Assembly (NCBI GenBank): GCA_921293015.1
Contig: OV121096.1
Span: forward strand, 22,951,729 to 23,015,728
Origin: Phorcus lineatus
Lineage: Eukaryota > Mollusca > Gastropoda > Trochida > Trochidae
DNA length: 64,000 nt
Direction: 5' to 3'
Shown here piece by piece: positions 1 to 64,000 of the stretch. Below the pieces are notes generated by a model. It was not told the DNA's origin and made no database searches. It saw only the letters and a program-made list of their open reading frames with translations. Each line of letters opens with the position of its first letter. Within the stretch, counting starts at the first letter, position 1. The position numbers and the translations under genes were made by a program.

Positions 1-329
1 TGGACAAAAGGATTTCTTGTAACCAAAAAATAAGGTTTAAAATCTACAAATACTTTGAGGGTGAAGGATCGAACAATGTAAAAAAAAATTATCATGGATT
101 ATATATATATATGGATATCATATGGATTAAATTATCAAAATTCATAACATTACAACTATTATTGTCTGAAAACAAAATTAAACGTAAACATACGTATGGT
201 AAAGGCACATGTAGGAATCAGAGAAATTACATCTGTTACATTAGTTACATGTTCCATAATACTTAAACATTCAGTGTTTATGCTAATAATAATTCCATAC
301 GCTCATTTCACGATAATCTAACAAATAAA
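1..329. other. AT-rich stretch, nothing recognised
   Basis: No coding exon, RNA gene or clear repeat is visible. The stretch is AT-rich with short TA runs near base 105. Confidence 0.6.
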
Positions 330-640
330 ATTGGATTGAAAGTGCAAAACAAGGCTGCAAGAAAGATCACCAATACTAACTTATACATCTTCCCGTTCTT
401 AAACTCTCTACACTGGTTCCGTTTTGGGGGGAAAACCTCGAGTTTAGGATTCTCGGTCTTACCTATCGTTGAGTTTATAAAAATGGGCTCTCTTATCTTC
501 ATAATCTCAAATGCCACTATGCTCCAGAAACGGCTTTACTTGTTTTAGCTGTTACCAGTTTCTATCTAACATCCTTTGAATCAAAGTCATTCACCTTTGC
601 CGCTGCCTCAGTATGGAACTCCCTGCCCATGAATTAGAAA
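330..640 (+). mobile_element. LINE 3' fragment (reverse-transcriptase C-terminal tail)
   Basis: The plus strand reads a decayed LINE tail. VQNKAARKITNTN followed by a segment ending LNSLHWF matches the 'VQNxAARL...LxSLHWLP' block found after the reverse-transcriptase domain in Jockey/CR1-type non-LTR elements. About 230 bases on, in another frame, FTFAAASVWNSLP matches the family's 'F..AAP.LWNSLP' block. The two blocks are in different frames, so this is a dead, 5'-truncated scrap. The exact clade cannot be told from this length. Confidence 0.6.
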
Positions 641-2039
641 TTATCTCTTTCTCTGGTTATATTATATTATATTATTAGATACAAATACGTTTTTTACTGT
701 CCGATTTTCGTACCTTTCCTTGACTTTGTAAATAGTTTTCTGCTCAGGAAACGCTTTTACCTTGACCATATGTTTTTGGAGAAAGTGCTATTTAAATATC
801 CAACTATAATCATACCACTCTCCCTTTAAAACTATTGATCTAGAGAGATTGTTTAAGAGGGACGTATTATTGAAAAGTAAACTACAAAAGCACCAGAAAT
901 TGAAGAAAACGATTCAAAGGGACATCTTCGAACCCAATTTTGAGGAAACGTTTCTGTCATAAACACGTGGTCATTGCTTGTTGAATTGTTACGCGGTTCG
1001 AGCGTGCGTCCTTTTTTACGCCTCTTCTCTAATGCTGGGCTGGGCGTGCGAAAGTACTCTCTGCCCTGCTGGGGCAAGGACGCGGCTAAAGTTTGAGTCA
1101 AGACGGGACTATTGGAAGCTGGATTGGTGAGGTCAATATACCTTTATTCCTCTGTACCTTTCTGGAGTATGTGATCACTTCCTTATAAGGCTTACAGTTT
1201 TACCTTAAAGTCCCTTTATTTTTATAAGTCCTACTAAACCTATCTGGTGGTTCTTAATTATTTATTACTCACTCAAGAAGTGATTAGGGTATATCTGCAG
1301 TACTGTGTACTTATTGTTTTTCATTCCTATTTAGTCCTGTCCCGTCAGACCATTATTAAATCACACCAGTGTTGATTTGTCTGATTGATACAATCGCGTT
1401 GAGACGGCCATTAGCGTGTCCTGTTGTTTCAATGTCTTGGTCTTAGCGATGCTACTGTGATTGCCTAGTCTATGCTGTCTATTTGTTTATTCACGGGTCG
1501 CTGACTCACTTAACGAGTTGTTAACTCCTGTTGAGTTGTCTACGGGTAGCCAGTAATCTCACCCAGTTATCGTCTTGTTTAGACTGCAAATAAATCACTT
1601 GATTCACTCATTGCTTCTCTCTTACTTTTATTGGCTTGATTTTTATATTGTTTTATATCTTTCTATCGGATAAACCGATCTTGTCGGAGTTTAGATTTCG
1701 TTACACCGTGACAGAATGATTAACTGTTGTGTATATCATAATTGCGCTCATTCAGTGATGATCCGGACTGAAGTCAGTTTTCGGCTCTACTAGTGCGAAC
1801 AACTCTTATGCTGCATGACAAGGCATTTTTGGTCGGTCTATAGATACTATATATACATTTGTAAATTGTGAAATATTGTACCAAACAAAGAGTTTAACAT
1901 AAAATTCATTGAATAAAACCACATTTTATGTTTTCGTGTAATGAAATGATTAAAAACAAGTGCACCTGCCAAAATCGGTAAAACTGTTACTTTAAGCTAC
2001 TGGTCCTTTAAAACTTATTATAACATGTTATGGCTTTTA
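641..2039. other. Intergenic or intronic, nothing recognised
   Basis: No supported gene. An 82-codon minus-strand frame at 853-1101 has no recognisable motif. If copy C of the TRPA family continues left of the window, this stretch is one of its introns. None of the exons that follow exon 3 in the sister copies can be seen here. Confidence 0.5.
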
Positions 2040-3640
2040 GCATAAGATCAAATCCTGTTTATATTGACGCCTGAAACGTTCATAAACTTTCCGGATACAC
2101 CTGTACATTTTATCATGCCTCGACTCACTCACACTTGATGTAGAACTCCTTGGATCCAGCAAAGCCAGTAGAACTTCTACTCATCTTAACATGTTAATGG
2201 CTTTCTGAGCTTAAGATCTAACACCTTAGTCATTCATAAACAACTTTGGGGACACAGCAGTATCATTTTAATCATGCATCGACTAACTCACACTTGATGT
2301 TGAACTACTGGAATCTGATCCCGAGGGTCCGACATCAGACTCTCTCTGTTCTTGGCCTCTCTGTGCTCCGAATTCAGGATCGTTTCTGTTCGTTCCTCGG
2401 ACTGTCTTGGCAGCGTAGTGAGCCAAGTTTTCTCCATCCTTGTCTTTCACAGTGTGGTCTGCAAAGAGAAGGAAACAGCGATGTTTCGTGCAAAAGTTCC
2501 TATGCAAAACCATTCAGATTGGAAATAAAAGAGCTTTTTAAAGTTATAAGTGCAATTTCTTATGAAAAACTAATGTGAACAAAGGCATAGATTAGGTTTA
2601 ATTACCTGCATCTTCTCATTCTCAACTAATTAAATATTTACTTAATAACCCGTTTTGCAATTGGTTTGAGTCAATATCACCTCAACCCTTCTCAAACACA
2701 ACCTTGAAGTATCCAATGGTTAAGTACAAATTCAACTAAGTCCGCACTAGATTGTTCTTACACATGGTGACATCATTTTAGCTTTCTCACCTGGAATACC
2801 AACGTCGAACTTGTCGGCCTCGAACAGAAGAAACTTTACAACGCCTGGTCTATTGTTGAGGACGGCGTGTTGGAGGGGTGTCAGCCGCTGGGCGTCTCTC
2901 TCGTCTATCAGGCATTGCTGTAAATCTTTTACGCGACCCTGCTTCGCCAACTAAAACATACGATGGAAAAGGGCCTTTTGGACTTATATTTGACCAAAGG
3001 AGTTGTTTCACATGAGGAGAGAATATCAACATTGTATAGCAGATATAAATAAACATTATTTCATTCCGAATCATAATGAATATACCCCTTAGCAGGGTTT
3101 GCAGTGGTGTATATCAAGTCATTGATGTAACTTATAACATGATTAATCAAACCGAAAGTGAAAATACATCAAAAGTGTGTGTATTTTGTATTTATTTCAT
3201 TTTCGTGGATATATATCATGCTCAAATAAGCCGTCAATGCAATTTTGGGTATGGTCCAAGAATCCGAGCTCAACTTAATCAAGTAATTCTGTCTGTCAAA
3301 ATGTGTTTGAAATGTCAAATAGAAAAAATCCTACAACATCTACTAAAAAAAGCCAATGGCAGAGGAACAAGAGCTGACAGCCCAAATCCAAGATAATGCA
3401 TATATTGAACCCTATGTGAATGTGCACAACAGTACAAATCCAAGAGAATGCATATATTGAACCCCATGTGAATGTGCACAACAGTACAAATCCAAGGAGT
3501 CTCCATAAATCACTACCTCGGGGCTAATCTCAACCAACTGATCAACACCAATCACCATCCAGCTTGGCTTTCACAGGGATACCGGTCTAAGCTCCTTCCC
3601 AACAGTGGCTTATCTTACTTTCAATCCTATGGTATAGACC
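2040..3640. repeat. Segmental duplication, left partner (pairs with 60960-62660)
   Basis: Exons and non-coding flanks match the region around exons 2-3 of copy A in the same orientation. Shared non-coding blocks include GGGGACACAGCAGTA (near 2250 and 61071), GTATATCAAGTCATTGAT (near 3110 and 61881) and GGGGCTAATCTCAACC (near 3519 and 62577). Because introns and flanks match as well as exons, this is DNA-level duplication. The copies have since diverged by many small indels. Confidence 0.8.
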
Positions 3641-6600
3641 ATCTTGATAAAGTCAATTGGCCCTTCCTTATTTATAACACGAACCCTCATTGATATCCAA
3701 GTTACGATGTATTAATAAACATTGTATCTATCAAGGACTTCAATAAAGCCTACAGGCCTGTGTTTGATGTATAAGTTCTCTATAAACCCTACTAGTATTT
3801 GTATTGCAAATCCCCAATGTTTAAAATTCTCATTTTTCTCACTGTTGTTAAAACGCTTTATTTGCCATGATATACTTATGTTTTATATCCTACTTTCTGG
3901 TTTACATAACATCCTACCTAATTATGGTGTAAGCTTATAACTTATATTGCGATTTTCACAATACAAATGCTCTTCCATAAAACAATTGTCAGATTAATCG
4001 TAAATATTTCATAAAAGTGGACGTAGAAAAATGAAATACAAAATAAAGTACACACCCAAAGATTTTCATATTCTGATATTATTTCTCACCAAATTGAATT
4101 TTTCTTAATGTTATATCATCATGTAACGAATGTAAAAGATTTAAAAACATATTGCCCAAACCCAACTAGAACATTTTAGGCGACGGAAAAGTGATCACTG
4201 GCGACCCATATTTGGGCAGTAGTGATGTTCAGCGACGAAAGTAGATTCAACCTTTACCAAGCAAGAGTGAAAGTATACTATCGTAGAGGCGAGAGACAGT
4301 GCGCAATATGTGTCCAAGCAGTTTTATCATCCAAAACTGTGTTTCACAGGAGGTATCGCTTGTGGAAGATCAATCGATGTCTCCTTGGAGATATCTTTTT
4401 GACAGCAGATTTTGAACAATGCCCTGTTACAGTCAAGTTCATGACATCACAATGGTTTTACATCATCAAGTAATGACATCACAATGATATGACATCATAG
4501 ACATGATGACGTAACAATGCTATGACATCACTCCACTGAGATTATCAGAATAGTGCAGTGTTCAGAAATACACATTTTCCCGGAACCGAAATGAAAATAA
4601 ATTTTTATGATAAATAGAATCTTACCTTCGTGTCTTCTGATATCAAACATATCAACACTCCTTGATAAAAGTAAAATCTTCTCGGCAAGCCTTGGATATC
4701 TGTAACTTTTATCAACTCGTGTTGATTTATTTGATATCAGAAGACACTTGGGTGACATTCTCTATGTACCCTATGGCGGTGGCAGCGTCATCGTCCGAGC
4801 GGTAACTAGGGCGTCCAGAGGAGAGATTAGTTGACAGTTTCAACAGGACAACGCAAGACTACATATAACCAGGATCACCATGGACTTTCTAAACTGACAA
4901 AGCATCCACGTTTGGCCTTGGTTTTTACGTTCCCCTGATCACTGATCTAGCATTTATGGGACAATTGGGGAAGACAACTGAGACGTTACCAACAGCAACC
5001 ATTCACCATTCAACAGCTGAAAAAGGCACTCAAAGAAGAGTGGCAAAGTATCCTGAATGACGTCATCCGACGACGTCTTACCTTTTCGACCAGAAGACGT
5101 GTCTATGCTTGTATTGACTGTAATTGTAACTCCATTATTTATAATTATCATACAACGTAATGTCGCCTGATCTTTCCATCTATATTTCAAAATATACCCC
5201 CAGTGAACATGTATACATGCACGCATGCACGCACGTACATGTACGCCACACATTCAGTATACACATGTACATGCACTCGAACACGGCCCCACAAACATAC
5301 AGTACACAAAAATGCACGCACACAAAATGACATCAAATGAACACACATGCACACACACACGTAAACACACATACAATGCACAGACTTGCACGCACAAACC
5401 CCCGGCCGCATACAGGCGGAGCGAATGAGACGAATTAAGAGCGATATTTATTCCTTTATCGATTTGTTTTACGTGACAGATTAACATAACACTGTATACT
5501 ATCTGTGAAAATCAATAAAAACATGCGTTTCCGTCACTTGAGATAACGTGAAGTTCCGTTCCCCGTTATATGTGCTTTTTATATCTTGAAGCTTATAACT
5601 AAACATTCTCTCCCAAAAGAGGTAGCTCCGTCATAAATTTCTATACAACCTCTGTCTAAATTCGAAGGTTTCTTAAGCAGGAAATGTGGAAAGCTGATTG
5701 CATGCACTCAAGTTAGTTGTACAATCAGCGACGCCGTTTCAAAAGTTATCATTCAAATCGCCTTAGGTCTTTCCGTAAGCTTCCGAGAAGCTAAACTTTA
5801 TCCGAATATGCACCTTACACTTTGAATCGTCTTTACAGAACACAAACGCCTCAATTTCAAGACTGTTTCATTTCACAGGCCTGTGTGACATCAAATATGG
5901 TATTCATGCATTCGTTGTTTTCATTGAAATATAGCCAGATAGTTTAGGTTGCAATATTGTCCCGCTAGGGGAAAGTGCCGGATGACCGAGTATCCTTTGT
6001 ATTAAGACAGAGGTTGTACAGAAATCTATGATGGAGCTACCTTTGTTGGGAGAGAATGATAATTAACTAGCAATATACGAATTTATTTGAGGCTGTACAG
6101 CATTGTGAGGATAGATCCTTTGAAACTTTTGGTCTTTGTTGAAACAATATTGCATAAGGATAATATAAATCAATATTTGGGAGTTAGAAAGCATACATTC
6201 GAGGATCAAACAATATTTGTATATTTTCATAATTAGATAAAAATCAGTTAAAATGCATTCCTATTTGAATGCAATTTCCTTATATCTAAACGTGAAATTC
6301 CTAAAAGAGGAATTGAAATAATCAATTTAACAACGAAACTCTCATCCTGCTAAATCAGCGTATATGAATCCGCCAAGCTCATTCCCTATACCCTATTCTC
6401 TATCGGACCAAATGGCTCGTACGGCTAGATCGGTTTCTTGAAATCAACGGAATTTTCTATCGGATTGTACTGCTGTTGCTGGATTCGAATCGTCTCATTG
6501 GCTGGTTAGATAGCCCGCTATACGAGGTTTTTGGCTTGAAAGAGATCAGGGTATAAGTAAGGAGCTGAGCGGGTTTATGCATGCTGATTTATCAGGATGC

Positions 6601-7182
6601 CAAACTCACCGAAGAAATCATTCTGTTGGTAGGGTATTCGATATCATGAATTTAACAAGTTACCCAATTGCAATCATATCCTGGTAATAAGAGGTTAAAA
6701 ATGTGTCGATCATGCATTCTTTAATTCTTGACAATGTCACGTAGATTTTGCAATATTTTGTTCTAGACAAATTAAATATATCTATATTGACCCTTTAGTG
6801 CCTTTTGGGAACAATACCGGACTGTTTGAAAGTGCGAGGGTTCCACTCCAGGGAATACATTTCGTTTACCTTTTTTTATGATAATTTTTAGCAAATGTAA
6901 TTAAATATCAATACCGTCTTTATATCCCGCGGATAGACACGAAAATGCAGCATTTGATGTACATATTTTTTTACATGAAGTTCACCAGAGTAACCATACC
7001 AAAGCATTATGTGTAGTTAGTTATGTGAGTAGTGTCCAGGTCAACCAAATTAACATTTACAAGCAGCTGATGATTTTATTAATTTTCAGGAACATTGAGG
7101 TAAAGAACTAAATAATACCAACCTTATGTATATCTGGTCTCTTGTTGAGAAGCTGACCAGACTCCTTTGAAGGTTTACCCAT
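2292..7182 (-). CDS. TRPA-like channel paralog, copy C: exons 1-3 only (partial)
   Basis: Three exons on the minus strand belong to the N-terminus of a TRPA-family ankyrin protein. Exon 1 (7182-7123) is 60 nt, starts with ATG, reads MGKPSKESGQ...PDIHK and ends in phase 0 at a GTTGGT donor. Exon 2 (2950-2791) starts LAKQG after TTTTAG, carries the ankyrin core RLTPLQHAVLNNRPGVV and ends in phase 1 at GTGAGA. Exon 3 (2458-2292) reads DHTVKDKDGENLAHYAAKTV and ends in phase 0 at GTGAGT. The phases join without a break. The exon that follows in the sister copies is not found in the remaining 2.3 kb, so the gene either continues past the left edge or is a truncated duplicate. Exon 1 is assigned by its match to the equivalent 60-nt exon of copy B. 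The 4.2-kb first intron is filled with transposon remains. An intact channel cannot be claimed. Confidence 0.7.
3384..3496. repeat. 52-bp tandem duplication, about 2.2 copies
   Basis: A 52-bp unit beginning AAATCCAAG and ending GTGCACAACAGTAC occurs twice plus a few bases, with starts at 3384, 3436 and 3488. The matching segment in copy A's flank (about 62175-62240) has only one unit, so the tandem arose after the segmental duplication or was lost in the other copy. Confidence 0.85.
3641..4164. other. Intron 1 of copy C, nothing recognised
   Basis: AT-rich sequence without coding or repeat signal that I can name. Confidence 0.5.
4165..5135 (+). mobile_element. Tc1/mariner DNA transposon remnant
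   Basis: Two separated parts of a Tc1-type DDE transposase are readable on the plus strand. The first (about 4180-4325) contains VMFSDESRFNL and YYRRGERQCAICVQ, matching the block around the second catalytic Asp of Tc1 transposases (typical: 'LFSDESRFNL...YRRRGER'). The second (about 4770-5120) contains GGGSVIVRA, TGQRKTT..., HLWDNWGRQLRR and LKKALKEEWQSI, matching the C-terminal third with its 'EHLWDxLxRxxR' block. Stops and frame changes interrupt it, so it is dead. About 420 bases between the two parts hold a short ATGACATCA-rich tandem and a hairpin element. No terminal inverted repeats were located. Confidence 0.75.
4629..4749. mobile_element. Foldback (hairpin) MITE inside the Tc1 remnant
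   Basis: Left arm GTGTCTTCTGATATCAAA (from about 4630) pairs with right arm TTTGATATCAGAAGACAC (ending 4748). Pairing continues inward over about 43 bases per arm through the TTGATAAAAGT blocks, with a few mismatches. The hairpin sits between the two transposase parts, so it probably inserted into the Tc1 copy. Confidence 0.7.
5205..5410. repeat. CA/TG-rich low-complexity tract
   Basis: The segment is dominated by ACACATGCAC-type repeats. It throws up long frames on both strands that are composition artefacts. Confidence 0.7.
5604..6059. mobile_element. MITE with long inverted ends, family 1 (copy 1)
   Basis: The ends are imperfect inverted repeats of about 55 bases: CATTCTCTCCCAAAAGAGGT at the left answers TTGTTGGGAGAGAATG at the right, and CAACCTCTGTCT answers AGACAGAGGTTG. 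The inside has no coding potential and contains a GCGACGCCGTTTCAAAA block. A second copy lies at 50031-50456 and shares both ends and that inner block, which shows it is a mobile family. Confidence 0.8.
6343..6599. mobile_element. MITE with inverted ends
   Basis: CATCCTGCTAAATCAGCG at the left pairs with the complement of CTGATTTATCAGGATG at the right, and the pairing continues through TATACCCT/AGGGTATA blocks for about 57 bases per arm. The roughly 140-bp middle is non-coding. Confidence 0.75.
6600..7122. other. Rest of copy C intron 1
   Basis: AT-rich; nothing recognised between the foldback element and exon 1 of copy C. Confidence 0.5.
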
Positions 7183-7515
7183 GGTGAATGCACCTGTGGA
7201 ACTGCACCCGTTCAATATATGAGGGTAGATAGCGCTATCCCACCAAACAATGTGGGTAATATGGGCTGGGAAGGAGGTGAAGGGTTGTGTACCCCGATAA
7301 GTTACAACTGTTCTTTTCAGGAATACTACATGTTTATCTTCAGCGCGAGTCCAGGCATGAAAACTCGACCGGTCTCTTGGAACTCGTAAGTGACGTACAA
7401 ATAAAACATAGCATGGTTGTTGGCTTCTCCTTGTGAACTTTTTTTTTTGAAACATGAATTTAAATCTTGGGGTCTTTTTTGACTGATTGCATTGCAAGCA
7501 CAGGCCTGACTATTC

Positions 7516-8465
7516 ACTTAGAGACGTGATACGAATTACTCGTTAATACTTTGAACTTCCAGTATCCTAACATCACTGTAATCTACACTCTCTAATCGGC
7601 CATAGAGAGAGAGAGATTCTTTATTTCCTCCAGTTTGAACCGAAGATCAAAAACATATATACAAATACATCAATTTATACATACAAATACATCAATTTAT
7701 ACAAATTCAATGTTACATTTATTTATAAAAAAACATTAAATAAAAAGATTGATTAGACATGTTAACATATTAAGCTAATATAAGAATCTCTATTAAGTAA
7801 ATGGACATATCTATAGTACCAGTATTATAGTTAACAGTGTAGTCATTTATTAATGTATCATGCACATGCAGATGATTATTCTGAGTAACATTGTAATAGA
7901 TGCCGTTTTAAGGCGTAGACGTATAATGAAAATTGTAAAATAATGGTTTCCCAGGTGCTGTGTTCAATATATTTATTGAAGTCAGGAACTCCTCCAAATA
8001 AAAAGGATAACATGTTAGTTTCATCTTGTAGTTCAAAGGCCACATAGGCGTCAACTTCAAGGAGGTCTATCATAAAAGCAAAGAATGCATTTCGGTCAGG
8101 ATTTAAGTGTTCACAATGTAGGAGTATATGAAAATCATAGTCGTTAGTATAATTATTACATAGATTGCATTCTATAGATATCTTTCCACGTGATGAGACT
8201 TTAATGCATAGTTGTAAAGTAGATTTATAATTAGGGTGCAAGTAAGATAATTGCCAAAGAATGTGACATTCTAATTTATTGTGAATATGTACATAAAGAC
8301 TCATGTTTGCATTAAAAGAGGATTGCATTTGCCATAGATGTTCTTCATAGTTATGTATGGATGTATTTACAATTTTACTTAGAGACGTGATACGAATTAC
8401 TCGTTAATACTTTGAACTTCCAGTATCCTAACATCACTGTAATCTACACTCTCTAATCGGCCATA
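7516..8465 (-). mobile_element. 5'-truncated LINE with an 89-bp target-site duplication
   Basis: A 772-bp insert (7605-8376) is bracketed by two copies of an 89-bp sequence (7516-7604 and 8377-8465) that look identical base for base. On the minus strand the insert encodes a 150-residue C-terminal fragment with a zinc-binding pattern CNLC...HILLHCEH, as found at the C-terminus of many LINE polymerases. It ends in a CT-dinucleotide tail (GAGAGAGAGA on the plus strand at 7605). 5' truncation, a simple-repeat tail and a target duplication fit target-primed reverse transcription. The identical flanks say the insertion is recent. It sits about 330 bp upstream of the copy C start codon. Confidence 0.85.
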
Positions 8466-8744
8466 TCTATTTGGTTTTCAGATTACGACACTAAATCTAT
8501 GACATCTCTTCACTCCGAGTTTCAAAGTCAAGTGGGTTCAACCTTTTATATTTATGCAAATGTACTCCCTCATTAGAACTTAAGAGGATTAAAATCGTAT
8601 AAACCCACACATGTTGTGTAATCTTCGTAACCATATTTGGAGGATCAGCTCTGAAATACTGATAATTATTAGTCAATTAACTGCTTTTTCATGGGATTTA
8701 ACGATCGGTGTTCACAAGATCATTTCCTTCATCAATTATACATG
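8466..8744. other. Spacer, nothing recognised
   Basis: AT-rich spacer between the LINE insertion and the minisatellite. Confidence 0.5.
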
Positions 8745-9609
8745 TTTCTACTAGTACTATGATGCATTGATTCTACTAGTACTACGATGCATTGATTCTA
8801 CTAGTATATATGATGCATTGATTCTACTAGTACTATGATGCATTGATTATACTAGTACTATGATGCATTGATTCTACTAGTACTATGATGCATTGATTCT
8901 ACTAGTTTATTGGATGCATTGATTCTACTAGTACTATGATGCAATGATTCTACTAGTACTATGATGCATTGATTCTACTAGTACTATGATGCATTGATTC
9001 TACTAGTATATATGATGCATTGCTTCTACTAGTTCTATGATGCATTGATTCTACTAGTATATATGATGCATTGATTCTACTAGTACTATGATGCATTGAT
9101 TCAACTAGTACTCTGATGCACCGATTCTACTAGTACTATGATGCATTTATTCTACTAGTACTATGATGCATTGATTCTACTAGTACTATGATGCATTTAT
9201 TCTACTAGTACTATGATGCATTGATTCTACTAGTTTATTGGATGCATTGATTCTACTAGTACTATGATGCAATGATTCTACTAGTACTATGATGCATTGA
9301 TTCTACTAGTACTATGATGCATTGAGTCTACTAGTATATATGATGCATTGCTTCTACTAGTTCTATGATGCATTGATTCTACTAGTATATATGATGCATT
9401 GATTCTACTAGTACTATGATGCATTGATTCAACTAGTACTCTGATGCACCGATTCTACTAGTACTATGATGCATTTATTCTACTAGTACTATGATGCATT
9501 GATTCTACTAGTACTATGATGCATTGATTCTACTAGTACTATGATGCATTGATTCTACTAGTATATATGATGCATTTATTCTACTAGTACTATGATGCAT
9601 TTATTCTAC
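8745..9609. repeat. 25/26-bp minisatellite, about 34 units
   Basis: The unit is close to CTACTAGTACTATGATGCAT plus TGATT, repeated without interruption. Each unit holds two 6-bp palindromes, ACTAGT and ATGCAT. Variant units (TAGTTTATTGG, TAGTATATATG, CAACTAGTACTCTGATGCACC) recur in the same order 328 bp apart (for example 8903 and 9231), giving a higher-order repeat of 13 units. Confidence 0.95.
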
Positions 9610-10951
9610 GTGCATCGTTTTGTTGCATCAGAGACAGGGAACTTCATTCTTCTTTATTTGTTCAATAAACAATCTCCTGCAGTTTAATTTGGGTGACCTA
9701 ACAGTGCATTTTATACTTCTTAAATTACTTTATTGTATGTGAATATCATTACCATTGATACATTTCAGGATTGTTGATATTCTTCATTTTTTGCTAGAAA
9801 AAAGCCCGCAAGAACACTTGCTTACTTCGTTTCATTAGAATTCTTATGGGTATGAAAGTTTTTACATGTTCATATTGTATAGCGTTATTGCACTGTTCAA
9901 TTGCTAACATTTTTATTTATTTTGACCGTGTAAGCCAGTTTATTCTAGAGATTTCCGTGAGTTTCCTGAATACCAGAGAGGGTATAGGCTTCCACTGGTG
10001 GAAGCTTCCAGAATTTTCTAGAAGTATCATAATTTTTTAAAGCTGGTAGATACACTCAAATTTCCTATCTTTAACAAATGGCTTTGTGATAAATCTGTTG
10101 CGCCACTGTTCTCAGCCCACTTGGATATCAAACCTATTTAAACTGATAGCTAATACCTAGTTACTATAACCAACTGCTATGCTTAATTACCAAAAGCTTT
10201 GATTGATATATTTTTTTGGATATTGATATGTATCAGCCTCATAATGTAATCCTTTTTGTTTATTATAGATAAAATCATTATGATTACATTATATTAAAAT
10301 GTCATATTTTTACTTGAGATATTTTCTTATTTTAATTCACACATAAAAGAATGAAACTGGAACTTAAATTTGAAATGTAATGGTCAAATCTCGGGTATCA
10401 GTTTGTATCTGTTACTCATAGATGCATTTTTAGAAACAATTATTGTTATATTAATGAAGCATGTTTTTGTGACGTACACCTATAGCCAATAGGCTCTTCA
10501 GTTTATCTGATAATATTGATAATTATAACTCGGCCGTGTAAGATACTACAATGTAATATTTATATGGCAATGTTAAACTAGTGTAACGTCGTTGTACGTA
10601 TGAAGTCATAATAGTCTTGAGTCAGGCAATTCATGGAAAATGTTAGTTTCAGACACTGTCGGCAATCATACTTGATTTAGGGGCGGATAACAAAAAAACC
10701 CCAAAACTTCCTACCAGATGATTATATATTTTTTATTAAACTCCTGAATGATTTGTTATCAAACTCACTTTCGCTTGTTTCAAAATAAATCATCAATTAT
10801 TTCAAAACTAAACCATTAAGTGTCATATCCTTTAATATCCACTTTGAAATCGATTCGAAGGAGTGATGTGTCAGTTATTATATGGAAGTATCATATGAGA
10901 CAGTTTAATTAAAATCGACCGTGCTCCGAGAATTTAATTTTTTTTAAATAT
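9610..10951. other. AT-rich intergenic, nothing recognised
   Basis: No supported gene or repeat. A 64-codon frame at 9846 has no features of a real protein. Confidence 0.5.
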
Positions 10952-11058
10952 TGACTTTATCGAGATTCGAACTCGTTCTTTCTATTGCTTTCCTCTCTAC
11001 AAGGTCTGGCACAGCCACACGTAGCACACATTCTGACGTAAACTGAGCTATCCGATCA
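10952..11058 (-). repeat. Possible tRNA-derived SINE head or tRNA relic
   Basis: On the minus strand there is an A-box-like TAGCTCAGTTTACGT and, about 75 bases on, a B-box-like GAGTTCGAATCTCG with a 4-bp stem. The spacing is longer than in a normal tRNA and no full cloverleaf could be drawn, so this is a weak call. Confidence 0.25.
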
Positions 11059-11260
11059 CAATACCTCCAGTTGCCTGCATTTGAGAGGATGTTTAATGCA
11101 TTACACGAGGAAGCAGAGTTGGCTAAAGATATGACGTCTCAAAAGTTTGAAGAGAGCACAGGAGCCATTGATCTGAATGCCGTAATATACCTTGAATAGG
11201 CACGCCACGTGATAAATGAATAGAAGGTATATACATAATAAAAGAAACTTTATACAATAA

Positions 11261-12077
11261 TGTTATGTGGGGCTATTAGGAAAAAGATAACGATTAATGT
11301 AGAAAATGAAATATTGTGTAATGCCTTTCCAAGTTTCGCTTTGAGTCTCAATCTTCGATAATAATGTTGACGTTTGTGAAAACACATTAAGGAAAAACTA
11401 CTTCAATGTTCCAGTCATCCTGCGATTATCTGATAATTCTGATAAGTCGTGCTTTTTGGCCATAAAGGGAACAATTATCTGTTGAGAAAGACATCTGTAC
11501 CGGCTTGAAGTGTTTTGCGGAGACAGATAGTCGGGTTTGCAAGTGACTTTAGTCACGTATTCAAAATGTTATCAGTCAGCTGCTTCCAAATTGACCAGTT
11601 GATATCGCTTAGTAAATTTGACAGCGATTCCATAATTTGGTAAGGGTAGGAATGAAAATCACCCCTTCCAAATAGTGGGCTGGTCGAAATGATAAAAGGC
11701 AAGGTTAGAAGCTTGGAAAGTGAGTTCACTCTGGAAGGCTAAGAAGCAGTAGGAACCATCTAGAAGTCCACCGGAGTCGGCAATCCCGCCGACCGGCCGA
11801 ACAGTGGGCTCGGAATGAACCAAAGAGGGAGCCGAGTGGTAAATATGTATCAATCAGTATAAGGAAAGTTTATCGATAGAGAATCTGTACTAGAGAACTC
11901 CATGTTTGGTAATTAATTACACTTTCAAGAAGATGATTCATGATTTACCCTTGCTTTTAATGTTTTTATAATAAAACTTGTGAAAAAGTAATTGTAGTAA
12001 TTCTTTGAAAGGTGTACCTCATGCCAAGCGAGTGTCATCCCTAAAGTAAACGTACCGTAAGCAAGCAGTTTACAACA
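11261..12077 (+). repeat. 5' LTR, 817 bp
   Basis: Direct repeat with 16049-16865; TGTT...AACA ends. Confidence 0.92.
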
Positions 12078-15077
12078 TGGCGGAGAAATGCGGGTTTACC
12101 AGTCTTTTTAGCTCTGTACCAATACGATCCCTTTGAATATTAATTTAGGTATGTTTTATAAGTAGCGTTATGTACACAAGATACATAAATGGAATTTGCT
12201 GAGCAAATTTCGCAACAGACAATTTCAAGTTAAGGAGTGTTTTGATCACACAATTTAGCAACACTCCTAAGCAAAATGGAAGATAATTTTAAAGAGGATT
12301 TTATTCAAGGTCTTCCAGCGAGGGTTAAATCTTTAGTAGTTAGACAGAAACCAAGTTTGCGGAACGCAGCGGTTGAATTAGCTAAGTTAGCTTATTCAGT
12401 AGAAGATGACACTGGTTCAGCAATTTATCAGGAATGTTTCAATCAATTGGAAACTTGTGAAATAGATTTGAAAAGAAAGAATATGAGTTATGCCGTGAAC
12501 ATGGTGAGTTTCAGGGAGACAGAAGACAGAGGAGACACACTGAGACTGGACGAAGACCCACAATGGGGTGAGTACAACAGGAACACCAAATTCGGAGATA
12601 GTAATAGGAACAAAAAGCGGGAGATGGTCTCCGTATACGGTATACTTGTTAGGTGTACGGAGAAACAAAAGGGAATAACGGAGGATATTACCAGGTTAAT
12701 GTAAATTCACGGAGCTTTTCAAATGCGGCAAAGGTGAGTTTTTAAACCATTTCATACTATTGTGTGTCTTCCATATAATGTTAGCTGTTTTAATTATGGG
12801 AGAGTTGATTATTTTGCATAAGAAAGTTTTTGATGTTGAGATTAGGCCTTTAACACGTGGGGTACATGTAGTGCCGTACTTCAAGATGTTGGTAGAAAAA
12901 ATGCATTTAGTGATTTTCATATTAATTTTAAAAAAAATAATTATCCCTATATGGTGTGGAGGGTGTGTTGGACGCAAGGGTGCACACTTGCTAAGAGATG
13001 CTCTCTACAGTTACCATTCGGAGTTGATTATTACAATTATATTTTGTTTTATCGGGTTTATAAGGGATAATGTGGACAAAAGAATATATTAAAGGTCAGG
13101 CGAATGATGCTGATATGTATGGTTGAAGTGTGAAAAGAGTCACACGAGGGAGTATATGCTAGAAAGGCATGGATATAGGATACGCGAGCAGGCGAGAAGG
13201 TATAGATGCAGTCAGAAATTGGTGATCTAAAATAGAACATCAATTTATTTAAAGGAATGGGATAGTTGATATAATTAGCATACTGTTCTGAGATACAGAG
13301 CCAGAATAGTGTAGTGAACTGATTACGCCTTGACGGGATATAAAGGCGATGCTATAGACGAATAATACTGCCATAGTACAAGAAGAGTGTGTTTGCAAGA
13401 TTTGAAACTTTCTCATTTTACGGAGAGTCAAAACGTTTGGCAGACATGTCTAAGATGGTTAAGGCAAAGGCTTGCCTACAGGTTATACTAATAATGTGCA
13501 TAGTATACAGAGAGATGGATTATATAAGGCCAGCTGGGAGCTGATGCACTTATTAGGCAGTGGTACGAGTTATACAATTAGAAGATATGAAATTACGTGT
13601 TATACAATTACGATGAGTTACAAACGAGATCTTATATCAATGAGAGATGAAATGAGAACCCTTACCTCAAGAAGGTATACAGGTAACGAGATATGAATTT
13701 TGTAAAACGTCAGACGGTGACGGAGAAGATTGAGTATATATGGTATTCGTTGACGACGTGTGCGCTTAACTTGAAAGCACGGCGAGTTAAAAGCGTGCAT
13801 AAAGACGGGATTGCGACGTCATTGTACAACTGAGGGTGACGATTACAGAATAGAAACAGGACGAATAATGATCTTCAACATGCATTGCATGTTGCGTGGG
13901 TTACACCATGGAGATTAAAGAAATTATTTACAGGGACGAGGGTGAGGTTGTTTAATGTTATAGAGAACCGCCTCCCATTCATTTGGAATAATAATGATGT
14001 TGTCTACATCTTCGTGAAGGAGACATAACCAAGTAATTGTGATTGTGAATGGGATCAATATATTTTATATTTGATAGAGTTTCAAGAGGACTGCGTTTCG
14101 AGTCGGTTTCGTGTATCGTCTAGTCCTGCGAGTCATATCAGTAAAGGTGTAAGAGAATAACTGAGAGTAAGTAGATAATCATATTACGCGACGGGATGAC
14201 GTGTACGAAGCGTCTTTGGCGAAATATTGTAAAGTGTTTCAACCCCGTATGGTGGCCGGGATGACTAAAGGCGAAGCCAGTCTTTATTTTGGAAGAATAG
14301 CACCATGGTTGATTGACGGCACAGAAACATTACGTCAATGGGCCTGTCGTACGAGGCGACTAATGACTTTGGTTCTTTATTCACATGATTACAATTTTGA
14401 AAAAAGAAGTAAATGATAATATAAATCCTCTACATTAATTATTACAAAAGTCTTAACTATAACTATCCTTTCTTTTCTTTCATCTTTCTCTTGATCTCAA
14501 CTATCTTCTATCTTTACAAAGTCAGTGAATGTCTAAGACAGGGATCTTCTCATGATATTTATATACATCAGACAATGACAGTCTTCTTCCTTTCCAAGTT
14601 ACTGTAGATTGTTTCGATCGATCAAAATGCAAACACAGTCTTTATGTTCATATAGTATCCATCTATGTATGTGTATTCGTAATGGTCATGTAACGATGTC
14701 AGAAAAGTGATTTGATATTGATTGATGGAATTATTGAGTCACAATGACTCCCTGATTTTGAGTTTTAAGAGAGTATCATGAATAAGAGGACGGGTAATAC
14801 AGAATTATCTTTGATGGACGAGAGTGTCTATCTTTTCTGGTGTAGTCCGTAGTAGGATTCACACAGTCGTACAGATATGCGATATCGTCACATAATATTA
14901 GAAATGTGTTACCGTCTGTTGTCATGATACACTATGAATTATCCGATGATGAATGATTGATTCATGAAGGTTTCTAGATCGATGGTGATGTTTCATTAAA
15001 ATTTTCAGATATACCTTATGTTATAGTTCGAGAGTTCATTAAATGCAGGTGCGTAATAAAGCGCATGGTGTTATATA

Positions 15078-15110
15078 TGTATACATATATATATATATAT
15101 ATATATATGT
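15078..15110. repeat. TA microsatellite
   Basis: About a dozen alternating TA units inside the LTR element. Confidence 0.9.
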
Positions 15111-16048
15111 TGTCTATGTTGTTTTGGGTTCTGACATCCTTTTTCTTAAGTCTTATAGAAGATGTCTTCCTGAACACTGCTATGTTCTGTTCAACTTCGT
15201 CCTGAAGGCTGTTGGGCAGTATCTTGATGATTGGGTCACGTGATGGCGAGTCGCGTGGGCAACTACCTTCAGCAGCTGAAGCTTACGATATCATAGGCTA
15301 CGGGTCTCCTACTGGATGGGAGGCATGCCTCCGTATGTATAATAGAAGGCCGATACTCAATGGCCCTGTCAACGTCTGGGAGACGCCCCTGCAATAGGAC
15401 CGCCCGAGGACACACAGGGACGAAGCAATGGTGACCTTTCTCGGAGTATTTGTATATTGACTTCGCCGTCAATGTTCAACGTGGTTGTGACTTTGAATTG
15501 TGACTTCTTTGTTGTGTTATGCAGACAGTGAACACTTACATCCATCTGATGTTGTCTATGATCTACCTTAGACATCCACGGGGACTGCAATAATCTTGTT
15601 CCTATGGGTCCCATGGTGCAGAACTTGTGACTATGTGTTGAAGAATGTGACTCATTAGTCATAATGACTAGTACCCATGATTGAACAATGCTTCTTCCAC
15701 GGCCAACAGCCGGACGTACACTTTTGAACTCTCGTGTTACCTATATTTACTGTCGAAGATTAACAGACATATAATGACTCTTAACTGTTGTAATAATGGA
15801 TGGATATATGTGTTTACATGTTTCTTTTTCAGGTGTTAGGGTATTTCTGTGTTTGCATTGCTCCACAGTATCGGGTGACTCTGATCTCTATTCCAAAATT
15901 TACCATGTCTGGTATTACTTAATTGTTTCTGTAAACGTCGAGTGGACATTGATCTACTTTCGAGTTACCCTGTATTGTGGTGGTTAGTTTCTTGTTTGAG
16001 GTCCGCTCTTTGGTTCGTCGAGGTCGACTCACATTTCAAGGGGGGAGG

Positions 16049-16865
16049 TGTTATGTGGGGCTATTAGGAAAAAGATAACGATTAATGTAGAAAATGAAAT
16101 ATTGTGTAATGCCTTTCCAAGTTTCGCTTTGAGTCTCAATCTTCGATAATAATGTTGACGTTTGTGAAAACACATTAAGGAAAAACTACTTCAATGTTCC
16201 AGTCATCCTGCGATTATCTGATAATTCTGATAATTCGTGCTTTTTGGCCATAAAGGGAACAATTATCTGTTGAGAAAGACATCTGTACCGGCTTGAAGTG
16301 TTTTGCGGAGACAGATAGTCGGGTTTGCAAGTGACTTTAGTCACGTATTCAAAATGTTATCAGTCAGCTGCTTCCAAATTGACCAGTTGATATCGCTTAG
16401 TAAATTTGACAGCGATTCCATAATTTGGTAAGGGTAGGAATGAAAATCACCCCTTCCAAATAGTGGGCTGGTCGAAATGATAAAAGGCAAGGTTAGAAGC
16501 TTGGAAAGTGAGTTCACTCTGGAAGGCTAAGAAGCAGTAGGAACCATCTAGAAGTCCACCGGAGTCGGCAATCCCGCCGACCGGCCGAACAGTGGGCTCG
16601 GAATGAACCAAAGAGGGAGCCGAGTGGTAAATATGTATCAATCAGTATAAGGAAAGTTTATCGATAGAGAATCTGTACTAGAGAACTCCATGTTTGGTTA
16701 TTAATTACACTTTCAAGAAGATGATTCATGATTTACCCTTGCTTTTAATGTTTTTATAATAAAACTTGTGAAAAAGTAATTGTAGTAATTCTTTGAAAGG
16801 TGTACCTCATGCCAAGCGAGTGTCATCCCTAAAGTAAACGTACCGTAAGCAAGCAGTTTACAACA
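16049..16865 (+). repeat. 3' LTR, 817 bp
   Basis: Direct repeat of 11261-12077 with two visible differences; preceded by a purine-rich tract. Confidence 0.92.
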
Positions 16866-17154
16866 ATAACAGCAGCGAGCGAAGAACGAGTTTTCAAGAT
16901 CCCTTATTTCAATTCAATAAAGGTTGTGAGTTCAGGCAAATAGTTCGATCATGCAAGTTCATACAATAGAAAACGGGTAACGGTACTAGTAAGGGGTGGA
17001 CAATGCTATCCGGTTTCTGAATACACACGTACATGAGGCACACAGCCGTACAATATCTACAGCAATCTCGTACAACTCACACTGCGTTGTATTATTGGGT
17101 AGCTTAATCCACCCGAATACGGTTATACTGACCGGGTGTGCTGATCCACCCGCC

Positions 17155-20100
17155 ATGGATAACTCTTCCAGCGAGTTGGGTCAGTTTTTCAACAGGAAAC
17201 CAGATATACACAAGGTTAGTTTATCATGTTAAATATTCTTAGATTTGAAAGGGCATTGTACAATTCAATGTCTACCAAACTCCAAATACGACAATGTTTG
17301 CGTATTTTGGTTGACGTACAGGTAAATCTAATGTAATTATGGATGTTTTTGAGGCATTGTACGTAGTATTGCGAAACAAGAAATGATTGATATAGAATTT
17401 TCAATGCCGTAGTGAAGAGCCATTGTTCCTTATCGCACTTGTTTATCATACCCAAAAGGTAACAGTACAGTGAACAAACTTTAGGTATGCATCTGTATAT
17501 CATCTATAATGCGTTTGAATTGATGTCTTCCCATTGCGCCTACAATGTGATGTAGGCAGATTAGGACGTTATGCACAATTGGTTGTAACCTGTGAAAAAG
17601 GTTTAGTTAAGATTATTCTGTTCCCAGATGAAAAAAGAAACAACCTGTATTGAGAGATAATGAATTGTGACTCATGTATTGTATGTGACTCATGCGTAAC
17701 GAATATGTTTTTTAAGATGCCGTACCGAGATACTATAGAATACCATAAAAGAACGCTTAACCAAAAATATTCTTCTATAATGTAGCGTTGTAGTAAAGCT
17801 GTTAAGGACGACCCCTTCAGAAAAAATGTGTATCATTAATTGAAATATTAGTCATTGAGTATGCCAATCTTGTAAATGATTACTTCATACACAGTGTCAA
17901 TTATCCAAATTTTCCTGACGTGTTATCACTTTATGGTTTTGTCAAAGCAGAAATATCTTTTTAACATTTCATAGAAAATAATAACGAAAATCATTCGGAA
18001 TTCGAAGAATGTTCAGTTGACTCACAGGTACATGGATACAAATTTAATAACCATTTTCAAGTGTCAAAGTCTAATAGAAACACGGGCACTGTCGTTTTCA
18101 CTGATAATGTATCTGTGGATGTTACCAAATCTATCAGACCTTTTTTGTAAGACACTGCCGTTGTAAGACATCTGATCAAACAAAACTCAAAGACCGATAT
18201 TAAATCAGGTTATAGCGAACCAGGCAATTTCTTTCAATGCTGTCAAATATAATAAATAATTCATTTGTTCGATGGACTCTCCGTTAAATGCATTAAATGT
18301 TTTCAATACTATTGAATAAACAGTTTAACTACTGAGTTTCCTTTCAATTTCCGCATGAATGACATTGAAGTGGTTGTCACAACATTGTGACTGGGTCACT
18401 GTAACCTCCCGTCCCATTCGTATCGACTTAAATTTATTTCCCCTTTGCAGACAGACAGACAGACAGATTGTTTTATTTTTGTCTCACTTGTGTGTATACA
18501 ACCAATCGCTCAGCGATTTATGAGGGACACTGTGTCAATTTATAAAACATAAAAAATATATTGAATAGAGTAAAAGCATGTACATCAATAAAAGTAAGCT
18601 AAAATATTGCATAAATTATCCATATAAAAGATTACGACGTAAAAGAAGAATACTATTGCAGGCCTTGGCACTATCAAAAGTTAAAACGGGATTGTTGAGC
18701 ATGGCATAAAACTGTTCGTTTGGAGGTAGTAGATTAAAACCTTCTAGCTTATTAAAACAAGAAAAAAATAATTCATCCCTAATAGATTGATATAAAGGGC
18801 AAAACAACAAAACGTGCATTTCATCTTCTACAATATCACTACAATTAAAACAATATCTGTGATTAAAATGCAGGTTTTCATACCGTCCGGTTTCGACTCT
18901 GAGTGGTGCTACTCCACACCTGAACTTAGCTAGGGCGGATCTGTGTGATCTCGGCAGGGGGGAACTGAGGTAGCTCTCAACTTGATATGCCCTTTTATAC
19001 TGTCTGTAATGACGGAGTTTTCCAAGGCCTGTGGACGAACGGTTGTAGCTATCGTCAGCGTTCAGCTTGTGTCTCCATTGTCGTGTATATCTGTTGAAAG
19101 TTATGTTGGTTATAGTTTGGGTAAACAGACGACTCTCTATAGCGTTTCACAGCTTGCTAAATGTCCCAATCCAATTTCATCCATGTACTCCTTAACTCGT
19201 CGAGTCCAGCACTTTCTGTTCTTTATCTTTGACCATAAAAATACCTTCTTATTTACCCGTCCTTGGTTCATGTTGGTAAGTCGTGCAAATGTTCTGGTTA
19301 CTGCCTTCCACTGTCTCACTAGGGGGGGTATCCAACCTGAGTCGCCGTTCACACTTAAGTTCGGGGTGTATTTGCCAACACCCATGAAGAACCTGAGAGC
19401 TCTGTGATGTAGAGCGTTGACCATAGACTGTTCTCTTGTCCCCCATATACCAGCGCCATAAACCAGAATCGACCACACCATCGTATCGTATAGCTTAGTA
19501 TACACGCTGAAAGGCATTCCTCCGAGGTGCTTGAATTTAGCGATAAGGAGACCGAGGGCTCTGCTTGCCGATTTAACTGCACACTTCACCATTACGTTCT
19601 AATTCAAATGCATGAACTGGGTGTACTCATGTGTATCAATTTCCTCATCGAGATAATGACGCAGGTAAACGTATATTTGTTGAGTGTTCGTAGGACCTTA
19701 AATGGGTGCCGTACCGGGAAGAAAACATTTATTATAACAGTAAAAATCCTTTGAAGTTAAAGCCAATGCACTATCACACACCAATATTTCGTATATACAA
19801 CGAAGTCACAAATAATGCATGCAGTATGAAACTCACGGAGTGGCTCTTTAAAAGATTAATCTTTAAGCTGCTTTGCACATATTAAAGGACGTCAACACTT
19901 ATTCGATTTTGCCGCGGACAAAACACAATATTTGTATAAGTTGCATATCGAACGATCCAGAAATGATATCTCCCATCTTCTTTACTATGCTTTGGAATCT
20001 TCCTAGTGTGACAAATCTGAAATACAGATGTAAAAAGTCGCTTGTTATCTTTTTCTAAACGGTTTTTTCCCTTTCAATAACGAAGCTTGACGAAAATAAT

Positions 20101-23100
20101 GACCTCCATCCCCCAATGTTTCTTGCATTTCGTTCCCGGCCCATAACGACAACCACAAATCTTCATATAGAAGATAAATTTATCGGCAATGAGCTGCACG
20201 AGATGTTATAACTAATTCTGTAGGGTTATTATTCATTTAATGGCCTTTACCAACAATTTCAACTTGTTTTATAAGATAAGTTTATAAGAGTTTCCTTTTC
20301 AAATAGCGACAATATTTTTGAACTCTCAGAAGGCCGTAAAGAAATGCGCATTGTGATTGCTTGAAATCATCTGTGTCAAGTCATTGAGATTTAGAGGTCA
20401 AATTGGAGGCAAAGGTTTACCTAACTGCTTGAGTAAAGGAGCCTGTGCAGATCTTTAATCTGCGTAATATAGTGCAGCAAAACTAGCTTTTTCTTTTAAT
20501 AAAATTGCAATTAATTATATACGTTTGTATGTAAAACCAACAAAACAACTGTAATTTTCTTTTTGGGTTTTCTTCTTCCTGGGATTGTTTCCATGGTAAC
20601 TCAGCAGAAATAGCTTCTCAAGCATAACCTATTAACTGTAAGGTCTCCAGAATCGAGCTAAAAAAACGTAGTGAGTTAACTTAACTCTGTAAGTGGAAGC
20701 ATCACAATGGGTAGGTCAAACGTATTGCCATTTACAACAGTTAAAACAATTCACAGGTCAAATAACGAGTACTAAAGCTCAATAAGAAAAGTTTAAAATC
20801 TAAATGTGACGGAGATATGGCTGAATTTGTCTACTTGTTTCAGTTAGCGAAGCAAGGTGACGTGCGTGAATTGGAGCGGTGCCTGAAGGACCGGAGTGAA
20901 GGCGCCGTCCAGAACATCGACGAGAGAGACGGCCGAGGACTGACACCCCTCCAACACGCCATCCTCAACAATCAAAAGGATGTTGTCGCGCTGCTCCTTA
21001 AACAGGGTGCAGGTAATATAGAACCATATATGCAATATGAGCCTCTAACATAGTCTAGGTCGCAGTATGTCTAGATTTACCTATACGCTAGACCAAGACG
21101 TAAACATAATAACAGTGTTCCATCATTTGAGGAAATATATTACAAATACCCAAATTTAGTCATGTAGTTCAGACACGAATGTAGAAAGGTCTTCTCAGTA
21201 CCCTTGAAGCCTGTGAAAATTTTTTATTCCAAGATCTATTCAGTTTTGCAGAACAAATTGTTTACGACAGGCTCTTTTAAAACTTGTATACAAACTGTCT
21301 TTGTTTGTTTGCAGACCACACAGTCAAAGACGAGCATGGACAAACCTTGGCTCACTACGCTGCCAAGACAGTCCGAGGAAAGACCCGAAACGCTCCTGAA
21401 TTCAGGGCCCATGGAGGACAAGAGCATAGGGAGTCTGATGCCAGGTCCTCGGGTTCGGATGCGAGGAGTTCTTCTTCAAATGTGAGTCAATTAACGCAGT
21501 GGTGGATAAAAAAAATTCGAAGAGGAGGTTTCACCTTTTGAAAAAAGGGAGCGGAAGGTTATCCCTTACCCTTTTATTAAGCGATATATGAAAAATGGGA
21601 TAGCGTCAACCTGATCTGATCTTGTGATGCTTGAGTCCAACCTAGCCATAAGGACGATGCCATTTATATGCTGGGTAAAGAGTGTCTTCAAAGCCTGATA
21701 GCGAGTGTGTAGTTTTCACCTAGAGATTCTGGAAAGGTTATGAAGCTTATGGATATGTTTTACTTGTGCTTTGCTGTTTCTGAAGGGGTCGGTTGGATCT
21801 GGTGAGTGTATGGAGCTGTTGATCGAGAAGGATAAGAAAGCTAACAACGGAGAGACAGAGATCATCTACGTGACAGACAAAGTCAACCAGCAAACCCCCC
21901 TCCACTATGCCGTGGTGTATGGGAGCAGCTCCTGTGTAGGGATCATCTTGGGAGAAGACACAAACAGACTCCACGACAATCTTGTCCACGTCAGTATCCT
22001 TATTTTGAAATTTAGTAAGAAATCCTGTTTAGGATAAGTTGATGTTATCAACTGTCCTGTCCGCACGAGGTTTAAGTTTAATTTGATCGAGATAGAAAAT
22101 AGAGACCTTTTCGTATTGTTTTCTACCATCATGCAGGTAAAATTGTCCATATGCAAACCACCTTCACGCTCTGTGTGCAAGTTCTGGAAAAGTTTAGGAG
22201 GAAAATCTAATAAAAAAAGGTAGCTTGAATAAATAAACCTTTGCTTTGGATTACAATGCACCATAATAAACATGTGATTTCTGAAGACAGTGCCTGGCGG
22301 AAAGTTTGATTTGGAAGGAACATCTGTCAAATGGTAACGCAGGTGTCCTTAGGCGAGCTCAGTGAGGACGGAAACCTCACGTAGAGCATGTGGGCAAAAT
22401 CTCGCTTGATTGTCAAGGATTGCTCTTGAGTTAAAGCCAACATGCCAACATAAAGTTATGGATTTACAGATCGTTTTATGTTTATCTTGATACGAAGATT
22501 TTCATAGTGCAATAATGACAACAATATGTCGTCTCGTATCACGAGGATCACGAGTTATTCTATCTGTACAGTGGAAGGACTACCATGGAATGACTCCTCT
22601 TCATCTGGCTGCCACCTACACTCAGATCGACATAGCCAGGGTTCTGCTCACAGAGGGAGCAAGGGTCACCGATGTCGACAACACCAACTCGACCCCACTA
22701 CACTATGCATGTGCAACTGGAAACATCAAAATGGTAAAAGATATACTCGACAGGTTTGGGGATGACCCACAGTCGGAAGAAGATAGGAGACAAGTAAAAT
22801 TTTCTTTGCTTGATGGTTAAAGAAAGAGGACTTTGAATGCAGTCCTTAATCAATATTGATGTTACCTCGATTTTACGATATTCAAGTTGAAGCTTGCATG
22901 GACCTCAATGCTGTAACGTAATGCAATTGTATTGATATGGCCATATAATGGACCTTGTTACTGGCAGTTCCTGTCGATGAAAGACAATGGGAAGAACACG
23001 TGTTTGCACATCGCTGCTGAGAGTTGGCGCCGTGTGGTTCAGAAACTCCTCAAGTCAGGTGGGTGTATCAGCTTAAATTACATCTACAACAGTATTTTCA

Positions 23101-25101
23101 TCATAATATGATTATCACTACCAACATTATCATCAACATTATTAACTTTCAGAACCGACATGTATATCAACATCAACATCAAAATCAGCATTGACCTATT
23201 ATCAGTACTAGCATCAATGTCTAACATCAACATCTAAACAAGCATCTTCTTTTATATCTGAAATCGTTATATTCCTTGCGTATATCACCAAATTGGAGAT
23301 CAGACGCAATATCAGCATCAAAATCAACAACACCAATATTCTTAACAATCAAAATCTTCATCATATAAATACTATCATCACTAACACCTAGAACAACAGC
23401 ATTATCAGTATAGATATATAATTGGTAGTGATTACATTGTTATTGTAAGCTGTATAAACTATTTCAAAATGCAGGGGCAAGTGCAACTGAGGGTCGGAGA
23501 GACACAATGTCCCCACTTCATCTGGCAGTCATTTCTGGTAACAAGGAGATCGTGGAGGAACTGTTGCAGCATGTTGGTAGCTACACTTCACGTGCTGACA
23601 GCATGGCCCACTCAACACCACTCCACATGGCCGCACAACACAACCGGAAGGAAATCGCTGAAATACTCCTCAAACATAAGTAGGTTTATCGGCATTCTTT
23701 CAAAATGTCACAACAAGCACTACAACATGTAAATCTCTCTATCACATCAAGCACTGCAACACGCCAATGACATTTCTGTATCACAGCAAGGACTGCAACG
23801 TGTTTTTAACAACTCTCTTACAAATAAAGCATTGCAACAGACTTATGGTATTTCTCTATCAGAGCAAGCACTGCAACGTGTCAATGACCTCTGTCTCTTA
23901 CAGCAAGCAATGCAACATGTCAATGTCAGTTATCTCTATCACAGCAAGCACTTCAACATGTTAATGACATCTTTCCATAACAACAAGACCTGAAACATGT
24001 CAATGACATCTCTCTTTTACAGCAAGCATTGCAACATGTCAATGACATATATCTCTCCTACAAATACTGCAACCTGTCAATGACCTCTCTCTATTACAGC
24101 AATCACTGCAACATGTTGTTAACATCTCTCTGTCAAAGAAAGCATTGCAACAGACTTATTGCATTTCTCTATCACTGCAAGCACTGCAACATTTCAATAA
24201 CATCTCTCTATCACAGCAAGAATTGCAAAATGTCAATGACAACACTCTACAACAGTAATCACGGTTAGGTGTTAATTAAATCTCTCTATTACAGCAAGCA
24301 GGTGAACATGACTGACCGAGACGGGAACACTCCGCTGCACATAGCTGCGCAGTATGGACATCAAAAGATGGTGGTTCTGTTGATGGAGGCAGGTGCTGAT
24401 ATCCATCAGAGGAACTCCAGGGGCAGGATTCCGTTACACGGGGCGACAGAGAACAACAACGAGGACGCACTTGACGTACGTTCGTCAATAGTGTAGATTA
24501 TAAAATTTGTTATTGTTTGATAAATTGTTACCTAAGAGGGCATTTATTTAGGCTGATATTTATCATACGGTGCCCTTGTGCAAATGTCATAGTGACGTGA
24601 CGTCAGGAACAATGATTACGCCACCTTCGTCTATGCATTCTAAATGTGGCTTCAGGATTATGGGTTTGCAGACCCCTTTGTGTACGAGATTTTTTCTAAG
24701 CAGTTGTAGCATGACATTTTCCAGAACCCAAAAATAGAGGATTTTATCAACGTTAGAAAAAAATTAAACATCACACTCTAATGTAATAGTTGACCTTAGT
24801 TGTCAAGGGATCAACAGTTAGGAATACGCTAAGCCTATTTCGCCCTATTTCGTGATTTGATGACATTTATGATCGATTTATAATGAAAAAAGAACGAAAA
24901 TGCACCGCAATTAAAGGAATATTAATATCATATAAGTATGATAAGTTTTGTTCTTACACAGAGAGCAAATGCCAGTCAATAACAAAGTACCAGTATCAGT
25001 TATCTGTTTTATTTACAGGAAATCTTAAACCCAAAACCTCTCCGAGTGGAAAAAAGTTTAGGGATATACAGGAAGACAAGGCAAAGATTGGGAGGAAGCT
25101 G
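17155..25101 (+). CDS. TRPA-derived ankyrin-only paralog, copy B (9 exons)
   Basis: Exons: 17155-17214, 20844-21012, 21315-21481, 21786-21989, 22572-22793, 22968-23058, 23475-23679, 24295-24475 and 25019-25101. Exon 1 starts at ATG (MDNSSSELGQFF...) and ends in phase 0; the rest join in phase with GT-AG borders. The ankyrin cores are intact (RGLTPLQHAILNN, QQTPLHYAVVYG, GMTPLHLAATYT, STPLHYACATG, SPLHLAVISGNK, STPLHMAAQHN, NTPLHIAAQYG, IPLHGATENN), about 10 repeats in 433 residues. Exons 4-8 are roughly 85% identical in protein to copy A. In exon 9 copy A has 90 nt, while B has 86 with a small indel, so reading in phase ends at TGA (25099-25101). No linker, membrane or pore exons follow; two terminal-inverted-repeat elements and a Gypsy element come next. 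It is either a truncated pseudogene or an expressed ankyrin-only protein of about 460 residues. The intact first 8 exons favour recent or continuing constraint. Confidence 0.75.
17215..18448. other. Intron 1 of copy B, left part
   Basis: AT-rich, with no recognisable feature before the LINE at 18449. Confidence 0.5.
18449..19605 (-). mobile_element. 5'-truncated LINE in intron 1 of copy B
   Basis: On the minus strand the right part encodes the thumb region after the reverse-transcriptase domain: GLLIAKFKHLGGMPFSVYTK and YGAGIWG match the 'G.P...YxKLxxxxVxxILxYGxxxWG' block of LINEs. After a frame change, the left part has a C-terminal zinc motif (CFNCSDIVEDEMHVLLFC) and ends with a stop near 18616. 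The 3' tail is a CTGT-type repeat (ACAGACAGACAGACAG on the plus strand at about 18450). It is broken and 5'-truncated. It lies in antisense orientation to copy B. Confidence 0.8.
19606..20843. other. Rest of intron 1 of copy B
   Basis: Mostly featureless. At 19835-19853 it carries a single end (TCACGGAGTGGCTCTTTAA) of the element family whose complete copy lies at 25119-25597. Confidence 0.6.
23090..23470. repeat. Intron 6 simple repeat (ATCAACATCA-rich)
   Basis: Imperfect CAACATCAACATC-type repeats fill the intron between exons 6 and 7. The matching intron of copy A (57640-58110) holds the same motif on the opposite strand, longer and purer. Confidence 0.7.
23690..24290 (+). repeat. Acceptor-derived 39-bp minisatellite in intron 7 of copy B
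   Basis: About 14 imperfect units of roughly 39 bp, each carrying TCTCTATCACAG followed by CAAGCACTGCAACATG. The true exon 8 border reads TCTCTATTACAG then CAAGCAGGTGAACATG, so each unit is a copy of the acceptor and the first ~20 bases of the exon. As the unit is 39 nt, the look-alike exons are in the same frame as exon 8. An in-frame stop lies between the array and the real exon. Confidence 0.85.
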
Positions 25102-25118
25102 AAGGTTGTGTCAAATGC

Positions 25119-25597
25119 TTAAAGAGCCACTCCGTGATTTTCATAACATAATATTTACCTCTGATACGAACCTAAATGTCATATGTGGTGATATAAAATC
25201 AAAACATCTGAACTTCTCATGTCCAAAAGACATATATGTGACAAATACTAGTTTTCCATGAAAATCTAAAACAACCTTATAAAAGCACAGAGGTGTAGAT
25301 ATCACGTCCAATATACATGGATACGAGTTATAAAACCCAACAAACACTAACAACTCCTAACTGTCCTCATGGCTGTTTTAGATAAGTCTCCAAAATGACG
25401 TGTGACGATTTGACGCGCGCCACTGTCCGGTTTTCGATCATAATTGCGATGTTTTACCTTCATATTGTCACTTTAAAAAAACAACAATAAGCTTTAAAAT
25501 GTGTCTTTTTGGTAACAGTCGATACTTCGCGATCAAATGACATCATTGATTAAGTTTGGCATATATGACTCCAACAACTCACGGAGTGGCTCTTTAA
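25119..25597. mobile_element. MITE with perfect 19-bp inverted ends, TTAA borders
   Basis: TTAAAGAGCCACTCCGTGA at the left is the exact complement of TCACGGAGTGGCTCTTTAA at the right, so the element is bordered by TTAA on both sides. The inside is non-coding. It starts 14 bp after the end of the copy B exon 9 region. A solitary end lies at 19835-19853. Confidence 0.85.
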
Positions 25598-25669
25598 TAG
25601 TACTTTTATTTGAGTGTTTTACGACGCTATGTCACAATGTCAGTTCCAAGAACACGTGAAACCATGACG

Positions 25670-25992
25670 TTTAAGGGACAGTAGCACTTTTATTTTAAGT
25701 GATTAAAGTGAGCTCACGAAAACGATGATAAATGTATCCCATTTCAAGACAATGATTTTTGATCAAAAGAAACAGTTTTAAGATGAACGGTTGGCAAGTT
25801 ATAGAAATCCATACCTTTACCTCAAATAATCAAAAAGTGTTCACACAAAGATGGACGCAACATTTTTTACTTGAAACAAAAGGGTTAATGATGTGTTTTG
25901 ACCCTCTGAAATTATACATTTGGCATAAACTATTAATCATTTTGAAATAATTGAAGAAAGAAATCTTTCAACAAACGTGCTGCCCCTTTAAA
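25670..25992. mobile_element. MITE with inverted ends, family 2
   Basis: TTTAAGGGACAGTAGCAC at the left pairs with GTGCTGCCCCTTTAAA at the right. A related end, TTTTAAAGGGGCAGTAACAC, occurs at 47393 in an intron of copy A, followed by similar sequence. Confidence 0.7.
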
Positions 25993-26190
25993 GTACTTCA
26001 CAGTATTGTAGACTGAATAGAGATTTAAGCTGGAACATTTAGTATCCTGATCCATTCTCACACAATTCCCAGTTATCTACCTTGACAGATCGTAACTAGT
26101 CAATGAATCAGTTTACCTCGACAAATAACAGCAGTAAAGGCATGGGACCGCCGAGTTCGAAATACGTTATAATTGAAAAATTATTTCGAG

Positions 26191-26244
26191 ATTTTGAATC
26201 ACGTGACCAATCACACATCGGGGATTCCCTCCCCAAAATACTGG
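26191..26244. promoter_or_regulatory. Conserved module with E-box and kappaB-like site (inverted partner at 31982-32032)
   Basis: The segment contains TCACGTGAC, an E-box palindrome, and GGGGATTCCC, which fits the NF-kappaB/Rel consensus GGGRNNYYCC. The same ~50 bases occur in inverted orientation at 31982-32032. Regulatory function is inferred from the motifs only. Confidence 0.4.
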
Positions 26245-26437
26245 CGAGTTTTCAATGCTCTCCAGGTCACCTCTATGTAATAGATCACTGTATGTGTCCT
26301 TTTACCTTTTCTGTAAATAGTAATATATATTGTAAATTTAAAACATAATTGATCTGGTTGACAAATTAACGAGGTTTATATTAATAATATTTTTATTTCA
26401 TTCTCACAAGAAAATGTAATTTCTTGTGTTCAGGGAC

Positions 26438-26602
26438 TGTTACGTGGTACGCACTTAATATGAACATGTGTGAGTTACCTCCCTTGCTTGTACAGTACGC
26501 AATGAATGGATAAAGAAGTCACACTGGACATCAGCTGTCTGTTTAACTCTTATGTCACAAGTACCTGTACGGTAATATTGACAAGCCTTAGAGCACGTAA
26601 CA
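26438..26602 (+). repeat. 5' LTR of the Ty3/Gypsy element, 165 bp
   Basis: Direct repeat with 31000-31164, three differences. Confidence 0.95.
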
Positions 26603-29600
26603 TGGTGGCAGCAGCGGTCGATCTCACTCTTCTTGTGAAAATAACTGTGTATCAGTAACTTTGATTAACTTTGCCGCTACGTTTCTCGGTTGTGTCAAAA
26701 TGACCACGTGCGTCTGTCAGACTGTTTCCTATTTTCATGGGTGATATATTGGGCGATATAGTGTATCTTATCAGTCTTTTCACTCATTATGGCTGACGGA
26801 AATGAAGAAGCGGAACAAGCTGAACGTCCTGTTCGTGGGCCGGGTCCAGTTAGTGGAATTAAACCTCCTGTACACCTTGTTATTGAGGGTAACATTGCCG
26901 AAAACTGGAAAGTTTTTAAACAAAAGTGGACAAATTATTCTATTTTCATAAAGTTGCAGGATTATGAGAGGGACTATCAGGTAGCACTTTTACTACACAC
27001 ACTAGGGGATGAAGCTTTGAAAGTGTATAATGGATTTCAATTTGACACTGCTGATAATGAAAGAACTGTCATTGAAATTATACAGAAATTTGATAACTTT
27101 GCTGTAGGTGAAGTAAATGAGACCTATGAACGTTTTGTTTTTAAGAAACGTGTACAAACAGAGGGAGAATCATTTGAAGCATTTCACAGTTCCCTGCGTT
27201 CTCTTGTGAAAACTTGCAATTACTGTAATAATTGTGTGCCATCTATCATTAGAGACAGACTAGTACTTGGCATAAGGGATCATACTACACAACAAACACT
27301 ACTCAGAGAACGTGATTTGACCTTGAATAGGTGCATAGACATATGCAAAGCAGCAGAGAATGCTACTACTCAGTCTAGAATGCTAAGACCTGAAAATGTA
27401 AACAGTGTGAGACCAAAGCAACCCAACCAGAGTAACAAACATTACAATAAGAAATCAAACAAGAAACAGGGTTCTAGTGCTAGTCAAGGTTATAACAAAT
27501 CAGAATTTCACAAGTCAAAATCTACTCATTCATCAAAAGAGAGAAACTGTAAATTCTGTGGCTACTCACACATCATGAAACGTGATCTCTGTCCAGCTTG
27601 GGGTAAAACTTGCTCTCGATGCAATGAGAAGAATCACTTTGCACCTGTTTGCCCAAATAGGCGATCTGATAGGAAGGTCAACTATGTGGATGATGTATCC
27701 TCTGACGATGAATGGATCAACACTGTTACTAGTAACTTTGATAAACCTGTGAAGTGTCGTATGCTAGTTGATGGCAAAGATGTTATTTTCACAGTTTATC
27801 CAGGAGCATCTGTCAATATTGTACCTGCTACTTTGATAAATGACAAAATGTCAAAGTTGTCATCTACCACTAAAAACTTGAAAATTTGGAATAATACAAA
27901 TGTAACCCCACTAGGTACTGTGCGTGTATCGTTGCGTAACCCTGCAAACAACAAGAAGTATTCAGTGGAATTTATTGTTGTAAGTGAAAGTTTCATACCT
28001 TTGTTAGGCATCAAGACTGTTACACAGATGGGACTTGTAACCGTACATGAGGAAAATATTGAGAGGGTGGCTAGTGTCTCAAGTGAGGGGCAATACAGTG
28101 ATGTATTCGATGGGAAACTTGGATGTTTTGACGGAGTTGTACACCTAACTGTCGACCTGTTGTCATGTCGAATCACAGAGTACCAATTGCCCTACGGACC
28201 AAGTTGAAGAGTGAACTAAATCGCATGCAAGAGTGTGGTATCATCACACCTGTAAGCGAGCCTACTCCATGGGTAAGCCAGATAGCGATAGCAGTCAAGA
28301 AATCTGGTGATCTGCGCATCTGTTTAGACCCACAGGAACTAAACAAAGCACTTCAACGTGAGCACTATACTCTACCTGTCCTCGAAGACACTCTCCATGA
28401 GCTAAGTAAGTCAAGAGTGTTCTCAAAGGCTGACTTGTCCTCTGGTTATCTACATGTACAGCTTGATGAGGAGTCCAGTTATCTCACTACGTTTCAGACA
28501 TGTTATGGTCGTTATCGCTGGCTCCGACTTCCGTTTGGCACTTCAGTATCTTCAGAAATCTTTCAGAAGAAGTTGATCGTGGCCCTGGAGGGTCTTCCTG
28601 GTGTTGTCTGCATTGCGGACGATGTTCTGATCCATGGAAAAGACACTGATGAACATGATCGCAATCTACTTAACTTTTTGCAACGTTGTCGTGAAAAGTG
28701 CATCAAACTGAATCACAACAAATTCCAACTGAGAATGAGTGAAATAACATTCATGGGACATCGGATCACCAAGGAAGGACTTCAAACTGACCCTGAAAAA
28801 GTCAGAGCAATCTGTGACATGAAACCTCCAACCAACATTGAACAGCTAAGACGATATCTCGGCTTAGTCAACTACTTGGCCAAATTCCTGCCAAACCTGA
28901 CGGAAGTTACTGCGCCAATGCGCAATCTTGTGAAAAAAGACGTTCCATGGACATGGTCCTCTACACAGTCGGATGCATATGAGACAGTAAAGCAAATGGT
29001 GACACAGGCTCCAGTGCTCGTCTTCTACGACCCTGAAAAGGAACTGACACGGGAGAATGATGCTAGTGAATATGGTCTGGGTTCTGTACTTCTACAAAAT
29101 GGCAAGCCAGTTGCTTTCGCCAGTAGATCCCTCTCAGACAGTGAGAGAAGATACGCCCAGATCGAGAAGGAAATGTTGGCCGTCACTTTTGGTCTGGAAA
29201 AGTTCAACCATTATACATTTGGACGACGTGTCAATGTTGTGACTGACCACATGCCACTCATCACAATTGTTAAGAAGCCACTCTCAAAAGCTCCAAACAG
29301 ACTTCAGTCTCTACTCCTCCGGACACAGAAATACAATTACAGTCTATTGTTCAAGCCAGGCAAGGATATTCCTGTTGCAGATTCACTATCAAGAGCTCCA
29401 CTGCCAGATAAGCCCTGTGTATGTCAATAATGTGTCTCACCTGTCCATATCTGATGAACGCCTGAATGAAATTAGAGTTGCAACAGCAAGTGACAGTTCA
29501 CTCCAGCAACTCAAAGCTACTATCATGCAAGGTTGGCCGAATGACAAACAGAGGTTGACGCCAGAACTTATGCCTTATTTCAGCTACAGGGATGAACTGA

Positions 29601-30999
29601 CTGTCCAAGATGGAATTATCCTTCGAGGGACTAGAGTTATTATACCCTCATCTTTGAGAACCAAAATCAAGAAAAAGCTGCATGTAGGTCACATGGGAAT
29701 CAACTCGTGTCTTCGACGTGCTCGAAACCTAGTCTTTTGGCCCAGGATGTCTTCTGAAATAAGACAATATATAGAGACCTGTGACATTTGTGCTAGATTC
29801 TGTGACAAACAACCACAAGAGCCTCTCAACATGCGTGATATACCTGATCTGCCTTGGGACACTGTAGGAACAGACATATTCACTCTTCAAGGTAGAAATT
29901 ATCTTGTTACAACTGACTTATACAGTAATTTCTTTGAAGTTGACTATCTACCAGAGATAACATCTGAAGCTGTAGTGAACAAGATGAAATCTCACTTCGC
30001 CCGCCATGGTATCCCTAACACGGTTATCAGTGATGGAGGAACACAATACATGTGTGAAAAGTTCCAGACATTCAGTAAGGCCTGGGGTTTCAAACATGAA
30101 ACTTCTAGCCCCGGTAACAGTAAAGCAAACGGTGCAGCTGAGGCGACCGTGAAAATTGCAAAACGTATGATGAAGAAGTGTCATGCAGCCAAAGAAGATC
30201 CTTATCTTGGTCTCCTAAACCTCAGGAACACTCCAACAGAAGGTCTTCAAACCAGTCCAGCACAGCGCTTGATGGGACGCAGCACTAGAACGCAAGTTCC
30301 CAGTACTATCTCTTCTCTCAGACCAAACTTCTACAGTGATGAGAAGGTTAATCTGGAAAATAAGCGACTGTCAGTTATTGAGAGACATGAAACATGCCAT
30401 CCAGGTAATTCTCTCAAGCCACTGCAGACAGGTGACACTGTTCGAATGCAGCCAATCCAAACAGGAAAGAAAGAGTGGACTGAGGCAACTGTTACAGGCA
30501 AACTGAAAAGCAGATCATACACAGTTCAGACTCAGAATGGTAATGAATATCGACGAAATCGTCAACAATTGCGTCTGAAGAAGACATCTAGAATGGAAGA
30601 CACCATACCTCAGATCCAACCTCAGATCCAAGTCACTCAGAATAGAACTCCAACCACTGTTCCAACTCCAGCCGACGACCCTTCACGCAAGTCATCACGT
30701 GACCCACCTGTCTGTGTCACACCTCAACCATCCACTTACCAAACTAGGTCTGGAAGGACAGTTAAATCAGTTCGCAGACTGGATCTTTAACTGTATTACG
30801 GTTCATTAATACCAACCATAACAATCATGAACCTCTAGTCATAATGTTCTTTGTGTTAGTGACTCTTCCCAAATGTACTGCTGACCTGATAATAATAATA
30901 TGATGGACTATAATAACATCAGTATATCTCAATCATTTAACATCAATGATTGTTATCTTCATTTTCATAAACATATTTGTTTATTCAGAAAAAGGGAGA

Positions 31000-31164
31000 T
31001 GTTACGTGGTACGCACTTAATATGAACATGTGTGAGTTACCTCCCTTGCTTGTACAGTACGCAATGAATGAATAAAAAAGGCACACTGGACATCAGCTGT
31101 CTGTTTAACTCTTATGTCACAAGTACCTGTACGGTAATATTGACAAGCCTTAGAGCACGTAACA
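31000..31164 (+). repeat. 3' LTR of the Ty3/Gypsy element, 165 bp
   Basis: Direct repeat with 26438-26602; followed by the target duplication GGGAC. Confidence 0.95.
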
Positions 31165-31169
31165 GGGAC

Positions 31170-31981
31170 TATTATATCAGGTTTGATTAAATTTCAAACA
31201 CCAACTCCCAAATAACCCAACACACAGCATTTAGAACTGCTAACTGTTTATAATGAAATTGCCTATGAATTTTAGAAAGTGATACTTTCTCAAAATAAAA
31301 TATACAATCATTTTTAGGGAGCAATGTCACTAATACTAAAATTATTGACAAATATATAACATCATTCTTAATGTCTGGAAGTAGAAGGTAATAGCAAGAC
31401 TTGAAAAAATCTATCACTATGTGATAGGGCAAAATAATGCTTATGTTTATGTCAAACATCACAACATTAGTGAGTAGTTTAGTCATTATTATTACACATT
31501 TAAAGGAATTTTAAACCATCTTAAATTGCAGATAGAATGGGCAAGGTTTAACTACTATTTCTGTTTGAAGAAGTCAAATTTAAGTATGATATGGAATTTG
31601 ATTTAAAAGATGAACAATGCTCAAACAAGGACTCCATGGGCATTCTTGGCACTTGGTTAGGGAAGTCCCTGACATTTCTGTTGTCACAAACTTTATTGGA
31701 TATCGTAGATATTCCAAATACATTATTATTCACTCTCGGCCTAGTAAAATATAGTTTTTACATGTTCTTAAGACAATTGTGTATGACTATACACAACCTC
31801 TTTCAATTGTTACCTCTTATATGTCTCATCAGATTTGAGGAAATATGAAGAATATTGAAATGATGTACATGATGCCATACCACTGCGTTTATTTTCTGAC
31901 AATGTTTGCACCAATGAAAACTAAACTAAACAACCAGGGAACCAATTTGTAAACAAGCATCGGAGCCATCGCACGTGTGTC
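31170..31981. other. AT-rich spacer, nothing recognised
   Basis: No gene or repeat that I can support between the Gypsy element and the E-box module. Confidence 0.5.
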
Positions 31982-32050
31982 ACTATTTTGGGGAGGGAAT
32001 CCCCGATGTGTCATAGGTCACGTGACTCAAAATGGCGGCGACCGATCGCG
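31982..32050 (+). promoter_or_regulatory. Candidate promoter: kappaB-like site, E-box and AAAATGGCGGC motif
   Basis: This is the inverted partner of 26191-26244, with GGGAATCCCC, GTCACGTGAC and directly after them AAAATGGCGGCGACC. AANATGGCGGC is the classic YY1-type core at metazoan gene starts. A short frame, ATGGCGGCGACCGATCGCGA onward (about 15 codons), could be a first coding exon for the genes to the right, but no donor could be fixed. The assignment rests on motifs and position. Confidence 0.4.
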
Positions 32051-32764
32051 AGAGATCGACAGAGTTGTTTGACTGCTAATAAATACTTTTCTCTGAACTT
32101 TTTATTACAAAATACATGCGAACTTTTAGGTAAAAGTGTGAAGAAAGCGTTGATGTAGTTTTTTTGTGCGCGAAAGTCGTAACAGATGCGTGAAAGTGCG
32201 ACAAAGGATTTCCTCCACTGCCGTCTATAGGGGTGCGTCCTAGCTCTGATGTAGTGGAAACGAATAGACAGAACGTAATCAAGCTAAGTTTACTCAGTTA
32301 CACATGTGTCGGACACTTCCGCATGTTTGTCCGTGGTTTGCGTTTGCTAGGGGCGGTCGTTAGAGGGCGGGGCTTAATGGATCGGTCTATTATTAAAAGG
32401 AGATTTTATTATTGTGTTTTGGGATAGTAAATAACCTACATTAGGAATAATCAGAGTATTTTGCAGGGAATGTCATTTGTATTATGCTATCCTTATATAG
32501 TAAAATGCCTGTTCATACTATTTTGATTAGTTGAAGATGTCTTCTAGACCAATGTGGGCAATGATATAAGCAAATGAACACTGTAGTGACAGATTGACGT
32601 TTGGATATTATTTACAACAGAGTTCTGGTATGATTCTGAGACTGATATTATTGGCCGCTAGAATTTATTGGCACAATCTTTTTCATAGCTTATGTTTTAT
32701 TCCACAAATATATATTCTTTGCTTGACACAACAATTGATATATTGATTTGACTTTTATTGATAG
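32051..32764. other. Possible 5' intron of the downstream gene
   Basis: Mostly featureless. Around 32403-32470 there is a diverged half-copy of the foldback element at 33165-33313 (shared ...ATTAGGAATAA... block). Confidence 0.5.
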
Positions 32765-33033
32765 GATGTTTTGCACCAAAAGCTTTAAACCGCCTCCTGC
32801 TGAACAGTCGAACATACAACATCTCACTTGAAACAAGTACAGGGACATGTACAGAACACAGAAGTGTCAGAGGTACAGAGAGGCAGTTTATTCTGAAGCA
32901 CAAGTCTAATCAACCTATCTACAAGAGCCGTCCTCTACCAGAACTGAATGACAGGAGCACTGGCAGTTCCTGTCCACCATCCGGTGGGCTGAGTGTGTAC
33001 GAGTTCTACTCTTCCAGTGGGAGCTCCGACTAG
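32765..33033 (+). CDS. Unrecognised protein, putative last coding exon
   Basis: After TTTTATTGATAG the frame is open for 89 codons, reading GCFAPKALNRLLLNSRTYN... and ending ...YEFYSSSGSSD with TAG at 33031-33033. The composition (basic middle, Ser/Gly-rich tail) is more protein-like than the surrounding AT-rich sequence, and a polypyrimidine-containing acceptor precedes it. I recognise no domain. It may be a 3' exon of a gene starting near 32034. Several internal GT donors exist, but none gives the phase needed to join the Myb exon at 33732, so I keep it separate. Confidence 0.4.
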
Positions 33034-33164
33034 AAGACAAGGAAGATGCGCTTTCATGACTTTTCTTGAATATGTGTGTGTATGTGTGTATATATATATA
33101 TAGACCCAAGTACTTTCGACCTTAAGGTCTCATGTTATGAATGATGTTGAGTTGGTAATATATA

Positions 33165-33313
33165 GAGGTTATCATGCGAGAATGTTTTGGAATGGTAAAT
33201 ATCCTGCATTAGGAATAAACATTGTATTTTGCAAGCCTTGGCGAGCTAAAGACATAGTATTTATTCCTAATGCAGGATATTTACCTCCCAAAACATACGA
33301 GAATGATAACCTC
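33165..33313. mobile_element. Foldback MITE (long hairpin)
   Basis: The arms of about 62 bases are nearly perfect complements: GAGGTTATCAT...GGTAAATATCCTGCATTAGG on the left and CCTAATGCAGGATATTTACC...GATAACCTC on the right, with a loop of about 25 bases. A 87-codon frame across it is an artefact of the hairpin. Confidence 0.85.
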
Positions 33314-33559
33314 TTTATCATACAATGTCATTCTGCATTCATTTTGCCAAAAAAGATCATTACTGGAGCTGTAAAAGTTATCTTCAAATGTAAGCATTGA
33401 TATATCCAAATGAACAGCGTAATGATATCCACGGTAAATTGACATTTAATTAACCCTCCATTCTTTGCCTTTGAGGCAACAGAGCTGTTGTGCTGGCATT
33501 ATCTAAATGTTCCAGCGGGTCTTAGAATCTGTTTCTAAATAAAAAAGATGTAAACGAAA

Positions 33560-33665
33560 ATAAATTTCCGTTTCGAAAGTACGCGTAGATTTGAACCCGA
33601 AAGCTTTCGCCTTTGCATTCACACGTACTCAGGCGGCGAGCGTATCTCATTAGAACGAGAGTTCC
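33560..33665 (-). repeat. Possible tRNA-like relic
   Basis: On the minus strand GGGTTCAAATC fits a B-box, with A-box-like GAGATACGCTCG about 45 bases before. No cloverleaf could be completed. Weak call. Confidence 0.2.
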
Positions 33666-33731
33666 TTCCCTTTTCCAAATGCAAATGGCAGATGCAGCGT
33701 TACGGATAGATTAACTAATATATATTGGGAG

Positions 33732-34581
33732 ACGAAGAAAACGGAAACGAAGTCGAGCTTTCTACAGTGAAGAGGAAATAAAGAATCTGCTTCATGGTGT
33801 AGAAAAGTTTGGAACAAAATGGAGTCAAATATTGGTCACTTACAGTTTTCATCCTTCCCGCACTGCTGTTGACTTAAAGGAAAAACATGCTAGATTGGTT
33901 GGCCTATTTTTTATTTTGAAAGCTCCTTTTAGCTCGTTTAGAATGTTTTGTTGTTTTAATTCTTGTTTTCTTCTTTTCCAAAATATGTTTGCAATAATAT
34001 CTTCCACCTAGTGCAATCATCTTTCTTGTGAGCCTTAAGCACTAACAAAACTGCTTACTTTGTTCCCTTTCCTGATTATATCTCAAAAAGTCATGAAAAC
34101 TTTAATCTTTGTATGAACAGTCAATGTGGTTGTTTTGCCCAAAACATGTTTAAGTTTGGAGTGAAATGAGACCTGCTTTTGTTCAGATACATAATATGAC
34201 TGTCTTCAATTGTAAGAAAACATCATTCATTGACATGATTTGTGATTGTGTGATGTTTAATGTTTAATGTTTTGTGAAGCAGCCAGACAACGGGGTTGGG
34301 AGAGAGGGGGGATCACTCTCCTGTTTTTTTGACACTTAATTTATATTCCGTATTATTATTTGCAGATGAAGAAGGACAAGGTATCAAAGAAGAGGCGGAA
34401 GCGAGGCCCAGTATTCTCCATGTGTGAAGAGAGACGACTGCGAAGAGGGGTGAGGACGCTTGGTTACAACTGGAGGGGTATTCTACACATGTTCCAGTTT
34501 GCTAAAGGCAGGACAGCAGAAGAACTTCGAAATAAATGGAAAACCATGAATAAGAAATATGCAGACACAGAAGTAATGTAG
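33732..34581 (+). CDS. Tandem Myb/SANT (telobox-type) DNA-binding protein, last two exons
   Basis: Two exons, 33732-33897 and 34366-34581, join in phase 0 and encode two Myb/SANT domains in a row, then a stop. The first domain follows a basic stretch (RRRKRKRSR) and reads YSEEEIKNLLHGVEKFG, W, then RTAVDLKEKHARL. The second also follows a basic stretch (KKRRKRG) and has EERRLRRGVRTLGYNW and RTAEELRNKWKTMNKK. The third helices match the telobox 'VDLKDKWRxL' of telomere-repeat-binding factors (TRF1/TRF2, Taz1, plant TRFL proteins). Known animal TRFs have one C-terminal Myb, so two in tandem is unusual. The exon 1 acceptor (GGGAG/A) is poor in pyrimidines and the 5' part of the gene was not found. 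Nuclear, DNA-binding role inferred; telomere binding is only suggested by the helix. Confidence 0.7.
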
Positions 34582-35042
34582 TTGCTTGGTAAGCGCTATG
34601 TCTGTTAAACTTGAGCTCAAGACAAAATTCAGTTATATTCACATCAAGCAAATACTTTCTTGAAGCCTTTTTTACAGAAATAATTTTGAATTGATTAGAT
34701 TAGCTGATAAAGGCTGACTTCATCCTTAAAAAGATTTTTTTTCACTTCAGTTTACAGTCATACCATATTTTCAACAGGTGTTTGATCCATAATGTACATA
34801 TCTTAATCTACAGTCTTATTCAGCTAAATAGCTGAAGAAACCATTTCCCATCATATTGGGGATGCAAAGATGTTTGAAGATTTCTATCTCTCAGAAATTA
34901 AACTAAATTGATAGCTGTAGATAACATCAAATTTACAATCCATTTGGAACAAAATAAATTCTTTCACACAACAGTGTGGAATGTGTCTTAAAGTATGTGC
35001 CATTTTGATTACTAGAGATTGATTACTTTTTTGCCATTTGAC
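34582..35042. other. 3' flank of the Myb gene, nothing recognised
   Basis: AT-rich, presumably 3' untranslated and intergenic sequence; no clear AATAAA could be tied to the gene. Confidence 0.5.
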
Positions 35043-35047
35043 AAGTG

Positions 35048-35278
35048 CGTGATGACTTGGGCATTATATCAAACACTGTTACGTTCCGGAGGATTCTTGT
35101 ATTGATGTTTGTTCGATATTACATGACAGTCAAGGACAATCAGCAGCCATGAGGTCTGCTCTCTTGCTAACGGAACATCCGGTACAGTAACTGGCGCGCA
35201 CTCGTTCATACAAAGACATCGTATGGATAACAGAGTTCATTATAACTGGTTTTGTGTTACGAATACAAATACGCTACA
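35048..35278 (-). repeat. LTR of the 35-38 kb Gypsy element (left copy)
   Basis: Direct repeat with 37558-37782. Confidence 0.88.
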
Positions 35279-37557
35279 TTCCTCCACCTTTAGTTAATAA
35301 CAACAAAAGTGATTCAACAACCTTACTCGGCCAAACATCCAGAGAATGAGATACTGATCACTGGAATCCTTCCAATATAACAAACTGTTAACAGTATAAC
35401 ACTAAAAGTCACAAATAAATGTTCATTCACTTGGTTTCTGAAATGAACACAATGTAAAAAACACAAAGTTCAATATCCTGAAAGGAAAAGCACTCAACAA
35501 TTTCTACAGTATGTTTACAGATTGAGTCTATCAGGAGCTCTGCGTTCGCGAGTAGTTCCAGACTAGTGTCACATGAAGGTGATGTGGCATCAGAAGTTGG
35601 TTTGTCTGTGGATAATACTTGTAGAGGATTCTGTTCTGGAAGTTCTGCTGAGAATGTAATAGCTGATTTCTGCATATCACTTTCCTCTGACCTTCCGGGA
35701 GAATTGGGTTCCCACAAGTCACAGTCCAAATACCGCTTCATGAGGTGATCTACATGTCTTTTAGCAACCTTGTCATTTGCCAAGCTGACCTTGTAGGAGA
35801 CAGGACCTGTACACTGGATTATCTCGCCTGGTAACCATTTTGGCTTGCCAAGAAAGTTTCTGACATAAACCAGATCAGCTATGGTGAACTGTCGAGACTT
35901 GGCATGTCTATCGTGATAGCTTGCCTGCTTCTCTTGTTTCTGCTGGACTTTAGAACCAATGTCGGGGTGAAGTAAGTCCAGATGGGAACGCGGACGTCTC
36001 CCAAAAAGTAACTGCGCTGGAGATAACCCTGTTGTGGTCTGTGGAGTGTTGCGATACCTGAACAAGAATCTTGACACCCTTGTGTGGATGGAACCTCCAC
36101 TGAAATTCATAAATCCTTGTTTGAATGTCTGAACACTTCTCTCTGCTAGTCCATTGGACGCTGGGTGGTAAGGGGATGTACAGATGTGCTGAATACCATT
36201 CCTTTTGATGAACAAGGCAAATTCATCGCTTGTGAAACACGTCCCGTTGTCTGAAATGATTGTCTCAGGTATACCATGGATTGAAAATGTTCTCCGAAGA
36301 CACTCAAGAGTGGTGCTAGTTGTTGCATTATTGACAGGGAACACATCCATCCACTTAGAGTGGGAGTCCACAATGGTGAGAAACATTTTACCTTGCAAGG
36401 GACCTGCATAATCAATGTGCAGACGTGACCAAGGCTTAGATGGCCAGTCCCACGGATGCAATTTCGCATCGCAGGGTGAGGAGCGACTCTGTTGACATAC
36501 TAAACACGTCTTAACCTTGTTCTCTAGCTCTGAATCTATGCATGGCCACCACACAAGACCTCTTGCAATAGCCTTCATCCTCACTATTCCAGGGTGTGTT
36601 TCATGCAATGCATCTACACACTGTTTCCTGCCCTGAAGTGGAACCACTACTCTGTTGCCCCAGAGCACCACACCATCTTGAACACTCAATTCAAGCTTCC
36701 TTTGAACATATGGCTTGAGCTCTGAATCTGGCTTCATGTTTTCAGGAAACCAAATTCCACTATTTTTTTCACTCTAGACAACGAGGGATCCTTCCTTGTC
36801 CAAATCTGAATTTGTTTCACATTCACTGGGAATTCAGCCATGTTCTCAAGGAGCATTATTGTATCTCCTTGAACAGGCGGCACAGACACTGAATTTTCTT
36901 TTCTGCAGGAGACAATGTACGTGAAGCAAACGCACCCACTCCATAAGGAGAAGCATCAGCTGCTAAGTTGAGTGGAAGGACCGGGTTGTAGTGCGTCAAG
37001 ACTTTACACAAAGACAAGTTCTCTGAATAGCATCATTGTTAATGCCACAAACTAATCTGTCTCTAAGTGAATCATCCAGATTAGTACCAAAGTCACATGT
37101 ACTGGCCAATTTGCGCAACTCTGAAGCATACGGGGCAACACTTTCTTGAGATTTTATATCCCTCTTATGAAATCTAAGTCTCTCAACTATCACTGACGGG
37201 GTTGGGTGTTGATGATCTTGCATGAGTTTTCCTATGTCAGCAAAAGACATTTCTTTAGGTTTCGTAGGAGCACACACATTCCTGAGAAGTGTGTAGGCCG
37301 TCTTGCCCATTTCACTAAGTAGAATAGCCCTTTTGTTATCATTATCATCATCCACACCTCTAGCCGTAAAGAACAGCTCTAATCGTTCACAATAAATTTC
37401 CCATCTGTCTGTCTCTGGATTGAATTCGTCGATCTTCCCGGAGGAAGAGGACGCCATGTTTTTTTTTGGAAGCGAATGACACACGACAGACGTAATCACA
37501 CACAAAATGTCCACAAAAACGATAATGCATCCAGCTTTTTACCTCGTCGCCAAAATA

Positions 37558-37782
37558 TGTGATGACTTTATAACAAACACTGTTACGTTCCGGAGGATTC
37601 GTGTATTGATGCTTGTTTGATATTACATGACAGTCAAGTACAATCAGCAGCCATGAGGTCTGCTCTCTCCTTAACGGAACATCCGGTACAGTAACTGGCG
37701 CGCACTCGTTCTTACAAAGACATCGTATGGATAACAGAGTTCATTATGACTGGTTTTGAGTTACGAATACAAATACGCTACA
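37558..37782 (-). repeat. LTR of the 35-38 kb Gypsy element (right copy)
   Basis: Direct repeat with 35048-35278; next to the primer-site-like TGGCGACGAGG on the minus strand. Confidence 0.88.
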
Positions 37783-37787
37783 AAGTG

Positions 37788-39947
37788 ACAAATCTTTTGT
37801 TCAATTGTTTCTCAAAACAATGTTTGGGTCTTTTTAAAAGAATGAATTACTTATTTTCAGCTTTACCTAAACTGGTTTTAAGTATTCTTAAATTAATTTT
37901 CTTTTGAAAACAAGTTGTTTTTCGAGGTATGTTTATATATATTTATTATACCTTTCTCAAAAACATATTTATTGAAAAGTTCTGTATGTGAATATTGCAT
38001 AGGTTTCAGATTACATCAAAATAGTAATTGTAAACATGCCTGAGCAAAATGTTTATTGAATAGCTTATGTTGAAAAAGGTTAGGAAATATGTCTACACGA
38101 ATCTTTATGAGTGTGATATTACTCAAATTTATTTATTATTTTCCATATTAATGTGTGTAGCAATTAGGAGGATAATAAGGATATATATGTAAATCTACAA
38201 AATCATTAATTATTTATTCTTATCTATGTTGTTGAGCAAACTGTTTTGCATGGTGATATTATTCATTGTTGATTTATCAGCAAGTTAGTATTGTTGAATT
38301 AAAAGATAAATAACATACAACATTGTCAGTAGTTATGAAAGATGGAACAAGAGGAGGGTGAATGCTAAGTTGGAAACCTCTCGAAGGGAGCACACACCAT
38401 GATGGGGTTATGTTTTCCACCATAAGCATGAGAGGTGTTTATGTCATCAGTGACTGTAAATGATGGATAATGAGCTTGGTGTGAAGGTTAGGAAAGCAAT
38501 TCATCAAAGCATTAGTACAATCTTATGGGTCATGTGCTTTTGAAAGAAATCATACAAAACAATTAACCAACAGTTTTCAGAGTGCCCAAGGTTTACAAAT
38601 TAGGTAGAAGATGTGTTAACTAGTCTGAGGCAATCTTGTCAAAGTTTTCATAGCAGTAAGGAATTGATAATCAATTTTGGAAGCATGGGAAAGAAACCAA
38701 ACTTGGTGCTAAGATATTTAAATAAAATGCCCTAACAGTACATAAATGGTTCATCTCTGTTTTGGAAAACATTTGTAATTTCCAAATGATCTTAATGAAG
38801 GTGTTCAACATAGATGTAAACTACTGGAAGTTGACTTATAACCATAAAAACCTTCCTTTTCGAACAGATGGTACCATCTTTACAATGACAAATATCAGTA
38901 ATAATGATATGTTCGGGATTTTTTCCTGATGTCCTCTTTTCCATGAGTTAATCAAGGCGCAGTTCATGAACGTATGCGTAAGACGAACAAATTCTGTATT
39001 GAACTCAAAAGTTCGTGTAGTATTTTTTATTTTATTTACATGAACTAATATTAATGTGTGAACAACAGGTAGATTTATTAATCAGTCACATCATCAACAT
39101 GTAAGCAATAAAATACATTTAAAAGAGTCATTGCAATAAAATACAAGATAATTCACTGGTAACGGGTTGGAGAACAATGCAATAACGTTTGCTGCTCCCA
39201 TAAGAACTGGCATCTTTGTAATGATTGTATAAAACGTTGATTCTGACTTCTGGCCTGGTTGACATTTGAAGGTTAGCAAAAGCTTAACAATAAATGTGGA
39301 TACATGAGCATATCATCGGAGACTAGAGTTTAGTGAACTACTCGCTCATATCAGATTGAGACGTGCATAAATGCAGATGGAAATACAAAATGGTTGTCAT
39401 GTCATCATTACCTTAGTCTGAAGCACTTTAATGGACTGTATAGCACAAGCAAATCATAAATATTTTGCACTGAAAATTAGAATTTTCATACAGTGTGAGA
39501 CCCAAAATTATATCAACATTAAATTTACCAATGACCAGCTGAGGTCGTACAAATACATCTACTAGTACAAGTACTATCAAACAACATCATTATTGCCTTT
39601 CATCAGGTTCCAGATCTTATTTTTTATTACATAGTGAATTGAGTTCGAAACTCATTTTGAATAATGTTTTTATTTTTTTTAAGTGCTATTTTAATTTTAA
39701 GTGCTATTTTAATTTTAAGTGCTATTTTAATATTAATTGCTATTTTAATATTAATTGCTATAAATTCAAATCATTTTAAAGGTTATTGCCATGAATTCTA
39801 AACTACATATTTGTTTGTGCCATACCCTTTAAACAAGTGTAAAAAAAACAAGAACAAGTTTAAATTTGTTGTCGTATCTTTTCAACACAAGATATTGACC
39901 CTAAGAGACTGTAGAAGAACAATTAATTCAAACAAACAAACATGTGG
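37788..39947. other. Intergenic and 3' flank of TRPA copy A
   Basis: AT-rich. The only structure is a ~19-bp tandem (TTTTAAGTGCTATTTTAAT type, about five units) at 39679-39764. The 3' untranslated region of copy A should lie at its right end. Confidence 0.6.
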
Positions 39948-40721
39948 TTATTTAGCTGGTATGTTGCTGCTCTTCTGTGTTTGCACGTCCAGGAGACTGG
40001 TCATCAGTCTGTTCATCTGTTTCTCTATCTTCTCTAGTCTCTCGTCAATCCTCTCCTCAAGCTGTCTCTGTCTGCTAGCTATCTCTGGAATTTTATCCTG
40101 CAACAAGAAGAGACATATACTCAATCTATAAGGAGGAATCCTGCAACTTTATCAGATGCCGTTGTCTTTGCTATCTCGGAAATAATATCCTGCAACAATA
40201 AGAGACATTTCTTTGGTCTCCACAAAAGAATCCTGCAACTTTATCGGACTGCTGTCTTCTTCCTACTCTTTGGAATAATGTCCTGCAACAACAAGAGACA
40301 TATTCTCAATCTCTGATATAGACTCTTGCAACTTCAGAGATGCTGATAATATCCCTTAGCAATAATCCTGATACAGACCCCTGGGAAAAATTGAGACAAC
40401 TCAATATTTCACAATCACCTTTAATCTCTGGAACATGATGCCTGCAAATTGATTCACAATTGTTTACAATTGAACATGACATTAGCATCCTTATAATGGT
40501 AAAGCAATATTTGTGTGTCTATTACTGACCAGAACAGCACTTTCATCAGGTTCCACTGTTTGGTTCCACCACCAGATTGGCCGGCTTATGAGATAATTCC
40601 ACAGTTTTTTCAGACATCCAACATCATCTTCATCCCTTGTATAATTCTTGTCTCGTTTTATGTAAAGCTTTCTTCGAATACTTTCAAACAAAACCTTCTC
40701 GACATCGAGGACAAGAGCAAT
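39948..40721 (-). CDS. Copy A C-terminal domain (exons 29-30)
   Basis: Exon 29 (40721-40530) reads LVLDVEKVLFESIRRKLY and then NYTRDEDDVGCLKKLWNYL and ends in phase 0. Exon 30 (40097-39948) reads IASRQRQLEERIDERLEKIE followed by a Met/Leu heptad pattern and stops at TAA. The heptads fit the central coiled coil that holds TRPA1 tetramers together. The flanking intron carries repeated copies of the exon 30 acceptor. Confidence 0.9.
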
Positions 40722-43700
40722 CTGCAGTAGAGGTAATGTGAAATAATTTTTTCTGTTAGAATATCTGTAGCATCAATATCTTTCTGTCCAAAGTGACACA
40801 TCTTTGTGTAATGATAATGGTGTTATTTATGAAGAAAAATAACTTGCAAGTTTGCCTTATGTAGGCATGACATCCAAATACTAACTGAAACAATACGTAA
40901 ATAGATTTATGTCACTTCAAACTTACATGCATTGCAGCCCTTTTAAACGCTGCTTTTCGAAGTATGCCCTTGATATCGTCAACTGCCAAACCAACCTGAA
41001 AGAGGCTTCCATTGGTTATGCTTGCAAAAAGTTATTTTATTATGAAAGATTTATTCAATCAATAACTGGCAAGTACACATCCCTTATACATAATGAATGG
41101 AAAATGAGTTTAGAGGTTCAAGGGAACACTACCCATATATAACTACTTTGATGGGCACGAGATCTCTGAGATCATATACTGAGAGCTGAATGAGGACTCT
41201 TGGATTTTGATAAAGGGTACATGAAAAAACTTGATACCTAAATGATCAAGAGGTAGGGTGACATGTTTTATTTTCCAAGCGTAAAAAGTCATTACTGAAG
41301 GTCCAAGAGGGCACATAAGGGACTTACTAAAGGTTAACAAGGACACACATCAGACTTACCAATAGGTTCGAGAGGACAAATAACAGAACTACCAAGAGGT
41401 TCAAGAGGACACAGTACATACCCACCAAGAGGTTCAAGAGGACATATTGCATATCTACCAATAGGTTCATAAGGACTCATGACAGACTTACCAAGAGTTT
41501 CAAGGGGACATATTACATACCTACCAAGAGGTTCAAGAGGCCATATTGCATACCTACCAAGAGGTTCATAAGGACACATAACAGACTTACCAAGAGGTTC
41601 AAGGGTACCTATGACAGACTTACCAAGAGGTTCATAAGGACGATGCAGGCCAGTGTGATGAAGAAGGAGAAGATGACAGAGGTTGCTGTAGGATATAGGA
41701 GATTGGTCGTGTCAACCACTGTAATGTTGTCTACACCTCCGTTGAACAGATCACTGTAGTCAATTTCTCCAAGGAACATTACTGTTGTTTTCAATATTGA
41801 ATTGGGGACATCTCTGAAAGCAACCTTCAAAAACACAAACCAGTGAGTTAGTTATAATTATATATTTTAAACCGTAGCTTTAACTTTAAAATAGGTTTGA
41901 TAGCACTTGTTACAAAGTTATTTGGAGCCACAGAGTCACCTTATTAAAATTTATAACCCACTTTGAAGACAAGAGCTAAAATACCTTGGCCTTTCGTTCT
42001 GGATAAATATATGAACATTTCTTTTGGAAAGACGCCATGCCATAAGGTAATCTGGTCAGATAATCTATAAATATGTTTGTTCAGTTGACATAAAGTAAAT
42101 TGACAAACCTGGTTCTGAAGTAGAGTGAAAAAGCCGAGTGCGAAGGCGAGAATTAACGAAAAGAAGACGATGAAGACCTTGGCAAAGGTCCAGCAGACCA
42201 TCTGGAACATTATGACGTACAGACCCAGGGAGGTGAAGGCCTTCAGAAACATCACAAGGTCAATCCACGAGAAAAAGAGAGCAAAGGCTCCAACCGACCA
42301 CTGCCAGTCCTTAGGGAAACATAATATAGTAATAAGTAAAAACCCTGGATTTTATAGTAGTTTTTATCGATATAAAAAAGATGAATAAATTACCAATAAG
42401 ACTTTCTTTTGTGTGGAAGTGGAAGTGGAAGTGTTTTTTTAATTTTTTTTGTGGACAAGTGTTGGTTATTTTATCAAAGAAGATCAGTTTGAGAGACTTT
42501 ATTCTCAAAAAGGGCATTATATCGGCTCTCATTAGTAGCCACAACTTTTTCACAGTTTCAAGAATCCAAGTTTCAAACTGATGACTTTATATTTTTTGTG
42601 TGGACGTTAGTATTGTTATGCCAGGTCAAAAAATGGTAAATAAACATAACAGGGTTATACTGCAGAGTTGCCATTGGCGTATTATTATCGTATTAAATAG
42701 AGATTATTACCCGAGGAAGTGTGTCATATGACTTTTACGAAATGAGTGCGAAGTTTTCGCTCGGGTAATACACAAGTTCGCACGAGTTTTGTAAAAGTAA
42801 TATGACACAATTCCGAGGGTTATAATTTCTTTATTACCGATTCTATTTCATTTAAAACACAGTGACGTCACGAACAGTGGTTTGATGACGTCACAGACTA
42901 CATAATACGGCAACTCGCGGTGAAACAATCGTTGCTAGGCAAAGGTGATATGTACACATGTGCTCATATTGAATATACATCATCACCTATGATTAACCAT
43001 ATGGGTAATAAAAAGTTATATGTCCCTAATCAGAGTCAGATAAGGCTCCTGACCTACCTGTCTATAAGATGTTTTGATTGTGCAACTGTTAAAGTCGAGG
43101 AGAAAGAGGAAGGAAAAGCTGTACACGATCCAATCGACGTAGTTCTCGAAGTCAAAGAAGTATGCCCATCTCATGTTTATCAGCTGTATGATCTGAAGAT
43201 TAATAAAATCAAGCGAAAATTACAAATTTTCTTTTTCAATGTAAAGAAAACAAAATTAAATAGCTTTTTAAATGCATGTCACAAAAGAAATTTCATTCGG
43301 TATTGTTTTACTGAGATATCAAAGTTCTCGTTTTAGACGACATATGTTAAACTACATCTATACATTTAGTCTTGTACATCTTTTAAATTCCTACCATTTC
43401 AAGGAATTTTCAACGTTGGATATCTTATTTAGTTGCAGAGACCACCTTCAGGTCAATATTCATCTTCCAACAACGTTTTTTCTGAAATATTCGTAAATGC
43501 ATCAGTTGCAGAAAGTACATATGCATTTCTCTTTTTCAGGTTCTGTTACAGAATCTTATTGAGAAAAGTCCAATCCAACTGACCTCAAACACCGCTCCTA
43601 TTACCATAAGGACATACATCAGTACTTTCTCAGCCGGGAGCCATGCATTTTCAAAGACTTTAAAAGATAAAGCACCACAGTTGTCTTCTTTTATGTTCTT

Positions 43701-46700
43701 AGCATCATCTGATCTGAAATTTTTTAACCCGGTGTATTATAAAAATATTCTGTATTTGATATGATGTTATTGTAAATGACACAACTTGTTGTTTGGTGTT
43801 AGTTTCTTGATTTGAAAAAGCCCGTTCTGAATTAGTTGAATCCTCAGTATCTGATAACTCTAATTTTCCCCATTGTTTGTTTCACACATGTTTGATAATT
43901 CAAGTAAAAATAACGAGTATATCATAAAAAGAGTGAGAGATAATCATGCATGTTACAATCTGATCATTTTTTGTGTAATCGCCAAATTTCTGATGACGTT
44001 CCTGAATGTAAGTTGTAGAATGTATGTGAAATTGTATTGACAACATTGACAGATACATACTACATTTTATGTAGGACAGAAAGATGGCATTTACTCCCAT
44101 AGCCTAATTTATAATTGAATTTTGAACAGAAAGTAGAATACGTGAACAGAAATTTTGATAAGGCCGATTTAGTTTGGAAAATCACGAAAATAGACATCTT
44201 CCTAGTCACATCAACAGATGTTTGGTGAATAACTATGATGGGAATCTATGGCAGATATTTCTTAAGATATTCCACAAGCCTAGCATTGTGTTTTTCATTG
44301 TGGATAACTCATAACTTTGTTGTGATCTTCAAGACCTACAGGGTCATACTATATGGAGAAAATCTTTTATTTGATGAATTTGATTGAGAAATCACGCTGT
44401 CAAGAATAACATTTCGCCACGAACAAGGGCAGAGGGCCCTGTATCTTAAATGGAAATAATTAGTGACATGAAATGAATCCAGTTAACAGGTTTTGAAATA
44501 TTTTATTTGAGTGAACATGTAAGTCAGAAACGTTATTTAGGATGAAGCAAATGCATGAACAAGATATATTGCTATATGAGGACATTAAATAGAAAAACAG
44601 CTTGAATGAGGATCAGTTTTACCTGTAAAGGTGTGGTGGTTTGGTGATGATGACGTGTCTTGTGAGGAGGATAAGGAAGAAGACGTGGATGAAGAAGGTA
44701 AACAGGTAGTAGTAGCCCCCGAAACTAAACCATTTGAACTTCACCAATGTCCTCACGAGGTCGTGCTGCAGCAGTTCCTTACGTTTGTGTTTTACCTGTA
44801 TAATAGAATTTTTCATCTTTGTTATGAGGAACTGTTATCCTATATTCATATAGAGGTTCTTATTGACAAAATACTTTCTCCTTTTTTTACCTGACATCTC
44901 ATCTTTCAAATGTCTGATACCACCATGAGGTCAAACGATGTCCGTCACTTTGTCAGGCAACAGGGTTCTTGACTAGCATAGTCAAAATCGACTGGTCATA
45001 GAACATTTTAAAGATTCAGAGGATTTACCAAATGGAAACTTTGCCGTATCACGTTTTTTGAAAGATTTATTTATTAAAATTCTCCCAAATAAACAATTCT
45101 GAATGCTAAATGTAGGGTCAAATCATCTTATTACTCAATCCGATCATCGTAGAAGAAAATAATCAAGTATCTAGCAAAAACCACTTCGGGTCAATTTTGA
45201 GTGAATATACCTTTTGATCATTCGAGACACGGAAGTTAATTCGTAAAGCGTAACCAATAATGATCCATTTGTTCTAAAACTGCCTTTTTTGAGTAAAATT
45301 CAATTTACTGCCATTGAAAACCTTTATTTTCATTTTCGTGAGATCACTTTATATATCTAGAACAAGCTCAAGTCGCAAAAGCCTCCATTTCCTCCTATGC
45401 CAAGCTTACCATGATCTCCAGAGGGTGGTTCTTCTTCAGCACTCCTGCCCTATCTGTGTACGCTGCGTATTCCTTTGTCTTCCGCGGTTTCCCGTCTTTC
45501 CTTGCTTTTCATGCAAACAAAACAACATTTAACCAACTAAACTTTTGATTCATTGATAGATTATTTTTCAATTCACCTTCGGACATTTTCAGATTCACCC
45601 ATACGAGAATTTTCATCTTTGTACCTGTTATCCAATAGAATCATGGATTAGTTCAAACTGACAAATAACTTGGATCTTCTAGCATAATGTTACATCTCAA
45701 TTTTTGGGCAAAACATCTTTCATCAAGCTTTAAAAAGGTACTCTATACCTCAAAGGGGTAAACTCATTTCGCATACCTTATACATTCATTAAAAATGGAA
45801 TTTTTTCTAAAAGCTAATAATGACGTTTTGCAAAAATGACATTTTCAGGTCCACATTGTTGCCTCTAGTAACTACAGTTCAAATGCTGGTAAGAAAGGTA
45901 TTATCAGTTTACATCACATAATTCCAAAAGGGGTTTCAGAAAAAGAGAAACATGTTTCAAGGCGATAATGTGAGTCAGTCAAAAGAGATAACCCAATTAA
46001 TAAAAGTAAAGACTATAAATAAAATAATTAAGAATAAAGAAGAACGTTCTATCAACAACACTTGAGCATTACGTTGTAACGACCAGCTATCTTTGGTCAT
46101 CAAATCATCTATGAACTCGTAGTTGTATTTGAATTTCTTCTTCGGCTTTATGGTATCATCCTTCGGTTTCTTTGTTACATCTGTGCAACACTTGTCCATC
46201 ACTTCCATGGCAACGTCTTCGTTTCCATGAAAAAAAATCAAGTTTAAGGTTATCAGCAGTAATATCTTGAAATAGAAAGTTAGGAAAACAGCTGAAGATT
46301 CAGCATTCTGAATATGACATTGATCGTTGATAAACGCGATCAAGTCCCTTTAAAGAATACGATAAGCAAGGGGATTATTATTTTCCGTGTTTTGGATACA
46401 TCCTTATGGACATCATACATCCGTTTGTGAAAGATCAATCTTAAACTTTAAAAAATGTTCCGTAACAAGTTGTTTTTTTCTAAAAGAGAAGACAAAACTT
46501 GTCAGGGTCTACTATACTCATAAAGCAATTCCACATGTGCTTCTTTGAGCGTGAATCTATTGAGACATGTAAAAGAGTTGTTATTTCTTTGGTAATCCAA
46601 TGGCTGAGATAAAACCAAGGGGATTGGAATTGTCGATAAAGATACGTCCAGGTCAAAATTCACCTCCTACAACTTTTACATTATAAATAAGCATATGAGT

Positions 46701-49700
46701 TACATTTGTCATTGAAGGAATTTTTACCAAGGACGTATAGTTTTAGGCAATACCAGTCGCTGATCATAATTCAAGATAAGTTCTACCATATAAGAGAACA
46801 AAACGGGTTCGTAGAAAGTATGCTAAATAATGGAGTGACATGATGCATTTAACAGGTAATTTAAACGTTGCTATACTTATCGTATATCCTAAACATGTTG
46901 TAGTGTGGGCCTCATGGCTATTAGGTCAAGTTTAACAGATCCATGTACTAAACATACGACAAATTTCACAGATCATTGACTCAACATAGGACAAATTTAA
47001 CAGATTAAACTACTAAAAATGGACAAGCTTAACAGATCAACGTACAAAACACAGGACAAGTTTAACAGATAAACGTACAAAACACAGGAGAAGTTTAACA
47101 GATTAAAATACTTAAAATGGACAAGTTTAACAGACGAAAGTTATAAACATAAGACAAGTTTAACCAATGAATTCACAAAAATTCAGACAAGATTAACAGG
47201 TTAGTACCTGGCATATCCCTGATCATCCTTCGCATGGGTGTGTCTATCTTCCTAGAGCCAGGTCTGGGCGGGACGCTATTCCTCATGGCGTGAATCCAGT
47301 AGTCAGACTGGATTATGTACTGCGCTATCTCTCTACAAGCATAGCAAGCTTCATGGTAAACTATCTTCCAGATGAATTCACTGAGAAAGAACTTTTAAAG
47401 GGGCAGTAACACGTTTGTTTGAAAGATCTATTTATAACATTTCCTATATAAACATTAGTGTATACAAAATGTATGATCTTAGAGGGTTAAAAATCTCATT
47501 ATTAGACACGACCGTCTACATGTCGTAGGGGGAAAAAATCAGGTATCAAGTAATGTCAGTGGCAGCCATTTCGTTGTTACCCCCTTTTAATGATTTGGGT
47601 AGGGAAATAAATTGGCATAGCTTAAATTATTTCTAAGAATCGAATTCGAAACGATTTTCTATGTCATTTCCCACTTGAATAAGCACGGCTGAACAATCAC
47701 TACTTGTATACGTATGACTTACTTGTGCCCATTTCTGATTGCTATGTCCAAACAGTTAAGACCATTCTCATCCTTGAATGTGACGTCATCAACAGTTTTC
47801 AGTAGCAGTTTGACAACTTTGAGATGACCTTTAGCGCATGCCAAATGAAGCGAGGATACCTATTTTAATGAAAATTATCAAAATCTAACCACATTGAAAT
47901 TCTTGGATTTAAGTCATATATAAACTAAAAGTTTTTTTTAAAACCATGCAGGACGTACATGTACCTTGAACATGATATATGAATTGACACGTCCATGATA
48001 TTTGAGCCTTTGACATATAGTCCATACGACAAAAGTGTGTGACGAAGTTCATGAATAATGAAAAAAGTTAACATTTTCCAAATCAAAGATAAATGGGTTT
48101 TCAGGAGATAAGATAATCATCAGCGAACATCGATTACACAAATGATAAGTTTAGAATGATAAACTTCCTGTCTTTCTGGACTGATTGTATGTTGTTGTTG
48201 GACTTATAACCAGAATGAAAAAAGTTATAGATACTTGCTTAGTGTTGAGAAGAACCATTCAAGGAGTAAATTATTAAAAATATTAGTAAGATTATACAAG
48301 ACCAGACACCCTGTGTATTGGTGGTACACAGAGGCACGTTTCTTGCAATAGTCTCCCAAAAGTAGCCCTGTTGATAGAGGAATATACCCTTTATACTCAA
48401 AGATTAGTGAATACTAAACGACATCTCCGTTTAATAACGTATTTATGAAACGAGTGAAAAGTTTAATATATAACGAGCGAAAACGAGTTAGCTACCAATA
48501 CCATTCAGGAGCTTCATAAAAATGTAATTAAACGGGATTGGGTTTAGTATTTTATCTATTACTCGCAGAATTATATCAAGAAAAAGGCAATAAAGTATAC
48601 AATAACGTCAATAAGCACATGATGGTAACACAACATTGTAGATTCATTGAACGGCGGTATCTTCAACGGGCTAGTAAATAAATATCAAATATCGGTTCCT
48701 CGTCCTCTGAGAAAACATGCCCATAGTGGGAAGTGATTCTAAACATTGCTCAGTTGACCTCTATCAGTCAGCATCATCCGACGTGGTTTGCCGGATGGGT
48801 GGGTTGACTAGATTCATGAGACATGAGATAGGAACGGAACCTTATTCGAAATTTGCCTCTGTTAACCAAGCAGTACAAATGGGTACCTGGTTTGGAAGTA
48901 ACATAGGATAATAAAGCGGATAAGGGGATTTTGAGTTGCATACTACAATGGATTCGGATTATAACATATGGGGTGATTTTTTCCCTTACACCAGGTCAAT
49001 AATATGTGTGGCGCGCCCTCTTACTGTGGAGCCCAGCGCAATATCAGTATCCTCATTACTTATATGCTGATCTTTCATGAGGTCCGGGGGCTGAAGGATG
49101 GACCCGAGACCACCAACCACGATCATTTGATCAATTCATAAAGTTTATCCAACTCACGTCGTCCTTTTCTAGCCACGACTGGGCCTCGAGCTGAACCAGT
49201 TGTTTGCAGATATCTAGTTGGCCAAACTCAGATGCAAGGTCGATTGGTGTCTTTTTGTGAAGATTACTGGAATATATGCAATCAAAATGGATGGAATAAA
49301 TGAAACACTTCTGATAAAATGACGGGTTTAAATAAACAGGTGTATATTCACTGAATAATGAGCCGTTACACAAGCTTACTTGCAAAGTTTTTTTGTTGCG
49401 TCTATTAGAAAACTTAAACCCTGAGATTTAGTTGAAAAAATAAGAATTGAAATTTAAGAATGACGGTAGTGACTCCATTTGTTTCGTTTAATGTAACGAC
49501 AGAGGCTATGTTCAAAATCAGAAACTGAATGGAATTGTCAAATCTCTCGATTAGGTCGGATCGCCAAGCTGAGGTGACACGACTGAAGGTACCTGTATAA
49601 GTGAACGTGACAAGGCTAGCAGAAAAGAATTGGTAGGATTCACATACAACAAATACTGTTACAGAATACCCTTAGCTATTACATCATTCTACAGAAAGCA

Positions 49701-52700
49701 TGAATAAACTCTATCAATGTTTAAACATCTGGGCTGAAACTAGGAACTGTGGAGAGCACTTTTGGTTTGAACAATAGAATAGGTTGATATTTGCTAAAAC
49801 GTTACATTTGGTTGATATTAGCTCCTTTGCCAATCAGTATGTCCACTGTGTCTTTGTGTCCATGTCTGGCAGCAAGATGGAGGGGAGTGTTGCAGGTCGC
49901 GTCTTCTGCAAACACAGAGTTGGGGTGTTCCTCAACGATCATCTTCACACACCTGAACAGAAAACAAAGTCTGGTGATGAAGAGCACTCCTTGCTTCACA
50001 TTGATTAATAAAGATACCATATTGTAGCCTTTCTCTCCCAACATGGGCTGCTCCGTCAGAAATTCCAGTACAACTTCAAACCTTATACTTGCGTTTCTTG
50101 GTCTAGAACTTTAGAAGTCTGATTGGATGCAACCAGAGGTTAGTTGTGCAATCGGCGACGCAGTTTCAAAAGCTATCATTCAAAACGCCTCAGTTATTTC
50201 CATGTGCTTTCGGAAAGCTAAATATACACTTCGAATATACACTTTTTACTTAGTCTTCTCCAAAGAAAACATTTGCCTTATAGTTTATTATGCGACTGCA
50301 TCATTTCATATGCCTGTGTGACTACAAATATGTGGCTGTAGGTATTACAAATTTTTTTCCGCTAGGGGAACCTGCAGGAAGCCCGAGAAAATGTCCGTTC
50401 TAGAACAGAGGTTTTCTAGGAATTAATGGCGGTGCTGCCTCTATGGGATGAGAATGCATTGGTGCAGGCATCAAAAGTCATTTTTCAATTACTTATCAAG
50501 AGAACACACCATGATGGTAGTTGTCCAAAATCACATTGACCCTTTTGGAACCGACAACCTATTGTTATGTTAAATGTTAATTAATACACTTATGCTTCTG
50601 GAATAGAAAAAATAGCACCGAAATCATCGTTAGATTCCTGGAACGGAAAACATTGCTTTCAGGTCGGTAGGTGTATTCGACTATTGAACCTCTTGCCAAT
50701 TCTTAAGCACTGTACTGTCCTGCCAGTAGATGTATTTGTAAATGAGTCGATTGACAGAATTGCATTTGGCGATAGAATATTTACATGGTACAATGGATCC
50801 TATTATTAACAACTGAGAAAAAACGTACTTGTTCTTGCCGTTTTCTGCCGCTAGGTGGAGTGCTGTAGCTTCCTTGTCGTTCTTCCTGTCGTACTCCGCG
50901 TGGTGTTCCTTGAGTAGGCACTGGAACAGTCGGATAGCTTATCACATATTCATATACCGAACACACTCATGCCACGCAAGGTGGACCACTTGAGAAGACA
51001 CTGGCACTGGCACGTTTTTCTGAAGTCTTGAGAGAGCAGGAAAGGGGTGGGTGTCATGGCATGTCACTCGCAAGTTTGCAAAAGGTCTAAGTGTGGGCCG
51101 TGAGCGGTACGTTGGGCACTTTTTATTTTTTTTTTTTTTTATTTTTTATTTTTTTTTATTCCATTTCAAATCATTTATACAAGTTACATGAATAGGCAAA
51201 TCCGTTTACAAAGGCAGTTATCTAATCGTTGTTAACAGAGGTAAGATACAATATTCATGTTATTAACATATGTAAAGTTTGCAGTGAGTCAGGACAACAT
51301 GAGAAGGCTGTATGGACACTGTGGGTTAATATTTTATGAGAGCTTCATTCAATGCCTAGAATTATTAGCAACTGGTTCCATTTCTCAGTAAACATTTCTA
51401 ATCTGTTATTCTTCCTAGCAATAAATTTTTCAATTGAACATGTCATTTTTAAATATTTTAGAAACTCCTCAGAAGAGAGTACATTTTGTTTTATACTTGA
51501 GACATAGATAAATCTTTTGGCTAAAAGTATTATATGATTAAGTATTTTATTGTGGGAGCTAACTCCAAAGGTGACATAAAATTTTGTAAGTATGATGTTA
51601 AAATGAAGATGATTATTAATAAACATTTCCAAGTCTTGCCAAAAGTTCTTTACAAATTCACAGTCAAAATATACATGTGAGATATCTTCTGAGGAATGTT
51701 TACAAAATGTGCATTTATCATTGTCAACAAGCTTCATCTTCAGTAGTTCTCTCTTTGTATAAATAGTTCTGAAAATGAATTTATATTGAAAATCAAGCAG
51801 CTTACTATCACTGGTACATTTCCTGTAACATATAAAGACATCTTTCCAGTTTATGTCTTGTTGAAATACATTGTTCCAATACTCTAGTACCTTTGGGACA
51901 GTGTTGTTACCAATTAGTTTATCATAAAATATCCTTGAGCCTTTACTATCAGAGCTCATATCATAATGGACAATATTGATAGTTAAATTATTTAAGCAAA
52001 TATTTCTGGTTCCTAATAGCTGTTTCCAGTTCTCTGGAATGTTGTTTAACAAATGTTGATAATCTAGAAATGTTCCTTTTATTTTGAACTTATGTTGGGC
52101 ACTTGGTATGTGAGTTGTACGAGACTAAAACGTGCTTTCTACCTGCTTTCTCCGTGCGATTGCCACGATATCCTACGGAGACCTACAGGTGCTGCTCAAG
52201 TTCGTTGTCCTTAGTATCATGTTGTAAAAGCGGACAAGAGTGATGAACATAAACAATTACACTCAATAATACAACATATAAATTATAATAGTAAAAGCAT
52301 GGGAGCAAAAACATTCAGAACAATGAAAAGAAGTTGGCACTGTAGTACACGAAAACTCTAGTCCCACACTGGACAGAACTGCAAAACAAAAACCGGAGGC
52401 GTAGTCAACTCTGCAATAAATTAAAGTCCTCATAACAGAAAAGTTGGGGGGGGGGGGGGGGGGGTGGATCTTAGGAGCGGTGTCAGGTGTCTTCTGAAAT
52501 ACTGCAGAAATCAGTGCGCACACGTGCATTGTGAGTGAGGATCACATGCTTTCTTCAATACTGTTCACGTGAGTTCTGAGTGCTTAGTAGACAGGCAGTT
52601 GGAAATGTTCCAATAGGCACGGACCATGGAATGGTATGCAAGTGCCAGCAAGTGATCGTGGCAAAAAAGTTAAAAGACTCACGGAGTCCGTGTGTTGTAT

Positions 52701-55700
52701 GCTCATTGCCAGGAGAAGACACACGCGTCAGTTGTACTTGGAGTGAATCCTTAGCCCGACCGTAGCATGAGATCATCGAAAGATCGGTAATATGCACAAG
52801 AAGTGCTACAGTGTATCAGCGTCCCCTACATCCGTGTTTAGCCGGTACTCACAGAGCTGGGATAGAAAACAATTTTGCCCACGCTTTTGCACGTAGACAA
52901 CACGCACTTGCACGTATGGCGGATTGGGACCAACGCCCAAGTAGGCACGGGAACAGTCAAATGATAATACCCACACTCACAGGCAAATAAGCACACTTGC
53001 AACGATAAACATTCAAGGCATGCTGTTGCATCAGAAGGCACTGAAAGACAAACCTGCCATGACAATCAACTATAACACCATATACACGATCAAATAGAAT
53101 AAAACATGGTCTTTCATTTTGCATATGTAAACATTTATTCTAACCTTCACAATGGCGACGTATCCGTTCTTGGCCGCCAAGTGTAGCGGTGTGTTTCCGT
53201 CATGGTCCTCTGTGTTGACAATATTATCCTTGTAAATCCTCCTTAGTAGCATCTGCAGATAAGAAACACTACTTTCAGAGTTCTTCATGAGCCCTGTTAA
53301 CGTAGATTGGAGGGAGGAAACTATCTAGGTGCTGTGGCACTTCCATAACAAATTACCTCAAAACTCAAGTCAAGTAGAGACGGGTATGCTTCAATAGTTT
53401 CAAAATTTAAAAAATTTATTGCAACATATGATTATAATTCTCTATTTAATTCGATGGTATACAAGGGACATACATACATCTACTTGGTCTCCAGATACAA
53501 TGGTCTTCTGACGTACAAGCTGAAAATACAAATAAATTCAGATACAATCTGTGTATGAGAATGCACTTTACATTAAATAAACTGAATGGATTGCGTTCCA
53601 TTGCGTGTGTTTACTATTTAATCATAGATATGCAAAACTGGCTTGAACTTACAAACCGTCCATCTAAATATTTTGATATTATAAACTTCTTTAACATGAA
53701 GAGAAGACTCTTCTTCCCCCCAAAATGATAATTTTCGTCCTTTATTTCGAAGATGCATTTGTGCTTAAATAACGAAATGTTGAAGTACTTCTTTGAGTAA
53801 AAACGCAAGCGTTGAAGACAAAGGGTTTGCTGGATCAATATTTCCGGGGAAACCCGATCTCGAATAGAATAAGGATGAAGAAGGAGCTTGTAGGGGGAGA
53901 GGGTTAAGGGCTAAAATCTGGAGTTACAATTATGATAGTTGATACACTATTTGAATCAACTTACCTGTGCAGGTACGGCACCATTTTGAGTCTGAAGAAG
54001 GCAAATTGATAGTGTCATTAGATTGTTGGTAAGCTGAATATTCAATTTAATTAGTCAACTTTGTAGGTAAGAATAATTTCCATAAAGAATCACACCATCA
54101 TTTTTTTTATATCATCGGTTAAATCTCTAACGATTGAATAACTCACTGTGGGCATGACCGAAGTTTTCCTTTTCCATTTTTTTGTCTGAGCATGCAGCTG
54201 AAATATCAACAAAGATAAGATGAAAAAAGGGGCCGGTTCCATTCCTCATGTTACATATTCAAATTTACTTAGTTTCAATCTAAAAGCCTTAAGAGGATCT
54301 CCCAAGTGTCAAATCCGTTTTGCTAGGAGCGCTTTACCAATTATCAAACTGAACAAGTAAGCATAAACAATCAAAGACATAAGTTGATGACCTATATGCG
54401 ATGGAACTATGGAAGATAGAAATAACCACATCTAAATGAATAATACCTGAGGCGAAGCCGAGTGTAGATTTTAAAAACAAGAAGGATACTTAAGGTTGAT
54501 TATACATATGTATAAATCAACCATTGATGAGGACATATATAGTTGATATGAACAGTATCCATTTACCCGTGATATTGGACATGTATATAGGGATGATAAG
54601 TGTGATCAGATAAAACCCATAAATGAGGAATATCACCTACTTTTACGAGGTTCTTTATCCTCAGTGACGGGACTCGGTCTTCCACTGTCTTGCCAAGTTT
54701 CTGTTCAAAATAGACACGTGTTTTCGTATTTTTCAGCAGACGGTCAAAGTATAATTAATATCTATTCTAACGAACTACATACATTTTCATTTGGCTGACC
54801 CTTTTGAACCTTACAGGGATCACCCTTGTATGGAGAGTTTCATGTGCAATTTGTCTTTTCCTTAGCTAGAATTATGAATATTTATGAACTAAAGAATATC
54901 TCACTTTAGAAAATCGGGGTGGCCCTTTATTTATATTGTTAGGTATACATGAGCGATCAGCAATTAGAAGTATCGTTTTAAAATATCCTCCCTCAAAGTT
55001 AAACCCATTGCTATTCCAGGAAGAAGTTTCAAACAACTGTTAATATCCGTGGTTGTTGATTGAAACAAAAGAGACTATGATGAGGTACCCTATGAACTCA
55101 CTTCGAGGTACTCGCGGACCACCATGACAGCTTCCTCCATGTCCTCCGTGTCCTCTGTGGTGTCCGTCTTGTTCAGCTCCAGGCCTAAACTCTGACAAGA
55201 AGAATAAAATCTTCGATTTTATAAAAATTGACGCAGAATACTTGGTATTTTTGTCATCGCAGACGTTGTCTTTCAAGACAGATTGTAAGTAACTTGTTAA
55301 TTTGCATTCGAGTTCCAAAGCTAACATGCTTCAAAAGATCATTCATTTGGTTAGAGAAACGCTTCGAGATGACAAATTTTAATAAATGGACTCGAGCTAC
55401 AACTGAGTACTCGAAACGAGACTATAGGACATAAATACCAATAAATATAAGCATTGACATTTCCCTCATCTTTCAAATCAAATTCTTTTTGTAGGTGGAA
55501 AGATGACGAGTTTCGACAATTTAACAATTAATCAACTCAACTATTTTCACAAAATGAAAAGTGTAAGTTCACACGAGGATAATGATTAAGAATAAGAGAA
55601 AAAAGACTGAAACACTTCATTTGTTTCAAAATACTACCTCAAGCTTCTTCCCAATCTTTTCTCTGTCGTCCTTTTTAATTTTCACAAACATTTTTCCAAT

Positions 55701-58700
55701 CTCAGAATTTGTTGGTTTCAAGATTTCCTGCAAATGCAGAACGATGATAAAGTTCCGTTTATTTTTTAAAGGAAATGACTTGCAATGCAGTCGACAAGTT
55801 ATTGTAATGTTGTGATGCTATGCCAGCCACAGTCAATGACATTCCATCACATTGCTTTTAGGTGACCAAATACTTACATCACAATGCCATTATCAAATGT
55901 TATTACATAGTAACAGTGCCATGACATTAATGCATTTGATGTCTAATCATTATCTTAGATGAAGATTTACCCTCATAAAACTGTGTTCCAACATCAAGGC
56001 CAACGCCGATGGATAATCAAGACTATAAAAAGACATAAACAGACAGAAAACATGCTTCTATGATGGACTCAGCGTACCTCAAGGGCTATCTTATTGTTGT
56101 TCTCTGCCGCCCCGTGCAATGGAATCCTGCCCCTGGAGTTCCTATGATGAATATCAGCACCTGCCTTCATTAGCAGAACCACCATCTCTGCATGTCCATA
56201 CTGCGCCGCTATGTGCAGCGGAGTGTTCCCGTCTCGGTCAGTCATGTTCACCTGCTTGCTGAAATAAAGAGATTTAATAAACACCTAACAGTGATTACTG
56301 TGTTACTGAGTGTTATCATTGAAATGTACCAGTTCTTGTGGTGATAGAGAGAAGTCTTTGATATGTTTGCTCGTTTTGACATAGGGATGCCATAGATGTG
56401 TTGATGTGTTTGTTCTGGTATATGGATGCCATAGATGTGCTGCTGTGTTTATTCTGGAATATGGATGCCATAGATGTGTTGCTGTGTTTGATCTGGAATA
56501 TGGATGCCATGGATGTGTTGATGTGTTTGTTCTGGAATATGGATGCCATTGATGTGTTGCTGTGTTTGTGGTGATGAAGGGATGTCAGTAGAAAAAATGC
56601 AGTGTTTGTTGTCGTTGAGGTATGGCATTAACGTGTGATAAAGGAATGGCAATAAAAAGTTCGGTGTTTTTTGTACTGGAGGTTCATCATTGACTTTACA
56701 TGTAGCAGTGATTGTTGTGACCGATGATGTCATTGATATGTGGGAGAGAGATGTCGATAATATTGCATTGTTTGATAAGCTAGAATTGTCACTGAAATGC
56801 TCCAGTGCCTACTGTGAGATAGAGTTCGAGATAAGATACCATTGTATGTTATCTTAGGTTGTTGCATTTAAATTATGAAGGTGACATAATGTTTTATAAA
56901 CCTCCAGTCACGCCAATCTGTTGTTATCTTATCTATGCCCTCTGCCCCGGGTAACCATCTTGATATTTTCCTACAAATATCCATCTTCAAATAAGATAAG
57001 AACATTGGTTTTTAATTTAAGTTTTTACTTATCACTTTTGAACAATGAGTCAGGATCAAATTTTCAACCTACAAATGTTTTAGCGATATGAAGTCTCGAA
57101 ACCCATGTGGCTTGTTCATTCGCATTAGCAGTCAGACCAGTTTAATTACAATTTGAAGACGGATTTCATAAATGGTAAAACATTCTCGTTTATATTATGA
57201 ACGGCGGACCTACTTGTGTTGAAGGAGTAGTTCTGCAATTTCCACCCGGTTGTGTTGTGCAGCCATGTGGAGTGGTGTTGAGTGGGCCATGCTGTCAGCA
57301 CGTGAACTGTAGCTACCAAGATGCTGCAACAGTTCAGCCACGATCTCCTTGTTACCAGAAATAACTGCCAGATGAAGTGGGGACAATGTGTCTCTCCGAC
57401 CCTCAGTCGCACTTGCACCTACAGGTAAATAAAGGCCTTCCGATAAATGAAAATAATTTTAACTCATTTTATGGTACGAGCCATATGTTGGAATAATAGA
57501 TACAAAGGCGTATTTAAAGAATAATGATGACTTACAAGATTGATGAATATTGTTAATATTTTTAATTGCGATAATCAAAATGGCAGGAATTAGTTTTCAT
57601 AACTGCAATCGTGTTGACCTTGTGATTGTATTGATTCCTTTTCTAATGTTGTGTACATGTTTAGGTTGATGATTATGTTGATGCCAATCTTGATGTTTAG
57701 GTTCATCTTGATGTTGATGCTAATGTTGATGTTGATGACGATGTTGATGCCAATCTTGATGGTTAGGTTGATGATGATGTTAATGTCATTGTTCATTTTT
57801 GGTTTATGATGATGTTGATGCTATTTAAATATTGATGATGCGAATCTTGATATGATGTTTAGGTTGATGATGATGTTAATTTCATTGTTCATTTTTGGTT
57901 GATGATGATGTTGATGCGATTTTAATAGTGATGATGCGAATCTTGATGTTAAGGTTGATGATGATGTTAATGTCATTGTTCATTTTTAGGGCTAATGCTG
58001 ATGTTGATGTGAATCTCGATGTTCAGGTTGATGATGATGTTGATGCTATTGTTGATCTTGATGATAATTTTGATGCCAGTAGTGATGTCAGTGTTGATGT
58101 TGATGATTATGGTGATGCTATTGTTCATGTTGAAAAAAAGAAAGAGGCACCTTCCTTACCTTTCAGTCAAAGTAACAAGGTACCATAATGATAACGTTGA
58201 TATATATATATATTTTTTTTTCTAAGCGTACAAAGGAGACAATAATCGGAGCATATTTAGACATGTTCTGAAGAAACATCCATCAAAAATAGTTATCTTT
58301 AACTACACAGTGATAAAGAGTTGTGTCAATTTCCACGGACATTAACTGAAAGATTGAGTAGATGGATTGATCTCCTTTTTATCAACTGATGATGATATTT
58401 TTCTGTCATAGATATATTGAATTGTTAATGTTGATGCTGCTTTTGCTGAGCTAAGGGAAATGTTTATGATGACGTTAATAATGGTAATTTTGATAATCAT
58501 CCTGCATATTGTGATGTAGAGGATGCATTTGATGTTGATGAACCCACCTGATTTGAGCAGTTTCTGTACCACCAGGTACCGCCCACTCTCAGCAGCGATG
58601 TGCAAACACGTGTTCTTCCCATTGTCCTTTATCGACAGGAGCTGTAAGTCAATATAATAGTTGATTTTGACAACTTCACATATATGGGTTCATACAAGCT

Positions 58701-61700
58701 CGGACGTCAGCTGAATGAAGTTTCATTAGAGCTTTTTCGATTTAGAACAATATGAAATTAATATGAGAGTCAAAGTACTCAAGTTTGGTCTTACATTTTT
58801 AAGACCAGTTACTTTGGAATATTTGGAGTAACGTCGCATAATACACAACACATATTTTTTCTTTTAGTCAACTGCAACAGAATTCTTACTTGTCTTCTTT
58901 CTTCTTCTGCCTGTGGGTCATCCCCAAACCTGTCGAGTATATCGTTGACCATATGAATGTTTCCGTTTGCACATACGTAGTGGAGCGGGGTCGAGTTGGT
59001 GTTGTCGACATGATCGACCCTGGCGCCCTGTGAGAGCAGGACCCTGGCTATGTCGATCTGAGTGTAGGTGGCAGCCAGATGAAGAGGAGTCATTCCATGG
59101 TTGTCCTTCCACTGTGCAGATAAATTACTTGTCACAATAAAGCTACAGGGACGGAACTTTGTTGTCTTTCTTCCTCAATGCAAGTGATCAAACAGAGGTG
59201 TACATTCATAAAGCGATGTATAAATGAATCATAATAATTCGTCTTGGTGACTTGAACCTGAGAGAATTCAATCATGACGATACATTTGTCATTCAAACCA
59301 AAACAAGGGCAAGCACTGTTCAAAGCTTCTGCTTATAACAAAATGTATTTTTACACATAAACATAAACCACTGGGTCTTCAATTACATGTTTGAAATGTT
59401 TGTCTCTTTATTGTCAAGATGTTTGTCCCTGATCTCAAATCAAGCTGTAAGACTTAACAAATCAATATGAAATGAGGTATGACTATAACGAGTCTGTTGT
59501 GTATACTAGCATCCGGAATAATCCTGACTATGAGCTACTTTCTACATTCGGTGATCATCTTAAACTATTGCTCACGTTGTAATTAATCTTAAGCAAAAAT
59601 TACAATTGAATCAGGGATTGGGAAAGACACCTTGACAATGGGCCATTTTATAGGTTTAGTCATTTTCAGGAATTTGATTGGGCCATTTCCCTTTGTATCA
59701 ATGATAAAATTTCTGATTCTAATGGCCCATTGCCCCCACCTTTCCTGATCCACCATCAGCATTACCTTTAAAACATTTGCTTCAACATTTCAAGATGAAG
59801 ATACTGACGTGTACAAGATTGTCATGGAGTCTGTTTGTGTCTGCTTTTAGGATGATCCCTACACAGGAGGTGCTCCCATACACCACGGCATAGTGGAGGG
59901 GTGTTTGCTGGTTGACTTTGTCTGTCACGTAGATGATCTCTGTCTCGCCATTGTAAGCTTCCCTATCCTTTCTGATCAACAGCTCCATACACTCTCTAGA
60001 TCCATCTGATCCCTGTAGGAACAGCAATGGATTAAAGAAATACTGTATATATACACTATATTTCGAAAATGAACAGCACTATTGACAAGTCGAAACATGA
60101 TGCATCTAGTCATCATTAAAATTATGTCTAGAGTAGGTGATTCTTGAAGTATTTCCTATTTCAGTACAAAAGTTTTCACAACCGTGGCCGCCGTCAAGTC
60201 AAGTTGCACTCAGTAACATGCTTAATGATTTGTATTTTGAATACAGAAATGTCTTTTGATCTGATGACCTAGCAGCAGACATTACGGCAAATGACCTGAA
60301 GATTTATGATCATTTCTTGTTTTCATTCCTATTTATTTTCAAATGACAGGCTTTTAAAGTCAGTGAGGAGATAAGAAAATCCGGGACTAAACATATCAAT
60401 GAAGAAATGTCTGACTACACAGACAACCACCAACGTTTGCACAGTTGTCGACACAAGCTCCTTAGGAAAGTCAACTGAGGTCCTAATTCCACATGGCGAT
60501 GAGAAGTCATTACCCGAAAACTTCAATAAGTTCTTCAAGGGAAAATTTTCACTATAAGGCAATAAATAGACTTCTGATTCTGTTTCTGACGTCATATTTG
60601 AGAACTCTACTGAATCACATCTGTGTGTATTTAATCCTGTGATGGATGCAGCAGGTGTTGAAAAGATCATACGTTCAAACTTAACAGGCTTCAAAAAAGC
60701 AAAACATGGCTGCAAAAATGATCACTCTTTCCAGTACTCGCTCCCACATCTTAGCGATCTTAATCTCGTTAAACAGGCTCAGCAATCGGGAAAGAATCGA
60801 GTTTAACGTTCTCTGTTTAAACTATGAGCGCATTCATAAAACAGGATAAGACGAATACATCATTTATAAATTATAATTTATCGTTCCAAAACATAGTATA
60901 TCATCAATAATTTAGTAAATATCTATTCATGAAATGCAAACATTAAATAAAATGGTTGACACAGCAAAGCCGGTAGAACTTCTATTCGGGCTTCTACTAT
61001 GGCTTTCTGAGCATAAGAGAAAACCCTGTCTAAATTAACACCCTCGCCAATCATAAGCTTTGGGGACACAGCAGTAGATTTAATCATGCAACGACTAACT
61101 CACACTTGAGGTTGAACAACTGGCATCTGATCCCGAGGGCCTGGTATCAGACTCTCTCTGTTCTTGGCCTCCTTGTGCCCTGAATTCAGGAGCGTTTCGG
61201 GTCTTTCCTCGGACTGTCTTGGCAGCGTAGTGGGCCAATGTTTGTCCATGCTCGTCTTTCACAGTGTGGTCTACAAAGAGAAGCAAACAGCGTTCGTGTA
61301 ACAGTTCCTCATCAAAAGCATTCAATTTGGAAATATAAGACTTAGTGCTATCATTTCTGCTAGTTCAATTGTTAAACTTGTCAAATAAATTGCATGTCCT
61401 TATTTATAAATGCCATCATGTCTGAGAATGTTTTGAGTCTATATTACCCTCCTCAAACAACTTAGGGTGGTCAAATGGTCATATTCAACAAACTCCTCAT
61501 CAGAATGTTCATATTGATTGTGACATCGCTTAAGCTTCCTCACCTGGAATACCAACGTCCTTGTTGAACTGGTCGGTCTTGAAAAGAAGAAGCTCAACAA
61601 CGTCTGGTCTGTTGTTGAGGACGGCGTGTTGGAGGGGTGTCAGCCCCCGGGCGTCTCTCTCGTTGATGTCCTTGACAGCACCATCACCTCTATCCTTCAG

Positions 61701-61739
61701 GCGTAGCAGTAACTCATTCACGTGACCCTGCTTCGCCAA
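39948..61739 (-). CDS. TRPA: TRPA-family ankyrin ion channel, copy A (29 exons seen; exon 1 outside window)
   Basis: A cation channel of the TRPA family, predicted as a plasma-membrane tetramer gated by chemical, thermal or mechanical cues. Exons in transcript order start at LAKQGHV (61739-61544) and end at the stop (TAA, 39950-39948). I fixed 29 exons with GT-AG borders, and every phase joins with no stop, giving 1,289 codons; exon 1 (about 20 codons in the sister copies) should lie right of the window. Order of parts: ankyrin block 1 (about 430 residues), linker (118), ankyrin block 2 (about 230), pre-S1 region (about 140), S1-S6 with pore, TRP-like helix, C-terminal coiled coil. NHPLEIM, WQWSVGAF, FLGEIDYSDLF and LMNLLVGLAVDDI match TRPA1 landmarks. 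The total of about 1,310 residues is slightly longer than human TRPA1 (1,119). Orthology within TRPA (TRPA1 versus painless-like clades) cannot be settled here. Confidence 0.93.
40077..40310 (-). repeat. Acceptor-derived repeat before the last exon of copy A
   Basis: Three copies of a unit about 94 bp long include the acceptor and first bases of exon 30. In sense orientation the real border is TTGTTGCAG/GATAAAATTCCAGAG and the copies read TTGTTGCAG/GATATTATTTCCGAG (about 40187) and TTGTTGCAG/GACATTATTCCAAAG (about 40281). A fainter fourth copy lies near 40430. Confidence 0.8.
40927..45504 (-). CDS. Copy A membrane domain, pore and TRP-like helix (exons 22-28)
   Basis: Exons 45504-45410, 44795-44623, 43713-43584, 43183-43058, 42309-42109, 41824-41624 and 40995-40927. 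Exon 22 ends KKNHPLEIM. Exon 23 (ELLQHDLVRTL..., then YYYLFTFFIHVFFLIL) carries S1, exon 24 (LMYVLMVIGAVF) S2, exon 25 (VDWIVYSFSFLFLLDF) S3. Exon 26 carries S4-S5 (ALFFSWIDLVMFLK; FIVFFSLILAFALGFF). Exon 27 holds the pore helix and filter FLGEIDY and S6 (VIFSFFITLACIVLMNLL). Exon 28 is the TRP-like helix, VGLAVDDIKGILRKAAFKRA. The filter's acidic residue (Glu) sits where human TRPA1 has Asp915. Confidence 0.93.
41320..41623 (-). repeat. Donor-derived 33-bp minisatellite after the pore exon of copy A
   Basis: About nine 33-bp units follow the end of exon 27. Each repeats the last ~18 exon bases and the donor: real border CTTATGAACCTCTTG/GTAAGTC; units read (C/A)TTGAACCTCTTG/GTAAGTC, /GTAGGTA or /GTGGGTA. 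Nearly every unit keeps GT at the donor position. The repeat is open in a frame other than that of the exon. Confidence 0.9.
42703..42826. mobile_element. Foldback MITE in intron 25 of copy A
   Basis: ATTATTACCCGAGGAAGTGT...TCATATGACTTTTACGAAA pairs with TTTTGTAAAAGTAATATGACACAATTCCGAGGGTTATAAT, giving arms of about 50 bases. Confidence 0.8.
46073..50920 (-). CDS. Copy A ankyrin block 2 and pre-S1 region (exons 16-21)
   Basis: Exons 50920-50829, 49952-49806, 49266-49158, 47859-47723, 47380-47208 and 46216-46073. Ankyrin cores: ATALHLAAENG, NTPLHLAARHG, KTPIDLASEFG, SSLHLACAKGH, NCLDIAIRNGH. The last two exons read WKIVYHEACYACREI, SRKIDTPMRRMIRDMPD, VMDKCC and FKYNYEFIDD. These align with the allosteric nexus before S1 in TRPA1. 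Aligned to human TRPA1, the position of Cys621 (in 'NKCPIT') falls on KIDTP and Cys665 on FIDD, so neither is Cys here; the Cys641 position (DFC) is kept as DKC. Confidence 0.9.
46930..47207 (-). repeat. Donor-adjacent 33/34-bp minisatellite after exon 20 of copy A
   Basis: About eight units, in sense orientation close to GTACGTTGATCTGTTAAACT plus TGTCCTGTGTTTT. The real donor reads CCAG/GTACTAACCTGTTAATC, so the unit matches the donor and the first ~22 intron bases. Confidence 0.8.
48411..48550. mobile_element. Foldback MITE in intron 18 of copy A
   Basis: ATACTAAACGACATCTCCGT...TTTATGAA at the left pairs with TTCATAAAAATGTAATTAAA...GGTTTAGTAT at the right, about 45 bases per arm. Confidence 0.75.
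50031..50456. mobile_element. MITE with long inverted ends, family 1 (copy 2)
   Basis: Second copy of the element at 5604-6059. It shares TTCTCTCCCAA at the left, GGGATGAGAATG at the right and the inner GGCGACGCAGTTTCAAAAGC block. Confidence 0.8.
51111..52104 (-). mobile_element. 5'-truncated L1/Tx1-like LINE in an intron of copy A
   Basis: A 973-bp insert (51121-52093) is flanked by an 11-bp target duplication, GTTGGGCACTT. An A-rich tail lies at its 3' end (T/A run at 51121-51160 on the plus strand). On the minus strand it keeps one open frame of 235 codons with the C-terminal zinc pattern CTFCKHSSEDISHVYFDC. The blocks DINWKDVF, DFQYKFI and TKRELLKMK match the LINE fragment at the right edge of the window, so the two belong to one family. 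It is inserted in the same orientation as the gene. The open frame and clean flanks suggest a recent event. Confidence 0.88.
52446..52464. repeat. Homopolymer of 19 G
   Basis: A run of 19 G on the plus strand (C on the gene strand) in the intron between exons 15 and 16 of copy A. Such runs are error-prone in sequencing. Confidence 0.85.
53145..55727 (-). CDS. Copy A inter-ankyrin linker: seven phase 0-0 exons (9-15)
   Basis: Exons 55727-55638 (90 nt), 55191-55102 (90), 54700-54641 (60), 54197-54147 (51), 53991-53965 (27), 53519-53484 (36) and 53252-53145 (108). Each begins and ends in phase 0, so each could be skipped alone or in any combination without a frame change. The peptides are charged and low in hydrophobic residues: EILKPTNSEIGK..., NKTDTTEDTEDMEE..., KLGKTVEDRV..., HAQTKKWKRKTS..., TQNGAVPAQ, LVRQKTIVSGDQ. 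Exon 15 then resumes ankyrins (GNTPLHLAAKNG). The basic KKWKRK patch could bind lipids or act as a sorting signal; that is conjecture. Confidence 0.88.
56078..61739 (-). CDS. Copy A ankyrin block 1 (exons 2-8)
   Basis: Exons 61739-61544, 61270-61104, 60012-59809, 59111-58890, 58641-58548, 57418-57214 and 56258-56078. Ankyrin cores in order: RGLTPLQHAVLNN, TLAHYAAKTV (atypical), QQTPLHYAVVYG, GMTPLHLAATYT, STPLHYVCANG, NTCLHIAAESG, SPLHLAVISGNK, STPLHMAAQHN, NTPLHIAAQYG, IPLHGAAENN. In TRPA channels this cytosolic block forms the outer part of the ankyrin solenoid. Exon 3 ends in a Ser-rich, likely unstructured insert (QEQRESDTRPSG...). Exon 6 is one codon longer than in copy B. Confidence 0.92.
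56380..56580 (-). repeat. Acceptor-derived 39-bp minisatellite in intron 7 of copy A
   Basis: About five units, in sense orientation ATATTCCAG/AACAAACACATCAACACATC and so on. They correspond to the exon 8 border TTATTTCAG/CAAGCAGGTGAACATGACTG. Same intron, same unit length and same origin as the copy B array at 23690-24290, but the unit sequence has drifted. Confidence 0.8.
57640..58110. repeat. GATGTTGATGATGATG simple repeat in intron 6 of copy A
   Basis: A long GATGTT/GATGAT tract on the plus strand. The matching intron of copy B (23090-23470) holds a shorter version on its sense strand as CATCAACATC. Frames across it are artefacts. Confidence 0.85.
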
Positions 61740-62660
61740 CTAAAACATACCGTAAAATATGGGCCTTATAACTTGTGTTTGATAAAAGGATTTGTGTCAC
61801 TAAAGGAAGTTTTGATTGAACATTATTTCGTTCCGAGTCACGATCGTTTTTATATACCCATTAGCGAGGTTTGCAGTAGTGTATATCAAGTCATTGATAA
61901 AAATGCTTTAAAAGGTTCTCCTGTATCAGGTGATTTTTTAAACTAACTTAAAAAATTAAAAGAAAACGCATCTTTTACGCATTTGTTTGTTTTTGGTGGT
62001 TATATATTTCAAGCATTGAGATAGTCTTACGTTAGGGTCCAACAGTCCTAGATCGACATAATGAAGTAATTTAATCTGTAATTTTGTTTTGAAATGTCAG
62101 AGGGAAAAACATTCGATTAACTTTATCTTTTGGCAAAACCCTAAAGTATCTTCTCAAGGCCAACGACAAAGGAACAAGCCCAAATCTAAAAGTATGCATC
62201 TATTGAACTCCATGTCTCGATGTGGACAACAATGCAGAGAAAAAATTCTGCGACCTATCAACACTATAATCGTGGATCAACAGGCTAGGCGTCTGTCAAT
62301 GACATTAAAATCCGGAGCACATCCTAAGAGCAAAAGACCACCTCATCAAATAAGAGGCAACTAGATTACTGTCAATCATCAACAAAATCTGGTTGAAGAT
62401 GAAACTCCAAGAAGCCATTGACATTCGAAGGGATCAACCTGCAATGAACCGCGTTCAAGGCATTTTCCTGCCATGTGCTCTTTCATCTATTTATATCACT
62501 TCAACCATCAATGCAAACAGCGTTCGACTCACTCCCATCGAAGACAAATCCGAGGAGTATCCACCAATCATTCCGTTGGGGCTAATCTCAACCCGCCTAT
62601 CAACACCGATCACCATCCATCGACCATTTCACATAGAAACCAGCGTCGGTACGCACGTAC
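60960..62660. repeat. Segmental duplication, right partner (pairs with 2040-3640)
   Basis: Contains exons 2-3 of copy A and non-coding flanks shared with copy C in the same order and orientation; see the partner entry for the matching blocks. Confidence 0.8.
62390..62500 (+). mobile_element. Possible Penelope-like element scrap
   Basis: LQEAIDIRRDQPAMNRVQG resembles the 'xxEAIxIRxxxPxxNRDxG' end of GIY-YIG endonuclease domains of Penelope-like elements. Only this block is seen, so the call is weak. Confidence 0.35.
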
Positions 62661-62700
62661 ATTCCGTGTTAGCGCCATTTCTCGTGAACCGCTGCGTTTT

Positions 62701-63150
62701 TAGTTTCAGACCAGGTCACTTTTGTGAAAATAACTTGTCTTGATAATTTGTTTCTCTTAAGTAGGTGTGAAAAAAAACCTTTCGTTTATCAAGTATACAT
62801 AACTTTAATTTGTTAGATGAATGTTTGATAGACGAGACCGTGATATTTTGCCTAGAAAAGGAGGTTAGATTTTCATTTACACCCAACAGTACCCTATTTT
62901 ATTCTGAAGCTCCCGTAGTGCTATGATAGTCAAAAGCCAAGTTGAAATTATGATACCTACATACTTTACATGAGCTGTGAAAGTCAAGACGACTTTAGAG
63001 CATACATAAAATTTTGTATAACTAAATTCAAATAGACAAAATGTTCATTTATGAATATGAAATTTGATGTTTAAAATGTCGGACTGCTAAAGTGATATCA
63101 GCGACAGTGTTTTGACAACCACGTCGAGATCATGTATGCGGAAACTTTTC
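62701..63150. other. Intron 1 or 5' flank of copy A, nothing recognised
   Basis: AT-rich. Exon 1 of copy A, expected by analogy with copies B and C, was not found between 61740 and the window end. Confidence 0.5.
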
Positions 63151-63189
63151 TTTCAATTCACCAGTGCTCGCTATACAGACATAAAACCA

Positions 63190-64000
63190 TAAGAAATATT
63201 TATGAGGGTTACGAATGATACATATAGATTCATTTGTCACTTCCTTAAAATTGTCATATCTACAGAGACACATTAGAAATGATAAACAACAACAAAACTT
63301 TCCAGTAGATTATATATTTAAGCCTGGAGCTAATATTGATAAATTTGTTACTTTAGAAAACCCTTTTTGGCGAAATGTACTGGAATCCTGGAACACTTAT
63401 TACGGGCTGTATAAATGTGATGGAAATAAAATAGGGGATATTTTGACGGAACCGCTTTGGCTAAATCATCAGTTTGTTCATCCAGATTTTATTATTAAGT
63501 CTTGGTTTTCTAAAGGAGTCTGTAATATTAGAGATATATGTGATTCTAAAGGTATATTGTCTTTTGAACAATTAAAATATAAATATGATTTGAAGGGCAC
63601 TATATTACATTACAATAAAATGTTATTAAATATTCCTATCAAATGGAGAAAAGTCATCTCTGAGGAACATTTTATCAAAGAAAATATTAATATTTCAGAA
63701 GCATTAAGAAATATGCTAATACCTCATGGTTGTAGATACTTTTATGACATCTTGATGAAGAAAGACAATCTACCAAAGGTCTGTGTTAAATGGCAAACCC
63801 AATTTCCTGAAGATATTAACTGGAAAGATGTATTTACTAGATTTAGAAAATGTACAAAAGATGTTAAACTGATTGATTTCCAATACAGATTCATTCACAA
63901 GAAGATTTCCACTAAGCGTGAGTTGTTGAAAATTGTTGACGACGATATATGTTCGTTTTGTATGGAAGAGAAAGAAAATGTAGAACATATGTTTTATTAT
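63190..64000 (+). mobile_element. L1/Tx1-like LINE, 3' part, cut by the window edge
   Basis: From the ATG at 63215 the plus strand is open for 262 codons up to the window edge. It begins (GLR)MIHIDSFVTSLKLSYLQR, the 'GGLRM...xxLKLxWLxR' block that follows the reverse-transcriptase domain in L1/Tx1 LINEs. It continues through LPKVCVKWQ, EDINWKDVFTRFRKCTKD, DFQYRFIHKKISTKRELLK and the start of a zinc motif (CSFCMEEKENVEHMF). These blocks match the LINE at 51121-52093 one to one. The sequence before 63215 is out of frame by a base or so. The open frame suggests a rather young copy. Confidence 0.85.

Follow-up and report, generated by a model that had tools for sequence, protein, structure and literature searches.

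Minisatellites built from splice borders are shared among the paralogs of a TRPA gene cluster in the gastropod Phorcus lineatus

Several introns of a TRPA gene in the gastropod Phorcus lineatus contain minisatellites whose repeat units are derived from the splice borders beside them. This was observed for the borders of exons 8, 27 and 30, for exon 8 through the paralogs of the gene. The arrays recur in the other members of the TRPA cluster, which thus carries several inherited examples of the structures called mirages in amphioxus. The observation made in the initial annotation of this DNA is sound, but its reading of the arrays as the product of an undescribed process was too strong. We consider it probable that the arrays are border minisatellites which arose by ordinary local tandem duplications and were tolerated, inherited and turned over.

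The window is the whole 64,000-nucleotide stretch of DNA that was analysed (C37:22951729-23015728; genome size 958 Mb), and positions without a contig name refer to it. In agreement with a molluscan host, the genome has 16 matches to PF14830, a haemocyanin beta-sandwich domain characteristic of molluscs, and C12 carries them as two clusters with eight each. TRPA copy A is located on the minus strand (57418-39948). Its model comprises 24 exons, numbered 7-30 after the initial annotation, which when spliced form a single open frame of 999 residues. The end of exon 21 at 46073 was set by the reading phase, 46062 being the wrong donor. The protein contains an Ion_trans domain and resembles TRPA1 structures, with the match lying mostly in residues 579-908. 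The paralogs were annotated by tblastn in C37:22850001-23105000, a region that includes the window. Rows that were out of order or without AG/GT were discarded, among them the majority of those for B and P6. The minus strand of the cluster carries the genes P1, P2, P3, A and P5, and the plus strand carries B, which is partial, and P6. Copy B (20880-25104) is apparently restricted to a part of the gene: exons 7-9 are present, and tblastn did not recover exons 10-30 in order ahead of copy A in the window. An array with a 25-bp unit is located upstream of B (8746-9609) and upstream of P6 (C37:23091364-23091837), which suggests that the two genes share their upstream region. By eye, intron 15 of copy A (51120-52124) seems to contain the terminal part of a LINE-type mobile element, with an open-frame fragment (51345-52124) and a minus-strand A-rich tail. 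Exon 27 was located in six cluster genes and in two older TRPA genes, at C37:29711043 (55% identical) and C9:59238503 (38%). The exons of copy A that are beside the arrays in question are the following.

56078-56258, minus strand: exon 8 (exon model)
47208-47380, minus strand: exon 20, with intron 20 starting at 47207 (exon model)
41624-41824, minus strand: exon 27, with intron 27 starting at 41623 and a peptide identical to that of P2
39948-40097, minus strand: exon 30, the final coding exon (exon model and frame)

The relation between borders and arrays was assessed by aligning each border with 20 bases on either side to the remainder of its own intron. Introns longer than 7000 bases or lying beside missing exons were excluded, which left 107 introns with 214 borders in the seven paralogs, and these paralogs are not independent of each other. 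As the null, 214 shuffled controls were used; their maximum score was 25.

The clearest donor-side case follows exon 27.

41299-41641, minus strand: exon 27 donor array, 33-bp unit, 9-10 units (TRF, border score and unit parse)

In copy A the unit consists of the last 18 bases of exon 27 and the first 15 bases of intron 27. The units step from the border in exact 33-base intervals; nine of them were parsed, and TRF reports 10.4 copies. The intron 27 donor scores 44 in A, 39 in P2, 46 in P3 and 42 in P5, so that all four paralogs annotated at this intron exceed the null maximum of 25. The array is present in all six cluster genes in which exon 27 was found, with 36.4, 24.0, 10.4, 9.5 and 5.4 TRF copies per gene and, in one gene, two blocks of 4.9 and 5.7 copies. 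Although the exon 27 peptides of P2 and A are identical, their arrays contain about 36 and about 10 copies, respectively. Within P2 the similarity of the units is 0.92, compared with 0.67-0.84 to the units of other paralogs. Homogenisation within the array is clear only in P2, slight in P5 and at best marginal in P6, and the units of A, P1 and P3 are no more alike within a paralog than between paralogs.

No array is located after exon 27 of either older TRPA gene, although the exon ends of both are like those of the cluster genes. The exon is therefore older than its array. This bears on the opposite order of events, in which a minisatellite of the intron expanded across the exon edge and shifted the border, which would give the exon an end of array origin. 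Such an origin would agree with the near interchangeability in sequence of the exon 27 units and the border. For exon 27 it is disfavoured by the two older genes, which have the exon end without the array, and exon 8 begins in an ankyrin-like stretch. We regard an array-first origin as very improbable.

On the acceptor side, the border of exon 30 shows the same kind of structure in copy A.

40094-40306, minus strand: exon 30 acceptor array, 92-bp unit, about 2.3-2.6 units, with acceptor-like TTGCAG/GA sites (TRF and border score)
40282, 40232, 40189 and 40140, minus strand: TTGCAG/GA sites of copy A, given by their first base; the real acceptor is at 40097 (frame check)

The acceptor of intron 29, which is that of exon 30, scores 53 in A, 63 in P2, 47 in P3 and 35 in P5 (four of the four annotated paralogs; null maximum 25). 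The wider TRF run enters exon 30 by 20 bases in copy A, by 30 in P2 and by 28 in P3. Copy A contains five TTGCAG/GA sites at a spacing of 43-50 bases, and each 92-base unit includes two acceptor-like sites.

The splice signals within these arrays might suggest that selection keeps them, either because the channel is regulated through redundant or alternative splice sites or because use of the array sites yields variant proteins. GT is retained in 84 of the 96 non-border exon 27 units of the six paralogs. The scores of 63 of these 96 units fall within the range of the real donors of these genes, and 20 equal or exceed the score of their own real donor. Two acceptors of the exon 30 array in copy A likewise score at or above the real one, and the arrays have endured at four borders across several gene duplications. 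However, use of the downstream exon 27 donors would lead to an in-frame stop starting 13-37 nt into the intron in six of six paralogs, and the four array acceptors checked for exon 30 of copy A lead to stops after 4-26 residues. The difference between the exon-like and the intron-like bases of the units is not significant (modal frequency 0.87 vs 0.80, p 0.15), and the copy number varies widely. Maintenance by selection is in our judgement improbable.

The array beside exon 8 is less obvious in copy A, and its origin was recognised by comparison with the paralogs.

56381-56569, minus strand: intron 7 array of copy A, 39-bp unit, with its end 122 bases short of the exon 8 acceptor (TRF)
23708-24300, plus strand: intron 7 array of copy B, 39-bp unit, 15 copies, with 6 bases of the array inside exon 8 of this copy (TRF)

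Intron 7 contains an array in seven of the seven paralogs. In copy A the exon 8 acceptor scores only 14 against this intron, and no match of at least 26 was found. The acceptor scores of the other paralogs are 38 in P1 and in B, 37 in P6, 33 in P5, 29 in P3 and 16 in P2. The array extends 6 bases across the exon 8 acceptor in P1, B and P6, and the 39-base units of B and P6 match the acceptor region up to -25 to +16, thus including up to 16 exon bases. The arrays of A and P2 no longer show the likeness to the acceptor, and for copy A the acceptor origin is visible only in the paralogs.

The fourth array is located downstream of exon 20.

46922-47203, minus strand: exon 20 donor-side array, 33-bp unit like the start of the intron, without exon bases (TRF); weak in A, clear in P5, P1 and P3

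Arrays are present in intron 20 of five of the five annotated paralogs. The exon 20 donor of copy A scores 20, which is inside the null (maximum 25), and the intron 20 donors score 15-25 across the paralogs. With the first 36 bases of intron 20 the scores are 39 for P5, 32 for P1, 28 for P3, 24 for P2 and 23 for A, the shuffled maximum being 24. The intron 20 starts of all five paralogs rank in the top 8 of 107, where the two lowest do not exceed the shuffled maximum, and this ranking relates the array to the beginning of the intron; exon bases are not part of it. TRF places the start of the array 8-106 bases from the donor, so that calling it abutting is generous.

The initial annotation had stated that all four arrays of copy A are built from the adjoining borders and that the unit of three of them includes about 15-20 exon bases. 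The first statement holds within copy A for exons 27 and 30, and for exons 8 and 20 only by way of the paralogs. The second is correct for exon 27 (18 bases) and exon 30 (20 bases), while the unit at exon 8 contains exon bases only in paralogs (up to 16). The involvement of both border types was confirmed, with the donor of exon 27, the acceptors of exons 8 and 30, and exon 20 on the donor side.

Across the 214 borders a score of at least 36 was reached by 12 (5.6%), one of which, the P5 intron 21 donor with a score of 59, was measured at the wrong donor position. The array in this intron begins 3 bases inside it. In interior windows about 9% of the positions per intron are duplicated on average, a value that counts every array unit and is thus an unfair comparator to the 5.6%. 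The acceptor of intron 15 scores 47 in P3 and 33 in A; it was rejected as an array, because each of these introns contains no more than one to three copies, all of them diverged, and that of P3 a single one.

Not all arrays of these genes are related to borders, as is evident from one that the initial annotation had omitted.

57646-58133, minus strand: intron 6 array, ATC-rich (TRF), with like-placed arrays in P1, P2, P3 and P5

No clear derivation from a border was found for this array, which with its counterparts is present in five of the seven paralogs and is a counter-example to the border pattern. Non-border arrays occur in one paralog or another in introns 6, 9, 10, 16, 23 and 26 and between exons 11 and 13 of P5. 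The P5 array between exons 11 and 13 spans 9.1 kb and contains about 190 copies of a 48-bp unit (C37:23048687-23057780). A 170-bp repeat, possibly a dispersed repeat family, is located in introns of two paralogs (intron 9 of P3 and intron 26 of P5), and by eye a 160-bp unit beside exon 27 of P1 is partly like it. For the border arrays of exons 27 and 8 a dispersed satellite family was ruled out. In a genome search that skips very common words, 12 of 12 matches of the exon 27 array DNA and 3 of 3 matches of the exon 8 array DNA were located within the TRPA cluster on C37, which bears out the view that these arrays are not dispersed satellite.

The number of arrays at borders could also mean that tandem duplications in this genome start preferentially at splice borders, which would then be mutational hot spots; paused polymerase, R-loops and the re-insertion of splicing by-products are conceivable causes. 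The expectation under random seeding was obtained by placing minisatellite families randomly in introns 6-29, with arrays collapsed. Seven families were counted after A/T-rich runs, the 170-bp repeat, arrays of fewer than 3 copies, two short repeats of P3 intron 27 and the 48-bp array had been set aside. Three of the seven straddle a border (0.89 expected, p 0.044), five straddle a border or lie within 3 bases of it (0.98 expected, p 0.0007), and four straddle or abut when exon 20 is left out (p 0.008). Adding the 48-bp P5 array (eight families) changes these p values to 0.070, 0.0017 and 0.016, and adding the 170-bp repeat as well (nine families) changes them to 0.17, 0.009 and 0.053, respectively. 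The excess under the smaller family sets agrees with a hot spot, but the straddling excess loses its significance once nine families are counted. All these p values are post hoc and flatter the border preference, because the gene was picked for its pattern. Splice borders are thus only weakly preferred over random seeding, and the strength of the preference depends on the families counted.

Further arrays near borders are in favour of a hot spot. One is the array 3 bases inside P5 intron 21. Another belongs to the older TRPA gene on C9, which has an array of its own, unrelated to the others (32 bp x 3.2), starting at the exon 26 donor (C9:59238991-59239093; L037:1492-1594). It is the only array with a period of at least 10 and a score of at least 50 in the 9.5 kb examined, and since it is unrelated to the other arrays it indicates that new border arrays do arise. 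The 32-bp unit has GT at its start and CAG at its end, like a miniature intron. A third array lies in one of the six CCT genes used as controls (47 kb with 36 exon matches; other exon edges may be missed). This array (16 bp x 10.8, L036:1-173 on C1, clipped by the stretch edge) ends 25 bases before an acceptor, but its score of 10 against that acceptor, with a shuffled mean of 10.6, means no resemblance. None of the seven arrays of period at least 10 in the CCT genes copies a border, six of the seven being at least 106 bases from an HMM exon edge, and the local duplications in these genes begin after the donor, not at it.

A crude genome-wide word test was also performed, in which three MAGGTRAGT donor words in a row with gaps of 12-42 were searched for; matches are counted per triplet, so that long arrays dominate. 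It returned 424 donor triplets, compared with 200 for the reversed control and 194 for a scramble. The single donor word is rarer than the reversed one (33,435 vs 38,350), which places the donor triplets 2.4-fold above the reversed control per occurrence. A third control, the reversed scramble, gave 450 triplets and so exceeds the donor word, and GGTAAGT showed no excess (1049 triplets vs 1203 for its control). When distinct arrays on C1 and on C2 to 65.08 Mb were counted by hand from the listings for the donor word and two of the controls, the donor word had 9 and the controls had 4 and 5. Arrays of donor words therefore show no clear excess over the controls genome-wide, at most about a two-fold one, and the claim of a special process that repeatedly expands borders did not find a clear signal in this test. 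We consider border hot spots unlikely. A related idea is that borders are favoured birthplaces of minisatellites in this mollusc, where the constrained exon copy would anchor the arrays, so that they outlive interior ones through gene duplication and supply alternative splice sites; we hold this to be doubtful as well.

The sharing of the arrays among the paralogs shows that they were inherited and do not represent four recent events in a single gene, which makes the case weaker than the initial annotation had put it. Sequence comparison indicates that the arrays are older than the duplications of the paralog cluster. We propose that local tandem duplications, caused by slippage or end-joining, included or began at the borders of exons 8, 20, 27 and 30 in the ancestor of the TRPA cluster. 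A duplication spanning a border would keep one intact exon edge; the mRNA could stay unchanged, and the extra copies would become intron. The arrays would then have been copied along with the gene and would have grown and shrunk separately in each paralog. We infer the mechanism of duplication, its neutrality and the continued splicing at the outermost copy. The weak homogenisation counts against this reading, because old arrays are expected to be homogenised and this is clear only in P2. Random local duplication together with tolerance suffices to account for the arrays, and a modest border bias is possible. Nothing that was found calls for the re-insertion of splicing by-products, R-loops or selection for redundancy.

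Tandem duplication of splice borders has been described before, contrary to the statement that no known process accounts for it. In the available text of the amphioxus reports, mirages are minisatellite-like tandem copies of intron-exon borders on the donor or the acceptor side, present in Adh3 and in the globin genes BflGb6 and BflGb9 and reported too for TnC and PGBD5 (PMC3087553; PMC3902484). Their units include exon bases, many units carry AG or GT, and the copy number is variable. The proposal was made that new introns could originate from them, and RT-PCR pointed to normal splicing (PMC3087553; PMC3902484). A similar human case is the 31-bp VNTR of CBS, whose unit, according to the variant name c.1444_1467+7(16_21), joins the last exon bases to the first seven of the intron and is present 16-21 times (PMC2630376). 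It shares the donor-side border unit with the arrays described here, but as presented there only one gene is involved, with one polymorphic array. Intron gain through tandem duplication of segments with splice signals has been reported as well (PMC4974935; PMC2812944). As far as these accounts go, splice signals are copied locally there, as in the TRPA arrays, whereas no new intron was found in the TRPA genes and the copies sit inside existing introns. For a minisatellite in an intron of an abalone TSSK1-like gene, border derivation is not stated in the text seen (PMC6905558). Among the titles and abstract starts of the open-licence literature, no further or molluscan case of border arrays was recognised.

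The TRPA arrays resemble mirages in several respects. Their units span the exon-intron border at exons 27 and 30 in copy A and at exon 8 in P1, B and P6, the array at exon 20 being without exon bases. Both 5′ and 3′ borders are affected, and many units, though not all, keep their signals, as the GT of the exon 27 units illustrates. For mirages, copy number instability between alleles or in soma is described; in the TRPA cluster, as seen in one assembly, the exon 27 array ranges from about 5 to 36 copies between paralogs. Homogenisation within arrays is reported for amphioxus, whereas the TRPA cluster shows it clearly only in P2. The normal splicing of mirages was suggested by RT-PCR; for TRPA copy A the check covered the genomic frame. 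The hosts named in the amphioxus reports are lancelets, and the mollusc is thus a difference of host and not of structure, which widens the host range of mirages. Unlike the mirages as described there, the arrays hit several borders of one gene and are common to a paralog cluster. With several borders and comparable paralogs, the birth and turnover of border repeats and their effects on splicing become testable, and the many decoy sites that score like real ones offer a natural experiment on splice-site choice by the spliceosome when the candidates are nearly identical.
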